A stretch of 64,000 nt of DNA, from contig NZ_CP102453.1 of NCBI RefSeq assembly GCF_024661895.1, positions 930,001 through 994,000 on the forward strand, in the 5' to 3' direction. The stretch's first letter is position 1. The number at the start of each line of letters is the position of its first letter. The translations under genes were made by a program, and so were the position numbers. Positions 1 through 64,000 of this stretch are shown here, piece after piece. Below the pieces are notes generated by a model that had not been told where the DNA came from, searched no databases, and saw only the letters and a list, made by a program, of their open reading frames with translations. The DNA is from Fundicoccus culcitae (GTDB taxonomy: Bacteria > Bacillota > Bacilli > Lactobacillales > Aerococcaceae).

Positions 1-624
1 CTTGTATGAATAGATAATCATGCCATTCCGTTTATCGGGTTCAAAGTATGTGTTTCGATAATGGGTAATAAATCGTCCCAGACGTTCACCTTTATCAAGA
101 ATTCTAAAAGGAGCCCATAAGTCCATCAACCCATTACTCGACGGGGTTCCAGTTAGCCCTACCATCCGTCTGATGAATGGTCTAACTTGGACTAATGCTT
201 TGAATCGTTTCGCAGTATGTGATTTGAAGCTAGACAATTCATCAATCACAACCATATCGAAATCAAATGGAAGCTCAGTTTTATTAACCAACCAATCAAC
301 ATTCTCGCGGTTAATAAAATAGATATCCGCTTTCTGCTTCAATGCAAGGGTTCGTTCTTTCGCACTGCCAATGACCGTTGAATAATTGAGTAACTTTAGG
401 TGTTCCCATTTATCACACTCATCTGGCCAAGTGTCTCTTGCGACTCGAATCGGTGCAATAATTAATACCTTCTTAACTTCAAAGGAATCAAACATCAAAT
501 TGTGAATTGCAGATAAGGTAATCACTGTTTTCCCTAAACCCATTTGTAGGAATAAGGCACTCACTTCATGCCTTTCAATGTAATCAATCATCGCTGCTTG
601 ATAAGGATAAGGGTTAAACTTCAT
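1..624 (-). CDS. SNF2/DEAD-type phage helicase, N-terminal part (runs off window)
   Basis: Read on the minus strand from the ATG at 624, which follows a strong GAGGAGGTGA ribosome site and overlaps the end of the VRR-NUC gene by 11 bases. The protein begins MKFNPYPYQAAMIDYIERHE (Q motif), has Walker A MGLGKT near residue 32 and Walker B-like VVIDE near residue 130, followed by LTGTP (motif III). This is the superfamily 2 SNF2-like helicase that ends the replication module of many Firmicutes phages, where it acts on phage DNA in the cytoplasm. The C-terminal half lies outside the window, so completeness is unknown. Confidence 0.85.
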   Translation of the reverse strand, partial: MKFNPYPYQAAMIDYIERHEVSALFLQMGLGKTVITLSAIHNLMFDSFEVKKVLIIAPIRVARDTWPDECDKWEHLKLLNYSTVIGSAKERTLALKQKADIYFINRENVDWLVNKTELPFDFDMVVIDELSSFKSHTAKRFKALVQVRPFIRRMVGLTGTPSSNGLMDLWAPFRILDKGERLGRFITHYRNTYFEPDKRNGMIIYSYK

Positions 625-910
625 TGGCTGTCACCTCCTCAATGATAAAATTTATTTGTTTTAAACTATCCAGCACATAGCATTGAAACCCTAACTGTTT
701 CAAATCGTTCATTCGCTTCACTTGGATAGGTCTAGGTTTTATGCCAGGTCTCTTCACTTCTACAAAAGCAAACTTCCCTCTAGGTAATAAAAGTAACCGA
801 TCGGGTAAGCCCGTCATGCTTGTTGTATTTATTTTTATACATAACCCGCCGTGTGCTTTCACAGCTTTTACCAAATGTTCTTCAATTTTATATTCACTTA
901 TTTTTTGCAT
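614..910 (-). CDS. VRR-NUC domain nuclease
   Basis: This 98-residue protein is a stand-alone VRR-NUC domain of the PD-(D/E)XK fold. The catalytic signature is visible as GLPDRLLL around residue 34 followed by FVEVKRPG around residue 50, and a later Q in PIQVKR. Such single-domain nucleases sit next to SNF2 helicases in phage replication modules and are thought to process branched or Holliday-like DNA. The overlap with the helicase start at 624 suggests translational coupling. Length is normal for the family (about 90-110). The role in this element is inferred from context. Confidence 0.85.
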   Translation of the reverse strand: MQKISEYKIEEHLVKAVKAHGGLCIKINTTSMTGLPDRLLLLPRGKFAFVEVKRPGIKPRPIQVKRMNDLKQLGFQCYVLDSLKQINFIIEEVTANEV

Positions 911-947
911 GTTAACTCCTCATTGATAAACGTTGATTTAATAACAT

Positions 948-1047
948 TAGTGGAAGCTGTGTAAGCTGCATATATAACTTATATATAGTGTTTTATTTTT
1001 TTATCTATATGAAAAACTCCTATATATAGGTTCCACAGCCTCCACTA
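948..1047 (-). repeat. Long inverted repeat with A/T-rich loop between primase and nuclease genes
   Basis: Arms TAGTGGAAGCTGTG (948-961) and CACAGCCTCCACTA (1034-1047) pair over 14 positions, with one position that is G-U in a minus-strand transcript. The 72-base loop is almost pure A/T with several TATATA runs. It could be a large RNA stem-loop or the melting region of an element replication origin beside its primase. Neither role is shown by the sequence alone. Confidence 0.55.
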
Positions 1048-1066
1048 TCGTTGATATCATCATGTT

Positions 1067-3295
1067 TTAAGAAAATTCTGAATTTAACTTCAATCCTTGG
1101 ATGTAATTTCCATCACTCCGACGTCGACGAACAAAGCCCTCAGTTGAAAGTGCTGCATAAAAATCAGTGGTACTTCGAGCATATTCACCTGTTCTAAAAC
1201 AGAAAGCTCGATATTCTTCATACAAAGGGCCAGACTTCTCCATAAACGTAGTATCTAACTCACAACATTCATTGAGGAATTGCCCCAACCAATCATTACT
1301 TTCTTTATAATCCTCAATGGCATCCCGTACCTTTTGAGGAAGAGATATCTTGAAGTCTGAAGCAATTACCTTTTTCGCCCCTTCAATCATCCATGACAAG
1401 ATGGCTCCGCCCGCTTCATGGTATAGATGGTCGCCATAATTCTTCACATCACTGCGCCCTTCTATTTTTGCTTCAAATGGAATCACGACTAATCGTCGCC
1501 AAGTTCCACGGTCAATGGCACCGACCTTTGGTAGATGATTCGTGTAAAGGACTAAGGTATGACTTGGGACAAAGCTAAATGGTGACTTGTACTTCTTCTC
1601 AGCAAAGATTTCATCGGTGGAACAAAGCTGTTTAACGATTGAGGTATTCAGTCGCATCCCTTCTTGAAGCTCGGCAGAGATGAGTAGACGTTTGCCTTTA
1701 GCTTCTGCCAATTCTGGTTTCACATTTCTTCGGTTATTGACCGTTAATACATCCGCTGATAAATTCCCACCATAGTTTCCTAGGATACGTGAGATGGTAT
1801 TCCAAAACGTCGACTTCCCGTTACGACCATCGCCATAAGCAATAATCAAGGCTTCGACATATACTTTTCCAATAATTGAAAGGCCAACGATTTGTTGTAC
1901 ATAGTCAATTAACTCTGTATCACCCAGAAAGAACGTGTCCAAGGCATCTAACCAAATCTTTAAGTTTTCTTTCCCCGAATCGACTGTCGTTTGTTTCGTA
2001 ATAAAATCCTCTGAATTATGGTCAAGTACTTCACCGGTCATTAGATTAATGGTCTGACTGGGTGTATTTAACAAGAACTCATTGGTATCCAAATCTGAGT
2101 GATTGATTTCTAGCATTGACTGAGCCTGACGGAGTGATGCATTAATGCCACGATCATCACGACGTTTAATCGCATACTTCTGATAAACTTTAGCTACTTG
2201 TAAATTTTGAAAGGCAATTCTCTGTTGTTTGTTAAATACCTCTAAGGCCTTCTTATCTCCAACACTTTCAATAATGGCTAGGCCGCCATTCTGTTCCAGC
2301 TGCGTTGTAAATTCGATAATCTGTTGTTCAGCTTCTTCTAACTGACGAAAGGTTAGTTCTTGAGCAACTCCTAATGACTTCGGTTTCGATTCTTCCCAGT
2401 AACTTCCGTTATAAATTAAATAATCTGTTGCTGGAGAATATCGTAGCTTTCTTTGGTATTCCTCAGCCAATACTGTCGCTTGCCCCACATCAGAGTAGTC
2501 AGTTGGTTTTAAGGTCAAACTGGGCTTGAATTGTTCTGGCGGAATATAGTCTGGCGATTTAGAAACACGTTGACCAAACTTTAAGGCTGACTGCCAAATT
2601 TTATCCAATTCCTCATCGGGTAATGGTGGCGAACATAACAGCGATTTTTGATTAAATAACTTTCGTGCTTCATCGGTATCGCCTAATCGAATCAAAACTC
2701 GACCAGCATACTGGCTCATAAAGTTATTACGACCACCTTCAAGAATTAAATTCTGACTGGCATCCCATTCTTCAAAATCATCAACCAATATATCGGTAAC
2801 AAATTGGTCCCCTTTAACGAATTGAACGTTTGGATTTTCAACACCAAATATTAAACGCGCACTGTCCATTGCGTTCGCATCGAAGTAGGGAAAAAAGTTA
2901 AGAATTGCATCTTTAATTTGACGATACTCGGTTGCATCATGAATGGGATGAACTGGGAAATAGACATGGAAACGAGGTCGCGGTGATTGGTTTTCTTTCT
3001 GTTTCCAATGATTTCGACTCGATACCAAAGCCATCTTCACACCCTCAAATACTAGTTTCACATCCTCAATATCTATCCAATCAGACGCATCATTGGAGTG
3101 GTCATTATCTAAATCCATTACGACGACATTAGACGAAATAAAATTCGCATTAGCGCGATGATTATTTTCATACTCTGCCGTCACATGGTCATACTGCATG
3201 GCTTCCTTAAATTCTTCTTCATGATGTGCTTCAATGCGATTAGGAAAGATAAAGCTATTGGCCTTCTCCCTGGTCTTAGTTGTGTATAAAATCAT
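1067..3295 (-). CDS. Phage/plasmid primase-helicase, P4/D5 (VapE-like) family
   Basis: This 742-residue protein starts at ATG 3295 behind AGGAGGTTAATAG, its start overlapping the stop of the DUF4406 gene. The N-terminal third resembles the small archaeo-eukaryotic primase core, with VVMDLDNDHSND near residue 60 and RPRFHVYFP near 107. The C-terminal half is an SF3-type helicase with Walker A GDGRNGKST near residue 500, then a D5_N-like region. The enzyme would prime and unwind element DNA at its origin. Full length and unbroken, so this function may survive although the neighbouring polymerase is interrupted. Confidence 0.88.
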   Translation of the reverse strand: MILYTTKTREKANSFIFPNRIEAHHEEEFKEAMQYDHVTAEYENNHRANANFISSNVVVMDLDNDHSNDASDWIDIEDVKLVFEGVKMALVSSRNHWKQKENQSPRPRFHVYFPVHPIHDATEYRQIKDAILNFFPYFDANAMDSARLIFGVENPNVQFVKGDQFVTDILVDDFEEWDASQNLILEGGRNNFMSQYAGRVLIRLGDTDEARKLFNQKSLLCSPPLPDEELDKIWQSALKFGQRVSKSPDYIPPEQFKPSLTLKPTDYSDVGQATVLAEEYQRKLRYSPATDYLIYNGSYWEESKPKSLGVAQELTFRQLEEAEQQIIEFTTQLEQNGGLAIIESVGDKKALEVFNKQQRIAFQNLQVAKVYQKYAIKRRDDRGINASLRQAQSMLEINHSDLDTNEFLLNTPSQTINLMTGEVLDHNSEDFITKQTTVDSGKENLKIWLDALDTFFLGDTELIDYVQQIVGLSIIGKVYVEALIIAYGDGRNGKSTFWNTISRILGNYGGNLSADVLTVNNRRNVKPELAEAKGKRLLISAELQEGMRLNTSIVKQLCSTDEIFAEKKYKSPFSFVPSHTLVLYTNHLPKVGAIDRGTWRRLVVIPFEAKIEGRSDVKNYGDHLYHEAGGAILSWMIEGAKKVIASDFKISLPQKVRDAIEDYKESNDWLGQFLNECCELDTTFMEKSGPLYEEYRAFCFRTGEYARSTTDFYAALSTEGFVRRRRSDGNYIQGLKLNSEFS

Positions 3296-3696
3296 CTATT
3301 AACCTCCTGGCAGTCTTGATTAAACCAGCGAATCATCATATTCCGATGCTGGGCTCGTTTAATTTCTTGCCGCATCCCTTCAGATAACTCATCACCAAAC
3401 ACCCATAATTCTTCACAACGTCCTAATAGTATTAAATTCATGCGCATCGCATGTTGACGTTCTTCCACATCCAAGTCATTCATAAACTGTGGGAATAAAA
3501 GATGCGGTGCGATAGGTAATGTTCCTTTATCTAAGGCAAAACGAGAATACTGCCGAGCTAATTGAGTATTCACTTCTACATCACCAGAATATGGTGAGCA
3601 AATGTAGACAATGGGTAAATAACTTGCATTCTTAATTGCGTGATAGGCGGTCGGGTCATAGTAACCTGATCCGTTCTCCCATTCTTTTTGATTCAC
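3292..3696 (-). CDS. DUF4406 / nucleoside 2-deoxyribosyltransferase-like protein
   Basis: The likely start is the GTG at 3696, because AGGAGGTTTTATT precedes it and this places the gene 11 bases after the polymerase stop; this gives 134 residues. The core VYICSPYSGDVEVN and later WVFGDELSEGMRQEI match the DUF4406 fold, a relative of nucleoside 2-deoxyribosyltransferases with a nucleotide-binding Rossmann-like fold. Its place between DNA polymerase and primase is typical of Firmicutes phages, and a nucleotide-salvage role is inferred. An in-frame ATG at 3732 lies upstream but within the polymerase gene and without a ribosome site. Confidence 0.75.
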   Translation of the reverse strand: MNQKEWENGSGYYDPTAYHAIKNASYLPIVYICSPYSGDVEVNTQLARQYSRFALDKGTLPIAPHLLFPQFMNDLDVEERQHAMRMNLILLGRCEELWVFGDELSEGMRQEIKRAQHRNMMIRWFNQDCQEVNR

Positions 3697-3707
3697 AATA
3701 AAACCTC

Positions 3708-5657
3708 CTAATCTTTCTGGTAAAAGAGACACTCAAAGCCGTCCGCATCCAAAGGCAGTCCGTTTGCCCACTTTGGTTGTTCTCTCATTATTTCATTGAC
3801 TTCTTCAATATTTGATTCACCAATCGGTACCTCTAGTACGACCTCATCATGGACATGCATAACAATTTGATACTCTGCTGATGCGAGTCGTTGCATGGCT
3901 TCTGCTAGAATGTCTCGAGCGATTGCCTGGACAACATTTTCGACAAACTTACCGCCGTAGCTTTCGATGCGTTCCCATTTATTTCCTAGAGCAATTCCCT
4001 CATAAGTAACCGATTCTCCACCGAAGCGATTGAGTCCCATTTTGGGTTTGGGATATGCAAGCCGTCTACCACTTGGAAGTTTGATAAATAGCATCCCTTT
4101 CTCATAAGACAAAATCAGTGATTTTAAGTAAACTGTTTCTCGTGACTTTACGACATGCTTTACAGCTGCATCCATATCCCACCAAAACTGAACAATGTGC
4201 GAATTAGCAAACCGCCAGGAATCGACAATGCCTTTTAACTCATCTTCTTCAAGTCCCATCTCTAAAGCCCCCATCGCTTTTAAAGCACCAACGGATCCTT
4301 GATAGCCACAGGCCAATTCGGATATCTTCCCTTTTTGACGGAGATGGCCATTCACCCCATTTTTCTCAACCGGGACATTAAACATTTGTGATGCTGATTG
4401 ACAGTAAATATCTGCCCCAGCTTCAAATGCTTTTAATCTCCAATGTTCACCCGCTAACCATGCCAATACTCGCGCTTCAATGGCTGAGAAATCAGAGACA
4501 ATGAATCGATGACCATCTTTAGGAACAAAAGCCGTTCTGATTAACTGAGACAAAACATCCGAGGGACTATCATAAACGAGTTCCAAATCTTCAAAACAAC
4601 CCTCTCTAATCAGACTTCTCGCGAGTTCAAGATTAGCTAGATTATTTCGTCTTAAATTCTGAACTTGGATGAGCCGACCAGAATATCTGCCTGTGCGATT
4701 GGCACCATAAAACTGAAGCAGTCCTCTGGCTCTTTGGTCATTCCCCATGACATTTTCCATCGCATGGTACTTACGAACACTTGACTTCGATAGTTCTTGG
4801 CGTAGTTCCAGGACTTCCTTGACTGTTCCAGTAGCATCAGCAAGCGCACTCTCTACTTCCTTTTTAGCCAGCGACTTAATGGGTAAACCTTGGTTGTTTA
4901 ACCATTCTTTCAATTGTGTTGGAGAATTCGGATTTTCTAGGCCAGTTAATTGAATCGACCGTCTCATATTTTCATCTCGTAATTGTTCATCGAATTTGAT
5001 GGCTTGATTCACAAGTATCGGATCTACCTCTATGCCATAGTCATTGATTCGCTGGTCTAAGTGATAATGTGCCCATTCCATTTTTGGTATTGGAAAATGT
5101 GATAAACGTTCTTGAATCGCCATTTCTGTCTCAACGTCTTGTTTGTTGTATTCTTTAAATGCTCGCCATTTTATGCGATCATGGTTCGGTAGGTTTCGTG
5201 TGCGCTGACCGTTCGCTTGAGTGGGTTTACAAGGCACTGAAAAATAACGGATGAGCGCTTTACCCTCTGATTGCTTCTGCTCGTCAGTACCTAATACTTG
5301 AGCAGCCTTTTCTAAAGATAGGGGTAAACCTAAATATGCTGACCAAACCATCGTGCAGTACCATGATTCTGGAGAAAGTGATTGTCCTAGATAACTCGAT
5401 AAACATACGCGCTCGAAGTTAGCATTAAAGGCTCACTTTTTAACGCGGTCATCTTGAAGTGCTAATATCACTTCTTCTGGTAGTGACTCCCCTTGAGCCA
5501 AATCGACTATTTCTACAGGTCCATGATTAACAGAATAAGCGAAAAGGAGGACCTCGAAGTCCTCGCTCTGCGCGTACTTGTAGACACCCGCTTTTGATAA
5601 GTCCACCGAAGAAAAGGTCTCGATATCAATATTTAAACTATCAATGACCATACTCAT
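3708..5657 (-). pseudogene. Phage family A DNA polymerase interrupted by an in-frame TGA
   Basis: One continuous frame of 650 codons is broken only by TGA at 5435-5433 (codon 75). The upstream piece (5657-5433) carries exonuclease motif Exo I as LNIDIETFSS. After the stop the frame goes on without a shift through AFNANFERVCLSSYLGQ. The downstream piece has Exo III (YNKQDVE), polymerase motif A (SDFSAIEARVLAWL), motif B (KGKISELACGYQG) and motif C (MHVHDEVVLEVP). The full protein would be a normal-length phage replicative polymerase with 3'-5' exonuclease. The ATG at 5351 lacks a ribosome site. A real mutation, a sequencing error or recoding could all give this; decay of a defective element is the simplest. 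Confidence 0.85.
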
Positions 5658-5762
5658 CCAACTCCTTCAACTTCACTTTCACATCAACATAGGCTGCAAC
5701 TCCGACTCGGATGAGCCAAGTAAGGCCCAACCGATGAAGAAGTTATTGACTATAGTTTCCAT
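5641..5762 (-). pseudogene. Small phage gene, probably frameshifted
   Basis: The ATG at 5762 opens METIVNNFFIGWALLGSS, which ends after 27 codons at 5679. In another frame the DNA continues as WLIRVGVAAYVDVKVKLKEL and stops at 5641, overlapping the polymerase start. Joined, they would make a roughly 40-residue membrane-helix protein with a charged tail, a common small gene upstream of phage polymerases. The shift is inferred from the way the two frames complement each other. Confidence 0.35.
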
Positions 5763-5882
5763 CTACTTATCGCCTCGGAACTTGTAAAATAGCCAGATGA
5801 TTAAATGACCTAACCATGTTCCGACCTGCCAAGCTCCCGCTAAATGGATTGCATCCTTAGCGATTTCGTTTAAACGCTCCAT
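5763..5882 (-). CDS. Small membrane-helix phage protein, 39 residues
   Basis: A short reading frame from ATG 5882 begins MERLNEIAKDAIHLAGAWQV and continues with a hydrophobic helix of the type WLGHLIIWLFYKF before a basic tail. It sits between DUF2815 and polymerase with no wasted space: its TAG at 5765-5763 is followed directly by the next ATG. I do not recognise the family. Its position and helix suggest a small phage accessory membrane protein. It is too short for confident assignment. Confidence 0.45.
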   Translation of the reverse strand: MERLNEIAKDAIHLAGAWQVGTWLGHLIIWLFYKFRGDK

Positions 5883-5895
5883 GCACTACCTACCC

Positions 5896-6441
5896 CTAGG
5901 CTAAAAAGTCATCGTCAACTGCATCAAAATCTGAAACTGCTGAAGTTCGACCACCTAAAGGTGCACCGTCACGTAGCTTCTGAACGTTACCGAGGCCAAC
6001 TGCCACACCTCGATTACCGTTAACGTTATACGCATAAAAATTTAATGACACACGTGCATAAATACCTGAGTAAACTTCAGAACGTTCAAGAATTGGCTGG
6101 ACTGATTGGTCAACAATTTGTGGTGCTTGAACTGAGTTCGCGTTAATGAAATAGGCATCTTTGTATGCCGCATCATCACGTTCTACATCTCCATCACGAA
6201 GCGGTAACTTTAAAGCAGCTTTATTAGGTTTCTTACCACCAAATTTACCAATCCCCACTTCAATGGCCGCATCCATAGCTGCTTCTATCTTTTCAATCGT
6301 TTTTGTATCAGATTTTGGAATAATCAAACTCACAGAATACTTATCTTTGCCACCATTCATCCCCGGTCTTGGTTCCCACACATTTGCGTAAGATAAACGA
6401 ACTTCACCTGTTACTACTTTTGTTGGATTAATCTTTGTCAT
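5896..6441 (-). CDS. DUF2815 phage protein (probable ssDNA-binding)
   Basis: This 181-residue protein starts at ATG 6441 behind AAAAAGGAGAAAAATAAT. It matches the DUF2815 pattern throughout: KVVTGEVRLSYANVWEPR at the N terminus, KYSVSLIIPKSD, KLPLRDGD, then FYAYNVNGNRGVAVGLGN, and an acidic tail ending DAVDDDFLA. An acidic C-terminal tail is usual for single-stranded DNA-binding proteins, and this family is placed beside phage polymerases and DUF2800 proteins, so an SSB-like role in element replication is likely but inferred. Confidence 0.82.
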   Translation of the reverse strand: MTKINPTKVVTGEVRLSYANVWEPRPGMNGGKDKYSVSLIIPKSDTKTIEKIEAAMDAAIEVGIGKFGGKKPNKAALKLPLRDGDVERDDAAYKDAYFINANSVQAPQIVDQSVQPILERSEVYSGIYARVSLNFYAYNVNGNRGVAVGLGNVQKLRDGAPLGGRTSAVSDFDAVDDDFLA

Positions 6442-6459
6442 ATTATTTTTCTCCTTTTT

Positions 6460-7578
6460 CTATTTAAAATCTGCATTTACATCATGTTTAACAATTTCTG
6501 GGCGACCATCCGATTCAGAAACCAACGTTGGTTCCCCTAATGGTTTAGTAATAAGGTCTCCAAATATATCATGAAATTTCTCTTTACCTAACTTACTTTC
6601 AAGCTTAGTGAGTGGTAGTAAGGAGTGTTGGTAAATATCCTGTATTCCTTGTTCGGCTGCTCGTTGTTCGACTGATTTCACATTCACGTACCTACGACTG
6701 GATCGTCCTTCGACTAACTTAAATCCGGGATAATGCTTATCATTTTCAACTGCTTGTTTTTGAGCGAACTCTTTAACATCCTTGCCCCACCTCACTAAAT
6801 CATCAACGTGAGATAGAACTTCGGCCATCTCCTCATCATTCAGTAAATGAGCTTCTCTCAACTGGTATTTACGCAGTTCAAGATGATGCTTGGCTCGGTC
6901 TTTGGAGATAGCTTTGATTTTAGTCATTCCTAACCAGTCGCCATACTCCAAATTGCCCTCACCTTTATAAGCTTGCATGGCTTTGACTTTCAGCTCACCA
7001 TTTGCCCACTCTAAAATGGGTCCCGTATCCATCGTCCAAGTCGATACATTACCAATACGCGGCTGGTAGATGGTCATACGAACTTCTTCGATATCGTAGA
7101 TGCTATCGACGAGATTGAGTGCACCTAGGGCATACAATAGAAGCTGAGTATTGTTCTCAGGATTGACGTAGTATCTGCCGTACTTAAAATCAATCAGATG
7201 CAATATTTTGTCTGAGATAAGTACAGCATCTCCTGTACCAAATCCTTCTGGAACATAGGGCGAAAAGTCCAATCGCTGTTCGATAAACAACAATGTGTTT
7301 TCACCTAATGATTCTTTATGTTCAACCACAAAGTTGGCATAGTCCTGACAGTAGCGTTCCATGTCTTCGTCATGATAAATCGAATCTTCTAAAACTGACG
7401 CTTGATTTAACTTCAATTTTAAGAAATGTTCGGCCATCGCATGTGCTGCAGTCCCCTGTTCTGCCGCTTCTGATGATTCTTCTTCCGGAACCATCGCTTC
7501 AAGTAATGCAATCGGTCCATGATTCAACCATTTGTGAGAACTGGAGGCGGAAAGCAAGGCGTGTTTCTTAGTCTCCAT
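6460..7578 (-). CDS. DUF2800 (Cas4/RecB-like PD-(D/E)XK) phage nuclease
   Basis: A 372-residue protein of the DUF2800 family. The N terminus has LSASSSHKWLNHGPIALLEA and AAEQGTAAHAMAEHFL, and the nuclease core shows GTGDAVLI followed by LHLIDFKYGRYYVNPENN, where the D and K in DFKYG are the expected catalytic residues. These proteins are RecB/Cas4-type nucleases of phage recombination-replication modules, paired with DUF2815. The start at 7578 overlaps the upstream gene by 11 bases, so translation is probably coupled. Length is normal. Confidence 0.85.
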   Translation of the reverse strand: METKKHALLSASSSHKWLNHGPIALLEAMVPEEESSEAAEQGTAAHAMAEHFLKLKLNQASVLEDSIYHDEDMERYCQDYANFVVEHKESLGENTLLFIEQRLDFSPYVPEGFGTGDAVLISDKILHLIDFKYGRYYVNPENNTQLLLYALGALNLVDSIYDIEEVRMTIYQPRIGNVSTWTMDTGPILEWANGELKVKAMQAYKGEGNLEYGDWLGMTKIKAISKDRAKHHLELRKYQLREAHLLNDEEMAEVLSHVDDLVRWGKDVKEFAQKQAVENDKHYPGFKLVEGRSSRRYVNVKSVEQRAAEQGIQDIYQHSLLPLTKLESKLGKEKFHDIFGDLITKPLGEPTLVSESDGRPEIVKHDVNADFK

Positions 7579-7867
7579 GAGCTAACGCCTCAACCGCTTT
7601 CCACAACTCGGGATAGACCTTAGGTTCTAATTCACTTAATTTGTTGCTACCAAATTGCCGGATGAGTGACCGAATTTCGGTAGTAAACCCTTGCCTTGAC
7701 TTCTCTGCTAGAAATACCTGAATTGCTTCAAACGAAACAGGATGTATTTCCGAAGCAACTTCTTCAACAGGGTGATTATTATTCATAAAATTTAAAAGTT
7801 CGATTAGGCTGTCGTTTAGATTCTGAGCATCTTCTAACACTTGTTTGTACAACTTCATTCTCGACAT
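7568..7867 (-). CDS. Small phage protein of unknown function (99 residues)
   Basis: The reading frame starts at ATG 7867 behind AAAGGAGATAAAC and ends inside the DUF2800 start. The sequence is mostly helical and charged, for example MKLYKQVLEDAQNLNDSLIE, and shows no motif I can assign. Position directly upstream of DUF2800 is typical of small, fast-evolving early phage genes. The clear ribosome site and overlaps at both ends support a real gene. Confidence 0.6.
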   Translation of the reverse strand: MSRMKLYKQVLEDAQNLNDSLIELLNFMNNNHPVEEVASEIHPVSFEAIQVFLAEKSRQGFTTEIRSLIRQFGSNKLSELEPKVYPELWKAVEALAHGD

Positions 7868-7973
7868 GTTTATCTCCTTTACTATTTGACATGACTTGAC
7901 GTGCGAGCTTCTTCGTTACTATTGAAATCGCCATAAGACTAATAGCAATTTCTTCATTGGTTGTTTGGTCCAA
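7779..7973 (-). CDS. Small phage protein, TTG start (64 residues, tail doubtful)
   Basis: TTG at 7973 follows GGAGG with good spacing, giving MDQTTNEEIAISLMAISIVT and then a basic stretch. The first 35 or so residues look like a coherent amphipathic protein. The remainder overlaps the next gene by 89 bases in another frame and is Arg/Ser-rich, which suggests that the original stop was lost by a small indel. Function unknown; the N-terminal part is the better supported. Confidence 0.45.
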   Translation of the reverse strand: MDQTTNEEIAISLMAISIVTKKLARQVMSNSKGDKHVENEVVQTSVRRCSESKRQPNRTFKFYE

Positions 7974-7985
7974 GTCCGATTACCT

Positions 7986-8134
7986 CCTTCCATATTTCAT
8001 GGGACATCCGTCGCTGTTTTGAGTAACTCTTTAGAAAGACTTTTCAAATTTCTTCTGTGTCACTAAGAAAGATGGTGACTTTGATTTTATTCCTTCCATC
8101 TCTCTTAGGACATCCAGCATCAACTTGAGTAACT
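7986..8134. repeat. Pair of 43-bp direct repeats downstream of the sigma-like gene
   Basis: Copies lie at 7986-8028 and 8092-8134 and match at 31 of 43 positions. Both contain the ends CCTTCCAT and TTGAGTAACT with GGACATCC in the middle. They fill the 170-base gap between the sigma-like gene and the replication genes, the place where a promoter for the replication operon is expected. Binding by the neighbouring sigma-like protein is speculation. Confidence 0.6.
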
Positions 8135-8145
8135 AATAGGAAAAA

Positions 8146-8700
8146 TTATTTCCAATCTATCAATGCTTCTTGGATAATTGGTAATAATTTTTTCTTGGTA
8201 TTATTAACCGTCTTTTGAGAACAACCAACAATATCTGCCACTTCACGCTCGGTCAATTCTTCTATAAATAAAAGGGACATAATCAGTTTGTTACGCTCAG
8301 AAAAATCATTCAGCACTTCTTCAAATGCCCCATACAATAGATGAGCTTCAGCATCTTCCTCTACATTTGTCTGAGCTGTCGCTTCAAAGTTTGTAGTTTC
8401 AGAGATACGATCTAAAGATAGCGGCAACCCCATCTTCAAAAGGCTCAGCAGCTCACCGGTGCCCGCTAATGCTTTAAATTGGTCGGGTGATCCCGAGAGC
8501 CAATTAGATTTTTCATCTTTGTAATTTTCCCAGACACGATTGACATCTCTATACGCACGTTGAGCTCGTTTATCTTCACGCCATTCTTCGCGCATCATTT
8601 CTAAGTAGATTTCTTCTGATACTTCGACCTCTTGATTAACAAGGATAGTTTTACCATTAACCTGTATTGCTGTTTTTACTGTAATAAATCGTTTTTTCAT
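8146..8700 (-). CDS. Phage sigma-70-like regulator (region 4 HTH)
   Basis: A 184-residue protein starting at ATG 8700 behind AAAGGAG. The last 55 residues form a clear sigma region 4-type helix-turn-helix: MSLLFIEELTEREVADIVGC followed by SQKTVNNTKKKLLP. The N-terminal part is charged and has no recognisable region 2, so this is an atypical sigma-like or phage activator protein rather than a complete ECF factor. As the first larger gene of the module it may switch on the replication operon, possibly through the repeat pair just downstream. Confidence 0.7.
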   Translation of the reverse strand: MKKRFITVKTAIQVNGKTILVNQEVEVSEEIYLEMMREEWREDKRAQRAYRDVNRVWENYKDEKSNWLSGSPDQFKALAGTGELLSLLKMGLPLSLDRISETTNFEATAQTNVEEDAEAHLLYGAFEEVLNDFSERNKLIMSLLFIEELTEREVADIVGCSQKTVNNTKKKLLPIIQEALIDWK

Positions 8701-8750
8701 GTGTGTGCTCCTTTGGTTTTATCCGCAGAGCTGTCACATGTCCGAAGAAC

Positions 8751-8797
8751 AAAAAAAGACAAACTAAAAACTACCAATTGGTAGTCTCCAGTCTGTC
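8751..8797 (-). terminator. Intrinsic terminator/attenuator before the sigma-like gene
   Basis: On the minus strand an 18-base arm (8797-8780) pairs without a break to 8775-8758 across an AATT loop, then comes a run of seven T. Three of the pairs are G-U in the minus-strand RNA and would be A-C mismatches in the other direction, so the structure belongs to the minus transcript. It lies just upstream of the 8700 gene. Confidence 0.75.
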
Positions 8798-8821
8798 TAG
8801 CAGCTCTACGGAATTATTTAT

Positions 8822-8962
8822 TTACTTATTAATGACTTTTATCGTGTTATCCTTTGTAAACTGAATAATCGTCGTATACCCTTTGTTAGAGATAATGACT
8901 TGTTTTTTAGTTTCGTTAATTTCGCATACCTTTTTGTTATTTCTATTTCGTACTTCGACCAA
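8822..8962 (-). CDS. Small phage protein, 46 residues, TTG start
   Basis: TTG at 8962 follows AAAGGAGGTGAATC, one of the strongest ribosome sites in the window, and opens a frame beginning MVEVRNRNNKKVCEINETKK and ending with IIQFTKDNTIKVINK. The beta-rich, basic character and the isolated position between two terminators suggest a separately controlled small gene. I recognise no family. Confidence 0.6.
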   Translation of the reverse strand: MVEVRNRNNKKVCEINETKKQVIISNKGYTTIIQFTKDNTIKVINK

Positions 8963-8981
8963 AGATTCACCTCCTTTAAAA

Positions 8982-9034
8982 CAAAAAAAAGACAAAGTTA
9001 CCTATAGATTGATACTCTACAGATAACTTCGTCT
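8982..9034 (-). terminator. Intrinsic terminator/attenuator before the 46-residue gene
   Basis: A 19-base arm (9034-9016 on the minus strand) pairs fully with 9008-8990, followed by eight T. As in the neighbouring hairpin, the imperfect positions are all G-U in the minus-strand RNA. The poly-T tract runs straight into the ribosome site of the following gene. Confidence 0.75.
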
Positions 9035-9076
9035 TCAGCTCCAATAATTTGGGCATTTCACGATAGTTTCTTTTAC

Positions 9077-9262
9077 TTATTTAATTTGTTGCCGCTTCAT
9101 ACTTTCTATTTGATAGACGATCTCATTCCAAGGTACTACAACCTTTTTACTCTTACTTAACTTAAACTCCGCCACAATGTCTCCGTCACTATTGACCATT
9201 ATGTCAAATAAACGTTCTGGAACTTGTTCTAAGCTATTAATATTACGAATCGATCTTTTCAT
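9077..9262 (-). CDS. Small phage protein of unknown function (61 residues)
   Basis: The start is placed at ATG 9262 because TTAGGAGGAAAA stands directly before it; an upstream in-frame ATG at 9325 has no ribosome site. The protein begins MKRSIRNINSLEQVPERLFD and later has DIVAEFKLSKSKKVVVPWNE. No motif is recognised. It belongs to the same string of small genes separated by terminators. Confidence 0.55.
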   Translation of the reverse strand: MKRSIRNINSLEQVPERLFDIMVNSDGDIVAEFKLSKSKKVVVPWNEIVYQIESMKRQQIK

Positions 9263-9525
9263 TTTTCCTCCTAAAATTACAAATTTAATATTAGCTAAAT
9301 CAAAAGTAACTTTTTCATTAGGCATGTAACAATTTGTGCTCTTGATGATTATAATTAAATAAATCCCTCCATTTAGCTTATATGTATAAATACGTAATTA
9401 ATGCCTAAATTCGTCTTTTAAATTTATTAAATTTTCATTAATTTTTTTGTGGACTATGCCTTTTTTTGATGAAAGAATACTATTTGTGCCTCGTCTAGTG
9501 GAAATTATTTTGGCAGCACCATTCT

Positions 9526-10116
9526 CTATGGTTGATATAGACGATTCTCGAAAATAGACTTGTCCGCGAATCCTACTATTTTATTCATCCAAGGCAGTGG
9601 CAAAAATTCTAGATTTAATCTAGAGCAAAGGACTTCAGGATCCAATGCTAATTCGTCTTCTAGAACCTCTTTATAATAAATTTCTAATAGTCTTTCAGCT
9701 GTGTCTTCCCTCTGCTCCCTAGAAATGACTGGAACAAGATAATCATCAAGGGGATAAGGAGTATTAGTCTTTTTATACCGAGAGTAACTAAGAGTCCCCA
9801 TTTCATGTCTCTCTTCATCTATTTTGAAGAAGGCATGCAAGTTCGCCCAGGGAGTAAAATGCTCCCACCAATCGTCAGCTTCAACTGTAACTAGCCCGGT
9901 CATTCTCACTTGAATGATAAGCTCTAATTCATTCGGTTTATAATCATTAATGAAAATTCTAGCGATAACTAGATTAATTAATTCTATTTCCTTAAAATCA
10001 GAACGATTATAATATGCTAACCCAAACTTTCTAGGGTTTTCTTTTAATAGCAAAATTATTTGAGTTTCTATTTCATGTTTATAATTATCTTCTATCAATC
10101 GTTTAAATGACAGCAA
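9526..10116 (-). pseudogene. Truncated gene resembling the N-terminal part of ImmA/IrrE-type element proteins
   Basis: TTG at 10116 follows AAGGAGTGGTGAA. The 196 residues include VTVEADDWWEHFTPWANLHA and DDYLVPVISREQREDTAERL, followed by a short segment LDPEVLCSRLNLEFLPLPW. This layout recalls the N-terminal region of larger ImmA/IrrE metallopeptidase proteins of mobile elements, in which an HExxH peptidase domain follows. Here the frame stops at 9526 before any HExxH. Another minus frame stays open to about 9406, suggesting a frameshift or a junction. The family assignment rests on remembered pattern, so it is tentative. Confidence 0.4.
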
Positions 10117-10183
10117 TTCACCACTCCTTAACCGAACGTTTGTTCCTTTGATTTTATCATCTTTTTCAAATCTTTCAACTATA

Positions 10184-10238
10184 CAAAAAAAAATCTAAAG
10201 AAAAGACACACTAAACAAAGTTAGCGTGCCTTTTCTTT
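10184..10238 (-). terminator. Intrinsic terminator with G-U wobble stem
   Basis: The minus-strand RNA forms an 18-pair stem (10238-10221 with 10214-10197) around a six-base loop, followed shortly by a run of T. The two imperfect positions are G-U on the minus strand. It lies upstream of the truncated 10116 gene. Confidence 0.65.
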
Positions 10239-10446
10239 AACTAATCCAATAACCCTTCGATTATTTCTACAATATCATCATTTTGAAGCTGTGCTTTAAA
10301 CTCTACATTCATACTATCTGCTTTCTTCGTTTCAAAAAATATTTGAGCAGATTTGATTTAATTTTTTTGAAAATTTTTCCTATTTTAAGTCTTTTGTTTT
10401 CGCTTTTGTTTCAATAATAAAAGCAACCCAGTATTCTTCTTCACTA

Positions 10447-10581
10447 TCATCCAGAACATACCAATATTTTTTTCTTGGATACAGAGATACGTTTGGCATT
10501 CTCCTCATCAAGTCCAAGTTTTTTCAGACAAGTGATTTTCGTCCTTCCTTTCTTCCAACGTTTAGGAATCAGTTGTCTCAA
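10447..10581 (-). pseudogene. Decayed fragment, possibly group II intron maturase tail
   Basis: The 10.24-10.70 kb stretch has no intact gene. One minus frame reads LRQLIPKRWKKGRTKITCLK and continues KLGLDEENAKRISVSKKK, which resembles the 'R.W K..RT+ L..LG ...A' tail of group II intron reverse transcriptases. A second frame continues with KYWYVLDDSEEEYWVAF, as if shifted. A third short frame at about 10249-10346 ends EFKAQLQNDDIVEIIEGLLD. These are remnants; the intron assignment is weak. Confidence 0.3.
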
Positions 10582-10701
10582 TCAACGCTGTTATTACGAT
10601 ATTCCACCGCTCACAAGACCTCCTCAAGTAAGAATGATAACCTTTCATTCTGCCGTATTCATCACTCATTGAATAAATAAATAAAAATTAATTATAGCAT
10701 A

Positions 10702-10741
10702 AATAATACCCACTCAGCTAAAGTTTGCTGGGGGGTATTAT
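10702..10741 (-). terminator. Probable terminator of the ars operon
   Basis: An inverted repeat pairs AATACCC with GGGTATT, with AGC/GCT in the inner stem, just after the arsC stop at 10760. The following minus-strand sequence is A/T-rich but has only a short T run, so its efficiency is uncertain. Confidence 0.5.
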
Positions 10742-10759
10742 AATAGAATGATTGTATTA

Positions 10760-11437
10760 TTATTTTACTTCATAGAGACGATTTAATACCGTTTCGTAAT
10801 CTTCCTCAATTAATGAAGCCAAATAATGGACAAAAAACTTAGAGGGGATGGCTTTATCCTCTTCCGCGCGTTTAATGAAGTTTACATTTACCTTTAAACG
10901 CTCAGCAAGTTCTTCTTGTGTCATGCTATGCTCTTCACGGATCGATTGTAGAATGTCTCCAAAGTTTTCTTTCTGAGGATAGAAAGTTTCTTCTTTGTCA
11001 ATAAAAGTAGTAGTGCCGGCTAATCCTTTTTCAGCGAATTCTTTGATTAGCTGTTCTATTTCATTGCGTGTGTTAACAAAAGCTTGTAAAATCTCTGTCT
11101 CGGTTCCTACTGCCATGGTAGGGTCATCTATGCCCCAATGAAGGTGCTTAGTACGCGGAGGTACGTTGGGGCATCTTTCGTAAGCATCTTTACAAAGCGT
11201 CACCACGATATCTGCTGCTTGATATAATTTCAAATTGATTAATTTAGATGTTTGCTCTGAAATATCAATGTCGATATCTTTCATAACTTGGATAGCTATC
11301 GGATGAACGGAACTTACTTCGATACCTGCGCTATGAACTTCATAATCGTCTGATAAATATGTTTTGGCTAAACCTTCAGCTATTTGGCTTCGGGCGGAAT
11401 TACGAGTACATAAGAAATAGATAACTTTTTTTGTCAT
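10760..11437 (-). CDS. arsC: Thioredoxin-type arsenate reductase fused to a C-terminal XRE helix-turn-helix
   Basis: Start chosen at ATG 11437 behind AAAGGAG, giving 225 residues against about 131 for ordinary ArsC. Residues 1-140 are a low-molecular-weight phosphatase-like ArsC: FLCTRNSARSQ gives nucleophile Cys10 in a CX5R loop, and VVTLCKDAYERCP gives Cys82 and Cys89, the same numbering as the plasmid pI258 enzyme, which is recycled by thioredoxin. After a linker, residues 159-215 form a Cro/XRE-type DNA-binding domain with SIREEHSMTQEELAERLKVN. The enzyme should reduce arsenate to arsenite for export by the neighbouring Acr3. The fused domain suggests an additional DNA-binding or sensing role, which is unproven. 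Last gene of the minus-strand ars operon. Confidence 0.88.
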   Translation of the reverse strand: MTKKVIYFLCTRNSARSQIAEGLAKTYLSDDYEVHSAGIEVSSVHPIAIQVMKDIDIDISEQTSKLINLKLYQAADIVVTLCKDAYERCPNVPPRTKHLHWGIDDPTMAVGTETEILQAFVNTRNEIEQLIKEFAEKGLAGTTTFIDKEETFYPQKENFGDILQSIREEHSMTQEELAERLKVNVNFIKRAEEDKAIPSKFFVHYLASLIEEDYETVLNRLYEVK

Positions 11438-11482
11438 ATTAAATGCTCCTTTATGGCTTGTCAATCTTAGTGGAGTGCCAGA

Positions 11483-12061
11483 TTATACTTGTGCTTCTTG
11501 AATTGCCTTCATGCCACCTTCAATGACTTTAGTTTGAAATCCTTTACTAAGGAGATAAGAAGCAGCAGCCGTACTGCGATTGCCTGATCCACACAATGTA
11601 TAGATGTCTATATGATTATCAAGCGATGCGAGACTATGAGGCAATTCTTCAAAAGGTATATTCATTAAATTTTGCTTAGGTGCAGGGCGGGTAATTTCAG
11701 CGGGCTGTCTCACATCCAATAAGATATAGTTATCAGATAAATTGAGAAAATCATTCGCAGGAATTGTTTCAAGGATTTCTAATTTTTCGGCTGGGATGTT
11801 CTCTGCTAGAAGATAACCTTTTATATGAACATATCCGATTTCTTGAAGATATTCCGATAAGGCGTCAATATCAGTTAAATTATCTTGTCCTGCAATAATT
11901 ATTATAGATTGATCGGATGTCAAGAAATCTTGAAGGTATTTCTTGAAGTTACTAGGGTTTAAATTTAGAGATCCTTTTGCATGACCCGCTTGAAAAGCGT
12001 ATTGTGAGCGAATATCAATAAGTCTACCACCTTGAATATCAGTATAGTTAATTTCTTTCAT
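11483..12061 (-). CDS. Tandem rhodanese-domain protein, ars-operon copy
   Basis: Start at ATG 12061 behind TCAGGAGGAAAAG, giving 192 residues. Two rhodanese folds are present: the first (about 1-95) lacks the catalytic cysteine, and the second (about 96-190) has the active-site loop TLCGSGNRSTAA with Cys157. Such proteins move sulfane sulfur or, in this setting, may deal with arsenic-thiol chemistry. It lies between acr3 and arsC. It is closely related along its whole length to the divergent copy at 16691, including the same catalytic position, so one arose by duplication. Confidence 0.82.
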   Translation of the reverse strand: MKEINYTDIQGGRLIDIRSQYAFQAGHAKGSLNLNPSNFKKYLQDFLTSDQSIIIIAGQDNLTDIDALSEYLQEIGYVHIKGYLLAENIPAEKLEILETIPANDFLNLSDNYILLDVRQPAEITRPAPKQNLMNIPFEELPHSLASLDNHIDIYTLCGSGNRSTAAASYLLSKGFQTKVIEGGMKAIQEAQV

Positions 12062-12100
12062 CTTTTCCTCCTGAATTGTGTTGGTTGAAACCAAAAATTA

Positions 12101-12119
12101 CTATCATTTAAATTGATAG
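12101..12119. promoter_or_regulatory. Palindrome upstream of rhodanese, possible ArsR operator
   Basis: CTATCATTTAAATTGATAG has perfect 6-base arms (CTATCA/TGATAG) and lies about 40 bases before the rhodanese start, within the 247-base gap after acr3. It could be an internal ArsR-family operator. No test of binding is possible here. Confidence 0.35.
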
Positions 12120-12308
12120 GCAAGTGTCTAAATTAAAAAGTCGTATATAACCATTTGCCTAAAATAAGTATACTATGTTCTAAAAAAAAAGATAGATAAA
12201 TGGTCATCAATGTATCGGAGTGAATCGGAATAAAAAAAGCCATTCAAATTTGAAGTTAATAAAACAGTTGATAAAAGGTTCTATCACATAATTTTCTTCT
12301 CTTTTTAA

Positions 12309-13388
12309 TTAATATTCGTAACCATCAAACCAATGTTGTGTTTTGTTTGCAAATCTGACCAATAGTAACATCGTAGGAACCTCTATCAACACACCGACAA
12401 CGGTTGCTAAAGTTGCACCAGAATTTAATCCAAACAATGCAATTGAAACAGCTACAGCAAGTTCAAAAAAGTTACTCGTTCCAACCATGGCTGCGGGTGC
12501 TGCTATTGAGAATGGTAGTTTACACGCTTTAGCTCCACCGTATCCGAGGAAAAATATGACAATATTTTGAATGATTAGTGGAATAGCAATTAATAAAATA
12601 TGGAATGGATTACTTAGAATTCGTTCTCCTTGGAATGAAAAGATAATAACTAAAGTTAGTAGTAAACCAATCCGTGTGGTCCCATCAAATTTATTCACAA
12701 AATCTTTTTCAAAATAATCGTCACCTTTTTGTTTTACCACGTATTTTCGAACAATAATTCCTAGAGCCAAAGGGATTACAATGAATACAAAAATGGAAAT
12801 TAACAGTGTACCCATCGGTACAGAAACATTACCTATTCCTAATAAGAATGCAACGATTGGAGCATATAAAAAGAGAACAATAATATCATTGATAGATACT
12901 TGCAATAAGGTGTATGCTGGATCACCTTTTGTTAGTTCACTCCATACAAATACCATAGCCGTACAAGGAGCTGCCCCTAAAAGAATCGCACCAGCTATGT
13001 ATTCATTGGCTAGTTCTGGACTTAAAAACGGTCTAAATACTACCAAAAAGAAAAAGGCGGAAATTCCATACATGGTAAATGGTTTAATTAACCAGTTTAC
13101 TACGGTAGTTAAGATTAATCCTTTGGGTTTTTTTGTTGCATTTACAATACTGCTAAAATCAATTTTTAACATCATTGGAAAAATCATTAACCATATTAAA
13201 ATAGCTGTTGGAATCGATACATTATAGTACTCAAATTGACTTAAGGAATTAGGAATTGCAGGAACAAATTGCCCTAGCGCTACACCTATAATCATTGATA
13301 AAGCAACCCATAAACTTAAATAACGTTCCCAAAGTCCAATCCCATTTGCTTTATTCGATACTTTTTCTTTTAAAGCTGTTTCTTTCAT
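12309..13388 (-). CDS. acr3: ACR3-family arsenite efflux permease
   Basis: A 359-residue membrane protein starting at ATG 13388 behind TTGGAGGAAAATC. It has about ten hydrophobic segments and the ACR3 signature GAAPCTAMVFVWS with the essential Cys142; NFFELAVAVSIALFG near the C terminus matches the conserved later helix. It exports arsenite across the cytoplasmic membrane. In this operon it may work with the ArsA ATPase. Length and motifs are normal and the gene appears intact. Confidence 0.93.
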   Translation of the reverse strand: MKETALKEKVSNKANGIGLWERYLSLWVALSMIIGVALGQFVPAIPNSLSQFEYYNVSIPTAILIWLMIFPMMLKIDFSSIVNATKKPKGLILTTVVNWLIKPFTMYGISAFFFLVVFRPFLSPELANEYIAGAILLGAAPCTAMVFVWSELTKGDPAYTLLQVSINDIIVLFLYAPIVAFLLGIGNVSVPMGTLLISIFVFIVIPLALGIIVRKYVVKQKGDDYFEKDFVNKFDGTTRIGLLLTLVIIFSFQGERILSNPFHILLIAIPLIIQNIVIFFLGYGGAKACKLPFSIAAPAAMVGTSNFFELAVAVSIALFGLNSGATLATVVGVLIEVPTMLLLVRFANKTQHWFDGYEY

Positions 13389-13464
13389 GATTTTCCTCCA
13401 ATAATAATCGTATTTAATATTTTAATGTGAAACAAAAGAAGATAAACTTCTTACTTCTTTTTCC

Positions 13465-13827
13465 TTAACAACATCCAGTGGAACCACAATCACTCTCACC
13501 AGATTGGTCTGTTACCATAAAACGTACACCAGTATATTCAGAAATTTCATCAAGAGTTGGATAAGCTCCAGCTTTCTTCACTTTGCCATTCAATACTGTG
13601 ATTGGCAAAGCAGCAGTATTCTCTTTCTGTAAGATAGTACTAACGGTTTCATTACTTACAAATTGCATAGGATTGTCAGTCAAATTATATTGATAAGCTT
13701 GATATCCATCAATAGTATTTAATGCATTGATGACAGATGTAATTAGCATTTGATTTTCATCCACTGATGAGCCACAACCTCCACTACTGCAGCACATAAC
13801 GGGTTCAAATATCTCTAATTTGTTCAT
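13465..13827 (-). CDS. arsD: ArsD arsenic metallochaperone, copy with C-terminal cysteines
   Basis: This 120-residue protein begins MNKLEIFEPVMCCSSGGCG, giving the conserved arsenite-binding cysteines 12, 13 and 18. It has the thioredoxin-like pattern ALPITVLNGKVKKAGAYPT. The C terminus ends DCGSTGCC, an additional Cys cluster (114, 119, 120) like the vicinal pairs of classic ArsD. ArsD hands arsenite to ArsA and weakly represses the operon. It lies directly after a second arsD and before acr3. Confidence 0.9.
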   Translation of the reverse strand: MNKLEIFEPVMCCSSGGCGSSVDENQMLITSVINALNTIDGYQAYQYNLTDNPMQFVSNETVSTILQKENTAALPITVLNGKVKKAGAYPTLDEISEYTGVRFMVTDQSGESDCGSTGCC

Positions 13828-13874
13828 ATTTTACCTCTTTTTCTAAAATAAATTTCGCACCTCAAATATTTTTC

Positions 13875-14204
13875 TTATTGAATCGCTTCTTTAACCAGTT
13901 GAATACCTAAATATTCACTAATTTCTTCATTCGTTGGATAAGCACCTATTTTAACAATTTCTCCATCTAATACAGTAATTGGAAGAGAGTCTTGTCCTTC
14001 ATTTTGCATAGTGTCTATGACGTTTTGATTTCGTACAAACGAATTAGGATTGGAAGCAAGATTGTAACGGATCATCATCACATCGTCTTCTTCTTTCACT
14101 TGTTTCATCACACCCGTAATACGTAGTAAATCCTCGTCCACTGAAGGTCCACAAACTCCGGTACTACAGCATAGGGCAGGTTCATAAATGGCTAACTTTT
14201 TCAT
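13875..14204 (-). CDS. arsD: Second ArsD arsenic metallochaperone, without C-terminal cysteines
   Basis: Start set at ATG 14204 (MKKLAIYEPALCCSTGVCG), behind AAAAGGAAGATCAAT, giving 109 residues. Cysteines 12, 13 and 18 are kept, and SLPITVLDGEIVKIGAYPTN matches the family, but the C-terminal cysteine cluster of its neighbour is absent. It overlaps the end of arsR by 23 bases. Two non-identical arsD genes in a row suggest different partners, for example the two halves of ArsA, but that is inference. Confidence 0.88.
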   Translation of the reverse strand: MKKLAIYEPALCCSTGVCGPSVDEDLLRITGVMKQVKEEDDVMMIRYNLASNPNSFVRNQNVIDTMQNEGQDSLPITVLDGEIVKIGAYPTNEEISEYLGIQLVKEAIQ

Positions 14205-14523
14205 ATTGATCTTCCTTTTCATTTATTGTTGTATGACAAATACATCTTTCAGAACTTGAGAAAACACTTTGAAGGATTTCTGTTATCTCGGTAGATAATT
14301 CCCGATTCACCGAATAATGATGCCAAGTTCCTATTTTTTCTGTAACAATTAAATCCGCATCTCTTAATACTTTTATATGATGGGAGAGAGTTGGTTGAGT
14401 AAAATCAAAGTGTTCGAGCAAATCACAGGCACATAAAGTATCGCAGGATAGTAAATCGAGTATCTTTACTCGGTTTGGATCAGATAAAGCTTTCATTTTT
14501 TCAGCAAATAATTCATAATTCAT
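14182..14523 (-). CDS. arsR: ArsR-family arsenite-responsive repressor
   Basis: A 113-residue winged-helix repressor starting at ATG 14523 behind AAAGGAGAATATAA. The metal-binding motif CDTLCACDLLEHF gives Cys27, Cys31 and Cys33 at the start of the DNA-reading region, and QPTLSHHIKVLRDADL is the recognition helix. Arsenite binding should release it from DNA. It is the second gene of the operon, after arsA, so it controls its own synthesis. The C-terminal tail contains a further CICH of unknown importance. Confidence 0.92.
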   Translation of the reverse strand: MNYELFAEKMKALSDPNRVKILDLLSCDTLCACDLLEHFDFTQPTLSHHIKVLRDADLIVTEKIGTWHHYSVNRELSTEITEILQSVFSSSERCICHTTINEKEDQYEKVSHL

Positions 14524-14541
14524 TTATATTCTCCTTTGAGA

Positions 14542-16281
14542 TTAAATAATTGTAGCAAGAACATCCTCTTTTAACTCAATAGGACTCCAGTCGATGACCG
14601 CAAAATGCCCATTTGATAATCCATCGACACGTTGGATCCATTCTTCTTCCGATTTTGCGCGAGCTAACAATGTTTCATTTGTAGTCCCTGTTGATAATAA
14701 ACTGTTATTAACCACCCACCAAGTATGCGCAATCCCTGCGCGGTCTAAATCTTCTTGCAGACGAATGGATTCATAGACAGGTGTATTTTCAGGTAATGTC
14801 ACCATGACCACTTCTGTTTGGTTGTGATCTTGTAAAATAGGCAGGAGTCGGGTAATTGATTCTGGTACTTCTCCAGAAGTTCGCTCCACCTCTTGGGCGT
14901 AACTTTGAGAAGATTCTAAAAGTAAAAGTGTGTGTCCCGTAGGCGCAGTATCAATAACCACCACATCTGCTTCCGTCATCGAAACAATTTCAGCAAATTT
15001 TCTGAATACCGCAATTTCTTCTGTACAAGGTGAGTTTAGATCTTCTTCTACATAAGCTAAATCCTCTTCCGACATTGATTCACGCGCTTTAGCTAAAACT
15101 TCATTTTGGTAAAGCTCTAACTCTTTTTTCTCATCAATATGGCTAACCCCAAGAGTATCTGATTCATGCACAATATAATTTAAGTGAGCTGCAGGATCGG
15201 TCGTTGTTAAATGAACTTTTTTACCTTTTTCTACAAGGCCTTTCGCAATGCTGGCTGCGATGGTTGTTTTCCCAACGCCACCTTTACCCATTGTAAAGAC
15301 GACTCGTTTGTTTGTGTTGTGTAAATCATCGATAACAGTTTGTAAGCGTGGGTATTCCTGTTCCTGCACTTCTTCATGACTGATTTCAGGTTGTTCTTCA
15401 CTAAGTAATAAACCGATACTTTCGATACTTGCTAGATTATATGGTCTTAATGGAATTTCAAAAGTAGGCAAGTTTTTAAGATTTTCAGGCATTTGCTTTA
15501 ATGACTCTTGTTGAATGTCATAGTATGTTTGAGAAATCGTATCTGTTGGATTTTCTAAAAGACCATTCACAATCAATTTTTGGTTTTCAACCCCTAATGC
15601 TCGTAATTCTTCGGACGCACGATTGGCTTCGACTAATGGTCCTTCTTGTGGACGAGTCACGAGAAGTAAAGTTGTCATTTCAGCATTAGCAAGTGTTTCT
15701 ACTGCCAAACTATAACTTTCTCTCTCTTCATCTAAACCAGATAATTGACCCATACAGCTTGTGCCAGTTGTATTTTCATCAAAGAAGTTTGTCCAAGCAG
15801 AAGGCAGTTGTAAGAGTCTCAATGTATGGCCGGTAGGTGCTGTATCAAAAATGATATAGTCGTATTGATCAGATATATCAGGGCTCGTTAAAAATTTTGC
15901 GAACTGATCAAAAGAAGCAACTTCTGTCGTACAGGAACCACTTAATTGTTCTTCCATATTTTGAACTGCAGCGTCTGGCAGAATTCCACGATAAGGACCC
16001 ACAATGGATTCTTTATATTCTTCTGCAGCACTGACTGGATCAAAGTTAGCGACTGTTAAACCAGGAATTTCTTCAATTTCTGTTCCGTTATCATCTAATT
16101 CTCGTTCAAAAACATCTTGTAAATTACTGGCAGGGTCTGTACTCACCAAGACAACTTTGAAACCATCATTCGCTAATTGAATGGCTGTTGCACTAGCGGC
16201 CGTTGTTTTCCCAACGCCACCTTTACCTGTATAGAATAAATACTTTGTGTCAATATGTTCTTTTGGATTAAAAATTTCCAT
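14542..16281 (-). CDS. arsA: ArsA arsenite-stimulated ATPase, two-domain
   Basis: Start placed at ATG 16281 (MEIFNPKEHI) behind AAAGGAGTGG, giving 579 residues, the usual two-lobed length. Each half has a deviant Walker A (GKGGVGKTTAA near residue 20 and GKGGVGKTTIA near 335) and the ArsA signature DTAPTGHT. Cysteines in GSCTTEVASF, GTSCMGQLSG and SPCTEEIAVF correspond to the metal-activation site. ArsA energises arsenite export through the membrane permease and takes arsenite from ArsD. It is the first gene of the minus-strand operon, 18 bases before arsR. Confidence 0.93.
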   Translation of the reverse strand: MEIFNPKEHIDTKYLFYTGKGGVGKTTAASATAIQLANDGFKVVLVSTDPASNLQDVFERELDDNGTEIEEIPGLTVANFDPVSAAEEYKESIVGPYRGILPDAAVQNMEEQLSGSCTTEVASFDQFAKFLTSPDISDQYDYIIFDTAPTGHTLRLLQLPSAWTNFFDENTTGTSCMGQLSGLDEERESYSLAVETLANAEMTTLLLVTRPQEGPLVEANRASEELRALGVENQKLIVNGLLENPTDTISQTYYDIQQESLKQMPENLKNLPTFEIPLRPYNLASIESIGLLLSEEQPEISHEEVQEQEYPRLQTVIDDLHNTNKRVVFTMGKGGVGKTTIAASIAKGLVEKGKKVHLTTTDPAAHLNYIVHESDTLGVSHIDEKKELELYQNEVLAKARESMSEEDLAYVEEDLNSPCTEEIAVFRKFAEIVSMTEADVVVIDTAPTGHTLLLLESSQSYAQEVERTSGEVPESITRLLPILQDHNQTEVVMVTLPENTPVYESIRLQEDLDRAGIAHTWWVVNNSLLSTGTTNETLLARAKSEEEWIQRVDGLSNGHFAVIDWSPIELKEDVLATII

Positions 16282-16339
16282 TCTATTTTCCACTCCTTTA
16301 TTAAACTATTTGGACAAAATAACTGACTTTGCTTCAACA

Positions 16340-16520
16340 ATCGATTAACCACCTATATAGGCGATTGTCTATATATTGAATACATAGGTACCTATCTATG
16401 TATTGTATACAAATCGACCTATATGATGCAAGAAAACTTGCAATAATTCTCTAGATTTCATATACTTTACTCACATAGATACTTGTCAATGTATTGAGTA
16501 TAGATGAGTCTCTATGCTTT
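16340..16520. promoter_or_regulatory. Repeat-rich divergent control region of the ars operon
   Basis: The 409-base gap between arsA and the plus-strand rhodanese carries many variants of CATAGRTA. The clearest is an inverted repeat at 16379-16404 with arms AATACATAG and CTATGTATT around a GGTACCTAT centre. Similar pieces follow at CTATATAGG (16352-16360) and near 16476-16520. This is the expected place for ArsR operators. Exact promoters could not be assigned with confidence. Confidence 0.5.
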
Positions 16521-16606
16521 GTCAAGTAATCTTATCATTTTTATTTACTTCATTTTGTTGAAGGATCATTAGGGATACTTTTTGAGAGTGACACCTATTT
16601 ATCCCC

Positions 16607-16653
16607 CTTTCATTCAACTTTAGTAAATACCTTTCATTCAACTTTAGTAAATA
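16607..16653. repeat. 24-bp exact tandem duplication before the plus-strand rhodanese
   Basis: CTTTCATTCAACTTTAGTAA plus ATA occurs at 16607-16629 and again at 16631-16653, one base apart. It lies 40-85 bases upstream of the rhodanese start, in its promoter region. It may be a recent replication slip or a doubled binding site. Confidence 0.8.
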
Positions 16654-16690
16654 ATAAATGAATACATAACTATCAGGAGGAGCATTACAA

Positions 16691-17269
16691 ATGAAGAAAA
16701 TATTTTACGAGGACATTAATAACCAACAACTGGTTGATGTTCGAACTCAACATGGGTACCAAGAGGGACATATTAAAAACTCTCTCAATCTTAACCCAAG
16801 TAACTTTAAAACGTATGCAACTTATTATCTCGATGTAAATCAACCAGTTATTTTTATCGTTGCTTCTGAGGACGAAGCTCAACTAGCAGAACTATCTGGG
16901 GTAGCTGGTGAATTAGGTTTTACTCAAAACAATGGCTATCTTTTGATAGAGGAAGTACCCGAAGAAAACTTACAAACAACGGAAACCACCCCTGCTGAAG
17001 ATTTCCTGAATAAATCAGATGATTTTATATTACTTGACGTTAGACATCCAGACGAAATTACACGCCCAGCACCTGAGAAGAATTTGGTCAATATTCCATT
17101 TGAAGATTTAGTTAATGATTATCAATCACTGGATACGAGCAAACAAATTTTCACGCTTTGTGGATCTGGTAACCGAAGTACTGCAGCGGCTTCTTTCCTT
17201 GAATCAAAAGGATTAAATCCTAAAGTTATTGAAGGCGGAATGAAAGCCATTCAAGAAATTGGTAAATAA
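16691..17269 (+). CDS. Tandem rhodanese-domain protein, divergent copy
   Basis: ATG 16691 follows AGGAGGAGCATTACAA. The 192-residue protein is collinear with the copy at 11483-12061 (both have SLNLNPSNFK near residue 31 and TLCGSGNRSTAA with Cys157). The first rhodanese fold lacks a catalytic cysteine and the second is active-type. It is transcribed away from arsA and probably shares the arsenic-responsive control region. A hairpin follows at 17292. Sulfur transfer linked to arsenic stress is the likely role. Confidence 0.82.
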   Translation: MKKIFYEDINNQQLVDVRTQHGYQEGHIKNSLNLNPSNFKTYATYYLDVNQPVIFIVASEDEAQLAELSGVAGELGFTQNNGYLLIEEVPEENLQTTETTPAEDFLNKSDDFILLDVRHPDEITRPAPEKNLVNIPFEDLVNDYQSLDTSKQIFTLCGSGNRSTAAASFLESKGLNPKVIEGGMKAIQEIGK

Positions 17270-17291
17270 TAAATTAACAAGTATATATTTA

Positions 17292-17326
17292 AAGACTGAT
17301 ATTTTCATCATAAAAATATCAGTCTT
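17292..17326 (+). terminator. Hairpin after the plus-strand rhodanese
   Basis: AAGACTGATATTTT pairs with AAAATATCAGTCTT around a short loop, 23 bases after the stop. No long T run follows on either strand, so it is a stable hairpin that probably ends or protects the transcript. Confidence 0.5.
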
Positions 17327-17373
17327 CTAGTCAATGATACAGCAACCATTAATCACTTAAGTTGTTTATTTTT

Positions 17374-17637
17374 TTATCTCCTTGTATCTCCACACTCTAG
17401 GTTAACAACTACTGAAACGTTGAAGTACTTTTTCATTACCTTTTTCTTGAAATTATGTTCATCTTCAATGAATACGAAATGGTCATGAAACTGCTTGAAT
17501 CTCAGGATTTCTATATAGTTTTCTTTTGTATCAACGCAATGCACTCCACATGCAATTTTTAGTCTATTTCTTATCCTAGAAAACGCTATTGTATCAACAC
17601 TTATACGGAATCTAAAATAAGTCGATAGATAAGTAGG
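17374..17637 (-). other. Open frame without a start, unrecognised remnant
   Basis: Between the rhodanese and the next remnant (17327-17700) no complete gene is seen. One minus frame stays open for 88 codons and contains IACGVHCVDTKENYIEILRF followed by a Lys-rich end, but has no ATG, GTG or ribosome site. It looks like the tail of a decayed gene. I do not recognise it. Confidence 0.25.
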
Positions 17638-17700
17638 CTAATCACTGGCTATCATCTCCAAGTAGAGTTAATATCTCATACTGACAAGGAGGAGATAGCC

Positions 17701-18002
17701 ATGATAACTTTAAAACAAACATCGTTTATTGTTCAGATTTTTTTGCATAACGAGCACCCATTGTTTAAGCATGTCCATGATTTCAAATACGATTTTTTCT
17801 CAAATACAATCATTCACCTAATGTAGCTTGTATAGCTTATGAATCTTTCTGTGCCTATAACGGGGAGGAGCAATTTGAAGCACAACCTGAAAACATTTTC
17901 CCAATTAGTCACCAGACTGATCTAGATATTAAAGAAATCACGAATCACATTCAAAATCATATTGACCAGCAATTCAAGTTGCTGCATGAAGATGGTATCT
18001 AG
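17701..18002 (+). pseudogene. Frameshifted small gene of unknown function
   Basis: ATG 17701 stands behind GGAGGAGATAGCC and begins MITLKQTSFIVQIFLHNEHP, then reaches a stop at 17824-17826. From the same place another frame carries on with NVACIAYESFCAYNGEEQFE and ends with LLHEDGI at 18002. Total length is 302 bases, which is not a multiple of three, as expected for loss of one base. The joined product of about 100 residues is not recognised. Confidence 0.5.
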
Positions 18003-18069
18003 CCAGCTTGCTACCTATGTAATATTCACGTTAGTCTTCCCGATAATGATCAAAAAGTGACCCTTTCCT

Positions 18070-18225
18070 TTAATTAGAGTCTGTCATAGAACTATATTTC
18101 TTCCCAGCCCGTTTCACTTCATTGCCTTGCTGGACGACATTGCTTCGTCTGGCTTTTTCTTCTTGGACAGCTTGAAACTGTTCGCGGCTGATAATCCCCT
18201 CATGATTATTAGCGTTATTGATTAA
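18070..18225 (-). pseudogene. C-terminal fragment of a serine recombinase
   Basis: The frame reads NNHEGIISREQFQAVQEEKA, then a basic stretch, and ends KKYSSMTDSN. This corresponds to the end of the recombinase domain ('H..IIS...F..VQ.EK.RRSNV') of transposon and phage resolvases, also seen in the 20219-21154 gene. The catalytic N-terminal part is missing. The frame starts exactly where the nucleotidyltransferase gene ends, so a junction or insertion point lies near 18222. Confidence 0.65.
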
Positions 18226-18749
18226 CTTACACTCTCTCCATCTATTTTTAATTGCTTTATTAAATATTCTATTTTGCGAAAATCCTTGAAATTGTTATTA
18301 TCATTGCGATATGAATCTTTTGAAGATGCCTGATAAATATTAAGATATTGTCTTAATGTAGGTAAATAAAACTTCACTCCAGACTCTTCTATCAAGCTTA
18401 AATCATTGAGTTCAACCTTTGCAAACTCAGGTAAAGTATTAACTGCTCCATATTCAACACTTATGCCTTTGTTATGGAATTCATGTTCATGAATACCAAC
18501 TAATTCATAGCCTAAATTTAACATAAGGGTAAGTATTGCGTCCCAATTATAAATCCTATCCTCATCTGGTGCCTCCCAACCCCTTGGATCTCCTTCAACA
18601 TGGATGTCAATGTCTGATGGGATCCAATTTTCATCTGTGAGATATTGCAATCCAAGGGAACCCATTAATGTAGGAGTAATGTTGATAGAATTGAGTTGTT
18701 TACATATTTTTAGAAACTCATTAAATAACGTATAATATGACTCTGCCAT
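18222..18749 (-). CDS. Nucleotidyltransferase-fold protein
   Basis: Start at ATG 18749 (MAESYYTLFNEF) behind GGAGGGTAAA. The 175-residue protein has a nucleotidyltransferase-like core: LMGSLGLQY (G-S motif) followed by IPSDIDIHVEGD, where the two aspartates would bind metal, and later YLPTLRQYLNIYQ plus a Lys-rich end. Related proteins include minimal nucleotidyltransferases and the AbiEii type of toxin. It lies alone between recombinase remnants without an obvious antitoxin partner, so a toxin or defence role is only a possibility. Confidence 0.55.
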   Translation of the reverse strand: MAESYYTLFNEFLKICKQLNSINITPTLMGSLGLQYLTDENWIPSDIDIHVEGDPRGWEAPDEDRIYNWDAILTLMLNLGYELVGIHEHEFHNKGISVEYGAVNTLPEFAKVELNDLSLIEESGVKFYLPTLRQYLNIYQASSKDSYRNDNNNFKDFRKIEYLIKQLKIDGESVS

Positions 18750-18955
18750 TTTACCCTCCATATAAATATAAAAACTTCCTTAACTTATAAATAAACGTTA
18801 CGAACTAGTTTAAAGATTATTAAGATAATATTCGACCTGTTCCCACAGACGAATTCATCACTTCACAGCCCAAAATACAAAATCAAGCTACATTTTAATT
18901 TTGCTGTACTAAATATCAGATACATATCTACTCAAACATCCTGAAAACGTTGATA
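18750..18955. other. Non-coding A/T-rich stretch
   Basis: No reading frame with a ribosome site is seen here. The sequence is a spacer between the nucleotidyltransferase gene and the displaced rlmD tail, and probably holds the promoter of the former. Confidence 0.5.
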
Positions 18956-19009
18956 TTAAGCTATTCTTGTCTGAACCTTTTCCATCAATACTATACACTC
19001 AACATGTAC
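18956..19009 (-). other. Displaced copy of the rlmD 3' end (putative attachment-site relic)
   Basis: The minus frame VHVECIVLMEKVQTRIA followed by TAA repeats the C-terminal end of RlmD (TVHVETVVLMQKVKG at 21400). At DNA level CATGTTGAG and TAGTATTGATG are shared in register, with changes between. Such short gene tails are left when a large serine recombinase inserts an element at the 3' end of the methyltransferase gene. The stretch 19010-19312 beyond it holds no recognisable gene. Confidence 0.6.
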
Positions 19010-19312
19010 TTTTCAGGTTATTCCCGAACCGTCGCAACCCTTTAGAAACCTTGATTTTAGGGTGTTCCGTATTAAAACTAACTTACCCACTCTAATATTC
19101 TTGATTAGGCTATTATTTTTACAAAGCAAACACACTTTTGAATGTTTAGTTATCTAGATTGAAAAAAATGATCAAATGATTGCTGCATAATTTAGTGAGG
19201 ATATACCATTGGCATTTAAAACCATCTTGTTAATGTTCCGGTAAATCATCTTAAGAATCAGGAATAACAACTAAAATAATTATAAATGAGAGCTTAGCAA
19301 ACTTACTTAAAA

Positions 19313-20197
19313 TTAAACTTCTAGCCCATTTTGTATCTTCATATATTTACTAATTGAATCTTTATCTCCAACAAGAACCTCACTATTAGCATCTTGAAAA
19401 GTAGAGCAAATAAAATAGGATCTTTCATTTAGTTTAGTCAAATATTTCTTATTCGTCTTTTCAGGATACCGTTTTCTTTGATTTGGATTTTTAGGCCTTA
19501 TTAAAATCGCTTTATCTAGGGATATAGGAATACATAATTCTTTCAGGTTATTTAAATAGGTAAAGTTATCTCCAATAAAAAATGTGTTGTCTTCATTTAA
19601 CACAGCTAGGCTCCATTCATATTTTGATCTTTGGATAATACCATCAAAGTAGTATCTCATATCTATTATTTCAGAGATTTGCTGTTCTTTGGATGATTTT
19701 TCTAGCACATGATTAAATTCATCCTGAATATGTTGTGGAAATTTTTTATAAGCTTCTCTTCGTTGATCAAAAAAGCTTTCATATTTATCTCTAAGATAGG
19801 GTGATCTCGCGTGTAAATTTACAAAAAACATCATTATACACACTCTAAATCTATCATCCTGTAAAATAATACCATTTGATGATTCTAAAATTTTATTTAA
19901 GCAGTTCGATGTAGTTTTTTCAAGAGCAGTTAAAAATTCGGACTCAATATATTGGCCGTGAGCTAAACGCTCATTGGGGATTGAAAGATTATATCTTGAA
20001 GCTTGTTCAATAATCCATTTATTAAACTTTGTAACATCATCAGGATCATAAAAATATTTTCTATAGCATATATTTTTTGCATTAGTATTAATAAATTTAT
20101 TTTGTGGTTTTAAAAATGCATCTATAAGATGATTTGAAGATACGGAAAATTTCTTCAAATAAAATTGTGATACATAGTGCTGCTTAACTGTTGTCAT
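19313..20197 (-). CDS. DUF4238 family protein
   Basis: A 294-residue protein starting MTTVKQHYVSQFYLKKFSVS, the DUF4238 hallmark 'KQHYVPQFYL+.F', with later FFVNLHARSPYLRDKYESF and a C-terminal FFIGDNFTYLN segment. The family is common in phages, islands and near defence genes, and its biochemical function is unknown. The start lies 22 bases after the recombinase stop, behind AAGGGAGAAAT, so the two genes may be co-transcribed. It is the only apparent cargo gene of the small element next to rlmD. Confidence 0.75.
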   Translation of the reverse strand: MTTVKQHYVSQFYLKKFSVSSNHLIDAFLKPQNKFINTNAKNICYRKYFYDPDDVTKFNKWIIEQASRYNLSIPNERLAHGQYIESEFLTALEKTTSNCLNKILESSNGIILQDDRFRVCIMMFFVNLHARSPYLRDKYESFFDQRREAYKKFPQHIQDEFNHVLEKSSKEQQISEIIDMRYYFDGIIQRSKYEWSLAVLNEDNTFFIGDNFTYLNNLKELCIPISLDKAILIRPKNPNQRKRYPEKTNKKYLTKLNERSYFICSTFQDANSEVLVGDKDSISKYMKIQNGLEV

Positions 20198-20218
20198 ATT
20201 TCTCCCTTAGTTCCATAT

Positions 20219-21154
20219 TTAAGCTTTCGAACTATACTTACTATTCTTCCGCTCAAGCCCATTTCCCGTCCTTATTACATTACTCCGCCTAGACTTCTCA
20301 CTCTGAACTTTTTCAAATACATACTTAGAAATAATGGCTGTATGGTTATCCTCAATAAGATAGCTGTCTTCATATTCATTGTTTTTAAACAAGTGGACTT
20401 TTCCAATGTACTTTTCATTACTCAACATGGTTTCGAGCGCACGTTTAGACCATTTTGCTTTTCCTCGTGGTGAGGGAATATGGTTTTCTTCAAGTAATTT
20501 AATTAAGCCTACAATACTGTTCCCCTCAAGATACCAAGCAAAAATCTGTCTAACAACTACGGCTTGCTCTTCATTAACGATTAACAACCCCTCTTTATCA
20601 TGATCATAACCATAACATTTTCGATGATAGAGTTTTGATGTTCCATCCATCGCTCTGTATCTGTGCCCTAATTTGATATTCTGACTGCGGGACTCATTGT
20701 CAGCTTGAGCTAAAGATTCATAAATTGTTAACAGTAACTCACTATCTTCACTGGCAGTGTCAATGTCTTCTTGATCAAAGATTATTCGAACTTTTAATTC
20801 CTTGAGTAATCTTACTGTCTCTAATGCTTCAATCGTATCTCGACCAAAACGACTCACACTCTTAGTGAGAACGATAGTTACTTTTTTATTACGACAATCA
20901 ACAATGAGACGGTTAAACTCTTCCCGCTTTAATTTTTCTTTGGCTGAGGCTACATCAATATAGATATCAACTAACCGCCAATCCTCCACTAAGGAAACTT
21001 TCTGAGTTAAGGCCGAAACTTGATTAGCTAGGCTTCGTAACTGATCTTTTGTATTAGAGCTTACACGCGCATAAATAGCCACTCGCTTCCGTTTCGGTTG
21101 ATGCCTCGCTGGAATATAATACATGCTGTCCTTTAAATCCATTGGTTCCCTCAC
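20219..21154 (-). CDS. Serine recombinase, apparently C-terminally truncated
   Basis: The first 170 residues are a resolvase catalytic domain: KRVAIYARVSSNTKDQ contains the nucleophile serine, with ITVLTKSVSRFGRD-like VLTKSVSRFGRDTIEALE and the DNA-facing helix SLAQADNESRSQNIKLGH. A recombinase domain follows (GYDHDKEGLLIVNEEQAVVV). The protein stops after KNSKYSSKA at 311 residues, before the zinc ribbon and coiled coil of large serine recombinases, which usually reach about 500. Transcribed toward DUF4238 and located 246 bases from the rlmD end, it is the likely integrase of the element, now probably inactive. Confidence 0.82.
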   Translation of the reverse strand: MREPMDLKDSMYYIPARHQPKRKRVAIYARVSSNTKDQLRSLANQVSALTQKVSLVEDWRLVDIYIDVASAKEKLKREEFNRLIVDCRNKKVTIVLTKSVSRFGRDTIEALETVRLLKELKVRIIFDQEDIDTASEDSELLLTIYESLAQADNESRSQNIKLGHRYRAMDGTSKLYHRKCYGYDHDKEGLLIVNEEQAVVVRQIFAWYLEGNSIVGLIKLLEENHIPSPRGKAKWSKRALETMLSNEKYIGKVHLFKNNEYEDSYLIEDNHTAIISKYVFEKVQSEKSRRSNVIRTGNGLERKNSKYSSKA

Positions 21155-21342
21155 TTTCTGGAATGGCTTAACTAATCACAGTTAACCTAACTATCTATAA
21201 AGAATAACCCCATGATAAGTAGGCTACTTAAATTTATTTTATTCATTTTTTATACGAAAAAGATGTTGACCAGTTCCCATCTACTACCTATTAAGTATTG
21301 GATATTATTCCCAATCTCATCCGTTTCCAAACCAATTATACT

Positions 21343-21388
21343 AAAAAATCAGCCCCTTGAATATGGTAAACACATTCAAAAAGCTGAT
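21343..21388 (-). terminator. Terminator of rlmD
   Basis: The minus-strand RNA pairs 21388-21374 with 21362-21348 over 15 positions, three of them G-U, and is followed by TTTTTT. It begins 12 bases after the rlmD stop. Confidence 0.85.
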
Positions 21389-21399
21389 ATAACAGCATA

Positions 21400-22803
21400 T
21401 TACCCTTTTACCTTTTGCATCAATACTACCGTCTCAACATGCACCGTATGAGGAAATTGATCCACCGGCTGCACAACCTTTAACTCATACCCAAACTCAC
21501 GCAACCAAACCAAATCCTCCGCCAAGCTCTTTGGATTACATGACACATAGACAACCTTCTCTGTTCCAAATCGCCCAATACTCCGCATCACTTTACCACC
21601 AGCACCACTCCTGGGTGGATCAAGTAACAACAAGTCTGGTTGACCCCAGACTTCTTTCAACTCTTTTAAGCCACTACGTGCATCACTAACCATAAAAAAC
21701 GTATTATCCAAACCGTTATCTTCTGCATTTCGTCTAGCTGACAATATGGAAGATTCAACAATCTCAATCCCCGCTAATTCTTTAGACCGCGCTGCAAAAG
21801 GCAAAGAGAATGTCCCAACCCCACAAAACAAATCCAATGTACGCATGTCTTTGTTTACATCCGCAAATTCTAATGCCAACTCCACTAGCTTCTCAGCTTG
21901 CACTGGATTAGCTTGAAAAAAAGTATCATGCCAAATTCGATAGTGATACCCATGCAATTCATCATTAATATAATCGCGACCAAACAAAACCATCTCTTCT
22001 TCAGACTGCGTTCTATCTGCAATATTGCGATTTAAAACCCAAATCAAACTAGCTAGATTTTCAAATTGCCTGCTCAAGCGCTCAGTTAAATCATCCGCAG
22101 CCTCTTTCAAAGCTTCGGCTTTTTCAGTTGCAAAAATCACAACCATCAACTCACCTGTCGCAAAGGACTTGCGCATCATTAAATTCCGCAACAAACCTTC
22201 CTTAGTGTCCTTATTATAACCACTCAACGCAAAGTCTTTTTGCCACTGACTCACAACCTGCTTAACCGCCACCATCTCTTCGGGTGCCAACATCGAGTCT
22301 TCCATATCAATAATTTGGCGAAAATTTCCTTGGCGATGCATCCCCAATTCCCCATTTGCCCCAAACGTCAACTCCATCTTATTGCGATAGCGATACGGAT
22401 TTTCCATCCCAATAATCGGTTGCACTAATTCCTTGTCAAACCCCTTTTCAACTAAATACCTCTGCACCAACTCTTGCTTAAATTCTAGTTGATACGCATA
22501 TTCCATAAACTGTAAGGGTGTCCCACCGGCTTCATTAACTAAGATACTATCATCATTAATCCGACTCGGTCCTGCTTCTAACAATTCATCATATTCCACG
22601 ACAGCCATCCGTCGCCCCTTGGCATTCGGTATCGTCACCCGTACTTTATCGCCAGCTACCACCTTCCCGACTACAATTTTCAAATGTTTCCCGTTGGAGC
22701 CTTTATCTGGTGCATGAACATAATTGACTATTCCACGTCCTTGATCATCCAAATAATTAATCGTCACATCCAAAACTTCTGTTGGATATATTTTTTTCTG
22801 CAT
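21400..22803 (-). CDS. rlmD: 23S rRNA (uracil-5-)-methyltransferase RlmD/RlmCD family
   Basis: A 467-residue methyltransferase with an N-terminal TRAM domain (about 1-70) and a SAM-binding domain with LDLFCGVGTFSLPFA near 327 and LLLLDPPRSGAGG near 389. The catalytic nucleophile is Cys422 in VYVSCNPKSLA, and the general base Glu457 is in HTVHVETVV. It transfers methyl from SAM to uridine C5 of 23S rRNA. The Fe-S cysteine cluster of E. coli RumA is absent: its place reads NEAGGTPLQFMEY. Its 3' end is a known insertion site for streptococcal mobile elements, which fits the adjoining recombinase. The gene itself is complete. Confidence 0.93.
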   Translation of the reverse strand: MQKKIYPTEVLDVTINYLDDQGRGIVNYVHAPDKGSNGKHLKIVVGKVVAGDKVRVTIPNAKGRRMAVVEYDELLEAGPSRINDDSILVNEAGGTPLQFMEYAYQLEFKQELVQRYLVEKGFDKELVQPIIGMENPYRYRNKMELTFGANGELGMHRQGNFRQIIDMEDSMLAPEEMVAVKQVVSQWQKDFALSGYNKDTKEGLLRNLMMRKSFATGELMVVIFATEKAEALKEAADDLTERLSRQFENLASLIWVLNRNIADRTQSEEEMVLFGRDYINDELHGYHYRIWHDTFFQANPVQAEKLVELALEFADVNKDMRTLDLFCGVGTFSLPFAARSKELAGIEIVESSILSARRNAEDNGLDNTFFMVSDARSGLKELKEVWGQPDLLLLDPPRSGAGGKVMRSIGRFGTEKVVYVSCNPKSLAEDLVWLREFGYELKVVQPVDQFPHTVHVETVVLMQKVKG

Positions 22804-22935
22804 ATACTCACCTGTTTAATTATTTTTAGTACTAATTAATATACCACATTAACAAGGATATATAACGAAGGATATATAACTTGTAATTTAGTATACTATA
22901 ATTAATATTAACATCTCTATAAAGGAAGGTGCCAT

Positions 22936-23142
22936 TTGACAACAGAAAAGACTCATAATCTCATAATCTTTGCTGCTTTTGTAATCATTTCGACCCTTAA
23001 CTACTTTAGTATTATCTCAGTCAATACTGGCGTTATTGGTGTTGCTTGCGCCTTGATGTTTCAAGTTACTAACAAAATAAATCAGCATATCCTTTTCCAA
23101 TTAGCTGCTCTAGTAGTCATGGTGTGGTTATTCTATTTTTAG
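22936..23142 (+). CDS. Small two-helix membrane protein, TTG start
   Basis: TTG 22936 follows AAAGGAAGGTGCCA. The 68-residue protein has two or three hydrophobic segments (LIIFAAFVIISTLNYFSII, VIGVACALMF and FQLAALVVMVWLFYF) and almost no charged residues. It resembles other short hypothetical membrane proteins of lactic acid bacteria. It is transcribed away from rlmD. No function can be assigned. Confidence 0.5.
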   Translation: MTTEKTHNLIIFAAFVIISTLNYFSIISVNTGVIGVACALMFQVTNKINQHILFQLAALVVMVWLFYF

Positions 23143-23212
23143 AATAAAACTAATAGACTCTATTTTATATTCCATCATCTTTCCATGAACGACTTTCAGG
23201 GTGATTTCATCA

Positions 23213-23293
23213 AGTATCCTCATGAGTTTTAAAAACTTAATAGGATTCTCCTAGTATCCTCATGAGTGTTCCCAAACTTAGTAGGATTCTCCT
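23213..23293. repeat. Two-unit tandem array of 40-bp hairpin repeats
   Basis: Units at 23213-23252 and 23253-23293 begin AGTATCCTCATGAGT and end TAGGATTCTCCT. Each has outer arms ATCCT/AGGAT, and the first also has inner arms AGTTT/AAACT. The 40-41 bp period matches the larger arrays at 34.8-36.1 and 59.7 kb. Confidence 0.7.
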
Positions 23294-23302
23294 CACTAAA
23301 CT

Positions 23303-23345
23303 TAAAAACAAACCATCAAATGCACATCCGCACTTGATGGTTTGT
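23303..23345 (-). terminator. Terminator of the beta-glucoside operon
   Basis: ACAAACCATCAA (23308-23319) and TTGATGGTTTGT (23334-23345) form a perfect 12-bp stem. On the minus strand a short T run follows. It lies nine bases after the PTS gene stop. Confidence 0.85.
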
Positions 23346-23353
23346 ATTATTTG

Positions 23354-25270
23354 TTATTCAATGGTGAATAGTTCTGATTTAGCTTTAGTTTGACTCTCTT
23401 GAGCAATCGTTAAAACAGAATCTTCTTTAGCATTCGTAATAATGATTGGGGTAGTTGTTGAGAAGCCTCTTTCTTTTAGCAATGCGATATTTACTTCAAT
23501 GAGGGGTTGCCCTTGGGTTATCTTATCACCTACAACGATTAATGGTTTAAATCCCTGACCTTCCAATTCCACTGTATTAATCCCAATATGAATTAAGATT
23601 TCATGGCCTAAATCAGACTGGATACCGATAGCGTGGCCTGTCGGAAACAGTGTCACGACCTCACCGTCAGTTGGCGCATAGACTATTCCATCACTTGGAA
23701 TAATGGCAACACCTTTGCCCATCATACCACTTGAAAATACTGGATCATCAACATCTGCCAACGGAATCACTTCTCCGTCTAAAGGACTATAGATGGCTTC
23801 TGGTTTAGATTGTTCTTCTATAACCGTTTCACTAACCACTTCTACTTCAGCATCTGCTTTTTTATCAACTTTTACCATCATTGTTATGATAAAGGCAATC
23901 ACAAATGTCAGTACAAAAGAAATTATTCGGTGCCAAACGTTCATCGTAATGACGCCATCATTGGGAATATAACTGGCTAGTGAAAAGATTCCTAAGCCAC
24001 CCATACGATAAGGTACAACATTGAAAAACCCAGAGTAACCTCCACCGATACCAGCAGCAATTAATGAAATAATAAATAATATTTTGTTAGGTAACAAAAT
24101 ACCATAAACACCCGGTTCCGTGACACCAAAGAAGGATGAAATCGCTGCTGGTAAAGTTAGTTCTTTTGTTTTGCTATTTTTCGTCTTAATAAATACCGCT
24201 ATTAAAACACCCATAACACTAGCCCAAGCGACGTCACTGGCACCAAAAATCGGTGTAAAGCCTTGATCGACGACTTGGAGAATAGCAATTGGAATAAGGC
24301 CCCAATGCAAACCAAACATAACCAGCACTTGCCATAAACCACCAACAAGGATACCAAATATCAACGTATTTAATTGATATAACCAACTGAAGAATACACC
24401 GATAAGACTAGCAGCCCAACTGGCAACTGGACCAATTAAGAGAATCGAAACTGGCACAGCAACAATTAGTACAATAAATGGAACAAAGAATGTTTGTAGT
24501 GATCGAGGAACGATTTGCTTGGCTTTCTTTTCAACGCGTGAGCCAAACCAAACGGCAATGATAATTGGAATGATCGTTCCCATATAGCCACCAGGCGGCA
24601 AAATAATTGGAATGCCTAAAAAGGTTTGGAAAATATCGGATTCGAAAACGGTATTAGCAAAAAGTGTATATAGCACTTCCCCGCTAGCTAAGTCTCCGAT
24701 GGTAGGATATAAAAGCGCACTAACTATTCCTAAGGCACTAAATATATTTAAATCTAGCACTCTAGATGCAGTTACAGCAAGCATAACGGGTAGAAATTGG
24801 AAAAAGCCGTCTCCTGCCATATTTAATACAGCCGCAAATCCGCTATTCGCAGGAGTCATACCAAAGGATCCCAGTATTGCTACAATCCCTTTGATCATCC
24901 CGGCAGCAGCTAGTGGCCCTAAGAAAGGTTGGAATAATTGTGAAATGAAATTAACAAATTTATCCAGTAGATTGGTTTTATTCTCTTCTTCAACAATTGG
25001 GTCGTCACCGTTAGCGGTTAATTGGCCGAGTTGTTTTTGAATTTCATCATGAACATCACTGACTTCATTACCAATAACGACTTGATATTGACCACTTGCT
25101 TGGACGACAGTAATGATTCCATCACGACTTTTCAAATAATCCGTATTAGCAAGACTTTCATTGTTAAGGACAAATCTTAAACGTGTTATACAGTGACGTA
25201 GGGATTTAACATTTTCTTTACCACCGACATTATCAATGATGTCTTTAGCTAATTGAGTGTATTCGCTCAT
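23354..25270 (-). CDS. bglP: Beta-glucoside PTS transporter, EIIBCA
   Basis: A 638-residue fused PTS enzyme II. The EIIB domain (1-85) has the phosphocysteine Cys27 in LRHCITRLRF. The EIIC membrane domain (about 105-480) contains the glucoside-family GVTEPGVYGILLP sequence. The EIIA domain (about 490-638) has PLDGEVIPLADVDDPVFSSG and the phosphohistidine His561 in EILIHIGINTVEL. It imports and phosphorylates aryl-beta-glucosides such as salicin or cellobiose at the membrane. Last gene of the operon with the GH1 enzyme; start behind CTGGAGGAGAAAAAA. Fully intact. Confidence 0.92.
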   Translation of the reverse strand: MSEYTQLAKDIIDNVGGKENVKSLRHCITRLRFVLNNESLANTDYLKSRDGIITVVQASGQYQVVIGNEVSDVHDEIQKQLGQLTANGDDPIVEEENKTNLLDKFVNFISQLFQPFLGPLAAAGMIKGIVAILGSFGMTPANSGFAAVLNMAGDGFFQFLPVMLAVTASRVLDLNIFSALGIVSALLYPTIGDLASGEVLYTLFANTVFESDIFQTFLGIPIILPPGGYMGTIIPIIIAVWFGSRVEKKAKQIVPRSLQTFFVPFIVLIVAVPVSILLIGPVASWAASLIGVFFSWLYQLNTLIFGILVGGLWQVLVMFGLHWGLIPIAILQVVDQGFTPIFGASDVAWASVMGVLIAVFIKTKNSKTKELTLPAAISSFFGVTEPGVYGILLPNKILFIISLIAAGIGGGYSGFFNVVPYRMGGLGIFSLASYIPNDGVITMNVWHRIISFVLTFVIAFIITMMVKVDKKADAEVEVVSETVIEEQSKPEAIYSPLDGEVIPLADVDDPVFSSGMMGKGVAIIPSDGIVYAPTDGEVVTLFPTGHAIGIQSDLGHEILIHIGINTVELEGQGFKPLIVVGDKITQGQPLIEVNIALLKERGFSTTTPIIITNAKEDSVLTIAQESQTKAKSELFTIE

Positions 25271-25287
25271 TTTTTTCTCCTCCAGAG

Positions 25288-27408
<2,121 letters not shown>

Positions 27409-27413
27409 GCTAA

Positions 27414-28163
27414 TTAGTCTTGAACACGTTTTATATTTAATAATAACAAGTCAATCATATACTTAAAAAGATACTCACTGTACCTATTATCTTCAACAGG
27501 AAAAATCAATTGATTGCCATTAAAATTTAACCTATCTTTACTGGTGACGAGCCATCGTTGTGCTGTCACAGCATCCAGTCGTCTAACGATATTATGATTG
27601 TATTTAAAGGTATTACCGTTGATGCTCAGTAGTATAAATAAGTCATCAGGAGCAATGTTATAGTTTAAATTAAAGTCCGAATCACTTACAATCGCATGTT
27701 TATTTAATATTTGCAACTCCGTTTGAATCTGGTAACACAGAAATCGCGCATCCCCTTGTCCATATAAATAGACTGTTTTAGCTTGATTAATTTGCTGAAT
27801 TAAACGATTAATATTTTTATTATCTATATGCGTCATTGAATAGTTAATTTGATTAAAAAACTCCTTATTAAATATCTCTGCATTTACTTCAAATGAATCA
27901 TGACGTTCAAATGGGTTTTGACGTCGTTCGAGAGAAGTAATGTAGTTCATACATGCATCCTTAAAATCGATATAATCTTTATAGTCTAGGTGTCGGACAT
28001 ATTTAGAGATTTGACTTTTAGAAATATGCGTTCGCTGAGCAATTTCACCAATGGTCAAGTAAGGTATCTCATGGATATGTTCTTGAAAAAATTGGCTAAG
28101 AAGATAAGTAGTAGAATCTTTTTGGTAGGAGTTGGTAATATCATTGAGCTTGTCCATGATCAT
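27414..28163 (-). CDS. RpiR/MurR-type transcriptional regulator with SIS domain
   Basis: A 249-residue regulator starting at 28163 behind AAGGAGGCTAATTTTCT. The N-terminal third is the RpiR helix-turn-helix (YLTIGEIAQRTHISKSQISK), and residues 110-240 form a SIS sugar-phosphate-binding domain (KTVYLYGQGDARFLCYQIQ). It lies immediately upstream of the beta-glucoside genes and probably senses a sugar phosphate to control them. RpiR control of glucoside operons is known in Firmicutes; the effector here is inferred. Confidence 0.85.
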   Translation of the reverse strand: MIMDKLNDITNSYQKDSTTYLLSQFFQEHIHEIPYLTIGEIAQRTHISKSQISKYVRHLDYKDYIDFKDACMNYITSLERRQNPFERHDSFEVNAEIFNKEFFNQINYSMTHIDNKNINRLIQQINQAKTVYLYGQGDARFLCYQIQTELQILNKHAIVSDSDFNLNYNIAPDDLFILLSINGNTFKYNHNIVRRLDAVTAQRWLVTSKDRLNFNGNQLIFPVEDNRYSEYLFKYMIDLLLLNIKRVQD

Positions 28164-28259
28164 AGAAAATTAGCCTCCTTATATAGTCTGGGAGAAATAA
28201 ACTGATGTATGTTGGGATTCCCAAATGGTCGAGAAATAACTGACATATAGCAATGGCTG

Positions 28260-29297
28260 TTAGAGCATCTTGGAATGGGATACTTTTTTATCACTCCAGC
28301 CCATACTTTTTGCCCAAGTACGATTTTCAGCCACTTCTGCCCTATCTTTACTTTCATAGAGTGTCGCCAAAAAATCAGCATAGCCTGATAAACCACCGAC
28401 ATCATCCATCACTGACAAGCCTTGTTTATAAATACAAACAGATAACCACTTATTTTTAACAGTTTGTTCTGCGGCTGCTATTTCTTCTTCACTAATTAAG
28501 TTCTCTTCAAGTAAATCAGCATAATTGCTATGTTTAGTCATTTTGACTATCCAATTATCACCAAAATCATACTGATAAAATAATTCCTGAGTTAGTGGGA
28601 AAAGATTTTTACCATTAATTGTTTCATCTGAATAGGCTAAGACCTGATCAATAATTAATCTTTCCAAAAGACTTTCCGTTCCACTCTCAAAGTGCATGGA
28701 TTGATGAAACTCCTTCAAAGTCAATTCCATTAAAGGAGCTGTTCTAAGTGTTTTAACTTTAGCGTTTTTATCTTTAGCTTTTCTGGATGAATATTCTTTG
28801 AATGATTCTCTCACTTCAATGATAGGGAATTGGTCAATCATGGCTTTTACATCTTGTTTAGCCACCAAAGGGACTTCCATAATTCCTTCATATTCATAAG
28901 GTCCTTGATATCTTTTCTTTAACCAATTGGTGAAAGATCCTCCATCATAGTCATCATCCCAAAATAGATTATCTTCAGCTTCAGAAGGCGGTTGAAATAC
29001 ATCACTTACTAATTCGACCCATCCCTTAACAGTTCCCGATGTTAAAGCTTGATAAACAGCTTCTGGTAATATAAAACGACGCAAATGGCTATTTTGCCAG
29101 CCAAATAGCTTTTGGATGGCATAATGTAAATGGTGTAAGGGCATATCCGATGGGATGACAATATCTCTAATAATAGAATTTCCCGTTAATGATTCTCCAT
29201 AGCGTTTCAACATCATTTGATGGTGCTTTGATAATTGCTTGTCGATTAGTTCAAGTCGCAAACGGATGGAAGTTACTTCATTATCTGTTTGAGTCAT
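28260..29297 (-). CDS. Plasmid pRiA4b ORF-3-like protein
   Basis: A 345-residue protein starting at ATG 29297 behind AAGGAAAGAAACAGAT. It has the family pattern: SDMPLHHLHYAIQKLFGWQN in the first 80 residues, and FYQYDFGDNWIVKMTKH near residue 235, which is the most conserved part. The family (related to an IS1096 passenger protein) is widespread, and its molecular function is not established. It stands alone between the glucoside regulator and the DUF6157 gene. Length is longer than the minimal family domain, with helical insertions. Confidence 0.8.
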   Translation of the reverse strand: MTQTDNEVTSIRLRLELIDKQLSKHHQMMLKRYGESLTGNSIIRDIVIPSDMPLHHLHYAIQKLFGWQNSHLRRFILPEAVYQALTSGTVKGWVELVSDVFQPPSEAEDNLFWDDDYDGGSFTNWLKKRYQGPYEYEGIMEVPLVAKQDVKAMIDQFPIIEVRESFKEYSSRKAKDKNAKVKTLRTAPLMELTLKEFHQSMHFESGTESLLERLIIDQVLAYSDETINGKNLFPLTQELFYQYDFGDNWIVKMTKHSNYADLLEENLISEEEIAAAEQTVKNKWLSVCIYKQGLSVMDDVGGLSGYADFLATLYESKDRAEVAENRTWAKSMGWSDKKVSHSKML

Positions 29298-29371
29298 ATC
29301 TGTTTCTTTCCTTTCTCTTATATACTTTAATTATAATAAATCTTAAGCGGTTGCAATATCAAATGTGTCAC

Positions 29372-29767
29372 TTAATTACTTTTCTTTCTACGCATGGAAC
29401 GGACATGAGTAAGATTAGTATCATTTTTCAGTTGCTGATATTCTTTTGACTCAACTGGATATAGAGCAATTTTCCCTGCCTCATCACTATGCACACCCCA
29501 GCCATAGCGATTGGTCAAAGCCGAAGCCCTAAAACAAGCTTGTCCCTTTGAAAAGAATTCTTCCCGGCAAATGCCTTTAGGTGCAGCTTTTGTTGCATAA
29601 ATAACATCATCAGATGTGTACTGATAGGGATGGTTTATAATCATATCATATTCTTTACGTGCGACTGTTGTTATTTTTTTCTCAGGTGGAATTTCTGCTA
29701 TTTCAATGGTGCTATCTTCAGCAATTTCAATAAATGTCTTGTAATAGTTCGTAGAGTGGACCTTCAT
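29372..29767 (-). CDS. DUF6157 family protein
   Basis: A 131-residue soluble protein starting MKVHSTNYYKTFIEIAEDST, behind TAGGAGATCATCGC. The family hallmarks are visible as YDMIINHPYQYTSDDVIYAT, FFSKGQACFRASALTNRYGW and GVHSDEAGKIALY. The family is common in Firmicutes and its function is unknown. The gene is complete and monocistronic as far as can be seen. Confidence 0.78.
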   Translation of the reverse strand: MKVHSTNYYKTFIEIAEDSTIEIAEIPPEKKITTVARKEYDMIINHPYQYTSDDVIYATKAAPKGICREEFFSKGQACFRASALTNRYGWGVHSDEAGKIALYPVESKEYQQLKNDTNLTHVRSMRRKKSN

Positions 29768-29885
29768 GCGATGATCTCCTAGCTAAATTTTTTTCATTTC
29801 TTTACTTTAAGCATAGTTCAATAGCATTTTCTTGTAAAGAATATTGTATATAAATACCGCTAAAGCGAGAGTTGTTTTCTCATGC

Positions 29886-30635
29886 TTAAAATCCTCGCTC
29901 TTCCAACCAACTACTTATTATTTTATCGCGCTTAATTAAATCTTGGTTTGTTTCATAAGCAGATAACTCTAATTGATCATTGACCCTTCCATCGACAACA
30001 TAAACAATGCGATCCGCCCGACTAGCTACCTTTGTATCATGAGTTACTAACACGATTGTTGTGCCTTCCTTATTAATGTTCGTCAATATATCAAGAATCT
30101 CTTGTGTTGCTCGACTATTTAAAGCACCCGTAGGTTCATCAGCAAATAATATTTCAGGTTCATTGATTAACGCTCTACAAATTGCTGCCCGCTGCAATTG
30201 CCCTCCTGAGACTTTTTTGATGTCATTGGCAGCCACATTTTCAATGCCTACTTTTGCCATTATGGCATCTGCTCTTTGATTAACTTCTTCGCGACTCACC
30301 TTAGCTGACTTAAAGCCCGGTAAAATAATATTATCGCGAATGGTTAAATTCTTTAACAGGTATGATTGTTGAAAAATAAAGCCCATACGATTTAAACGGA
30401 ATTGACTCATATAGCTTTCATCTGCTTGTGAAATATCTTCACCAGAAACGATGACACTGCCTGAAGTTGTTTGATCCATACCACTTAATAGATGTAATAG
30501 TGTTGATTTTCCTGAACCCGATTGTCCCATAATAACGACAAATTCACCTTTATTGACACTTAAATCAATGTTCTTAAGCACCCTTGTTTCTCCAAATTGT
30601 TTCGTAAGCTGCTTCACTTCTAATACTTTCATCAT
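29886..30635 (-). CDS. ABC transporter ATPase, MacB/LolD-like
   Basis: Start chosen at ATG 30635 (MMKVLEVKQLTKQFG), eight bases after AAGGAAGG; a GTG three codons upstream is possible. The ATPase has Walker [14 protein letters not shown]-loop FIFQQSYLL, signature KKVSGGQLQRAAI and Walker B ILFADEPTGAL. This is the subfamily that works with FtsX-type permeases to export peptides or drugs or to release lipoproteins. It lies 15 bases after the large permease gene, with which it must form the transporter. No two-component system lies beside it. Confidence 0.88.
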   Translation of the reverse strand: MMKVLEVKQLTKQFGETRVLKNIDLSVNKGEFVVIMGQSGSGKSTLLHLLSGMDQTTSGSVIVSGEDISQADESYMSQFRLNRMGFIFQQSYLLKNLTIRDNIILPGFKSAKVSREEVNQRADAIMAKVGIENVAANDIKKVSGGQLQRAAICRALINEPEILFADEPTGALNSRATQEILDILTNINKEGTTIVLVTHDTKVASRADRIVYVVDGRVNDQLELSAYETNQDLIKRDKIISSWLEERGF

Positions 30636-30650
30636 CTGTTTCACCTTCCT

Positions 30651-32987
30651 TTATTCAGCAATAAGCGTCATAATAGCTTGTTTTCTAACAGTTTGAACCG
30701 AAATAAGCGTTACACAAAAGACCACGCTAATAAGTACCACTGGGACCGCAATAAAACCAACATAGTTATTTGCAATTAATTGCACTTCTTTAATTCCTAT
30801 ACCAGCGATATTTAGTCCGAAATTCACTAAATAATTGCCACCAAATTGACTCATCACTATCCCAGCAAGTATTCCGACCAAAGCCACCGTACCAACTTTT
30901 ACTAAATATTGTTTTTGAATGTCTCTAGATGAGAAGCCAATGGCCTTCATAATCGCAGTTTGTGAGTGGTCTTTGACTAAACGCAGTTTTAGAAACAGTG
31001 AAATTAATATGACCACAATCATAATCGCAATAACAACTACGGCTACTATCATTGAATTTAATTGTTGTGACACGCCACCTAAGGTTTGATCAATAAATTC
31101 CGTCATAGGATAAACTTTAATTTCTGGTCCCATCACTTGCGTCCAGTAGTCACTTAAGGTAGTGGGGTCAATCCAATCTTGCACAACGATTGAAAAACTA
31201 TATTTCTCAGAGGGAATACCGTTGAATTCATTGGTTGCTTTGGCGGTAAAACCACCACTGGTGACATCTTGATAAATACCTACAATGATATACTCTTCGA
31301 TTGTATTGTTATATTCTAGCTGCAAACTATCCCCAACGGATTTCCCGATTTTGTCTTCATTAAAATAAGATAAGGCTATCTCGTTCGCTTCGATGGGAGC
31401 TCTGCCTTCCAAATACTGTAGTCCACTTCCGGCATTTTGCCCACTATCAATCGTTAAATTCATCAGCTCATTCGTTACATCAAAGGTTTGAACTCGTACA
31501 CGTCGTTCCTCTTGGTAAAATTCTATTGAATCATCTTGATCAAGTATAGCTTTCACCTGTTGATAAGACGCTTCAACTGAATCACCATTGGCAATCTCAA
31601 TCAACATATCCTTTTGTGAACTGCCCATATAAGACACAAATTCAGGTGACTGCAAAGTATTCAACAAATTAACCGGTACTAAAATTATGACCATGGCAAT
31701 CATGGTCACAGCAAACACAATCGCCCAATCTTTTTTCTTATACCGTATTTCTCTTAGTCCAAGTATCCAATTAATATTCATCGATTGCGTTCGATACAAG
31801 CCATCATGACTATCAGACTGATCTTGATTTTTGCCATTTAAAGCGTCCACGACACTTATGCCTTTCAATGATTTAAGCACACGTTTACTATATAGAATAA
31901 TGAGCAAGTAAACTAAAGCTGCAATCGCTATCGCAATCAGATAGGTTGACACAGCTACCGGCACTTCCCCGAAAGTCGCTGTTATGTGATTCGTTGTAAA
32001 TCCACTAAACCCAAACGCTAAAAGATAGCCTAAGGACACGGCAATAACCGCTATTAAGCGATATTTATTTAAATAAATATCCCTGATGTCGTGAAATGAA
32101 AAACCAATGGCCTTTAGTATGCCTATTTCACGAATTTCTTCCTCTATCGACGCTAGTATGGTGAATCGCATACAAATAAAGGCGACAATCAAAGCTAAAA
32201 TACTAACTAACAAGATAACAAAAACCGTCACCATATCAATAAACGCACTTAAAATGAACATCATCCGATAGGTCACCGCTTGACCATTTTGCGCCAATCC
32301 GGCATTTTCATAAGTCGTTTGAAAAGCGGATGCATCATCACTAGATGTGAAATAAGTTTCAATGATAAATTCGTTTTCGCCCATTTTATCTTCAAGCAGG
32401 TTAAAATCATCATCACTCAGCAGGAAACGAGTAGATGAAGCTAAGGTCGAATTCATTTGGGCATCTACAACAAAGTCTGAAATAACGAAATCATACGTAT
32501 CATATAAAGTTAAAGTATCGCCAATTGTTAGATCATAGCTATCTTTCAAAATAATCGGTACACCAATTTGTCCTTGACTAAGTATGATTTTTTCATGTTG
32601 TCCATTTAGCAATAAATCCTTCTCTGGATTTTGCTTAACAAAACCTAAATCTAACTGACTTTCAGATAAATCAAAGGTTTGATTGGCTTTAGAAATTTGG
32701 ATGTCTTCCCCATAAATATTTATCATTTTTACAATTTGATAGTCTGTCACATTGGGTGAATCCTGCATAAATTCATCAATGGCAATCTCATCGATATCCC
32801 CTTTGTGCATTTGTAAAAAATGTGGAGGTTGAGCAATTTGATAGAGTTGATCAATTGAACGGAGTGTTTGAACAGTCATAATAACGGACAAAATGGCTAA
32901 AGTAGCTGAGAAAACCATTAACAGTAGCAATCCAATATTTATGGTCTTATTTCGTTTCAAATCATTAAAAACCAATTGCCAACTCAT
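30651..32987 (-). CDS. FtsX-family ABC transporter permease (large, two FtsX domains)
   Basis: Start set at ATG 32987 (MSWQLVFNDLKRNKTINIGL) behind GGGAGTGATTACT, giving 778 residues. After the first membrane helix comes an extracellular region (about 50-240), then an FtsX domain with three helices and IREIGILKAIGFSFHDIRDI. A second extracellular domain (about 440-650) precedes the final three helices with AIMKAIGFSSRDIQKQYL. This layout fits exporters of the MacB/FtsX type. First gene of a two-gene operon with the ATPase. Substrate unknown. Confidence 0.87.
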   Translation of the reverse strand: MSWQLVFNDLKRNKTINIGLLLLMVFSATLAILSVIMTVQTLRSIDQLYQIAQPPHFLQMHKGDIDEIAIDEFMQDSPNVTDYQIVKMINIYGEDIQISKANQTFDLSESQLDLGFVKQNPEKDLLLNGQHEKIILSQGQIGVPIILKDSYDLTIGDTLTLYDTYDFVISDFVVDAQMNSTLASSTRFLLSDDDFNLLEDKMGENEFIIETYFTSSDDASAFQTTYENAGLAQNGQAVTYRMMFILSAFIDMVTVFVILLVSILALIVAFICMRFTILASIEEEIREIGILKAIGFSFHDIRDIYLNKYRLIAVIAVSLGYLLAFGFSGFTTNHITATFGEVPVAVSTYLIAIAIAALVYLLIILYSKRVLKSLKGISVVDALNGKNQDQSDSHDGLYRTQSMNINWILGLREIRYKKKDWAIVFAVTMIAMVIILVPVNLLNTLQSPEFVSYMGSSQKDMLIEIANGDSVEASYQQVKAILDQDDSIEFYQEERRVRVQTFDVTNELMNLTIDSGQNAGSGLQYLEGRAPIEANEIALSYFNEDKIGKSVGDSLQLEYNNTIEEYIIVGIYQDVTSGGFTAKATNEFNGIPSEKYSFSIVVQDWIDPTTLSDYWTQVMGPEIKVYPMTEFIDQTLGGVSQQLNSMIVAVVVIAIMIVVILISLFLKLRLVKDHSQTAIMKAIGFSSRDIQKQYLVKVGTVALVGILAGIVMSQFGGNYLVNFGLNIAGIGIKEVQLIANNYVGFIAVPVVLISVVFCVTLISVQTVRKQAIMTLIAE

Positions 32988-33101
32988 AGTAATCACTCCC
33001 ATACATATTTTCACGTTCAATATAACCTGAAAATTAATTTTTCATGAGAGACTTTAGGCTGATATTTTAAGTAAATCGTAAGATTGGAGATTTTAGATGG
33101 T

Positions 33102-33224
33102 AGACGAACAATAGATGATTCAATTGAAGATACATTAGATGAAGCAGCAGAAACAAGTGATAGTTGTTATACGCTTGATGAAGTAGTTACCCGTGTAAAG
33201 GCTCGTATCAATGAAACGGAGTAA
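33102..33224 (+). pseudogene. Remnant of a small plus-strand gene
   Basis: A frame without start codon reads RRTIDDSIEDTLDEAAETSD and then TLDEVVTRVKARINETE before its stop. The acidic helix and short C-terminal domain look like the end of an antitoxin-type or addiction-module protein, but the assignment is weak. The upstream part is gone. Confidence 0.3.
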
Positions 33225-33225
33225 G

Positions 33226-33262
33226 AACACCTCCATGCGTTAATTAAACGAACAGAGGTGTT
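33226..33262 (-). terminator. Hairpin after the serine hydrolase gene
   Basis: AACACCTC (33226-33233) pairs with GAGGTGTT (33255-33262) 12 bases past the hydrolase stop. The T run is poor, so termination strength is uncertain. Confidence 0.4.
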
Positions 33263-33273
33263 GGCAGGGATAT

Positions 33274-34293
33274 TTATTTAAAGGAATTGGCTAGTTGTAG
33301 GACGATGCGGATGCCTTTGGCTTCGTTGACTTCATTGGTACAACCGGTAATGAATACGTCGTATTTGGGGCAATAGTAACAGAGGACGCCGGTTGACCCA
33401 GAATGGCCGATGATTTCGGGGGCTCCAAAGGATTTGAATCGCATGTGGCCGAGTCCGTATTTTAAGGGGTAGAATTGAATGCTGTTATATTGTTTCATAG
33501 TAGGATAATGTTTAGCATCAAATAATTGGCCTGTCCAGAAGGCTTTCAAAAAAACCATCATATCAGTTTTAGTAGAAATAAGGCTACCTGAAGTTGGCCA
33601 GGCACCTAATGAATTCGGGACTTTATAGGTTTGGCCTTTCATCCAAAAGCCTGGAAAATCGTATGGCATGCCGGGGGTGTAAACATAAGTGTCCTGTAGT
33701 TGAAGCGGCTGAAAAATGTACTTTTGATAGTTTTCAGCCACACTAGCGTTTGTAAGGGTAACAATCAATGGTTCTAGAAGGTCAAAATTGATGTCGGAAT
33801 AATAGGCTTTCCCCTTGGTGTCGGGGGCGAAATGTGGTTTCAGTTGTTTGGTAATCGCTAAATTTTCTTCAAAAGTCACGACGGGATCTTGCGAAAAACG
33901 TTGCATAGTCGATTGTTGGTCTTTCGTGCTTTCCGTGAAATAATCGGGTAAACCGCTGGTCTGTGTTAATAAATGTCTCAGCGTTAAATAATTGGAGTAA
34001 TCTGTTCCTTTATAAATGTGAATGCCTGCTAGCATTGATGCTGGTAAATAGTTGTTCAGCCTATCGTCTAAAGCAATTTGACCTTGATCAACAAGTTTCA
34101 ACATAATGGTAGTCGCATATAATTTTGTTACACTGGCGATAGCAAATGGTTGATTATCTACTAAATCACCAGTTTCTCTTTGCCATTTGAAATTTCCTGT
34201 AGCATCTTCAACTAAGAATGCCATCCCAGATGATTTCATTTTTGCTTGATATTTATCATAGACTTTATTTAATTTTTCTTCGGTATTTTTCAT
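33274..34293 (-). CDS. Class C beta-lactamase-like serine hydrolase
   Basis: Start at ATG 34293 (MKNTEEKLNKVYDKYQAKMK) behind TAGGAGGCTTCCA, giving 339 residues; the longer frame to 34455 has no ribosome site. The SxxK motif is in FAIASVTKLYATT near residue 64, and the YxN-type motif is probably YYSDINFDL. A GHSGSTGVL segment near the C terminus takes the KTG-box position. There is no signal peptide, so it is probably cytoplasmic and acts as an esterase or D-aminopeptidase-like enzyme rather than a resistance enzyme. Confidence 0.82.
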   Translation of the reverse strand: MKNTEEKLNKVYDKYQAKMKSSGMAFLVEDATGNFKWQRETGDLVDNQPFAIASVTKLYATTIMLKLVDQGQIALDDRLNNYLPASMLAGIHIYKGTDYSNYLTLRHLLTQTSGLPDYFTESTKDQQSTMQRFSQDPVVTFEENLAITKQLKPHFAPDTKGKAYYSDINFDLLEPLIVTLTNASVAENYQKYIFQPLQLQDTYVYTPGMPYDFPGFWMKGQTYKVPNSLGAWPTSGSLISTKTDMMVFLKAFWTGQLFDAKHYPTMKQYNSIQFYPLKYGLGHMRFKSFGAPEIIGHSGSTGVLCYYCPKYDVFITGCTNEVNEAKGIRIVLQLANSFK

Positions 34294-34693
34294 TGGAAGC
34301 CTCCTATGTTTCTTGTTTGCAGTGATATGAGTTAGCTTGATTGTGTTTGGTCTGCGGCTGTGGATGGCTGTAAAGCAAGCAACATAGACATTTTTTCGAT
34401 TTGAGTTCATAATAGCATGATTTTGTTCAGGGGATGTATTGAAATAGCTTAACACAGTAATAAAACTTGATTTTACATCGTATAATTATGTAAAATTTTC
34501 TGCCCAATTACCAATGGTGGAAATGGTTTTATGGGATATATATCGCTTGAAGGATATAAAGTTAAAGCCGTGTAAACGCCACTCAACTTCATAGCTTTGA
34601 TTGGAACAGAATGACCGATCGAACTTTTATTGATCGAATTCGTTATGAACAGAAAACCTAGCCCCTAATAAAAGTGGTTTATACAAGTAGATA
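34294..34693. other. Non-coding spacer, possible gene debris
   Basis: No supported gene. The stretch 34540-34680 holds short interrupted frames that may be the end of a decayed transposase or other gene, but nothing can be named. It leads into the terminator at 34694. Confidence 0.4.
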
Positions 34694-34730
34694 AAAGCTC
34701 GTGAGTCCATTGGGTTCACGAGCTTTTTTA
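34694..34730 (+). terminator. Strong intrinsic terminator, plus strand
   Basis: AAAGCTCGTGA (34694-34704) pairs with TCACGAGCTTT (34716-34726) around an 11-base loop, followed by more T. No intact plus-strand gene precedes it, so it is left over from a lost gene. Confidence 0.75.
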
Positions 34731-34779
34731 TCGAATTAGGAACTAACTAGGGGGTAAGCGGGAAGTGAGTGGACGTTAA

Positions 34780-35005
34780 GTAAAGCTAATTGGTCATCTA
34801 CTGACTCATTTTCGTGACCGAATAAAGCTAATCTGTCATCTACTCGAGTAGCAAAAGACAGAATAGCCTTAATCTGTCATCTGCTCGGGTAGCAAAAGAC
34901 AGAATAGCCTTAATCTGTCATCTGCTCGGGTAGCAAAAGACAGAATAGCCTTAATCTGTCCAAAACAAGTAAAAAAGGACAGAATAGCTGATTCTGTCCA
35001 AATTC
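34780..35005. repeat. Hairpin array A: 41-bp tandem units with covarying stems
   Basis: Left stem arms start at 34792, 34833, 34874, 34915 and 34956, exactly 41 bp apart, and a worn sixth begins at 34994. Stem pairs change together: GGTCA/TGACC in unit 1, CTGTC/GACAG in units 2-4, CTGTCC/GGACAG in unit 5. Units 2-4 have an inner CTACTCGAGTAG-like palindrome. The 13-base linker is GAATAGCCTTAAT or GAATAAAGCTAAT. No protein-coding pattern is seen. Confidence 0.85.
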
Positions 35006-35042
35006 TGGATAAAAAAGTAAGTGGTAAAGGAGAAAACGTTAT

Positions 35043-35072
35043 AGTCACTCAGATATTTCCATGTGACAATAA
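35043..35072. repeat. Single hairpin unit related to arrays C and at 59.7 kb
   Basis: AGTCACTCAGATATTTCCAT then GTGACAAT resembles one unit of the TTGTCACTCAGA family found at 59691-59850 and, inverted, at 35671-35790. Confidence 0.55.
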
Positions 35073-35250
35073 CTTAAATGAGCATTGAAAGACGACCTAT
35101 CACTTCCTGTTTACGGTGGCGAAGCTTATGTTCTTCCTAGCCAACGGGGCGAACGCCAAATGAGTCGCCGTTTGGGTAACTGGGAAGTGAAAGACCGTCA
35201 AATTGACAAGTCACCTTTTTTTCTCCTAACCGCCACTCAGCTTGTTTAAA

Positions 35251-35440
35251 GGCGGATTGGGTGTCCCATCCGCCTCTCAGGATTTCCTCTGGCGGTTGGG
35301 GGTGCCAATCCGCCTCTCAGACTTCTCTCTGGCGGTTTGGAGGGCCAATCCGCCTCTCAGACTTCTCTCTGGCGGTTTGGAGGGCCAATCCGCCTCTCAA
35401 GTTGTTCTCTGGCGGTTTGGAGGTGCATCCGCTACTCAGG
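35251..35440. repeat. Hairpin array B: five 40-bp units with GGCGG/CCGCC stems
   Basis: Units begin at 35251, 35291, 35331, 35371 and 35411, exactly 40 bp apart. Most fold as GGCGGTTTGG with CCAATCCGCC around a short loop. Unit 1 has GGCGGATTGGG with CCCATCCGCC, a compensated change. Linkers are TCTCAGACTTCTCTCT or close variants. Two overlapping open frames cross the array only because the repeat lacks stop codons. Confidence 0.85.
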
Positions 35441-35670
35441 CTAAGTGGGAAGTGAAGAACCTTCATTTCTCACTTACGAAGAACCGAATGATTTAAACTA
35501 CAGCATTGTAGCAGATAAATATTGCTTATTGTTGGTGGAGCTAGTGTATCACTTCTCCAGCAATTAAATATAGTGGCGATGTTAAAATACCCTCTTGTTA
35601 TAAACCAAAGTAAGCATAAGTTGAAGAACTTATCTTGTTCCATTTGGCGGGTTATCTTTAATTGACGAGT

Positions 35671-35790
35671 TTATTGTCATGTAGAAAAATCTGAGTGACA
35701 ATGGGACGGCTTATTGTCATAAGAAAAAATTTGAGTGACAATGGGAGGCTTTATTGTCATGTAGAGAAATCTGAGTGACAATAGGACGGT
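35671..35790. repeat. Hairpin array C: three 40-bp units with ATTGTCA/TGACAAT stems
   Basis: Units begin with TTATTGTCAT at 35671, 35711 and 35751. Each has arms ATTGTCA and TGACAAT around a 16-base loop with AAATYTGAG. The same unit in inverted orientation forms the array at 59691-59850. Confidence 0.85.
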
Positions 35791-35839
35791 CCGTCACTTC
35801 CCACTTCCCGTTTGGCGGGTGATTCGAGAGCGAACGCCA

Positions 35840-35892
35840 AATAAAGCTAATCGGTCACCAAATACCTAATTTCATGACCGAATAGCCTGATT
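35840..35892. repeat. Hairpin D: isolated unit of array A type
   Basis: CGGTCA (35852-35857) pairs with TGACCG (35875-35880). It is preceded by AAATAAAGCTAAT and followed by AATAGCCTGATT, the array A linkers. This matches unit 1 of array A, about one kilobase away. Confidence 0.7.
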
Positions 35893-35930
35893 TGTAGTTT
35901 ATTTAATGGTCACACATTTCCCGTTTAGTT

Positions 35931-36090
35931 TCACGCTCACATCAACAGCACGAATATGTGTGCGCTCACCATCACGCTCACAACAACTGCTCCAATATGT
36001 GTGCGCCCACCATCACGCTCACATCAACTGCTCCGATATGTGTGCGCCCACCATCACGCTCACAACAACTGCTCCAATATGTGTGCGCCT
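35931..36090. repeat. Hairpin array E: four 41-bp units with CGCTCACA/TGTGTGCG stems
   Basis: Units begin TCACGCTCAC at 35931, 35972, 36013 and 36054. The arms CGCTCACA and TGTGTGCG pair at seven of eight positions. Loop and linker are nearly constant (CTGCTCCAATA, CCCACCA). An open plus frame through the array is a by-product of its 41-bp period. Confidence 0.8.
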
Positions 36091-36204
36091 ACGTAAGTGA
36101 GAAATAACGATTCTTCACTTCCCACTTACACTAGGGATTTTCATTCTTATTTTTCCAAAAAGAGGAACCAACTCCCCACCTTCATTCCTCATTACACCAC
36201 AAAC

Positions 36205-37077
36205 CTACTTAATAGCCCCTTCAACCATTCCCCGCATAATCTGCTTTTGTGCAAATAAGAAGATAATAATCACCGGTGCTATAACCATCAAGGAAGACGT
36301 TAGTATCATATCCCACTGCCTTGTGTAGGAGCCAGCAAAGTTGGCTACTGCAATAGGCAAGGTTTGAATATCGTTTCCTACACCCAAAAGTAACAAAGGA
36401 AGTAAGTAGTCATTCCAAATCCAAATACCATTTAAAATCAAAATCGTAACGGTAATTGGTTTTAACAAAGGCAAAACGACATACACAAAGGTTTGCAACT
36501 TATTAGCCCCATCAATTTCAGCCGCTTCCTCAATTTCCACAGGAACCCCTTTAATAAAACCATGGAACATAAATACGGACATTCCCATCCCAAAGCCGGC
36601 ATAGGCTAGAAACACACCCCAATAGGATCGCAACAAACTAAAACCAAATAAAGGTTGAGTCACGTTTTCTTGCAAGAACCTGAACCAAGAAATCAAAGGA
36701 TACATAACTACTTGGAAAGGAATAACCATTGAAGCCACAAACATTAAAAAGATAGCATTCGATAATTTGGTTTTGCGGCGCACTAAACCCCAAGCGGCTA
36801 AAGACGATACAATGGTAATTATCAGCAACGACACAACGGTAATGATAACTGAAGATATAAAACTCTCCCGATAATTGATCGACGGATTATTCCAAATCGA
36901 CACCACATTATCAATAAAGACGCCCCAATCCTGCGGCAACGATAAAGGATTTAATAATATATCTCTGGATGATTTGGCTGAATTAATCACAATCAAAATA
37001 AATGGACTAATAACGAGGATGAAAAGTAAAATTGCTACAATTTCTAAAATAAGTAAGCCTCTTTTACGTGCTTTCAT
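36205..37077 (-). CDS. Sugar ABC transporter permease, MalG type
   Basis: A 290-residue membrane protein with six helices and the permease EAA loop EEAAEIDGANKLQTFVYVVL followed by PLLKP, which docks to the ATPase. It matches the second (MalG/UgpE-like) permease of carbohydrate importers. It starts at 37077, sharing its first base with the end of the MalF-type gene. No ATPase gene is present in this cluster; a shared MsmK-like ATPase encoded elsewhere would be needed, as in other Firmicutes. Confidence 0.9.
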   Translation of the reverse strand: MKARKRGLLILEIVAILLFILVISPFILIVINSAKSSRDILLNPLSLPQDWGVFIDNVVSIWNNPSINYRESFISSVIITVVSLLIITIVSSLAAWGLVRRKTKLSNAIFLMFVASMVIPFQVVMYPLISWFRFLQENVTQPLFGFSLLRSYWGVFLAYAGFGMGMSVFMFHGFIKGVPVEIEEAAEIDGANKLQTFVYVVLPLLKPITVTILILNGIWIWNDYLLPLLLLGVGNDIQTLPIAVANFAGSYTRQWDMILTSSLMVIAPVIIIFLFAQKQIMRGMVEGAIK

Positions 37078-38006
37078 TACATTTCAACCTCCTGCCGTTT
37101 CGTAATGGTTGTTTGCGTTAAACTAATTACGACTAATATCACGAATAAAATAACTGCTCGGGCTTGCCCACGTGCTAACTGGTTTTCAACCGACGCTGTA
37201 TTATAAATATTCATGGTAATAAACTCCGTTCCCTTAATCGCTTGACCTTCCCACATAATTGACGGTCCGCCTCCAGTTAGCGAAACGTTCACATCGTAGA
37301 TTTTAAAGGAGTTATTTATTGTCAGGAAAAGTGAAACCGTAAAGGCAGGCATCACCATCGGAATAGTAATATGACGCAGTTTTGACCACCAATTCGCCCC
37401 ATCTAAAGAAGCTGACTCATATAAGGATTCAGGTACAGCTTGTAGACCCGCAAAATAAATCATCATAATATAACCCGCATACTGCCACGTATTGGTTATG
37501 ACTAAAGCCGACAAGGCCAAATTCGGTTTTCCTAGGAACAAATTCGTCATCAGCCATTCACTGCCGATCAGTTCACCAAAAGCTGGAAAGACCTGATTAT
37601 AAATAAATTGCCAAATGTAACCAAGGACCAATCCACCAATTAAGTTGGGAATGAAAAAGCCCGCCCGATATAAATTACGACCCTTAATTTTACTCGAAAC
37701 CAGCATAGCCAAGCCAAACGACACAAAATTAATAACAATGACATTAATGATGGCAAAAATAACCGTAATCATCAGAGAATACTGAAATCGTGTATCGTTA
37801 AAACTTTGAATATAATTTTTAAAGCCAACAAAATTTGTTTCTGATTGCGTCACTCCGCCCCAATCCGTAAACGAATAATATACCCCTAGAAAAAAAGGAA
37901 TCGCAATGACTAATAGAAAAATAAAGACCGCTGGGGCAACTAAGAAGAAAAAGTTTCGCGAATCACGTCGCGAACGATTGAATTTTTTAGGTGCTTGTGT
38001 TGCCAT
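37077..38006 (-). CDS. Sugar ABC transporter permease, MalF type
   Basis: A 309-residue protein with six membrane segments and EAA loop YESASLDGANWWSKLRHITI followed by PMVMP. The N terminus is basic and without a cleavable signal, as usual for MalF-type permeases of this group. It lies between the binding protein and the MalG-type permease. A hairpin upstream at 38028-38068 should reduce expression compared with the binding protein. Confidence 0.9.
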   Translation of the reverse strand: MATQAPKKFNRSRRDSRNFFFLVAPAVFIFLLVIAIPFFLGVYYSFTDWGGVTQSETNFVGFKNYIQSFNDTRFQYSLMITVIFAIINVIVINFVSFGLAMLVSSKIKGRNLYRAGFFIPNLIGGLVLGYIWQFIYNQVFPAFGELIGSEWLMTNLFLGKPNLALSALVITNTWQYAGYIMMIYFAGLQAVPESLYESASLDGANWWSKLRHITIPMVMPAFTVSLFLTINNSFKIYDVNVSLTGGGPSIMWEGQAIKGTEFITMNIYNTASVENQLARGQARAVILFVILVVISLTQTTITKRQEVEM

Positions 38007-38027
38007 GGAATTCTTCCTCTCTAAAAT

Positions 38028-38068
38028 AAAAAGCAGCTGAACTAGAAACCAGTTAGCTGCTTTTTTTA
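38028..38068 (-). terminator. Attenuating hairpin between binding protein and permeases
   Basis: On the minus strand AAAGCAGCTAACT pairs with AGTTCAGCTGCTTT (one bulge), then TT follows. It lies directly after the binding-protein gene, a common way to make more binding protein than permease. Confidence 0.75.
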
Positions 38069-38081
38069 TTTATCTAATTAA

Positions 38082-39365
38082 CTAGTTGCCTAATAATTCA
38101 GGAACTTTAGCAATTTCTGCTGTCATTAATTCAATAAATTGTGCCTTATCTACATTACCTTGTGCAAATTGTCCATAGATTGGCCCTAAGTTATTCATAC
38201 CAAAGCCATCTGGCATAAAGTAGGTATTATCAAATGAATACACAGGTTTCTCAGCCGAAATCCAATCAGCTAAGAAAGCAGATAATGGTGCAGCTGGTGT
38301 TTCTTCAGTTGTAGAGAAAGCCGAGATCATATTTGCTTGGTTAACCATGAAATCTTGACCTTCAGGTGTTGAAACCATGTCTTCAAAGAATTTATTAATT
38401 GAATCTAAAGCACCTGTTTCATTGTTGACTACATAGTAAGAAGGAGCTCCAATGAACAAGCCGTCGGCATTTTCTTCATGTGATGTTTGATAAGGAATGA
38501 AGCCCATGGCAAAATCAGCTTCTAATTGCGCTAAGTTAGGATCTTTCCAGTTACCTTGGTGTAAAAAGGCTGTTTGACCAGAAGCAAAGGCAATATCCAT
38601 ATCATCTTGTGTACCAACCGTTAACATTTGAGGATCCGTATAATTAAATAACAATTCAACCCAGTCAGCATAACCAGCCATACGATCAGCATCTGTTTCA
38701 CCCGCAACCACTTGTTCAGTTACGGTACGGTCACCATTTGGTAATAAGTTTCCGAGGTAAGCATTAAAGTCATGGTTACCCATAATCCAAGTTTCACCTT
38801 CCATGGTTGCATTCGCCACAACAGAAGTTAAGCCTAATTCATCTTTACGCGCATCTAAATCAGCAAACGCTGCCGCTACAGCTTCAAACGAGTTTAATGT
38901 TTCAGGATCAATACCAGCTTCAGCCAGTAAATCAGCATTATAAGCTAAACCATAACCTTCAACAGATACCGGGAAGCCATAGACTTCGTCATTTTGGATA
39001 AATTCAAATTCAGTTTGGTCTACCCAATCACCAGAAATGGGTTGCAACATATCTGCCCATAAATCATAGCCACTTTGTCCTTCAATAACAAATACGTCTG
39101 GACCTTCTCCGGCGGTAAAATCAGCTTTTAGTTGGTCACCTAATGAACAGGCACCTGAACACACTTTGATGGTCACATCCACACCATTTGCTTCGCCCCA
39201 TGCAGCTGCATAATTCGTTAAGGCTTCTTGAGTCTCGCTTTTATTTGAATAAAGTGTAAAGGCATTTGGATCGTCAGATGCGGCGTCCACCGTTAATCCT
39301 CCGATAGTAGCAAACAAACTGGTTGCTAAAGTGACTTTTGCCAACTTTTTAACCCATTTTGACAT
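38082..39365 (-). CDS. Extracellular sugar-binding protein (ABC transporter)
   Basis: A 427-residue solute-binding protein, family 1. The signal peptide runs MSKWVKKLAKVTLATSLFAT and is probably cut after VDA-A near residue 29. There is no lipobox cysteine, which is unusual for a Gram-positive binding protein, because these are normally lipid-anchored. The mature part has KVCSGACSLGDQL with two cysteines that may form a disulfide, and WIMGNHDFNAYL and FLHQGNWKDPNL in the ligand region. First gene of the importer operon; start behind AAGGAGGAGTTTTA. Confidence 0.88.
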   Translation of the reverse strand: MSKWVKKLAKVTLATSLFATIGGLTVDAASDDPNAFTLYSNKSETQEALTNYAAAWGEANGVDVTIKVCSGACSLGDQLKADFTAGEGPDVFVIEGQSGYDLWADMLQPISGDWVDQTEFEFIQNDEVYGFPVSVEGYGLAYNADLLAEAGIDPETLNSFEAVAAAFADLDARKDELGLTSVVANATMEGETWIMGNHDFNAYLGNLLPNGDRTVTEQVVAGETDADRMAGYADWVELLFNYTDPQMLTVGTQDDMDIAFASGQTAFLHQGNWKDPNLAQLEADFAMGFIPYQTSHEENADGLFIGAPSYYVVNNETGALDSINKFFEDMVSTPEGQDFMVNQANMISAFSTTEETPAAPLSAFLADWISAEKPVYSFDNTYFMPDGFGMNNLGPIYGQFAQGNVDKAQFIELMTAEIAKVPELLGN

Positions 39366-39410
39366 TAAAACTCCTCCTTAAATTTTATGACTAAAACAAT
39401 TTACACCTCT

Positions 39411-39468
39411 ATTATAACTCAAATTAATAATTATGCAATCGCTTTCGTTAAAAATGTTAGCGGTAACA
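39411..39468 (-). promoter_or_regulatory. Promoter with LacI/CcpA-type operators for the sugar importer
   Basis: On the minus strand TTGCAT (39438-39433) and TATAAT (39416-39411) are 16 bases apart, a good promoter. Overlapping the -35 box is a cre-like CGAAAGCGATTGCA. Just upstream lies the palindrome TGTTAGCGGTAACA (39455-39468), typical of a LacI-family operator. Control by catabolite repression plus a specific LacI-type repressor encoded elsewhere is inferred. Confidence 0.7.
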
Positions 39469-39565
39469 CAAAATCTTTTACCTAGTCACACCCCTAATAA
39501 ATATCCCTGCTTTTCACACGCTAAACTTTACTCTATAGCTGCTCTTTTCTCATTATCAACTCATA

Positions 39566-39612
39566 CAAAAAAAGCAAGAAACTCTATATACCCGAGTTTC
39601 TTACTTTTTATT
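39566..39612 (-). terminator. Terminator of the amino-acid importer operon
   Basis: AAGAAACTC (39576-39584) pairs with GAGTTTCTT (39594-39602). A run of T follows on the minus strand. T-rich sequence also follows on the plus strand, so it may act in both directions. Confidence 0.75.
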
Positions 39613-39641
39613 TTTATTCATGCACTTCAAATTTTATCAGC

Positions 39642-40373
39642 TTAAACCAAGACTTTATCCAAGAATGATTTAGTCCGTTCTTCTTTAGGCGAATTAAAGA
39701 TATTGTCAGGCGTATCAACTTCTACAATATAGCCACCATCCATAAATACAACCCGGTCCCCTACTTCGCGAGCAAATCCCATCTCATGCGTTACAACGAC
39801 CATGGTCATCCCTTGGGCTGCTAAATCTTTCATTACATTCAGCACATCCCCAACCATTTCAGGATCAAGAGCGGATGTTGGTTCATCAAACAACATAATA
39901 TCAGGATCCATTGCAAGGGCTCTAGCAATCGCCACCCGTTGTTTTTGCCCACCAGACAATGAATTTGGATAAGCATTAATCTTTTCAGATAACCCAACTT
40001 GATTAAGTAAATCTAATGCTTTTTTATCCGCTTCATCTTTCGATAAAATCCCTAACTCAACTGGAGCCAATGTGATATTTTCTCTGACATTTAAATGAGG
40101 GAACAAGTTGAAATGTTGAAATACCATGCCAATATTCTCACGCACTTTATTGATATTAATATCTTTTTGATTAATATCAACATTGTTGATAATGACACTT
40201 CCGCCATCGATTTTTTCTAAACGGTTAAGGCAACGTAATAAAGTTGATTTCCCAGAGCCGGATGGTCCAATAATACATACAACTTCACCTGAAGAAACCT
40301 GTAAATCAATCCCTTTTAATACTTCATTGCTACCAAAACTTTTCTTTAATCCATTAACTTGTACGATTGCCAT
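39642..40373 (-). CDS. glnQ: Amino-acid ABC transporter ATPase (GlnQ-like)
   Basis: A 243-residue ATPase starting at ATG 40373 behind AAAGGAGCTGTAATCA. It shows Walker [16 protein letters not shown]-loop MVFQHFNLF, signature [14 protein letters not shown] and Walker [15 protein letters not shown]. It is of the polar amino-acid importer subfamily and energises the GlnP-type fusion protein encoded just upstream, whose stop lies four bases before. Substrate is probably glutamine, glutamate or a related amino acid, by analogy with GlnPQ. Confidence 0.92.
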
Positions 40374-40376
40374 TGA

Positions 40377-43300
40377 TTACAGCTCCTTTTCAAGTCTATT
40401 TGAAATCTTAGTTAATATCGTAATTAGGATGATATACATTAAGCCAATGATTAACCACATAGCACCTGATTGATAAGTACGTGCAATGATTATACGCCCG
40501 GTTTGGGTTAATTCCACTAAACCAATGACGGATAAAATTGAAGTATCTTTCAAGGTAATAACAAATTGATTGATGAAAGATGGAATCATAATTCTGAAGG
40601 CTTGTGGTAAAATAACGCGTCTCATTGTCTTACTTTGGTTCAAACCTAGACTACGTGCAGCTTCAGCTTGGCCAATATCAACGGCATTAATACCCCCGCG
40701 TACAATCTCGGCTATATAAGCAGCCGCATTTAAACTTAAAGTGGTTATTCCAGCAGTATAAGCACCGAATTGTAATCCGGTCAATTGTGGGAAACCAAAG
40801 TAGATAAAGAACGCTAATACAATTAATGGCATACCACGCATAATATCAATATAGATTTGAGCAATTATGGATAAAATTAAATTATCTGATGTCCGCATTA
40901 ATCCAATCACAACACCAAGAACGGCAGCTATGGCGAATGAAACGAGCGTCACCCACAAGGTCGTCCATAATCCATTCATTAAGGCTTTCCCATTTTCTTG
41001 AATCAAACTAACAAATTGATTGGTGGATTGGGTTGTTTCCTCAACTAATTCCGCTTCTTCTTCAGACTCACCTAAATAAGTTTCGACAATGTCATCGTAT
41101 TCTCCTGAAGCCTGAATATTACTCAACCCTTGATTGAATAAAGTCAATAGATCACTGTTTTGGCCTTTTTGAACCGCAAAACCATAGTCAGCTACTTCTA
41201 ATTGTTCACCAATAAAACGTAATGGGATCCCACCTGTTTCAGCCGCATAAGCCATAACCGGATAATCTTCTATAACAGCCACCGAATTACTCGCTTGTAA
41301 GTCTTCATACATATTCACTGAATCTTCGAAGATGGTAATAGTAAACCCATAGTCATCCGCTAAGGATTCAGCAACAGCCATTCCTTGTGTCCCCGTCTTA
41401 ACCGCAACATTTTCGCCTTCTAAATCTTCTAAGGTTTGGAATTCACTATCATCTAAAACAGCAAATTGAACGCCCGCTGAAAAATACGTATCAGAAAAAT
41501 CAAAACTTTCCCGACGAGCATCAGTAATACTCATCCCCGCAATCATACCATCTACTTGTCCTGCTTCAACAGCTTGTAAAGCAGCATTAAACCCTAACGG
41601 ACGAATTTCATACTCAAAACCTTGGTCTTCAGCAATAGCAGCCAATAAATCCATATCAATCCCAACATAATCACCATTCTCATCTTGAAATTCAAACGGT
41701 GCAAATGTTGTATCTGTACCAATCACATAAGTTATAGCTGGATCAGCAATAACAGTTGTTGCATCTGTCATTGAAGTTGATGCCGTTGTATCTTCTCCCA
41801 AATAATTAGCAATAATCGCATCATATTCTCCTGATGCTTGTAAATTACTCAACCCTTGATTGAATAATGCTAATAGATCACTGTTTTGGCCTTTTTGAAC
41901 CGCAAAACCATAATCAGCTACTTCCATTTGTTCACCAATAAAACGTAATGGGATCCCACCTGTTTCAGCCGCATAGGCCATAACCGGATAATCTTCTATA
42001 ACAGCCACCGAATTACTCGCTTGTAAGTCTTCATACATATTCACTGAATCTTCGAAGATGGTAATAGTAAACCCATAGTCATCCGCTAAGGATTCAGCAA
42101 CAGCCATTCCTTGTGTCCCCGTCTTAACCGCAACATTTTCGCCTTCTAAATCTTCTAAGGTTTGGAATTCACTATCATCTAAAACAGCAAATTGAACGCC
42201 CGCTGAAAAATACGTATCAGAAAAATCAAAACTTTCCCGACGAGCATCAGTAATACTCATCCCCGCAATCATACCATCTACTTGTCCTGCTTCAACAGCT
42301 TGTAAAGCAGCATTAAACCCTAACGGACGAATTTCATACTCAAAACCTTGGTCTTCAGCAATAGCAGCCAATAAATCCATATCAATCCCAACATAATTAC
42401 CTGCTTCATCTTGGAATTCAAAAGGAGCAAATGTTGTATCCGTACCAATCACATACGTTGTATCTGGGTCAGCCACTACCTCAGCTGTATCAGAAGACAT
42501 TGTTGATTCATTACTACCTTCACCTAAGTAACCAGCAACAATTGCATCATATTCACCAGATTCTTTCAAGTTGGCTAATCCTTGATTGAACAACGCTAAT
42601 AAATCACCATTTTGGCCTTTTTGAACCGCAAATCCATAATCAGCCACTTCCATTTGTTCACCAATAAAACGTAATGGGATCCCACCTGTTTCGGCCGCAT
42701 AAGCCATAACCGGATAATCTTCTATAACAGCCACCGAATTACCCGCTTGTAAGTCTTCATACATATTCACTGAATCTTCGAAGATGGTAATAGTAAAGCC
42801 ATAGTCATCCGCTAAGGATTCAGCAACAGCCATTCCTTGTGTCCCCGTCTTAACCGCAACATTTTCGCCCTCTAAATCTTCTAAGGTTTGGAATTCACTA
42901 TCATCTAAAACAGCAAATTGGACCCCAGCAGAGAAGTACGTATCAGAAAAATCAAAGCTTTCCCGACGAGCATCAGTAATACTCATCCCCGCAATCATAC
43001 CATCTACTTGTCCTGCTTCAACAGCTTGTAAAGCAGGATTAAACCCTAACGGACGTAGCTCATAATTAAAGCCTTGGTTTTGAGCGATGGCAGCTAATAA
43101 ATCCATATCAATCCCAACATAATTACCTGCTTCATCTTGGAATTCAAAAGGAGCAAACGTTGTATCCGTACCAATCACATACGTTGTATCTGGGTCAGCC
43201 ACAACGACCGTCTCATCCGATTCGTCAACTGCTACTACATCCGATTCAGACACTGTTTCCTCTGTTACTAAATCATTTTCACCTAAATGTGCCGCTATAA

Positions 43301-44048
43301 TCGCATCATACTCACCTGAAGCTTGAAGGTTACTTAAACCGGCGTTAAACATGTCAATTAGTTCTGAATTATCACCTTTTTTTACAGCAAAGCCATAATC
43401 AGCCACTTCCATTTGTTCACCAATAAAGCGTAATGGAATCCCACCTGTTTCAGCCGCATAAGCCATAACCGGATAATCTTCAATGACCGCCACCGAGTTA
43501 CCCGCTAATAAATCTTCATACATATTCACCGAGTCTTCAAAAGCTGTAAGGGTAAAACCATAGTCATCAGCAACAGACTCAGCAACCGCCATCCCTTGCG
43601 TCCCGGTTTTAACCGCTACATTCTCACCAGCTAAATCTTCTAAAGACTGGAACTCACTATCATCCAATACGGCAAATTGAACGCCCGCTGAAAAATACGT
43701 ATCAGAAAAATCAAAGGTTTCACGACGGGCATCAGTAATACTCATCCCCGCAATCATACCGTCAACTTGACCACTTTCGACAGCTTGTAGGGCCGCATTA
43801 AAGCCTAATGGACGAATTTCATACTTAAATCCTTGGTCGTCAGCAATAGCTGCGATTAAATCCATATCAATGCCAACAAAATCACCCTTCTCATCTTGGT
43901 ACTCAAAAGGAGCAAAGGTAGTATCTGTTGCAATCACATAGGTAGGTTCGTCATTTTGAGCTGCAACTTGTTGCGCCAAGGCTGGTGCTCCAATCATTGT
44001 TAACAGCATGACAACTAACGTTAAAGATAACCATTTAAAATACTTCAT
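40377..44048 (-). CDS. glnP: GlnP-like amino-acid importer: four tandem binding domains fused to the permease
   Basis: A 1223-residue protein. The signal sequence ends at ALAQQ (about residue 26). Four family 3 binding domains follow, starting near residues 36, 289, 531 and 773, each opening with TYVIxTDTTFAPFE and containing GMIAGMSITDARRE and AVKTGTQGMAVAE. Residues 1010-1223 are the membrane permease with GQAEAARSLGLNQSKTMRRV as EAA loop. Domains 2-4 repeat with an exact 726-base period and are nearly identical, so they amplified recently; domain 1 is more divergent. Known GlnP proteins of lactic acid bacteria have one or two such domains. Extra domains should raise capture of substrate near the translocator. 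An assembly collapse or expansion cannot be excluded from sequence alone. Confidence 0.92.
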   Translation of the reverse strand: MKYFKWLSLTLVVMLLTMIGAPALAQQVAAQNDEPTYVIATDTTFAPFEYQDEKGDFVGIDMDLIAAIADDQGFKYEIRPLGFNAALQAVESGQVDGMIAGMSITDARRETFDFSDTYFSAGVQFAVLDDSEFQSLEDLAGENVAVKTGTQGMAVAESVADDYGFTLTAFEDSVNMYEDLLAGNSVAVIEDYPVMAYAAETGGIPLRFIGEQMEVADYGFAVKKGDNSELIDMFNAGLSNLQASGEYDAIIAAHLGENDLVTEETVSESDVVAVDESDETVVVADPDTTYVIGTDTTFAPFEFQDEAGNYVGIDMDLLAAIAQNQGFNYELRPLGFNPALQAVEAGQVDGMIAGMSITDARRESFDFSDTYFSAGVQFAVLDDSEFQTLEDLEGENVAVKTGTQGMAVAESLADDYGFTITIFEDSVNMYEDLQAGNSVAVIEDYPVMAYAAETGGIPLRFIGEQMEVADYGFAVQKGQNGDLLALFNQGLANLKESGEYDAIVAGYLGEGSNESTMSSDTAEVVADPDTTYVIGTDTTFAPFEFQDEAGNYVGIDMDLLAAIAEDQGFEYEIRPLGFNAALQAVEAGQVDGMIAGMSITDARRESFDFSDTYFSAGVQFAVLDDSEFQTLEDLEGENVAVKTGTQGMAVAESLADDYGFTITIFEDSVNMYEDLQASNSVAVIEDYPVMAYAAETGGIPLRFIGEQMEVADYGFAVQKGQNSDLLALFNQGLSNLQASGEYDAIIANYLGEDTTASTSMTDATTVIADPAITYVIGTDTTFAPFEFQDENGDYVGIDMDLLAAIAEDQGFEYEIRPLGFNAALQAVEAGQVDGMIAGMSITDARRESFDFSDTYFSAGVQFAVLDDSEFQTLEDLEGENVAVKTGTQGMAVAESLADDYGFTITIFEDSVNMYEDLQASNSVAVIEDYPVMAYAAETGGIPLRFIGEQLEVADYGFAVQKGQNSDLLTLFNQGLSNIQASGEYDDIVETYLGESEEEAELVEETTQSTNQFVSLIQENGKALMNGLWTTLWVTLVSFAIAAVLGVVIGLMRTSDNLILSIIAQIYIDIMRGMPLIVLAFFIYFGFPQLTGLQFGAYTAGITTLSLNAAAYIAEIVRGGINAVDIGQAEAARSLGLNQSKTMRRVILPQAFRIMIPSFINQFVITLKDTSILSVIGLVELTQTGRIIIARTYQSGAMWLIIGLMYIILITILTKISNRLEKEL
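41058..43190 (-). repeat. Three in-frame 726-bp tandem repeats inside glnP
   Basis: Equivalent positions 41715, 42441 and 43167 are each 726 bases apart (242 codons). Long blocks are identical at the DNA level, including silent sites, which shows recent duplication or ongoing gene conversion. Confidence 0.88.
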
Positions 44049-44078
44049 CTTAATCCTACTTTCTAATATAGTGTCTTA

Positions 44079-44107
44079 ATTATAACATTTTACTCATATA
44101 ATTCTAA
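44079..44107 (-). promoter_or_regulatory. Promoter of glnPQ
   Basis: On the minus strand TTAGAA (44107-44102) and TATAAT (44084-44079) are 17 bases apart, about 30 bases before the ATG at 44048. The stretch 44108-44311 upstream is A/T-rich and holds no gene. Confidence 0.65.
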
Positions 44108-44311
44108 CTTTCTAAAGTATAAGTTAAAAAACTAAAAATTAGCAATAGGTAAATAACATGACATGTTATAAAATATAACACAATGGTCGATAATTAATAA
44201 CTCTTCCCTCTAATAATCCCGTTATAAAAGGATTCTCCCACATCAGCTAATTTTTCCTTATAAAAAATTTATATACTTCTAATTTTCATAATCCAGATCG
44301 TAAACCCATAC

Positions 44312-44356
44312 AAAAAAGCCTTTCTATCATAAAATAATAGAAAAGCTTCTTTTTTA
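44312..44356 (-). terminator. Terminator of the zinc-responsive operon
   Basis: Minus-strand GAAGCTTTTCTAT pairs with GATAGAAAGGCTTT around a short loop and is followed by TTTTTT. It begins seven bases after the COG0523 gene. Confidence 0.8.
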
Positions 44357-44362
44357 ACTAAA

Positions 44363-45451
44363 TTAAACTGCCACAACTGTTTCTTCAAATAACTCACGAA
44401 TAACTTTTTCAGGCAATTTTTTACCAATAATAACTAATTTTGAAGGTTCATTCTCAGCTACTTTCTCTTTTCCATAGTCAATACTGTACGCCATATTAAC
44501 GCCTTGCAAGACCACTTGACGGTCAAAACCTTCAACATTTAAAATCCCTTTATATCGTAATAAATCCATGCCATAAATATTCGTCACCATGTTTAACCAA
44601 TAAACAAATTTTTGTTCAACTAAAGGACGATCCACGATGATTGTAAAGGCATTAACATCACTATGTTCATGATGATGTTCATTTTCTCCATCATGCTCAT
44701 GACTATGATCGTGATGATGCTCATGTTCGTCTTCATGGTTATGGGCATGTTCATGTTGTAGCCGTTCTTTCCCCTCTTTACGAGCTATCATAACATCAAT
44801 ATCGCCTTCAACCAACTCAGATCCACTTGTAAAGCGGTCAAACAAATCTAAGCCAACCACTTGGTCAAAAGCAACGCTCTTAACATCAATAGCTTTCACA
44901 TCCACAAAGGGATTTATATCAAATAAGGTTTTTTTGACTAAGGCTAACTTCGTATCATCAACTAAATCAGTTTTCGTTAAGAAAATAGTATCCGCAAAAG
45001 CTATTTGATCAACGGTCTCAGTAAAGTTACGAACTTGATATAAGAAATTTTCTGTATCCACCAAAGTAATAATGCTATCAATAATTAATTGCTCACTCAA
45101 AACATTTGATCGGATAATCGTTTGAGCTATCGGACTCGGTTCAGCTAACCCACTGGTTTCAATAATAATACGGTCAATTTGTAAATCATGCTTAGCCTGC
45201 GCATTCAATATTCCCATAAACATTTCAACTAAATCTTGTCGTAGGATACAGCACATACACCCATTATTCATTTGGTAAATTTGTTCATCATAATTTTCTA
45301 AAACCAAATCATGATCAATCCCAGTATCTCCAAATTCATTTATAATGACTACAATTCTTTCATTCGGGCTTTGCTCGATTAACCGATTCAATAAAGTCGT
45401 TTTCCCTGAGCCTAAAAACCCAATCAAAACCGTAACAGGTATTTGATTCAT
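44363..45451 (-). CDS. COG0523 (CobW-like) zinc-responsive GTPase metallochaperone
   Basis: Start at ATG 45451 (MNQIPVTVLIGFLGSGKTTL), giving 362 residues. It has the P-loop GFLGSGKTTLLNRL, the metal-binding CxCC motif in NNGCMCCILRQDL near residue 65, and the guanine-recognition TKTD. Residues about 235-265 are a His/Glu/Asp-rich metal-binding stretch with repeated HEHHHDHSHE-like units. The C-terminal CobW domain follows. As the last gene of a Zur-controlled operon, it probably delivers zinc to client proteins during starvation. Confidence 0.9.
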   Translation of the reverse strand: MNQIPVTVLIGFLGSGKTTLLNRLIEQSPNERIVVIINEFGDTGIDHDLVLENYDEQIYQMNNGCMCCILRQDLVEMFMGILNAQAKHDLQIDRIIIETSGLAEPSPIAQTIIRSNVLSEQLIIDSIITLVDTENFLYQVRNFTETVDQIAFADTIFLTKTDLVDDTKLALVKKTLFDINPFVDVKAIDVKSVAFDQVVGLDLFDRFTSGSELVEGDIDVMIARKEGKERLQHEHAHNHEDEHEHHHDHSHEHDGENEHHHEHSDVNAFTIIVDRPLVEQKFVYWLNMVTNIYGMDLLRYKGILNVEGFDRQVVLQGVNMAYSIDYGKEKVAENEPSKLVIIGKKLPEKVIRELFEETVVAV

Positions 45452-45489
45452 CAATTTTACGTCCTTTCACCAAACGTTAGCTACCTTAA

Positions 45490-45663
45490 CTAATTTTTCT
45501 CCAATACCTTTCGACCCTTATACTCCCCATTAGGGTCAATAAAGTGGCTTCGTTTAAATGTCCCTAGCAACGAATCATAAGACACACCCTTAACCCCTAA
45601 TTTATCATGCGTACGACGCGCCCGTTTCTTCGCTTTTGATGTTTTTCTTTTCGGTACAGCCAT
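45490..45663 (-). CDS. rpmF: Ribosomal protein L32, cysteine-free form
   Basis: ATG 45663 opens MAVPKRKTSKAKKRARRTHD, the start of L32, and the protein ends after 57 residues. Ordinary L32 has four zinc-binding cysteines in its second half; here that part (VSYDSLLGTFKRSHFIDPNG) has none. This is the zinc-independent paralogue that replaces the normal protein under zinc shortage. It fits the Zur-box operon context. Confidence 0.88.
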   Translation of the reverse strand: MAVPKRKTSKAKKRARRTHDKLGVKGVSYDSLLGTFKRSHFIDPNGEYKGRKVLEKN

Positions 45664-45683
45664 TGTTGACTCCTTTTCTACAA

Positions 45684-46085
45684 TTATGAAATACTTTCCT
45701 CGATACTATCTTCAAAGAAAGCCTCTAACTCGGTTAACTCATAGTCACTAAAAGCATCCTTCTCGAGATCCACTTCAATGAATGCTAATAACGCTTCATC
45801 CATCACCCAAAACTCATCTTCTAACCAGAAATAGTTAGCATCATAGCGTTTAAAGACTGGATAAATCTCTAAAAATTCCTCAAAGGTCAAATTAGCATCT
45901 TCAGAAAAATCCCTAACAATACCCGCTTCAATCGCATCTTTTGTCGGATATCCATTTAATTGAATGATATTATCCTCAATCAACTTCCGAAAAACTTGTC
46001 CTTTAGTCACACTTGCATCTTCTTCATGAAAATAATCATACGCATCTTCAACTAAAGGCGGGTAAATAATATTAATCTTTTTCAC
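45684..46085 (-). CDS. Acidic protein of unknown function in the zinc-responsive operon
   Basis: A 133-residue protein that starts with GTG at 46085, overlapping the L33 stop by three bases (GTGA), so translation is coupled. It is very acidic, with many aromatic residues ([20 protein letters not shown]), and contains no cysteine, so it is unlikely to be a zinc protein itself. Co-expression with zinc-independent ribosomal proteins suggests a role in ribosome remodelling or zinc starvation. I recognise no family. Confidence 0.7.
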
Positions 46086-46234
46086 TTCTTCACTTCTCTA
46101 AAAATTACCTTACGACGTAATTTTGGCGAATACTTCTTCAATTCTAACCGCTCCGGATTATTCCGTCTGTTTTTACTCGTCAAATACAGTCTTTCCCCTG
46201 TCTCTTCACACGCCAAAAGAATGTTCACTCTCAC
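46082..46234 (-). CDS. rpmG: Ribosomal protein L33, zinc-independent form
   Basis: Start GTG 46234 behind GGGGGTAAATTT gives a 50-residue protein: [20 protein letters not shown] followed by [20 protein letters not shown], clearly L33. Only one of the four zinc-ligand cysteines remains, so this is the C-minus type. It precedes the acidic unknown gene and follows rpsN in the Zur-controlled operon. Confidence 0.88.
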
Positions 46235-46267
46235 AAATTTACCCCCTTTAAATAAATATCTCTGCTA

Positions 46268-46537
46268 TTACCAGCTTGCTTTTTTAACCCCAGGAATTTG
46301 TCCCTTGTGAGCTAACTCCCTAAAATTCACACGTGACAAACCAAATTTTCGCATATAACCTCTAGGCCTACCATCCAATAAATCACGATTTTTCAAACGA
46401 TTAGGGTTAGAATCTTTCGGTAACTTTGCTAAAGCTGCATAATTTTTTTCAGCTTTTAGCTGTTTACGTAATTCGGCATATTGTTCAACCATTTGACGTT
46501 GTTTCAATGCTTTTTGTTTTTTTGATTGCTTAGCCAT
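46268..46537 (-). CDS. rpsN: Ribosomal protein S14, zinc-independent form
   Basis: An 89-residue S14 of the long, cysteine-free type, ending [20 protein letters not shown] followed by [13 protein letters not shown]. The zinc-dependent 61-residue form has CxxC pairs which are missing here. First gene of the operon, starting at ATG 46537 behind AAAAGGAG and directly downstream of a Zur box. It should replace the zinc-containing S14 when zinc is scarce. Confidence 0.93.
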
Positions 46538-46558
46538 TCATTGTATCTCCTTTTTTGC

Positions 46559-46608
46559 AAATAGTAATGATTACCATTTTATTATACATGAATATTTTGT
46601 TTAGGCAA
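46559..46608 (-). promoter_or_regulatory. Zur box and promoter of the zinc-responsive operon
   Basis: On the minus strand TTGCCT (46608-46603) and TATAAT (46586-46581) are 16 bases apart. Immediately downstream lies AAATAGTAATGATTACCATT (46559-46578), with the perfect core GTAATGATTAC and near-symmetric AAAT/ATTT flanks, matching the Firmicutes Zur/AdcR-like consensus of the GTAATnATTAC type. Repressor bound there would block transcription when zinc is plentiful. Confidence 0.88.
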
Positions 46609-46622
46609 GAAATTTTTGCTAT

Positions 46623-46668
46623 ACAAAAAAAGATCCCATTAATCAGTTAGATTAGTTAAGATCTTTTT
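46623..46668 (-). terminator. Terminator after the 46742 gene
   Basis: GATC-ended arms (AAAAGATC and GATCTTTT, with inner AACTAATC/GATTAAT pairing) form a hairpin followed by a T run on the minus strand. Confidence 0.7.
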
Positions 46669-46741
46669 ATGTTACTATTCAAATTAGTTCACTAAAGTTT
46701 GAGTTTCAGATTAACATGTAATTAATAATTGTCAATAACTT

Positions 46742-47239
46742 TTATTTTACTTCTCCTTCTTTATAAACATAGTCATAACGATATCCAGATTCGTCTGTTA
46801 TTTTTTCCCAATTAGTCGCTGTCTTTAAGCGCATTAACGCTTCATTTTGATAAATGATTGTCATTTCTTGTTGCTCATTATCCATACTGATTTCAATGGG
46901 AAAAAGTAAAACAGAAACAGCTTCTTTATTAGTTACAACTGAACTGGAATTCTCCATAACCTGAATATCTACTATACAAGCATTTTCTTCTATTAATATT
47001 TCAGCACCATCAACATTTTTCCACTTTTCAGCTTCAATAGCATTCTGATATATTAAATATACTTGATTTTTTTCGATAATGATTGATTTAATCGGATTTT
47101 TTTCATTTTGTGAATAGTACATTTGATAATCAGTAGTAGTAAAAAATGAATCTTTTGTTCCAACCTCAGCATTAACTATTGGAACACCATAAATAATTAG
47201 GGATAAAATCAGAAGTATTTTAATCATTTTATCATTCAT
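46742..47239 (-). CDS. Secreted protein of unknown function, ABC-cluster associated
   Basis: Start at ATG 47239 (MNDKMIKILLILSLIIYGVP) behind TTGGAGGTTGTT, giving 165 residues. The N terminus is a signal peptide, probably cut after VNA near residue 24. The rest is beta-rich with many Glu and Asn. No lipobox. It is the last gene of the minus-strand set 51384-46742, 112 bases after the ATPase gene, and may be an accessory or immunity-like protein. I recognise no family. Confidence 0.6.
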   Translation of the reverse strand: MNDKMIKILLILSLIIYGVPIVNAEVGTKDSFFTTTDYQMYYSQNEKNPIKSIIIEKNQVYLIYQNAIEAEKWKNVDGAEILIEENACIVDIQVMENSSSVVTNKEAVSVLLFPIEISMDNEQQEMTIIYQNEALMRLKTATNWEKITDESGYRYDYVYKEGEVK

Positions 47240-47351
47240 AACAACCTCCAATAATATTAACTTTTAGAACTAAAAGGAATAGTGAACTATAGTAATTTAT
47301 CAAAGTTTTTACTCTTCTTTTTTACCCATCAATTTATTGACATATTTTTGA

Positions 47352-48020
47352 CTATGACGATATGGATTCAGGATTTTGATATCTCAAATCAATCACTTTG
47401 CCGTGATCCATTTCCATAACTGAATCACACAAGACCATAATATCTTCTCTATTATGACTAGCTAGTAGAATAGTTTTGCCTTCTTCTTTTAAACTTAAAA
47501 ATAATTTTCGCATGTCTTTTACCCCTTGGTTATCTAATCCATTCATCGGTTCATCTAAAACTAAAATGGATTGATTTTCCATTATTGCTTGAGCAATCCC
47601 TAATCGTTGACGCATACCCATAGAATATTTACTTACTTTAACACCTTTAGCGTGCCCTAATCCAACGGTATCCAATACTTCTTCAATTTCGGCTTTTCCA
47701 ATTTTTCCTTGCAACGAAGCTAGATATTTTAGATTACCATACCCAGTAAAAGCAGGTAAAAAGCCAGGTGATTCAATGATTATCCCAAAATCTTCTGGGA
47801 TAGTATTCTTTTTATTACTTAGTGATTTCCCTCGAACGATAATTTCTCCTTCATCAGGTAAAATAAAACCGCAAATTGATTTCATTAATAGGGTCTTCCC
47901 AGCACCATTCCGGCCGATTATTCCATGGATCTTACCTTCTTCAAAGCTACATGAAACATCATCAATAACAACTGCATTTCCATACTTTTTCGATATGTTT
48001 TTGACTTCAATAATTTTCAA
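47352..48020 (-). CDS. ABC transporter ATPase, bacitracin/lantibiotic-immunity type
   Basis: A 222-residue ATPase starting at TTG 48020 behind GAGGTGATTAT. It has Walker A GRNGAGKTLLMKS (with L in place of the usual second T/S), signature YSMGMRQRLGIAQA and Walker B ILVLDEPMNGLD. The YSMGM form is typical of BcrA/NisF-like transporters. It would pair with the two membrane proteins encoded just upstream (48057 and 48892). The cargo is unknown. Confidence 0.87.
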   Translation of the reverse strand: MKIIEVKNISKKYGNAVVIDDVSCSFEEGKIHGIIGRNGAGKTLLMKSICGFILPDEGEIIVRGKSLSNKKNTIPEDFGIIIESPGFLPAFTGYGNLKYLASLQGKIGKAEIEEVLDTVGLGHAKGVKVSKYSMGMRQRLGIAQAIMENQSILVLDEPMNGLDNQGVKDMRKLFLSLKEEGKTILLASHNREDIMVLCDSVMEMDHGKVIDLRYQNPESISS

Positions 48021-48056
48021 ATAATCACCTCAATTATTTTTGATGTATAAAACCAC

Positions 48057-48905
48057 TTAATCACTGATGAACTGAATTTCATAATGACGAACTGCATAAA
48101 TTGCAACCGCAATTAACACACCAATTAAACCAAATAACATCATAAAAATTTGTTGAATATTGGGAGTAAAAGTTAAACTATCTGTTGAAATTGTAGATAA
48201 TGTATTCCATGAGACAGGAGACAACCAAGACGCCCAACCCCTTGCCCAAATCATTGCATCCAATGCTATAAAGCCACCTGCAATCAACATGCCAAGTAAT
48301 GGCTTTTTAGTAACAAAATTTACAACAAACAAGATCAAGCCAAGTAGAATTCCAATTAACCAAGATAGAATAAAACTGAAAAACATTGCCTGTTGAGGGT
48401 AAAAATAATCAACTAAGCGTTCAGCAAAATATATCTCCATCCCAAATTCTAGACCAGCCCCAGTACGTGCAAGTGTTTCAATAACCGAACCCCAATCTGA
48501 ATTATAAGCTACGAAAGGTGCTATTAATACAACAGATAAAATCAAAACAAACAAAAAATAGATGCCACTAGCAATCACAATATAGATAATTTGTCCTAAC
48601 GCCCATTTTAATCGATCGACTCGAATCATTAGATAGGGTTGATTTCGATCAATAAAAGGTGCATCACTAAACAGTAATAGAATAGGTAACATCAACATTA
48701 ATTTATGATACCTCCATTCAAAAAAGAACGGAAATATCCAAGGTCCAATTTTTACTCCCATTGAATTAACGAAAGAAGGAATTCCTTTTAAATACTCATT
48801 AACAAAGGTAATTAATAGAACTATGACTACCCATATTCTAGGATCACTTATCCATTTTACTATGTTCATTAATGCAATCGAAAAACTTGTTTTAAGCACT
48901 TTCAT
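48057..48905 (-). CDS. ABC-2-like membrane protein 1
   Basis: A 282-residue membrane protein with about six hydrophobic segments, starting at ATG 48905 and overlapping the end of the next upstream membrane gene by 14 bases. A short motif near residue 85 (LFSDAPFIDRNQPYLMIRVD) is like a cytoplasmic coupling loop seen in related proteins (DUF2705-like). It probably forms the permease with the 261-residue protein. The family name is uncertain. Confidence 0.7.
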   Translation of the reverse strand: MKVLKTSFSIALMNIVKWISDPRIWVVIVLLITFVNEYLKGIPSFVNSMGVKIGPWIFPFFFEWRYHKLMLMLPILLLFSDAPFIDRNQPYLMIRVDRLKWALGQIIYIVIASGIYFLFVLILSVVLIAPFVAYNSDWGSVIETLARTGAGLEFGMEIYFAERLVDYFYPQQAMFFSFILSWLIGILLGLILFVVNFVTKKPLLGMLIAGGFIALDAMIWARGWASWLSPVSWNTLSTISTDSLTFTPNIQQIFMMLFGLIGVLIAVAIYAVRHYEIQFISD

Positions 48906-49677
48906 TACGCACCCTCTTTTCCAATTGACGTTTAAAGAAAAATAGTATTAGTAAGAATAGAACAAAGTAATACAAAGTAAAATATGAAAAATGAACCCAC
49001 CATGGTTCACCAAAAAATATTGGGTAAGACTCCGAGATATGTTCCTCATTAAAAATTCCTGGTAAGTACATCATGAAATAACCTAAGTAATAACGTAAAA
49101 TATAAGGACTAACTAAAACGACGAGTCTATTTGGTATATAAGTCGATAACAACAAACCTAACGATGTCCAAAAACCCATGGAATATGAAAATACTGTAAT
49201 TTTCAATAATAAAGCAGTCACTGGATAAGCAGAAAAGACTAATTCACTATATGCTGGAAACATTCTTGCTAAAACAGTAAATTCATGCGGGATATATAAA
49301 GGAAACCATAATAATAGTACTCCTACACTGATGAACAAACCGATAAAGGTTACTAAAAATGATCCAAAAAAAGCTAAAGTTACTTTACTAATAGCATAAT
49401 TCAATGTATTTGTTCGGATAACTTGATTAAAAGTAAATCGATGTTCCCAATCATCGCAAAAAGTCATCACTACTGGAAAAGCAGAGGCAACTAAAATTAA
49501 TTCTTGAATGTGTGAAAATACCATAATATGATTTATAAGATAGGACACACTAACACCAGGTATCATCTCGTCTTGTGCGGCTACTATGCAAATAATTGCT
49601 ATAACAATTATTGAGATTATTGTTTTTATATTAAAAAATCGAACAGAAAATTCGTTAAAAATTAATTTGAATGTCAA
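48892..49677 (-). CDS. ABC-2-like membrane protein 2
   Basis: A 261-residue membrane protein starting at TTG 49677 behind GGGGGTAATTGA. It has about six helices, with CDDWEHRFTFNQVIRTNTLN as the likely coupling loop and a basic C terminus (KRQLEKRVRNESA). Layout and loop resemble its neighbour, so the pair may be a heterodimeric permease. It overlaps the next gene, which shows they are translated together. Confidence 0.7.
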   Translation of the reverse strand: MTFKLIFNEFSVRFFNIKTIISIIVIAIICIVAAQDEMIPGVSVSYLINHIMVFSHIQELILVASAFPVVMTFCDDWEHRFTFNQVIRTNTLNYAISKVTLAFFGSFLVTFIGLFISVGVLLLWFPLYIPHEFTVLARMFPAYSELVFSAYPVTALLLKITVFSYSMGFWTSLGLLLSTYIPNRLVVLVSPYILRYYLGYFMMYLPGIFNEEHISESYPIFFGEPWWVHFSYFTLYYFVLFLLILFFFKRQLEKRVRNESA

Positions 49678-49727
49678 TCAATTACCCCCAAAATTCTCTC
49701 AATCACATGTTAATTACCGTTAACTCA

Positions 49728-50888
49728 TTAATAATATTGAAGCTTTCTTCCATCTTTAGCTGAATAAATCAGATAAAGATTGTCATCGACAAATAGGAGT
49801 TCTTCTCCAGTATCACTAATTGCACCATCTTTTTCTTGCAAATCTTGTGTATACCTAACTATCCAGTATGGTTTTAAAGTCATTTTAATACTATCACTAT
49901 TAGTTATTTCGAGATCCACCGATTCAAACATAGGAAAGTAAGCAAGTTCGATATAATTAATAGTTATATTCTCTACATTTAGAAGATTATCTGTTTCAGC
50001 TTTAATGATGGAAATCAGTTGATCAACTGAAATTGGAGTTAAGTTTGACTGAATCGGTTCACCCAGTTCGGTGTATAATCCGCCACCATTTATTAAAATA
50101 ATTCCATTTGAATTAATTAAAAAATTCATTCTAGAACCTGGCAAAGAAAATCCAGAATCACCCAGTGAATACCCAATATTTGTCAAAAGTAAATCATTGA
50201 AAGTTAATCGATAAGAAAGAACATAGGCTTGGTCTTCACTGTTAAATTCAGTTAATGTTTGATTTTCTTTTACTGAAATGAGATTATCATTAAGTGAAAT
50301 TAATTGTTCTGCAGTCAAGGTTGCTACTTGAGGATTTTCCAGGTATTCTATACCAATTCCATCCATTAGATTTTCAACTTCTTCTTTAGCAGAATCTAAA
50401 GATAAGTCTGACAACTCTTGTTCGGGATATTCAATATAAAAATTAGGATTATCAAATTCTACAACTCGAGAATACGGTTTATCCAACATATAAGAACTAC
50501 TATAATTAATCCCTCTAAAAGAAATTGATGCGCTATCGTTATCAGCGTTTATGTAACTTTTTTCCCACCACTCATCGTTAGTAATTTCAATAGGATGGTC
50601 TTTACCTAAAATAATGGTAGCTGCCTTGTCAAAATCAAAGTCAAACATTGTAACAGGTATTTTTTCAAGAAGATTTCCTTTAGAAACAACAATATCTGCA
50701 TCGATTGATAGTTTTTCTGAGACTTTTTCACTTATATGATTAGGATACTCATTTAGATTGCTACTGGCATCATTCAGACTATTGACATCCTCTGATTCAA
50801 TTTCAATTACACCTCTTTGCTGGGTTGGGAAACATCCGGTTAAAAAAATTGACATAGCGACTAAATATTTTAATTTCCTTTTATTCAT
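49728..50888 (-). CDS. Lipoprotein of unknown function
   Basis: A 386-residue protein starting MNKRKLKYLVAMSIFLTGCF; the lipobox LTGC gives Cys19 as the lipid-anchored residue. It is rich in Asn, Ser and acidic residues with long beta-type stretches, and lacks known motifs. It stands between the small secreted protein (51384) and the ABC genes. It may bind the secreted product or serve as a receptor or immunity protein. That is inference from gene order. Confidence 0.75.
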   Translation of the reverse strand: MNKRKLKYLVAMSIFLTGCFPTQQRGVIEIESEDVNSLNDASSNLNEYPNHISEKVSEKLSIDADIVVSKGNLLEKIPVTMFDFDFDKAATIILGKDHPIEITNDEWWEKSYINADNDSASISFRGINYSSSYMLDKPYSRVVEFDNPNFYIEYPEQELSDLSLDSAKEEVENLMDGIGIEYLENPQVATLTAEQLISLNDNLISVKENQTLTEFNSEDQAYVLSYRLTFNDLLLTNIGYSLGDSGFSLPGSRMNFLINSNGIILINGGGLYTELGEPIQSNLTPISVDQLISIIKAETDNLLNVENITINYIELAYFPMFESVDLEITNSDSIKMTLKPYWIVRYTQDLQEKDGAISDTGEELLFVDDNLYLIYSAKDGRKLQYY

Positions 50889-50942
50889 TACACCACTCCC
50901 TCAAACTATAATACTATTATGATTATACTTTAATAATAAACA

Positions 50943-50968
50943 GACGAACAGAGAACAATCTGTTCGTC
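50943..50968 (-). terminator. Hairpin between secreted protein and lipoprotein genes
   Basis: GACGAACAGA and TCTGTTCGTC form a perfect 10-bp stem with a six-base loop, then TGTTTATTATT on the minus strand. As a partial terminator it would give much more transcript for the small secreted protein than for the downstream genes, a layout seen with exported peptide genes. Confidence 0.7.
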
Positions 50969-50994
50969 AAAAGGATTAGAAAAATAATGTTTAA

Positions 50995-51384
50995 TTAAGG
51001 TGCCCAAGTACCACTAATAGTAGCATAATGAGTATAAGATTGAGCCTCTAGTCTCCTATAATCTCCATAAGTAGTACCATCAAGATAGGTTAAGGACATA
51101 GAATAGTTCCCAAATACTTGGTAAGAAGAAGTGGATCTTTGGGTACCAAATATTGTATTTTTAACAACTCTGTATTGTACATTATCAGTTTGAACCAAAT
51201 CGTTATATTTAGTATTAACTACGGCAAAGTTGTCGTAGTCATTTTTAAAATTTTCAGTAGTTATTAACACTGTTCCTGGTGAAGGAAAGTGGAAATAATA
51301 ATCCTGATTTACTGCATAAGCTATTTGAGGTGAGAATAAAACTGCCATAGCAACACCTTTAAATAATTTTGTTTTAATGCTCAT
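50995..51384 (-). CDS. Small secreted protein, putative cargo of the ABC cluster
   Basis: A 129-residue protein with signal peptide (MSIKTKLFKGVAMAVLFSPQ then IAYA-V, cut near residue 24). The mature part of about 105 residues has no cysteine and is rich in Tyr, Ser and Thr, for example YQVFGNYSMSLTYLDGTTYG, and ends SYTHYATISGTWAP. It faintly recalls DUF2712 secreted proteins of bacilli, which also lie by ABC genes; this is a weak recollection. First gene of the minus operon, next to a divergent Rgg-like regulator. Confidence 0.65.
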   Translation of the reverse strand: MSIKTKLFKGVAMAVLFSPQIAYAVNQDYYFHFPSPGTVLITTENFKNDYDNFAVVNTKYNDLVQTDNVQYRVVKNTIFGTQRSTSSYQVFGNYSMSLTYLDGTTYGDYRRLEAQSYTHYATISGTWAP

Positions 51385-51592
51385 TTTTTAATTTCTCCTT
51401 TTTAAAATTATAATAATACAAAAAGAGTAAAATAATTTACTTTTATTCTCAAGTGACTGACATAGAGTTAAGTTAATTTGATTAGAATCAATAAACTTAT
51501 CAGCTGTGGGAAATATATTAATCATAAGATTATAACGTTTTCATTTGAAAATATATTCAATAAAATAATCTAGTCAAATTAAAATGATCCAA

Positions 51593-51715
51593 CTACAATA
51601 CTTGTGCTATAATACAGTCAAAGTCAATAATGTCAAAATCATTTGGTAATATTTGAGAGGGATTTAAGAAAAAATATAACATTAGACAAAGAAACAAAGA
51701 CCTTACTTGTTTAAT
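51593..51715 (-). other. Candidate short hydrophobic peptide frame (non-standard ATT start)
   Basis: A GGAGG site (51731-51727 region) is followed after seven bases by ATT at 51715, opening a 40-codon frame IKQVRSLFLCLMLYFFLNPS and ending with an acidic-hydrophobic tail DIIDFDCIIAQVL. Basic start, hydrophobic middle and short hydrophobic tail are like SHP pheromone precursors that pair with Rgg regulators. No ATG, GTG or TTG lies at the right distance, so this is only a candidate. Confidence 0.25.
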
Positions 51716-51768
51716 ATCATCACCTCCAATAACCTAAGCATATCATAAGTTTTATCAATTTGTTTTTT

Positions 51769-51786
51769 ATTAACATATATGTTAAT
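51769..51786. promoter_or_regulatory. Perfect 18-bp palindrome upstream of the Rgg-like gene
   Basis: ATTAACATATATGTTAAT is fully self-complementary and lies 43 bases before the regulator start, in its promoter region. It may be an operator used by the regulator itself. Confidence 0.5.
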
Positions 51787-51828
51787 AATTTAGCAAAATA
51801 ACATCTATATTTTAACAGGAGGTTTACG

Positions 51829-52713
51829 ATGCATTACGGTAGACTATTAAAACGCTTTCGAGAATCAAAAAAAATAACGCAAGCGCAATTGGTCGATGAA
51901 TCAATCACCCCACAGTTTTTGTCTAAATATGAAAATGGTAAATCAGATATTAAACTATCTACCTTTTTAATATTATTAGATCGTTTGAATGTCAGTATTG
52001 CTGAATTTAATACTGAATTGCGTGGTTTAGAGCCTTCACCTCAAAGTAAATTTTTAAAAGAGTTAAATCAAGCAAAACACTCTAAAAATAAGATTTTTTT
52101 ACGAGACCTAATTAAACAACAAAAACAATTATCAAGTAAATCCCAAAATCCACGTTACCAACATAATATCATACTTGCTAACCAAATGGTTTGTTATATT
52201 AGCAATCAACCCTATGATTCTGAACAAGCCGAAGTAATTTCAAATTACTTAAAATCAGTCGAACACTGGGGTATCTACGAATTAACCTTATTTGGAAACA
52301 GTATTTTCTTTTTTAATACAGTACAATTGAATTCTTTCGTTTCAATTATTTTATCTAAAACAAATAAATATAGTGCAGCCTTAAGACAAAAAGATGAATT
52401 TGCAAAAATAATGCTAAACATGATTAACTTTTGTCTCTTTAATGATGAAATTGAAACCTCGGAAAGTCTTTTTGTAAAATTGGAATCTATTTTAAAAGGG
52501 AAAAGATATTTTTATCAAGAAAATCAGTTGAATTACCTATATGGCATTTACTATATTCAAATGAATGAGGTTTCAAAAGGTAAAGAATATTGCGATAAAG
52601 CGATAGAAATTTTAATCCACTTTAAAGATTATGATAGCGCGAATGCTAAGCAAGAGGAGCTAGACAAACTTCTTGAATCAATTGGTTTCTATTCTAATTT
52701 GTCCATAACTTAA
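51829..52713 (+). CDS. Rgg/MutR-family transcriptional regulator
   Basis: A 294-residue regulator starting at ATG 51829 behind AACAGGAGGTTTACG. The first 65 residues are an XRE helix-turn-helix (GRLLKRFRESKKITQAQLVD, then ITPQFLSKYENGKSDI). The rest is a TPR-like helical repeat domain typical of Rgg/GadR/MutR, with WGIYELTLFGNSIFFFNT. Such proteins bind short peptides imported by Opp and switch neighbouring genes. It is divergent from the secreted protein and ABC operon, so that operon is its most likely target. Confidence 0.85.
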   Translation: MHYGRLLKRFRESKKITQAQLVDESITPQFLSKYENGKSDIKLSTFLILLDRLNVSIAEFNTELRGLEPSPQSKFLKELNQAKHSKNKIFLRDLIKQQKQLSSKSQNPRYQHNIILANQMVCYISNQPYDSEQAEVISNYLKSVEHWGIYELTLFGNSIFFFNTVQLNSFVSIILSKTNKYSAALRQKDEFAKIMLNMINFCLFNDEIETSESLFVKLESILKGKRYFYQENQLNYLYGIYYIQMNEVSKGKEYCDKAIEILIHFKDYDSANAKQEELDKLLESIGFYSNLSIT

Positions 52714-52837
52714 GTTTTATGATAATAAAGGTGTTAGAAAAATGGCTCGTAAGTCCTTTTTTGACACCTATATTTTGAGTTCAAATAGAACTTGTTCTAT
52801 TTTCACATTTTCTACTAATGACCAATCATTACATTTC

Positions 52838-53190
52838 TTAGCCTGTTTTTAACATTAAATCGAACCATATTCGTGTAGAACGACCGTTCCCTTCAATAAA
52901 TGGATGAGCGATATTCATTCCTACATATTTGTCAATTATTTGATTGAGATTTTCTTCCGACATTATTTCAATCTCACCTAAAACAATATGCAAATATACA
53001 GTCGATGCAAACAAAAAATTATCCTATGAAATATTTACCGTACGAATTTGTCCTGCATGATAACCTTCGATTCCTTCAAAAAGTCCTAAATGAATATCTT
53101 GTAAGCCCCTCACAGTTCCTACTTCAATTTGTTTTAAGTTGTCCTCATCCACAATTTAACGCGCTTAATTTCGACAGATTCTCTGGATTT
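52838..53190 (-). pseudogene. fic-domain gene remnant
   Basis: The minus frame contains the Fic core almost complete: [20 protein letters not shown] with HPFxEGNGR, preceded by GLFEGIEGYHAGQIRTVNIS. An in-frame TAG interrupts it between NIS and DNFLF. The N-terminal part is in other frames and the C terminus ends soon after WFDLMLKTG. The original protein would have transferred AMP to a target. It is inactive here. The rest of 52714-53375 holds no other gene. Confidence 0.8.
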
Positions 53191-53375
53191 TGAATCATTT
53201 ATCTCAGTCCATCCTTTGTGCAGATTTGATTATAAAATAAACTATTCTTAATTTTTGGTACTAGATTTGGCTTTTTAAAATGAAGTGAGTGAATAAATTT
53301 AATTTATCAACTGGTCTTTCTTCCGGGATTTTATGCTAAACTAACTGTGATGAATTAAACAAAGGGGTTGAGCTT

Positions 53376-54569
53376 ATGAATGTATTTAAAAAAATTAGCT
53401 TGCTGCTGATTATTATTTTGTTGCTTATGATTATTGCCTATAAAATAATTGCTGCTTACCAAGAAAGAAACTACCAGTCTGTCGTCAAATCATTATTAAC
53501 TCCTACAACAATTCAACCAAATACTTCCAACAATACAGCTATTCTTCCCCTCTATGTCGACAAACAACCCATCACTCAACTCGCTTTAATTAATTTTGAA
53601 CAAAATCCAGAAGCAGTATATAATGCTTTAGAAATTCAATTTTTGGAACGCGTTGATGCATCTGGTTACCGTATTTTAGCTTACCGTAATGATGGTTTTG
53701 TGGATGTGTATGATGATGTTAACTTACCCATTGATCTCAACGAAAGTTTTGAGGTCGCTGGTAAAGGTGCCAATGCACATGTAAGTCGGGATTTAGGTCA
53801 AGTCATTTTTGAAAAAGATGATCAAGGTAATGTAACGATAGCTTTTAGTTTTATCGATTTACTTAACCGTCCTATTGAAGTTGCGATTAAAGAAGGAATT
53901 GACAAACCTTCAACCCCTTTAAATCTACTTGCGCCAATTGGCGTTGGTTCCGAAAAGCCTTCTTACTTTCCCCTCTTCTGGCTCTATGATTTTGACTTTA
54001 TACGCACGAGTCAATTAACTTGTGATATAAACATTGATGGGAATGCTATTTCGCCTGATCCCTTCCCCGTGCCTTTCCCTATCGATGGTCAACTGAGGAA
54101 TTTCATCCGTTATAGTTTTGATGCACGCTTGTATTCATTATTTGATGTTAATAAAGGAACTTTGCGTAAAGTTACACTCAATGAACAAAATCAATGGATC
54201 GAAAATGATGTGGTCTATCAGTTCGACGAGCAAAATCAGCTTACGTTTATCAACCATCAAACAACAGCCATCGTTTTTGAGCCTAGTCTAAATTTAAGCC
54301 AATCTCACAAGGGTCAGATTAATGTTGTCACTCAAGATAATATGGGCTATATTCAAGGATCCTACCAAGTAACTGTTATGAATGACGGGAAAACACATTT
54401 AACTTTTCACTTTGATGATGGTTGGAAGGCAAATGTTCCGCTCCTGATGCATAAGATTATTGTTAATGACAATTCCGTTTTCGCAAGTTGGCCTAAACAA
54501 TACTATTTTGACTTAACGATTGATTGGCAGGCAAACACTTTGGAGGGTAAGTGGGAAAATCGCCAGTAA
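53376..54569 (+). CDS. Membrane-anchored extracellular protein of unknown function
   Basis: A 397-residue protein starting at ATG 53376 behind AAAGGGGTTGAGCTT. A single N-terminal hydrophobic helix (ISLLLIIILLLMIIAYKIIA) anchors it, and the remainder is extracellular, rich in beta-strand-like sequence, with DPFPVPFPIDGQLRNFIRYS and several tryptophan-rich strands near the end. It recalls lipocalin-like or CrtC-type folds, but no clear family can be named. It is 98 bases upstream of the response regulator. Confidence 0.6.
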   Translation: MNVFKKISLLLIIILLLMIIAYKIIAAYQERNYQSVVKSLLTPTTIQPNTSNNTAILPLYVDKQPITQLALINFEQNPEAVYNALEIQFLERVDASGYRILAYRNDGFVDVYDDVNLPIDLNESFEVAGKGANAHVSRDLGQVIFEKDDQGNVTIAFSFIDLLNRPIEVAIKEGIDKPSTPLNLLAPIGVGSEKPSYFPLFWLYDFDFIRTSQLTCDINIDGNAISPDPFPVPFPIDGQLRNFIRYSFDARLYSLFDVNKGTLRKVTLNEQNQWIENDVVYQFDEQNQLTFINHQTTAIVFEPSLNLSQSHKGQINVVTQDNMGYIQGSYQVTVMNDGKTHLTFHFDDGWKANVPLLMHKIIVNDNSVFASWPKQYYFDLTIDWQANTLEGKWENRQ

Positions 54570-54667
54570 TTGACACACTCATTGGATACATACAGCCTGC
54601 TTTTATGCTATAATTTAATCAAATTCTAATGGTTCCAGTGATATTTATTATGGGGGTTGGGTGTTTG

Positions 54668-55354
54668 ATGAAGATTTTAATTATCGAAGATAATCAAGAT
54701 ATCCAAACGATGCTTGTGGAGGCAATTGGGCAACAGGGTCACCAGACGGTGAGTGCTTATTCGGGAACGGAGGGCCTGTTATTACTGCAACTGCATGCGA
54801 TTGATTTGGTGATTCTGGATTTAATGTTGCCGGGTAAAAGCGGTCAAGACGTTTTGCGAGAAATAAAGTCTCACTCTGTCCTACCGGTCATTGTCATTTC
54901 GGCTATGAATTCAATGGATGAAAAGATTGCGCTTTTGAAGGCCGGTGCCGATGATTATTTAGATAAACCATTCAATTTACGGGAATTAATGGCACGGATT
55001 GATAATGCTATCAAACATTACCAGGGGTCAACGTCAAAAGCCGTTTATCAAATTGAGCATTTGGTTTACGATTCTAATGACCATCGGATGACTTATAAGC
55101 AACAGGAGTTAAACTTTACACCCCAAGAATTTAAAATTATGAGCTTATTTATGCAGAACCCCAATAAGATTTTTACAAAGCAAGAATTATTTGAATTGGC
55201 TTGGGATAGTTATTATATCGGAGAAGATAAGACCTTGAATGTGCATATTGGTAATATTCGCAAAAAGCTGTTTGCGGTCTCTGAGCGTGACTGGATTGAA
55301 ACCGTTTGGGGAATTGGCTTTCGTTTAAACCCTCAAATAAATACCGCTGATTAA
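54668..55354 (+). CDS. OmpR-family response regulator
   Basis: Start at ATG 54668 (MKILIIEDNQDIQTMLVEAI) behind GGGGGTTGGGTG, giving 228 residues. The receiver has the phosphoacceptor Asp51 in LVILDLMLPGKSG and the KPF lysine motif. The C-terminal winged helix has KTLNVHIGNIRKKL and WGIGFRL. Its partner kinase is encoded at 57246, after the two ABC genes, forming a regulator-transporter-kinase cluster of the antimicrobial-peptide sensing type. Confidence 0.9.
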   Translation: MKILIIEDNQDIQTMLVEAIGQQGHQTVSAYSGTEGLLLLQLHAIDLVILDLMLPGKSGQDVLREIKSHSVLPVIVISAMNSMDEKIALLKAGADDYLDKPFNLRELMARIDNAIKHYQGSTSKAVYQIEHLVYDSNDHRMTYKQQELNFTPQEFKIMSLFMQNPNKIFTKQELFELAWDSYYIGEDKTLNVHIGNIRKKLFAVSERDWIETVWGIGFRLNPQINTAD

Positions 55355-55360
55355 CGTCGT

Positions 55361-55415
55361 CTTTACCCTTTCTTTACTCTTTATTTGCGATGTTCTTAAC
55401 CCTTATCTTTATACT
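55361..55415 (+). promoter_or_regulatory. Direct-repeat operator and promoter before the ABC genes
   Basis: CTTTAC at 55361 and again at 55372 are 11 bp apart, the spacing of OmpR-type tandem half sites. TTGCGA (55385) and TATACT (55410) could be the promoter, although the 19-base spacer is long. Binding by the response regulator is inferred. Confidence 0.4.
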
Positions 55416-55438
55416 GTGTTTTAAAGGAGGAGATGGCA

Positions 55439-56356
55439 ATGCAATCAGTCATTGAAACGCACAATCTGTCGAAGCAATATGGATCTGTCCATGCACTCAA
55501 TCAAGTCAATATCTCTGTGGATCAAGGTGATATATATGGTCTCATCGGTCGTAATGGTGCGGGTAAAACCACTTTAATGAAAATCATAAATCGTCAAATT
55601 TTAGCCAGTGAGGGGAGTTTTGACATTTTAGGTGAAAATGTCACGCGTAATGATAATATATCCTTACGAATTGGCACTTTGATTGAAGCACCGGGACTTT
55701 ATTTAGATTTAACAGCCTATCAAAATATCGCTTTGAAGTGTCAATTAGCAGGGATTCGTCGTCCGGGTTATATTGAAGAATTGTTACATTTAGTGAATTT
55801 AGCGGATACCGGGCGCAAGCGGGCAAAGAATTTTTCTTTAGGGATGAAACAGCGTTTAGGCTTGGCGATTGCCTTGGTGGGTGATCCAGATATTTTATTG
55901 TTGGATGAGCCTACAAATGGAATGGATCCACAAGGGATTGCTGAGTTTCGGCAGATGATATTACGTTTGAATCGCGAACGGCATATTTCCGTGGTCATCT
56001 CTAGTCATATTTTAGGTGAGTTATCCAAGTTTATTACCAAGTTAGGGATTATTCATGAAGGTCAATTGATTAAGGAAGCGCGTTTAAGTGATTTAGAACA
56101 TGAGAATCAAGATCATTTGACGATTAAGGCCGCTGATTTAAAACCTATCGTGGCTTTTCTTGAAGACCAACTGCATATTACTAATTTTACAGTCATATCG
56201 CCTACAGAATTACATATTTTTGAACATTTACAAGCACCGGAGTCGATTAGTCATCCTTTAATTAAAGCCGGTATCTTATTTGATACCTTGGAATTAGATC
56301 GACATTCTTTGGAAGATATGTTTTTGACATTGACTGGAGGTGCTGTCCATGCTTAA
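55439..56356 (+). CDS. ABC transporter ATPase, BcrA-like
   Basis: Start at ATG 55439 (MQSVIETHNLSKQYG), eight bases after AAAGGAGG, giving 305 residues. Walker A is GRNGAGKTTLMKI, the signature is NFSLGMKQRLGLAIA and Walker B is ILLLDEPTNGMDPQG; the C-terminal extension (about 210-305) is typical of BcrA/NatA-like ATPases. Partner permease begins within the last codons. Probable export or immunity function against peptide antibiotics. Confidence 0.88.
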   Translation: MQSVIETHNLSKQYGSVHALNQVNISVDQGDIYGLIGRNGAGKTTLMKIINRQILASEGSFDILGENVTRNDNISLRIGTLIEAPGLYLDLTAYQNIALKCQLAGIRRPGYIEELLHLVNLADTGRKRAKNFSLGMKQRLGLAIALVGDPDILLLDEPTNGMDPQGIAEFRQMILRLNRERHISVVISSHILGELSKFITKLGIIHEGQLIKEARLSDLEHENQDHLTIKAADLKPIVAFLEDQLHITNFTVISPTELHIFEHLQAPESISHPLIKAGILFDTLELDRHSLEDMFLTLTGGAVHA

Positions 56357-57224
56357 CTTCATTCGTTTTGATATCAAGAAGTTGTTTTTGATGCGCGGTT
56401 TTTGGATTGCTCTAATCATTTTTGTTTTATTTTGTGGTATGACTTTGATTATCGATAGTATGGATTATCATGCGACCTTTGAAGACTATCAGACTTCGCA
56501 AACGGCTTTGAATGAAATGGCTGAAAATGAGGGGAGTGGCGATATCCGTATAGAAGTTGAATCGACGCAAAATTTGTTAACGGAAGAAGAATATCTGATT
56601 TATAAAGAGCAACTCCGTGAACGGATGACCATTACCGATTTTTCTTTATCATCCTATGGAATAACTATCGTCATCGCCTACATCTTTTTCGCCTTATTTG
56701 TCGGTAATGATTTTTCGAGTGGGTATTTGAAAAATATGTTGGCTCTGCGCGGCGCCAAATGGAAATGGGTCACTTCTAAGATAGTGGTGGCGGTCGTTTT
56801 TAATCTAGTCATGTATTTAGTGGCTTTAGGATTTGGAGTTTTGTATGAAATAAGTGCTGGTCAGTTCCCGGCGGCTATTAATTTAGGTCATCTAGTGTTA
56901 AATTTCTTGTTATACAGCTTACTGTTTATTTTGATTATGTTATTAAATGTGGCATTGTTGCTGATTTTCCAAAGCAAAGTAACAATTATGGTCGTGAGCA
57001 CCTTGTTAAGTATGGGCTTGCATATTAATATTTTAAATCAAATTGGTAATTTAACCGGCCTCGATCTCACATCTTATTTCTATTCCATTCGCCTACAAAA
57101 CATGGGAATGGATTATCAAGGCCTTATCATACCAGCTTTGGTCAGTGGGTTGATCAGTTTCCTTCTATTATATAGCTTTAATCGTTGGTATGTTTACCGC
57201 GTTGATTTTAAATTTGAAAGTTAA
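56349..57224 (+). CDS. ABC-2 transporter permease
   Basis: Start at ATG 56349 (MLNFIRFDIKKLFLMRGFWI), eight bases after GGAGG and overlapping the ATPase stop by eight bases, giving 291 residues. About six membrane segments with a long extracellular loop after the first one (residues 40-95, rich in Glu), and FVGNDFSSGYLKNMLALRGA as coupling helix. It forms the transporter with the preceding ATPase. Confidence 0.85.
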   Translation: MLNFIRFDIKKLFLMRGFWIALIIFVLFCGMTLIIDSMDYHATFEDYQTSQTALNEMAENEGSGDIRIEVESTQNLLTEEEYLIYKEQLRERMTITDFSLSSYGITIVIAYIFFALFVGNDFSSGYLKNMLALRGAKWKWVTSKIVVAVVFNLVMYLVALGFGVLYEISAGQFPAAINLGHLVLNFLLYSLLFILIMLLNVALLLIFQSKVTIMVVSTLLSMGLHINILNQIGNLTGLDLTSYFYSIRLQNMGMDYQGLIIPALVSGLISFLLLYSFNRWYVYRVDFKFES

Positions 57225-57245
57225 TTGCTTTAAGGAGGTAAAACG

Positions 57246-58097
57246 ATGATTGGACTACTCATTTTTCTGTTAGTCGTTATCACAGCTTACCTCCTTTATT
57301 ATCGTTATCAAGTCCATCTCATTCAAAGAGAACTCAAGGAAATCCAGCGCCGCAACTATACCAATCAGCTGTTAACCCAGGAATTCCATAGCCAGGAATT
57401 GAATGCTTTGATTGCTAATATTAATGAAACAATTGAAAAAGAGCGTCGCCTCAATCTGCAGATGATTCATCACCAAAACGCTTTGAGTCATTTGATGACT
57501 CACTTATCCCACGATATCCGCACCCCTTTGACAAGTTTGTCTGGTTTTGTCCAACTGTTGGAGCAAGCTGAATCCGAAACTGACAAAGAACGTTATTTTG
57601 CGATTATTTACCAGCGCCTAGCTGATTTAAACCGCATGCTAGATGAGCTCTTTTTGTTGATGAAGTTAGATAATGTGAATTACTCGATTGATTTAACAGC
57701 CGTCGATTGGAATGAGTTTATTAAGCAACATCTTTTGAGTCATTATGATCGTCTGTCTGAAAACAGCTTGCAGCCGGCCGTTCATTTACCTCAAGAGGCT
57801 GTCATGATAAACGCCAACGAGACATTGCTTGTGCGTATCCACGACAATTTGCTCAAGAACATCCTGGATCATGGCGGCAGTGATATTTATTTGGGGTTGC
57901 AGGTTGTAGATCAAACCGCCCACTTCACCCTCTCAAATAAATACCCCCTTCACAAAGAAGCTAGCGCTGCTAACAGTGGCCTTGGTTTAACCATTGTCGC
58001 TGCTGCCGTCGAGAATATGCATGGCAGCCTTGAAATTGCTGACAATGACAGCTTGTTTGTAGTGGAAATTGTGATGCCGTTGCATGAAGTTGGGTAA
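57246..58097 (+). CDS. Sensor histidine kinase
   Basis: A 283-residue kinase starting at ATG 57246 behind AAGGAGGTAAAACG. It has one N-terminal membrane helix and no extracellular domain, then a short coiled linker. The H box LSHDIRTPLTSL holds phosphohistidine His89; the N box is LLKNILDHGG and the G box NSGLGLTIVAAA. The lack of a sensory domain suggests that it detects signals in the membrane or through the adjoining ABC transporter. Partner of the 54668 response regulator. Confidence 0.9.
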   Translation: MIGLLIFLLVVITAYLLYYRYQVHLIQRELKEIQRRNYTNQLLTQEFHSQELNALIANINETIEKERRLNLQMIHHQNALSHLMTHLSHDIRTPLTSLSGFVQLLEQAESETDKERYFAIIYQRLADLNRMLDELFLLMKLDNVNYSIDLTAVDWNEFIKQHLLSHYDRLSENSLQPAVHLPQEAVMINANETLLVRIHDNLLKNILDHGGSDIYLGLQVVDQTAHFTLSNKYPLHKEASAANSGLGLTIVAAAVENMHGSLEIADNDSLFVVEIVMPLHEVG

Positions 58098-58106
58098 GGT
58101 TTAGAT

Positions 58107-58132
58107 AGACAGCAGGCTGGCTGTCTTTTTTT
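58107..58132 (+). terminator. Terminator of the two-component/ABC operon
   Basis: AGACAGC and GCTGTCT (7-bp stem) around a short loop, followed by seven T, 10 bases past the kinase stop. Confidence 0.85.
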
Positions 58133-58153
58133 GTGGGGTATTTATTTAAGGGG

Positions 58154-58184
58154 TTGACCTAGAGTGAGGTCTAGGTGGTAAACT
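58154..58184 (+). promoter_or_regulatory. MerR-type promoter/operator
   Basis: TTGACC (58154) and TAAACT (58179) are separated by 19 bases. The spacer region carries the palindrome ACCTAGA-N6-TCTAGGT (58157-58176). The over-long spacer with a central palindrome is the classic MerR-family target, which the regulator twists when activated. It precedes the merR gene itself, so the gene is autoregulated. Confidence 0.85.
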
Positions 58185-58202
58185 GTCGTTAGAGGTGAAA
58201 AA

Positions 58203-58613
58203 ATGTCTTATCGTATCGGAGAGTTAGCAGAAAAGGTCGGAATGACGATTCATGGTTTGCGGTTTTACGAGAAGGAAGGTTTGATTAAGCCAGAACGCCA
58301 AGGCAATAACCGGGTGTATAGTGAAGAGGATTACTTATGGATCAAGTTTTTATTGCATATGAAGGCGACGGGGATGTCGCTGCATGATATGAAGCGTTAC
58401 ACGGACTTGCGGAAAAGTGCCAATCCGCCTCTAGAGGAATTAATGGCAATTTTGACGACGCATCGCCAAAGTGTCCTTGAGCAAATTGCCTTGTATCAAG
58501 CCAATTTGGAAGTCATAGAGAATAAAATTAAGGTTTATCAAGAACAAATTGATGAAAACAAAGGAAAAGACTTGTTTGATAGTTTTAAAGAGGACTTTCA
58601 AGGGGCTGATTGA
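58203..58613 (+). CDS. MerR-family transcriptional regulator
   Basis: A 136-residue protein starting MSYRIGELAEKVGMTIHGLR behind AGAGGTGAAAAA. The N-terminal winged helix (YRIGELAEKVGMTIHGLRFY) and the following FLLHMKATGMSLHDMKRYTD belong to the AdhR/NmlR-like MerR subgroup that senses aldehydes or stress. The C-terminal coiled coil has no cysteine, so thiol sensing is unlikely. Its operator lies immediately upstream. Other targets are not visible here; the following gene has its own spacing. Confidence 0.88.
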   Translation: MSYRIGELAEKVGMTIHGLRFYEKEGLIKPERQGNNRVYSEEDYLWIKFLLHMKATGMSLHDMKRYTDLRKSANPPLEELMAILTTHRQSVLEQIALYQANLEVIENKIKVYQEQIDENKGKDLFDSFKEDFQGAD

Positions 58614-58713
58614 GACGTGAAGATTTTTAAGAAAAGTTTAAGATTTAAAAAAACCAAAAAATAAAGATGGAAATCGACTCTTTTTACGTATATATAAGTA
58701 AAGGAGCGATGAA

Positions 58714-59625
58714 ATGGAAAAAACGATACAACATAAAATTTTAGAATCGATGGCTACGCGCGGGATGATTCATGATCAGAAATGGGAACAAAAGTTAAAT
58801 CGTCTAAAAAGTGGTTATGATGGTGAACTGGCCTTTATAAAGTGGTTTAATCAGTATAATCGCAGTTACTGGAAATTAGAGATCGATTATTGGTTTGATA
58901 TCGATGGTAGAAAACAAATTGATGATATTCTGATGGCGAACCATCGCTGGATTGTTGTCGATGTGAAGAATTACTTTGGAAAATTTAACTACCTTGAGGG
59001 CGATTGTTTGCTAAATGGCTTTACAATGGGGACGGATATTTTCAATAACTTGGAAACCAAAACGAAAAAAGCACGCCAAATAGCTGCAGAGATTAGCCGC
59101 AACATCCAAGTAGATTCAGCAATGATATTTATTGGAGATCATTGCCAAGTCGAGTTGGATTGTGTGCCGAAGGCGCAAGTGGTGATGCGTAACGGCTTGT
59201 TCCAGTTTATTGATGGGCTCGAGTTCGCAGAACCCATGGCGGATTGGCTGCAGAAAAAAGTGGCGACCAAGCTGGATTATTATCGTACGGATGAGAGACC
59301 ACCGGATATTGCCTTGAGTCCGACGCAATTTAGTGAATTGAAGAAAGGCATTCAGTGTCCGCATTGTAAACAATCCAATCTCCACATCAATCGTGTGTGG
59401 ATTACTTGTAAAGAGTGCGGTAGAAAGGAATCCTATAAAGATGCCATTTGTCGGCATGCCGTCGAATTGAGTTATCTGTTTTATTATCACCCGAAAATGG
59501 TGACGACTAGTAATGTGTATGCGTTGATGGGCGGGCAAATAAATAAGCGAGTAATTAGAAAATATTTAGTTCAAGAATTTCAAGCTATGAAGTCTAAAAA
59601 ATACTGTTATTACAAAGTAAGATAG
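58714..59625 (+). CDS. NERD-domain nuclease-like protein with zinc ribbon
   Basis: A 303-residue protein. Residues 35-150 form a nuclease-related domain (NERD): KSGYDGELAFIKWFNQY, then QIDDILMANHRWIVVDVKNY, where D and the later D-V-K match a PD-(D/E)XK active site. A zinc ribbon CPHCKQSNLHINRVWITCK with a second Cys pair follows near residue 215, then a basic helical C terminus. Start behind AAGGAGCGATGAA. NERD proteins are linked to DNA processing; the exact role is unknown. A hairpin repeat array follows. Confidence 0.85.
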   Translation: MEKTIQHKILESMATRGMIHDQKWEQKLNRLKSGYDGELAFIKWFNQYNRSYWKLEIDYWFDIDGRKQIDDILMANHRWIVVDVKNYFGKFNYLEGDCLLNGFTMGTDIFNNLETKTKKARQIAAEISRNIQVDSAMIFIGDHCQVELDCVPKAQVVMRNGLFQFIDGLEFAEPMADWLQKKVATKLDYYRTDERPPDIALSPTQFSELKKGIQCPHCKQSNLHINRVWITCKECGRKESYKDAICRHAVELSYLFYYHPKMVTTSNVYALMGGQINKRVIRKYLVQEFQAMKSKKYCYYKVR

Positions 59626-59690
59626 ATATTTGTTGTTTAATGAGGCTTTTTAACTCAACTAGGTTTTTCTGAGTGGCATAAAACCGGCCC

Positions 59691-59850
59691 ATTGTCACTC
59701 AGATTTTCTCCCATGACAATAAGACGCCCCATTGTCACTCAGATTTTCTCTCATGACAATAAGACGCCCCATTGTCACTCAGATTTTCTCTCATGACAAT
59801 AAGACGCCCCATTGTCACTCAGATTTTCTCTCATGACAATAAACCACATT
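59691..59850. repeat. Hairpin array: four 40-bp units with ATTGTCA/TGACAAT stems
   Basis: Units begin ATTGTCACTCAGATTTTCTC at 59691, 59731, 59771 and 59811, exactly 40 bp apart. Arms ATTGTCA and TGACAAT enclose a 16-base loop, and the linker is AAGACGCCCC. This is the array C unit (35671-35790) in opposite orientation. It fills the gap between the NERD and flavoenzyme genes. Confidence 0.88.
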
Positions 59851-59946
59851 TCCCCCATCCCCTAAGCACTTTCATTCGCTTTCAGGCACGAACAAGGTAT
59901 ACTTTACTTAAGAGAGGCTGACAAGTTAAAGAAAGGTGGTAACAAA

Positions 59947-61164
59947 ATGAAGTTTGATACGTTGATTGTGGGTGGGTCGATTGCTGGTTACAATGTGGCT
60001 AAGCAATTGCGTGCCCTGGACTATACTGGAACCCTTGCGATTGTTGAAAAAGAGCCTTATTTGCCCTATGATCGTAAGGAGTTGTCGAAAACTTGGTTGA
60101 AGGATCGTGAAAAGCTTGATCCGCCGTACATGCAGGACCAGGCCTTTTATGATGAGCGCGACATTACCCTGCTTCTCAACACGCAAGCTACCGCGGTTGA
60201 CCCTCAAAATAAATATCTCAGCACTAACGAAAAAGGGGATATTTATTATGAGTATTTGGTGTTGGCGACGGGGTCGCAATTGCGGACACTTGATGTGCCG
60301 CATGCGGATGCTGAGGGAATATACTATTTGCGGAACTTTGAGAATGCTTTGGCGATTAAGGAGCGAGCCAAAGAGGTGGAAAAAGTGGCGATTGTGGGTG
60401 GCGGTTTTATTGGGCTTGAGTTAGCGGCTACTTTGTCGACTTTTGGGTTAGATATTACGGTCATTGAATATACGCAAAATCCTTTAGGACGGATTATTGG
60501 TATGGATGCGTCGGATTATTTTGTGAAGATGCACCAAGCGCATGGGATAAAATTTATTGTTGGTAGTGGTGCGAGTGACTTTCAAGTGGATGATGCTAAT
60601 CAAGTGACAGCAGTCGTAACGGATAAAGGGGTGGTTGTGCCAGCGCAGATGGTTATTGTGGGTGTAGGAGTTGTGCCTAACTTGACGTTAGAGGTGCCTG
60701 GGTTAGAGGTGGATCATGGGATTGTGGTGAATGAATTTAGTGAAAGTTCACTACCAAATATTTTTGCCGTTGGAGATGCGACGATTTGGCCATACAATGG
60801 CAAAATGATTCATATTGAACATTGGGAGAATGCCTTTAATCAAGGAAAGACATTGGCAAGCAATATTATCGACCCCCAAAGTAAAGCCTTTAAGGTGATG
60901 CCCTACTTTTGGACCGACCAATATGACCAGACATTTGAGTATTTAGGCAATACGCGTGAGTGGGCTGATACGGTTATCCGGGGTGACCTCGATTCAGGCA
61001 AATTCACTATTGCCTACTTAGATGACCAAGATATCCCATTGGCCATCCTGTTTGCTAATCATGCTGATGCCCGCAAGGAAGTGGCAGGCTTATTAAGGCA
61101 ACGCAAACCCTTAAATCGTGAAATGTTTAAAGATAGAGAGCATAATCTAACCGAACTTTATTGA
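59947..61164 (+). CDS. FAD/NAD(P)-dependent oxidoreductase, ferredoxin-reductase-like
   Basis: A 405-residue flavoenzyme starting at ATG 59947 behind AAAGGTGGTAACAAA. The FAD-binding TLIVGGSIAGYNVAKQL is N-terminal, the NAD-binding VAIVGGGFIGLELAATL near residue 150, and the second FAD motif LPNIFAVGDATIW near 270. The C-terminal reductase domain has MPYFWTDQYDQTFEYLGN. There is no CxxC redox pair, so it belongs to the rubredoxin/ferredoxin reductase group. It is followed at 10 bases by a DUF488 gene. Confidence 0.88.
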   Translation: MKFDTLIVGGSIAGYNVAKQLRALDYTGTLAIVEKEPYLPYDRKELSKTWLKDREKLDPPYMQDQAFYDERDITLLLNTQATAVDPQNKYLSTNEKGDIYYEYLVLATGSQLRTLDVPHADAEGIYYLRNFENALAIKERAKEVEKVAIVGGGFIGLELAATLSTFGLDITVIEYTQNPLGRIIGMDASDYFVKMHQAHGIKFIVGSGASDFQVDDANQVTAVVTDKGVVVPAQMVIVGVGVVPNLTLEVPGLEVDHGIVVNEFSESSLPNIFAVGDATIWPYNGKMIHIEHWENAFNQGKTLASNIIDPQSKAFKVMPYFWTDQYDQTFEYLGNTREWADTVIRGDLDSGKFTIAYLDDQDIPLAILFANHADARKEVAGLLRQRKPLNREMFKDREHNLTELY

Positions 61165-61173
61165 GGTGATGAC

Positions 61174-61527
61174 ATGTTAAAGTTGAAACGGATTTATGAA
61201 GCAGCGGAAGACACTGATGGCTACCGGATTTTGGCGGACCGCTTGTGGCCACGGGGTGTGAGTAAGGAAGAGGCGCAGATTGATGCGTGGAATAAGGATA
61301 TTACACCTTCCAATGAACTACGCAAAGAATATCACAGCCAAGCGATTGACTTTGCCGAGTTTTCTATGGAATATCGGGCCGAGTTGGAAAAGAATGCACA
61401 GGCTTTAGAGGCTTGCCGCGAAATTGCCCAAAAAGCAAAAGACGAAACCGTCACATTGTTGACCGCGACCAAAGACATCGCCACCAGTCACTTAGTCATA
61501 TTAAAAGACTACATTGAAAATGCCTAA
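61174..61527 (+). CDS. DUF488 family protein
   Basis: A 117-residue protein with the DUF488 hallmark DTDGYRILADRLWPRGVSKE, then DAWNKDITPSNELRKEYH. The family is widespread and soluble, and its function is unknown; it is often near redox genes. The start follows GAGGTGATGAC and comes 10 bases after the flavoenzyme, so both are co-transcribed. Confidence 0.88.
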   Translation: MLKLKRIYEAAEDTDGYRILADRLWPRGVSKEEAQIDAWNKDITPSNELRKEYHSQAIDFAEFSMEYRAELEKNAQALEACREIAQKAKDETVTLLTATKDIATSHLVILKDYIENA

Positions 61528-61561
61528 AAAAACTGAGCGAAGCAAACTTCGCTCAGTTTTT
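61526..61561. terminator. Bidirectional terminator between converging genes
   Basis: AACTGAGCGAAG (61531-61542) pairs with CTTCGCTCAGTT (61547-61558) around CAAA, with A runs before and T runs after, so it works on both strands. The stop codon of the minus-strand gene lies inside the stem. Confidence 0.88.
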
Positions 61562-61909
61562 AGCTGGGTCGCGCCAGACATAAATAATCAATCCTAGAAT
61601 TAGTCCGACTAGTACTAGATGCATAAACCCTTTGATGACAATCGGCCAAGCGGCTAACATTTCAATTGCAACAGGTAAAATAACGACCATAGCAACTAAA
61701 ATGGCAACTGTCGTCCACACCTTTTGCGGCGTAATCAAGCGGAAACTACTCCAAATATTAAAAACTAAAAAGAAAAAAATGGTGGTAATGGTTGCATGGA
61801 CAGCACCTTTTGCCACGGGCGTTAAACTCCTTGTTAAAGGTACAACAATTAGGAAGACAACAACCAGTGCCCCTAAATAGATTAAAGCTTTTTTGAATTT
61901 TGCGTTCAT
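61553..61909 (-). CDS. Small integral membrane protein of unknown function
   Basis: Start at ATG 61909 (MNAKFKKALIYLGALVVVFL) behind TCAGGAGGATGTT, giving 118 residues; the longer frame lacks a ribosome site. Four hydrophobic segments are visible, with few charged loops. It ends DPAKN inside the shared terminator. No family recognised. Confidence 0.65.
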   Translation of the reverse strand: MNAKFKKALIYLGALVVVFLIVVPLTRSLTPVAKGAVHATITTIFFFLVFNIWSSFRLITPQKVWTTVAILVAMVVILPVAIEMLAAWPIVIKGFMHLVLVGLILGLIIYVWRDPAKN

Positions 61910-62056
61910 AACATCCTCCTGACAGTTTAAATCACCTATAATTATAGCATTGTCAGATTCGAATGGATTATAAAAGATGCTTATAGTAAACGCAATCAAA
62001 TTAATCGTAAAACACGCCAATTAGGAGTACAATAACATCATAGGAGGCGTATTAAA

Positions 62057-62821
62057 ATGAAATATTCATTGAAGAAATGGATGTTATTGTTAGTTGTTGC
62101 TATGTTCGCACCAGGGTTAATATTCGGAGATATTTACTTAGGGGTTTTTCCTAATCCCGTCGTTCATGCACAAAGTGTTTCGCCTAAAAGCCATGCCCAA
62201 AAGATTATTGATGGTTTAGCGGCCATTTATCCTTCGGATGTTTTACCGACGTACGTATTGACAGAGAATGACCCGCTTTATGTCACGGCCGCAACGACAG
62301 GTAGCCGTAATCAGGACGATTTCAACATTCTCTATTATGCCGAAGATAAACCCATCGAAATCAATGATTTAGCCGTCAATAATTTAACCCCCATCGCTGC
62401 CTTTCAAAAATCAACCTATGATACCGAACAACATGCAGCGGATGCGGTTCAACAAGTGTTAGATCTGCAAGGCCAAAAAGTTGATTTAGGTTATGGCATT
62501 ACCGGTTATATGCAAGGTGCAGCCGGGTCAAGTTATTTAAATTGGCAAGAAGGTAACTGGAGTTTGGTGGTTCAGGCATCTAATATTGATAATGAAGATC
62601 CTGTCCCATTAGCCAAAGAAATTGTGACCTATCTTGAAGAAATCTATTTACCAGCGCCGACTTCCGTGGGCCAAATCACTTTGAGAGTGACCCCAACAGG
62701 TAACTACAAAGACAACACGGTTATCTGGCAAGATGGTAATATCGTGTACAAAGTATCCCATTATGATGCCATGCATGCAGTTATCATGGCCGGTTCAATT
62801 ACCAACCCAACGGAACAATAA
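62057..62821 (+). CDS. Secreted protein of unknown function
   Basis: A 254-residue protein with a signal peptide (KKWMLLLVVAMFAPGLIFGD region) likely cut after VHA near residue 38. The mature part contains HAQKIIDGLAAIYPSDVLPT and LNWQEGNWSLVVQASN, and is acidic with no cysteine. Start behind TAGGAGGCGTATTAAA. It appears monocistronic, with its own terminator after it. Similar hypothetical secreted proteins occur in lactic acid bacteria; no function is known to me. Confidence 0.65.
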   Translation: MKYSLKKWMLLLVVAMFAPGLIFGDIYLGVFPNPVVHAQSVSPKSHAQKIIDGLAAIYPSDVLPTYVLTENDPLYVTAATTGSRNQDDFNILYYAEDKPIEINDLAVNNLTPIAAFQKSTYDTEQHAADAVQQVLDLQGQKVDLGYGITGYMQGAAGSSYLNWQEGNWSLVVQASNIDNEDPVPLAKEIVTYLEEIYLPAPTSVGQITLRVTPTGNYKDNTVIWQDGNIVYKVSHYDAMHAVIMAGSITNPTEQ

Positions 62822-62834
62822 TTAAAACCCTAAT

Positions 62835-62897
62835 AAATATCCCAGTATCTCGAGCAAGTTACTGCCCTGTGCAGGAAGTGATATTGGGGTATTTTTT
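62835..62897 (+). terminator. Terminator after the 62057 gene
   Basis: AATATCCCAGTATC pairs with GATATTGGGGTATT (with wobble pairs) around a long loop and is followed by TTTTT. Confidence 0.7.
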
Positions 62898-62934
62898 ATG
62901 AGTTTGACAGCAATTCATCAATTATTTATTTTTT

Positions 62935-62961
62935 TGAAAGGATTTGACTTTCTCATTCGTA
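62935..62961 (+). promoter_or_regulatory. Candidate ECF-sigma promoter
   Basis: TGAAAG (62935) and CGTA (62958) are 17 bases apart, resembling TGAAAC-N16/17-CGTC promoters of Bacillus ECF factors. It lies about 50 bases before the small secreted protein gene, which precedes the ECF sigma gene, so autoregulation is likely. A TTGACT overlapping it could be a normal promoter instead. Confidence 0.45.
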
Positions 62962-63009
62962 TTATAAGTGAAGAAGGTTTTCTTCAATAAAAAATAGGAG
63001 TGTTTTATC

Positions 63010-63243
63010 ATGAAAAAGAAAATGGTGCTTTTAGCAGTTGGGGCTTTATTATTAGTTGGTGGAACAAGTGTTTATGCAGCAGCTGTGCCGGGAAACCAAC
63101 GTCCAACACAAACCAATGAGTACGATGATTACCCTCATTGTCATCAAATGGATGCCGATGGTTGGATGCCGCAATATTTGCAACATCAAAGAGGTCGATT
63201 CAATTCGTTTGGTCCTCAGTTTCAGATGATGCATCCATATTGA
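63010..63243 (+). CDS. Small secreted Met/His-rich protein
   Basis: A 77-residue protein starting MKKKMVLLAVGALLLVGGTS, with a signal peptide cut near VYAA-A (residue 24). The mature 50 residues are rich in His, Met, Gln and Tyr: DDYPHCHQMDADGWMPQYLQ, then FQMMHPY at the end. That composition suggests copper or other metal binding outside the cell. It lies 32 bases before an ECF sigma gene, behind a candidate ECF promoter, so it may be a target or sensor of that system. I recognise no family. Confidence 0.65.
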   Translation: MKKKMVLLAVGALLLVGGTSVYAAAVPGNQRPTQTNEYDDYPHCHQMDADGWMPQYLQHQRGRFNSFGPQFQMMHPY

Positions 63244-63275
63244 TCAGCAGAGATATTTAGTTAAAGGTGGGAATT

Positions 63276-63770
63276 ATGAAGAGTGAAGCGAGTGTCGTAG
63301 AGGCTATTGAAACATATGGCGACACGATTAAGCGGATTTGCATGGTTTATTTGAAGAACCAGGCCGATACGGAAGATATTTTTCAAAATGTTTTCATTAA
63401 ATATGCGACGCAATCTCCACTCTTTGACTCTAAGGAGCATGAGAAAGCGTGGCTAATTCGTGTAACCATTAATGAATGTAAGGATTTCCTGAAAAGTTTT
63501 TATAAAAGCCATTTTGTTTTCAATCGTGATGAAGTGATTCATAATCAGTTAAGCGTTTCGATAGATACAGGTTCAAACGAGTTGCTTGATGCCGTTCTTT
63601 CTTTACCAAGTAAATATCGCGAGGTTCTTTATTTGTTTTATTACGAGGAATACTCAGCCGTTGAAATTGCAGAGCTTTTAAATAAAAATCCCAATACAAT
63701 CTATACTAGACTGGCGCGTTCAAGGGATCTGTTAAAGGTTAAGTTAGGAGAGTCATCTAATGGAAAATAA
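63276..63770 (+). CDS. ECF-type RNA polymerase sigma factor
   Basis: Start at ATG 63276 (MKSEASVVEAIETYGDTIKR), behind AAAGGTGGGAATT, giving 164 residues. Region 2 is VYLKNQADTEDIFQNVFIKY and region 4 is LPSKYREVLYLFYYEEYSAV followed by EIAELLNKNPNTIYTRLARS. It directs transcription of an envelope or metal-stress regulon. Its stop overlaps the next gene's start by 11 bases, the usual pairing with its anti-sigma factor. Confidence 0.92.
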   Translation: MKSEASVVEAIETYGDTIKRICMVYLKNQADTEDIFQNVFIKYATQSPLFDSKEHEKAWLIRVTINECKDFLKSFYKSHFVFNRDEVIHNQLSVSIDTGSNELLDAVLSLPSKYREVLYLFYYEEYSAVEIAELLNKNPNTIYTRLARSRDLLKVKLGESSNGK

Positions 63771-64000
63771 AATCAAACAAGCTTTTGACAGTATTCACGC
63801 TGAACAAGAGTTAAAAGATAAAACGGTCGCATCAGTGCTTGACTACATGCATCGACAAGGTGACAAACAAACCAAAAAGCGTTGGTATCGCCATAGAACG
63901 CTGTTGACGACGGTGTCTCTGGCTTTGGTGGCTGGGTTGATTGCTTTCTTTGTATATCGACAACCCGTTTCAGCTGTTTCGATTGATAGTACGACGTCGA
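63760..64000 (+). CDS. Anti-sigma factor, N-terminal part (runs off window)
   Basis: ATG 63760 follows TTAGGAGAGTCATCTA inside the end of the sigma gene. The visible 80 codons start MENKIKQAFDSIHAEQELKD and contain a single membrane helix (TTVSLALVAGLIAFFVYRQP) after a basic cytoplasmic segment. This is the layout of DUF4179/RsiX-like anti-sigma proteins, which hold the ECF factor at the membrane until signalled. The extracellular domain lies beyond the window. Confidence 0.82.
   Translation, partial: MENKIKQAFDSIHAEQELKDKTVASVLDYMHRQGDKQTKKRWYRHRTLLTTVSLALVAGLIAFFVYRQPVSAVSIDSTTS

Follow-up and report, generated by a model that had tools for sequence, protein, structure and literature searches.

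Tandem hairpin arrays of constant period and varied sequence in Fundicoccus culcitae: putative phased DNA sites, carried in part by IS66-family MITEs

An island of hairpin arrays on the chromosome of Fundicoccus culcitae is a nest of IS66-family MITE insertions, barring an extra G at its outer end, and the tandem hairpin arrays extend beyond these elements, as they are found both in and out of them. We consider the arrays to be putative helically phased inverted-repeat DNA sites which are locally duplicated and, in this genome, spread on IS66 MITEs; for this reading as a whole the chances appear about even. We infer a role as phased sites in duplex DNA from the unit length, the conservation of the arms and the weak signs of RNA.

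The genome under study (G000) is a single contig of 3,224,940 bp, of which positions 930001-994000 form the window, i.e., the whole stretch of 64,000 bp that was analysed. Arrays A, B, C and E and the single unit D were all found as originally described (the four arrays by TRF); a serine hydrolase gene and an ABC permease gene, 1.75 kb apart, lie on either side of them, and the ORF list holds no ORF of at least 100 aa from 34455 to 36205. The earlier description of a gene-free island held, but its limits had been drawn too narrowly and are corrected here to 34754-36129. The window has the following features:

33274-34455, minus strand: serine hydrolase gene (Pfam Beta-lactamase)
34754-36129, no strand: outer MITE-like element with the inverted ends GTAAGCGGGAAGTGA / TCACTTCCCACTTAC
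34780-34960, plus strand: one D-type unit, then array A (41 bp x 3.2; TRF 34829-34960)
34960-35010, plus strand: A2-type units, CTGTCC / GGACAG
35176-35808, no strand: inner element with arrays B and C, inserted into an F-type hairpin unit, with an exact 7-bp duplication
35268-35423, plus strand: array B, 40 bp x 3.9, arms CCGCC / GGCGG (TRF)
35670-35789, plus strand: array C, 40 bp x 3.0, arms ATTGTCA / TGACAAT (TRF)
about 35841-35885, plus strand: single D unit, arms CGGTCA / TGACCG
35931-36089, plus strand: array E, 41 bp x 3.9, arms CGCTCACA / TGTGTGCG, whose mid-stem mismatch is conserved (TRF)
36205-37077, minus strand: ABC permease gene
59688-59842, minus strand: fifth array, of the C family in reverse complement, 40 bp x 3.9 (TRF)

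Units of type D occur in tandem elsewhere (L007 1941-2023), and no IS66-type end lies near the fifth array. That sequences differ completely between the arrays, as had been claimed, is only partly right, A, C and D having a GTC...GAC arm core in common (by eye), and the stem changes reported within array A mostly reflect a change of family, from a D-type unit to A and then to A2. The nearest named relative of the permease is found in Fundicoccus ignavus (Aerococcaceae; 88 percent identity), where at the corresponding place (L125) the permease is followed by a different gene and the array is absent. An origin from a phage or plasmid was rejected, with zero blastn matches. Just outside the island, a strong hairpin flanked on either side by T and A tracts (34693-34732) is likely a two-way terminator. 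Elsewhere in the window, a 1223-aa ORF (40377-44048, minus strand) comprises about four near-identical solute-binding-like domains in series and a permease-like C-terminus (by eye).

The island has 175 matches within its own genome, many of which stop at the 15-bp motif GTAAGYGGGAAGTGA. With at most two mismatches this end motif occurs 310 times in G000, compared to 9 times for a reversed control; at one mismatch there are 187 occurrences, and at most three in every other of the 76 family genomes. Nine IS66 transposase matches without internal stops are present in G000, and the copies at L075 and L076 bear the same ends as the island elements together with IS66 tnpB/tnpC-type genes. In the genome G024, a pair of MITE-type ends at L061 likewise frames two IS66 genes, a tnpB and a tnpC, the latter divided between two reading frames. 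The island elements hence have what marks IS66-family MITEs, namely ends in common with a resident IS66 and no transposase inside. The target duplication of IS66 is usually 8 bp. Here, among 243 pairs of inward-facing ends at most 2.6 kb apart, the 7-bp flanks are identical in 15 pairs and the 8-bp flanks in none, whereas re-paired controls gave 0.9 pairs with identical 7-bp flanks on average and never more than 4; the IS66 copies at L075 and L076 themselves show an exact 7-bp, not an 8-bp, duplication.

Among these 15 pairs is the inner element, which is flanked by exact copies of CGTTTGG (35169-35175 and 35809-35815). The outer element lies between ACTAGGG at 34746-34752 and at 36130-36136 and, because of one extra G on the left (34753), is a near case outside the 15 exact ones. 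The island looks like one insertion with a second element nested inside, and it is this nesting of MITE insertions which placed different arrays end to end. A mobile miniature element, one of the roles originally suggested, is thus borne out for the island by the IS66-type ends and 7-bp duplications. Seven of the 15 exact-duplication insertions are located inside arrays (by reading); since most of those loci were found via array similarity, we make no claim that the MITEs prefer arrays as targets. At another locus (L065, G000 1439571-1441550), array and MITE sequence of about 1 kb in length is tandemly repeated with a shift of 990 bp and an ungapped identity of 715/990, hence with indels.

The pattern of constant period and variable sequence, first noted in the island, proved to be genome-wide and was met again in a second genus, there with periods of 41 and 50-52 bp. 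Counting arrays with at least 2.5 copies and a period of at least 15 bp in the window and in 20 regularly spaced stretches of 20 kb (464,000 bp of G000), 20 of 26 have a period of 40 or 41 bp, more than chance would give. Forty-five arrays fall into 17 sequence families, a few being coding or without a clear hairpin, and the mean score of the best inverted repeat in a unit is 6.45, versus 4.35 in mononucleotide shuffles (42 arrays, including two coding or doubtful ones). Similar arrays, which had been proposed as a check in relatives, were found in G024 and G025, two genomes of another genus of the family (g6). The stretches of G024 (436,415 bp) hold arrays of 41 (6), 50 (1), 51 (19) and 52 bp (2), besides one 45-bp array without hairpin and some arrays at multiples, and those of G025 (160,000 bp) hold arrays of 41 (4) and 51 bp (3), a clear hairpin not being present in every one of these. 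Relatives were sampled as stretches; at this scope, G023 (60,000 bp) had zero such arrays, ten other family genomes (871,776 bp) zero arrays of 34 to 54 bp, and 20 genomes of the order (stretches totalling 330,945 bp) zero arrays of 28 to 60 bp. A set of 80 named loci (638,060 bp) gave one array of 31 and one of 39 bp. Apart from G000, one of 395 genomes of the order matched the island, over 25 bp; Streptococcus pneumoniae may or may not be among them. Within open-access PMC, no literature was found on arrays equal in length and different in sequence.

Consecutive hairpins are spaced by 31 (10 cases), 39-43 (248), 50-52 (83) or 62 bp (5), and one further spacing is 28 bp. These classes, near 3, 4, 5 or 6 helical turns, take up 346 of the 347 spacings below 66 bp, in a set which comprises 26 arm patterns (three giving no spacing) and counts some arrays under two patterns (f within g, and the linker hairpin of C probably within H). 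One family alternates between 40 and 62. Considering arrays with a stem score of at least 6, the variance of the unit length is 0.26 in the shorter class (30 arrays), compared to 5.5 and 5.6 for the arm spacings, and 0.33 in the longer class (24 arrays), compared to 8.4 and 7.2. There is strong evidence for tight unit lengths, and moderate evidence for lengths in helical steps. If families are treated as independent (23 family spacings), the fit to a single step near 10.45 bp was unmatched in 20,000 simulations (P <1/20,000). Independent lengths are, however, few, because families may share ancestry: taking the classes 31, 41, 51 and 62 only, P amounts to 0.016 when steps are scanned and to 0.0035 for a step of 10.5 bp, and with 43 as fifth class these values become 0.063 and 0.0145. 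The 43-bp family, with 30 spacings, fits the ladder poorly. Individual loci at these lengths include a hairpin array at L100 (3744-4215) with a 31-bp unit, equal to three helical turns and reported by TRF as a period of 93, and the 43-bp hairpin family at L026 (260-984) and L024 (1862-2244), which has up to 17 copies and lies off a 10.25-bp ladder.

The array arms are conserved as sequence. In ten families of G000, minor bases make up a fraction of 0.066 in the arms, compared to 0.236 in the loops and 0.314 in the linkers, and in seven families of G024 and G025 the corresponding values are 0.088, 0.331 and 0.324 (units picked by whole-unit similarity; L061 was dropped as it overlaps L251); in the g6 family f the linker varies less than the loop. 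Covariation of the stems, which had been put forward as evidence, is not supported as the main argument: it beats shuffles clearly in A and marginally in A2, and not in the other eight of the ten families. In families E and H, broken pairs even exceed the shuffle mean, and 81 of the 101 units of family E have retained a T-T or A-A mismatch.

Within arrays, units are more alike than between arrays in 7/7 families. The arrays also come and go: in all four gene gaps that were compared, picked from gene matches between genomes, an array or MITE is present in one genome and absent from the other. Both flanking genes matched for G025 L258 versus G024 and for G025 L262 versus G000, and one for G000 leuS versus G024 and for G000 L093 versus G024; G000 L098 and G025 L120 were rejected as one gap with two different arrays and not counted, the arrays being on opposite gene sides. 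Divergent gaps account for 2/24 classified array-bearing gaps versus 38/191 of all gaps, and a further count of 5/79 divergent, which includes loci chosen for arrays, agrees. In G024 and G025, a family with 51-bp units has seven arrays, five of which adjoin a common dispersed stretch of about 340 bp, whose copies are 73-85 percent identical apart from one stretch common to two neighbouring arrays. In G024 this stretch was seen at L210, L251, L256 and L257, with ends that include TGGACCCCAT-like sequence. Single dispersed hairpins were also noted by eye near arrays of G024 and G025 (L258, L262, L256, L257, L250), e.g., GAGTCGC/GCGACTC, GTCAATTTC/GAAATTGAC and CTTTTAGG/CCTAAAAG.

Several explanations have to be weighed against that of phased DNA sites. 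Transcribed arrays could act as RNA hairpins serving stability, processing or as decoys, which we hold to be improbable. The units are able to fold, four of them giving z values of -1.9 to -3.6 as single-stranded DNA, and one array is probably transcribed because of its place: six 42-bp hairpin units (L086 5551-5808; G000 325551-325808) separate a T-box leader (Rfam RF00230, L086 5270-5486) from the beginning of a leucyl-tRNA synthetase-like gene, named leuS by eye, while the corresponding gene of G024 is without them. This array speaks against phased sites in duplex DNA, as does an excess of G-T over A-C arm changes in G024 and G025 (62 versus 40), which leans towards RNA. In nine families of G000 (without A2), however, G-T is not above A-C (49 versus 61), and compensatory changes make up 12 of 216 arm changes. 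Moreover, the arrays are of mixed orientation relative to genes, little covariation is seen, and nothing in RNA would call for a unit length close to helical turns. The window has zero Rfam matches at gathering score, and a known RNA family was rejected on this ground; two matches of the island below threshold, the best with an E of 0.012 to a microRNA family, were taken as chance. Since compensatory changes are rare and G-T does not consistently outnumber A-C, these counts do not favour RNA structure, and the RNA role that had been considered originally is not supported; on balance, the data fit DNA sites better than RNA hairpins, although the second genus leans the opposite way.

A different option is a selfish palindromic satellite with no partner protein, in which hairpins would promote slippage and duplication, founders would set the unit length, and MITEs and recombination would spread the product. 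The local duplication in all seven families, the differing presence in all four gaps and the few divergent array-bearing gaps would all suit such a satellite. On its own, however, it predicts neither the conservation of arms next to free loops, seen in two genera, nor several lengths near whole helical turns, and we regard it as unlikely, though it remains a serious rival. The IS66 transposase itself might also make the arrays: an inward IS66-type end lies within 600 bp on at least one side of 26 of 42 arrays and on both sides of 14 (by reading), and the three copies with such ends that were examined in array-bearing genomes (L075, L076, L061) lie inside hairpin arrays, of three different families. 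IS66 is present in 18 of the 76 family genomes. G025 has arrays without an IS66 match at E <= 0.001, which weakens this proposal, and samples of the IS66 carriers G051, G071 and G022 are free of hairpin arrays of these kinds, the copy examined in G022 (L062) being outside any array; we therefore judge IS66 as maker of the arrays very improbable. An origin via RAYT and REP was rejected, as no RAYT match was obtained at E <= 0.001 in the array-bearing genomes G000, G024 and G025; in 25 of the 76 family genomes there were weak matches, all of which missed the cut-off.

According to the reading as phased sites, each unit would be an inverted-repeat site in duplex DNA, to which a dimeric protein or one that recognises structure would bind, and adjacent units would have to share one helix face, which would keep the unit length near whole turns. 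Arrays would grow through local tandem duplication; here the IS66 transposase would spread them by way of MITE ends, and some arrays of the second genus stand beside another dispersed element. The families would then represent different site sequences on one architecture. Such sites would need many specificities, or a structure-reading protein, for the many arm sequences, and the misfit of the 43-bp family and the small number of independent lengths also count against them. A related and more tentative possibility is a length-quantised hairpin satellite as a new class of bacterial repeat, in which many unrelated sequences would be held to 3, 4, 5 or 6 turns per unit by one common DNA-binding or duplicating machinery, responsive to spacing and inverted symmetry instead of sequence.

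REP and BIME sequences are dispersed intergenic palindromes, some in arrays, from which the present case differs by the lack of a RAYT match in G000, G024 and G025. Compared to other IS66-family MITEs, the elements described here are likewise non-coding with the ends of a resident IS66, but they carry tandem hairpin arrays and have a 7-bp target duplication. BOX elements of Streptococcus pneumoniae are nearest in kind to the island arrays; they are MITE-like, modular and intergenic, with terminal inverted repeats, target duplications and stem-loops, and their middle module, of a single boxB family, is absent or present in several copies (PMC3049150). The island elements are also MITE-like, modular, stem-loop-bearing and intergenic. 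In contrast to the one boxB family described there, many families of common length occur here, the ends are those of the resident IS66, and arrays also occur without them. A further parallel is sopC, the centromere of the F plasmid, a series of twelve 43-bp repeats in tandem with an inverted repeat to which ParB binds (PMC9178275, PMC6238139). The arrays described here are also tandem units each with an inverted repeat, but while sopC is one plasmid site of one sequence beside parAB, here many chromosomal sites and many sequences are involved. By analogy, sopC illustrates that such a layout can work as a series of protein-bound sites, and we do not claim membership for the arrays.

Bacterial tandem repeats of unrelated sequence are not expected to share a unit length. 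The many families in two genera, with lengths near whole turns, conserved arms and free loops, point to a physical or enzymatic ruler, and the IS66 transposase is the likely spreader of the MITEs with their hairpin cargo.
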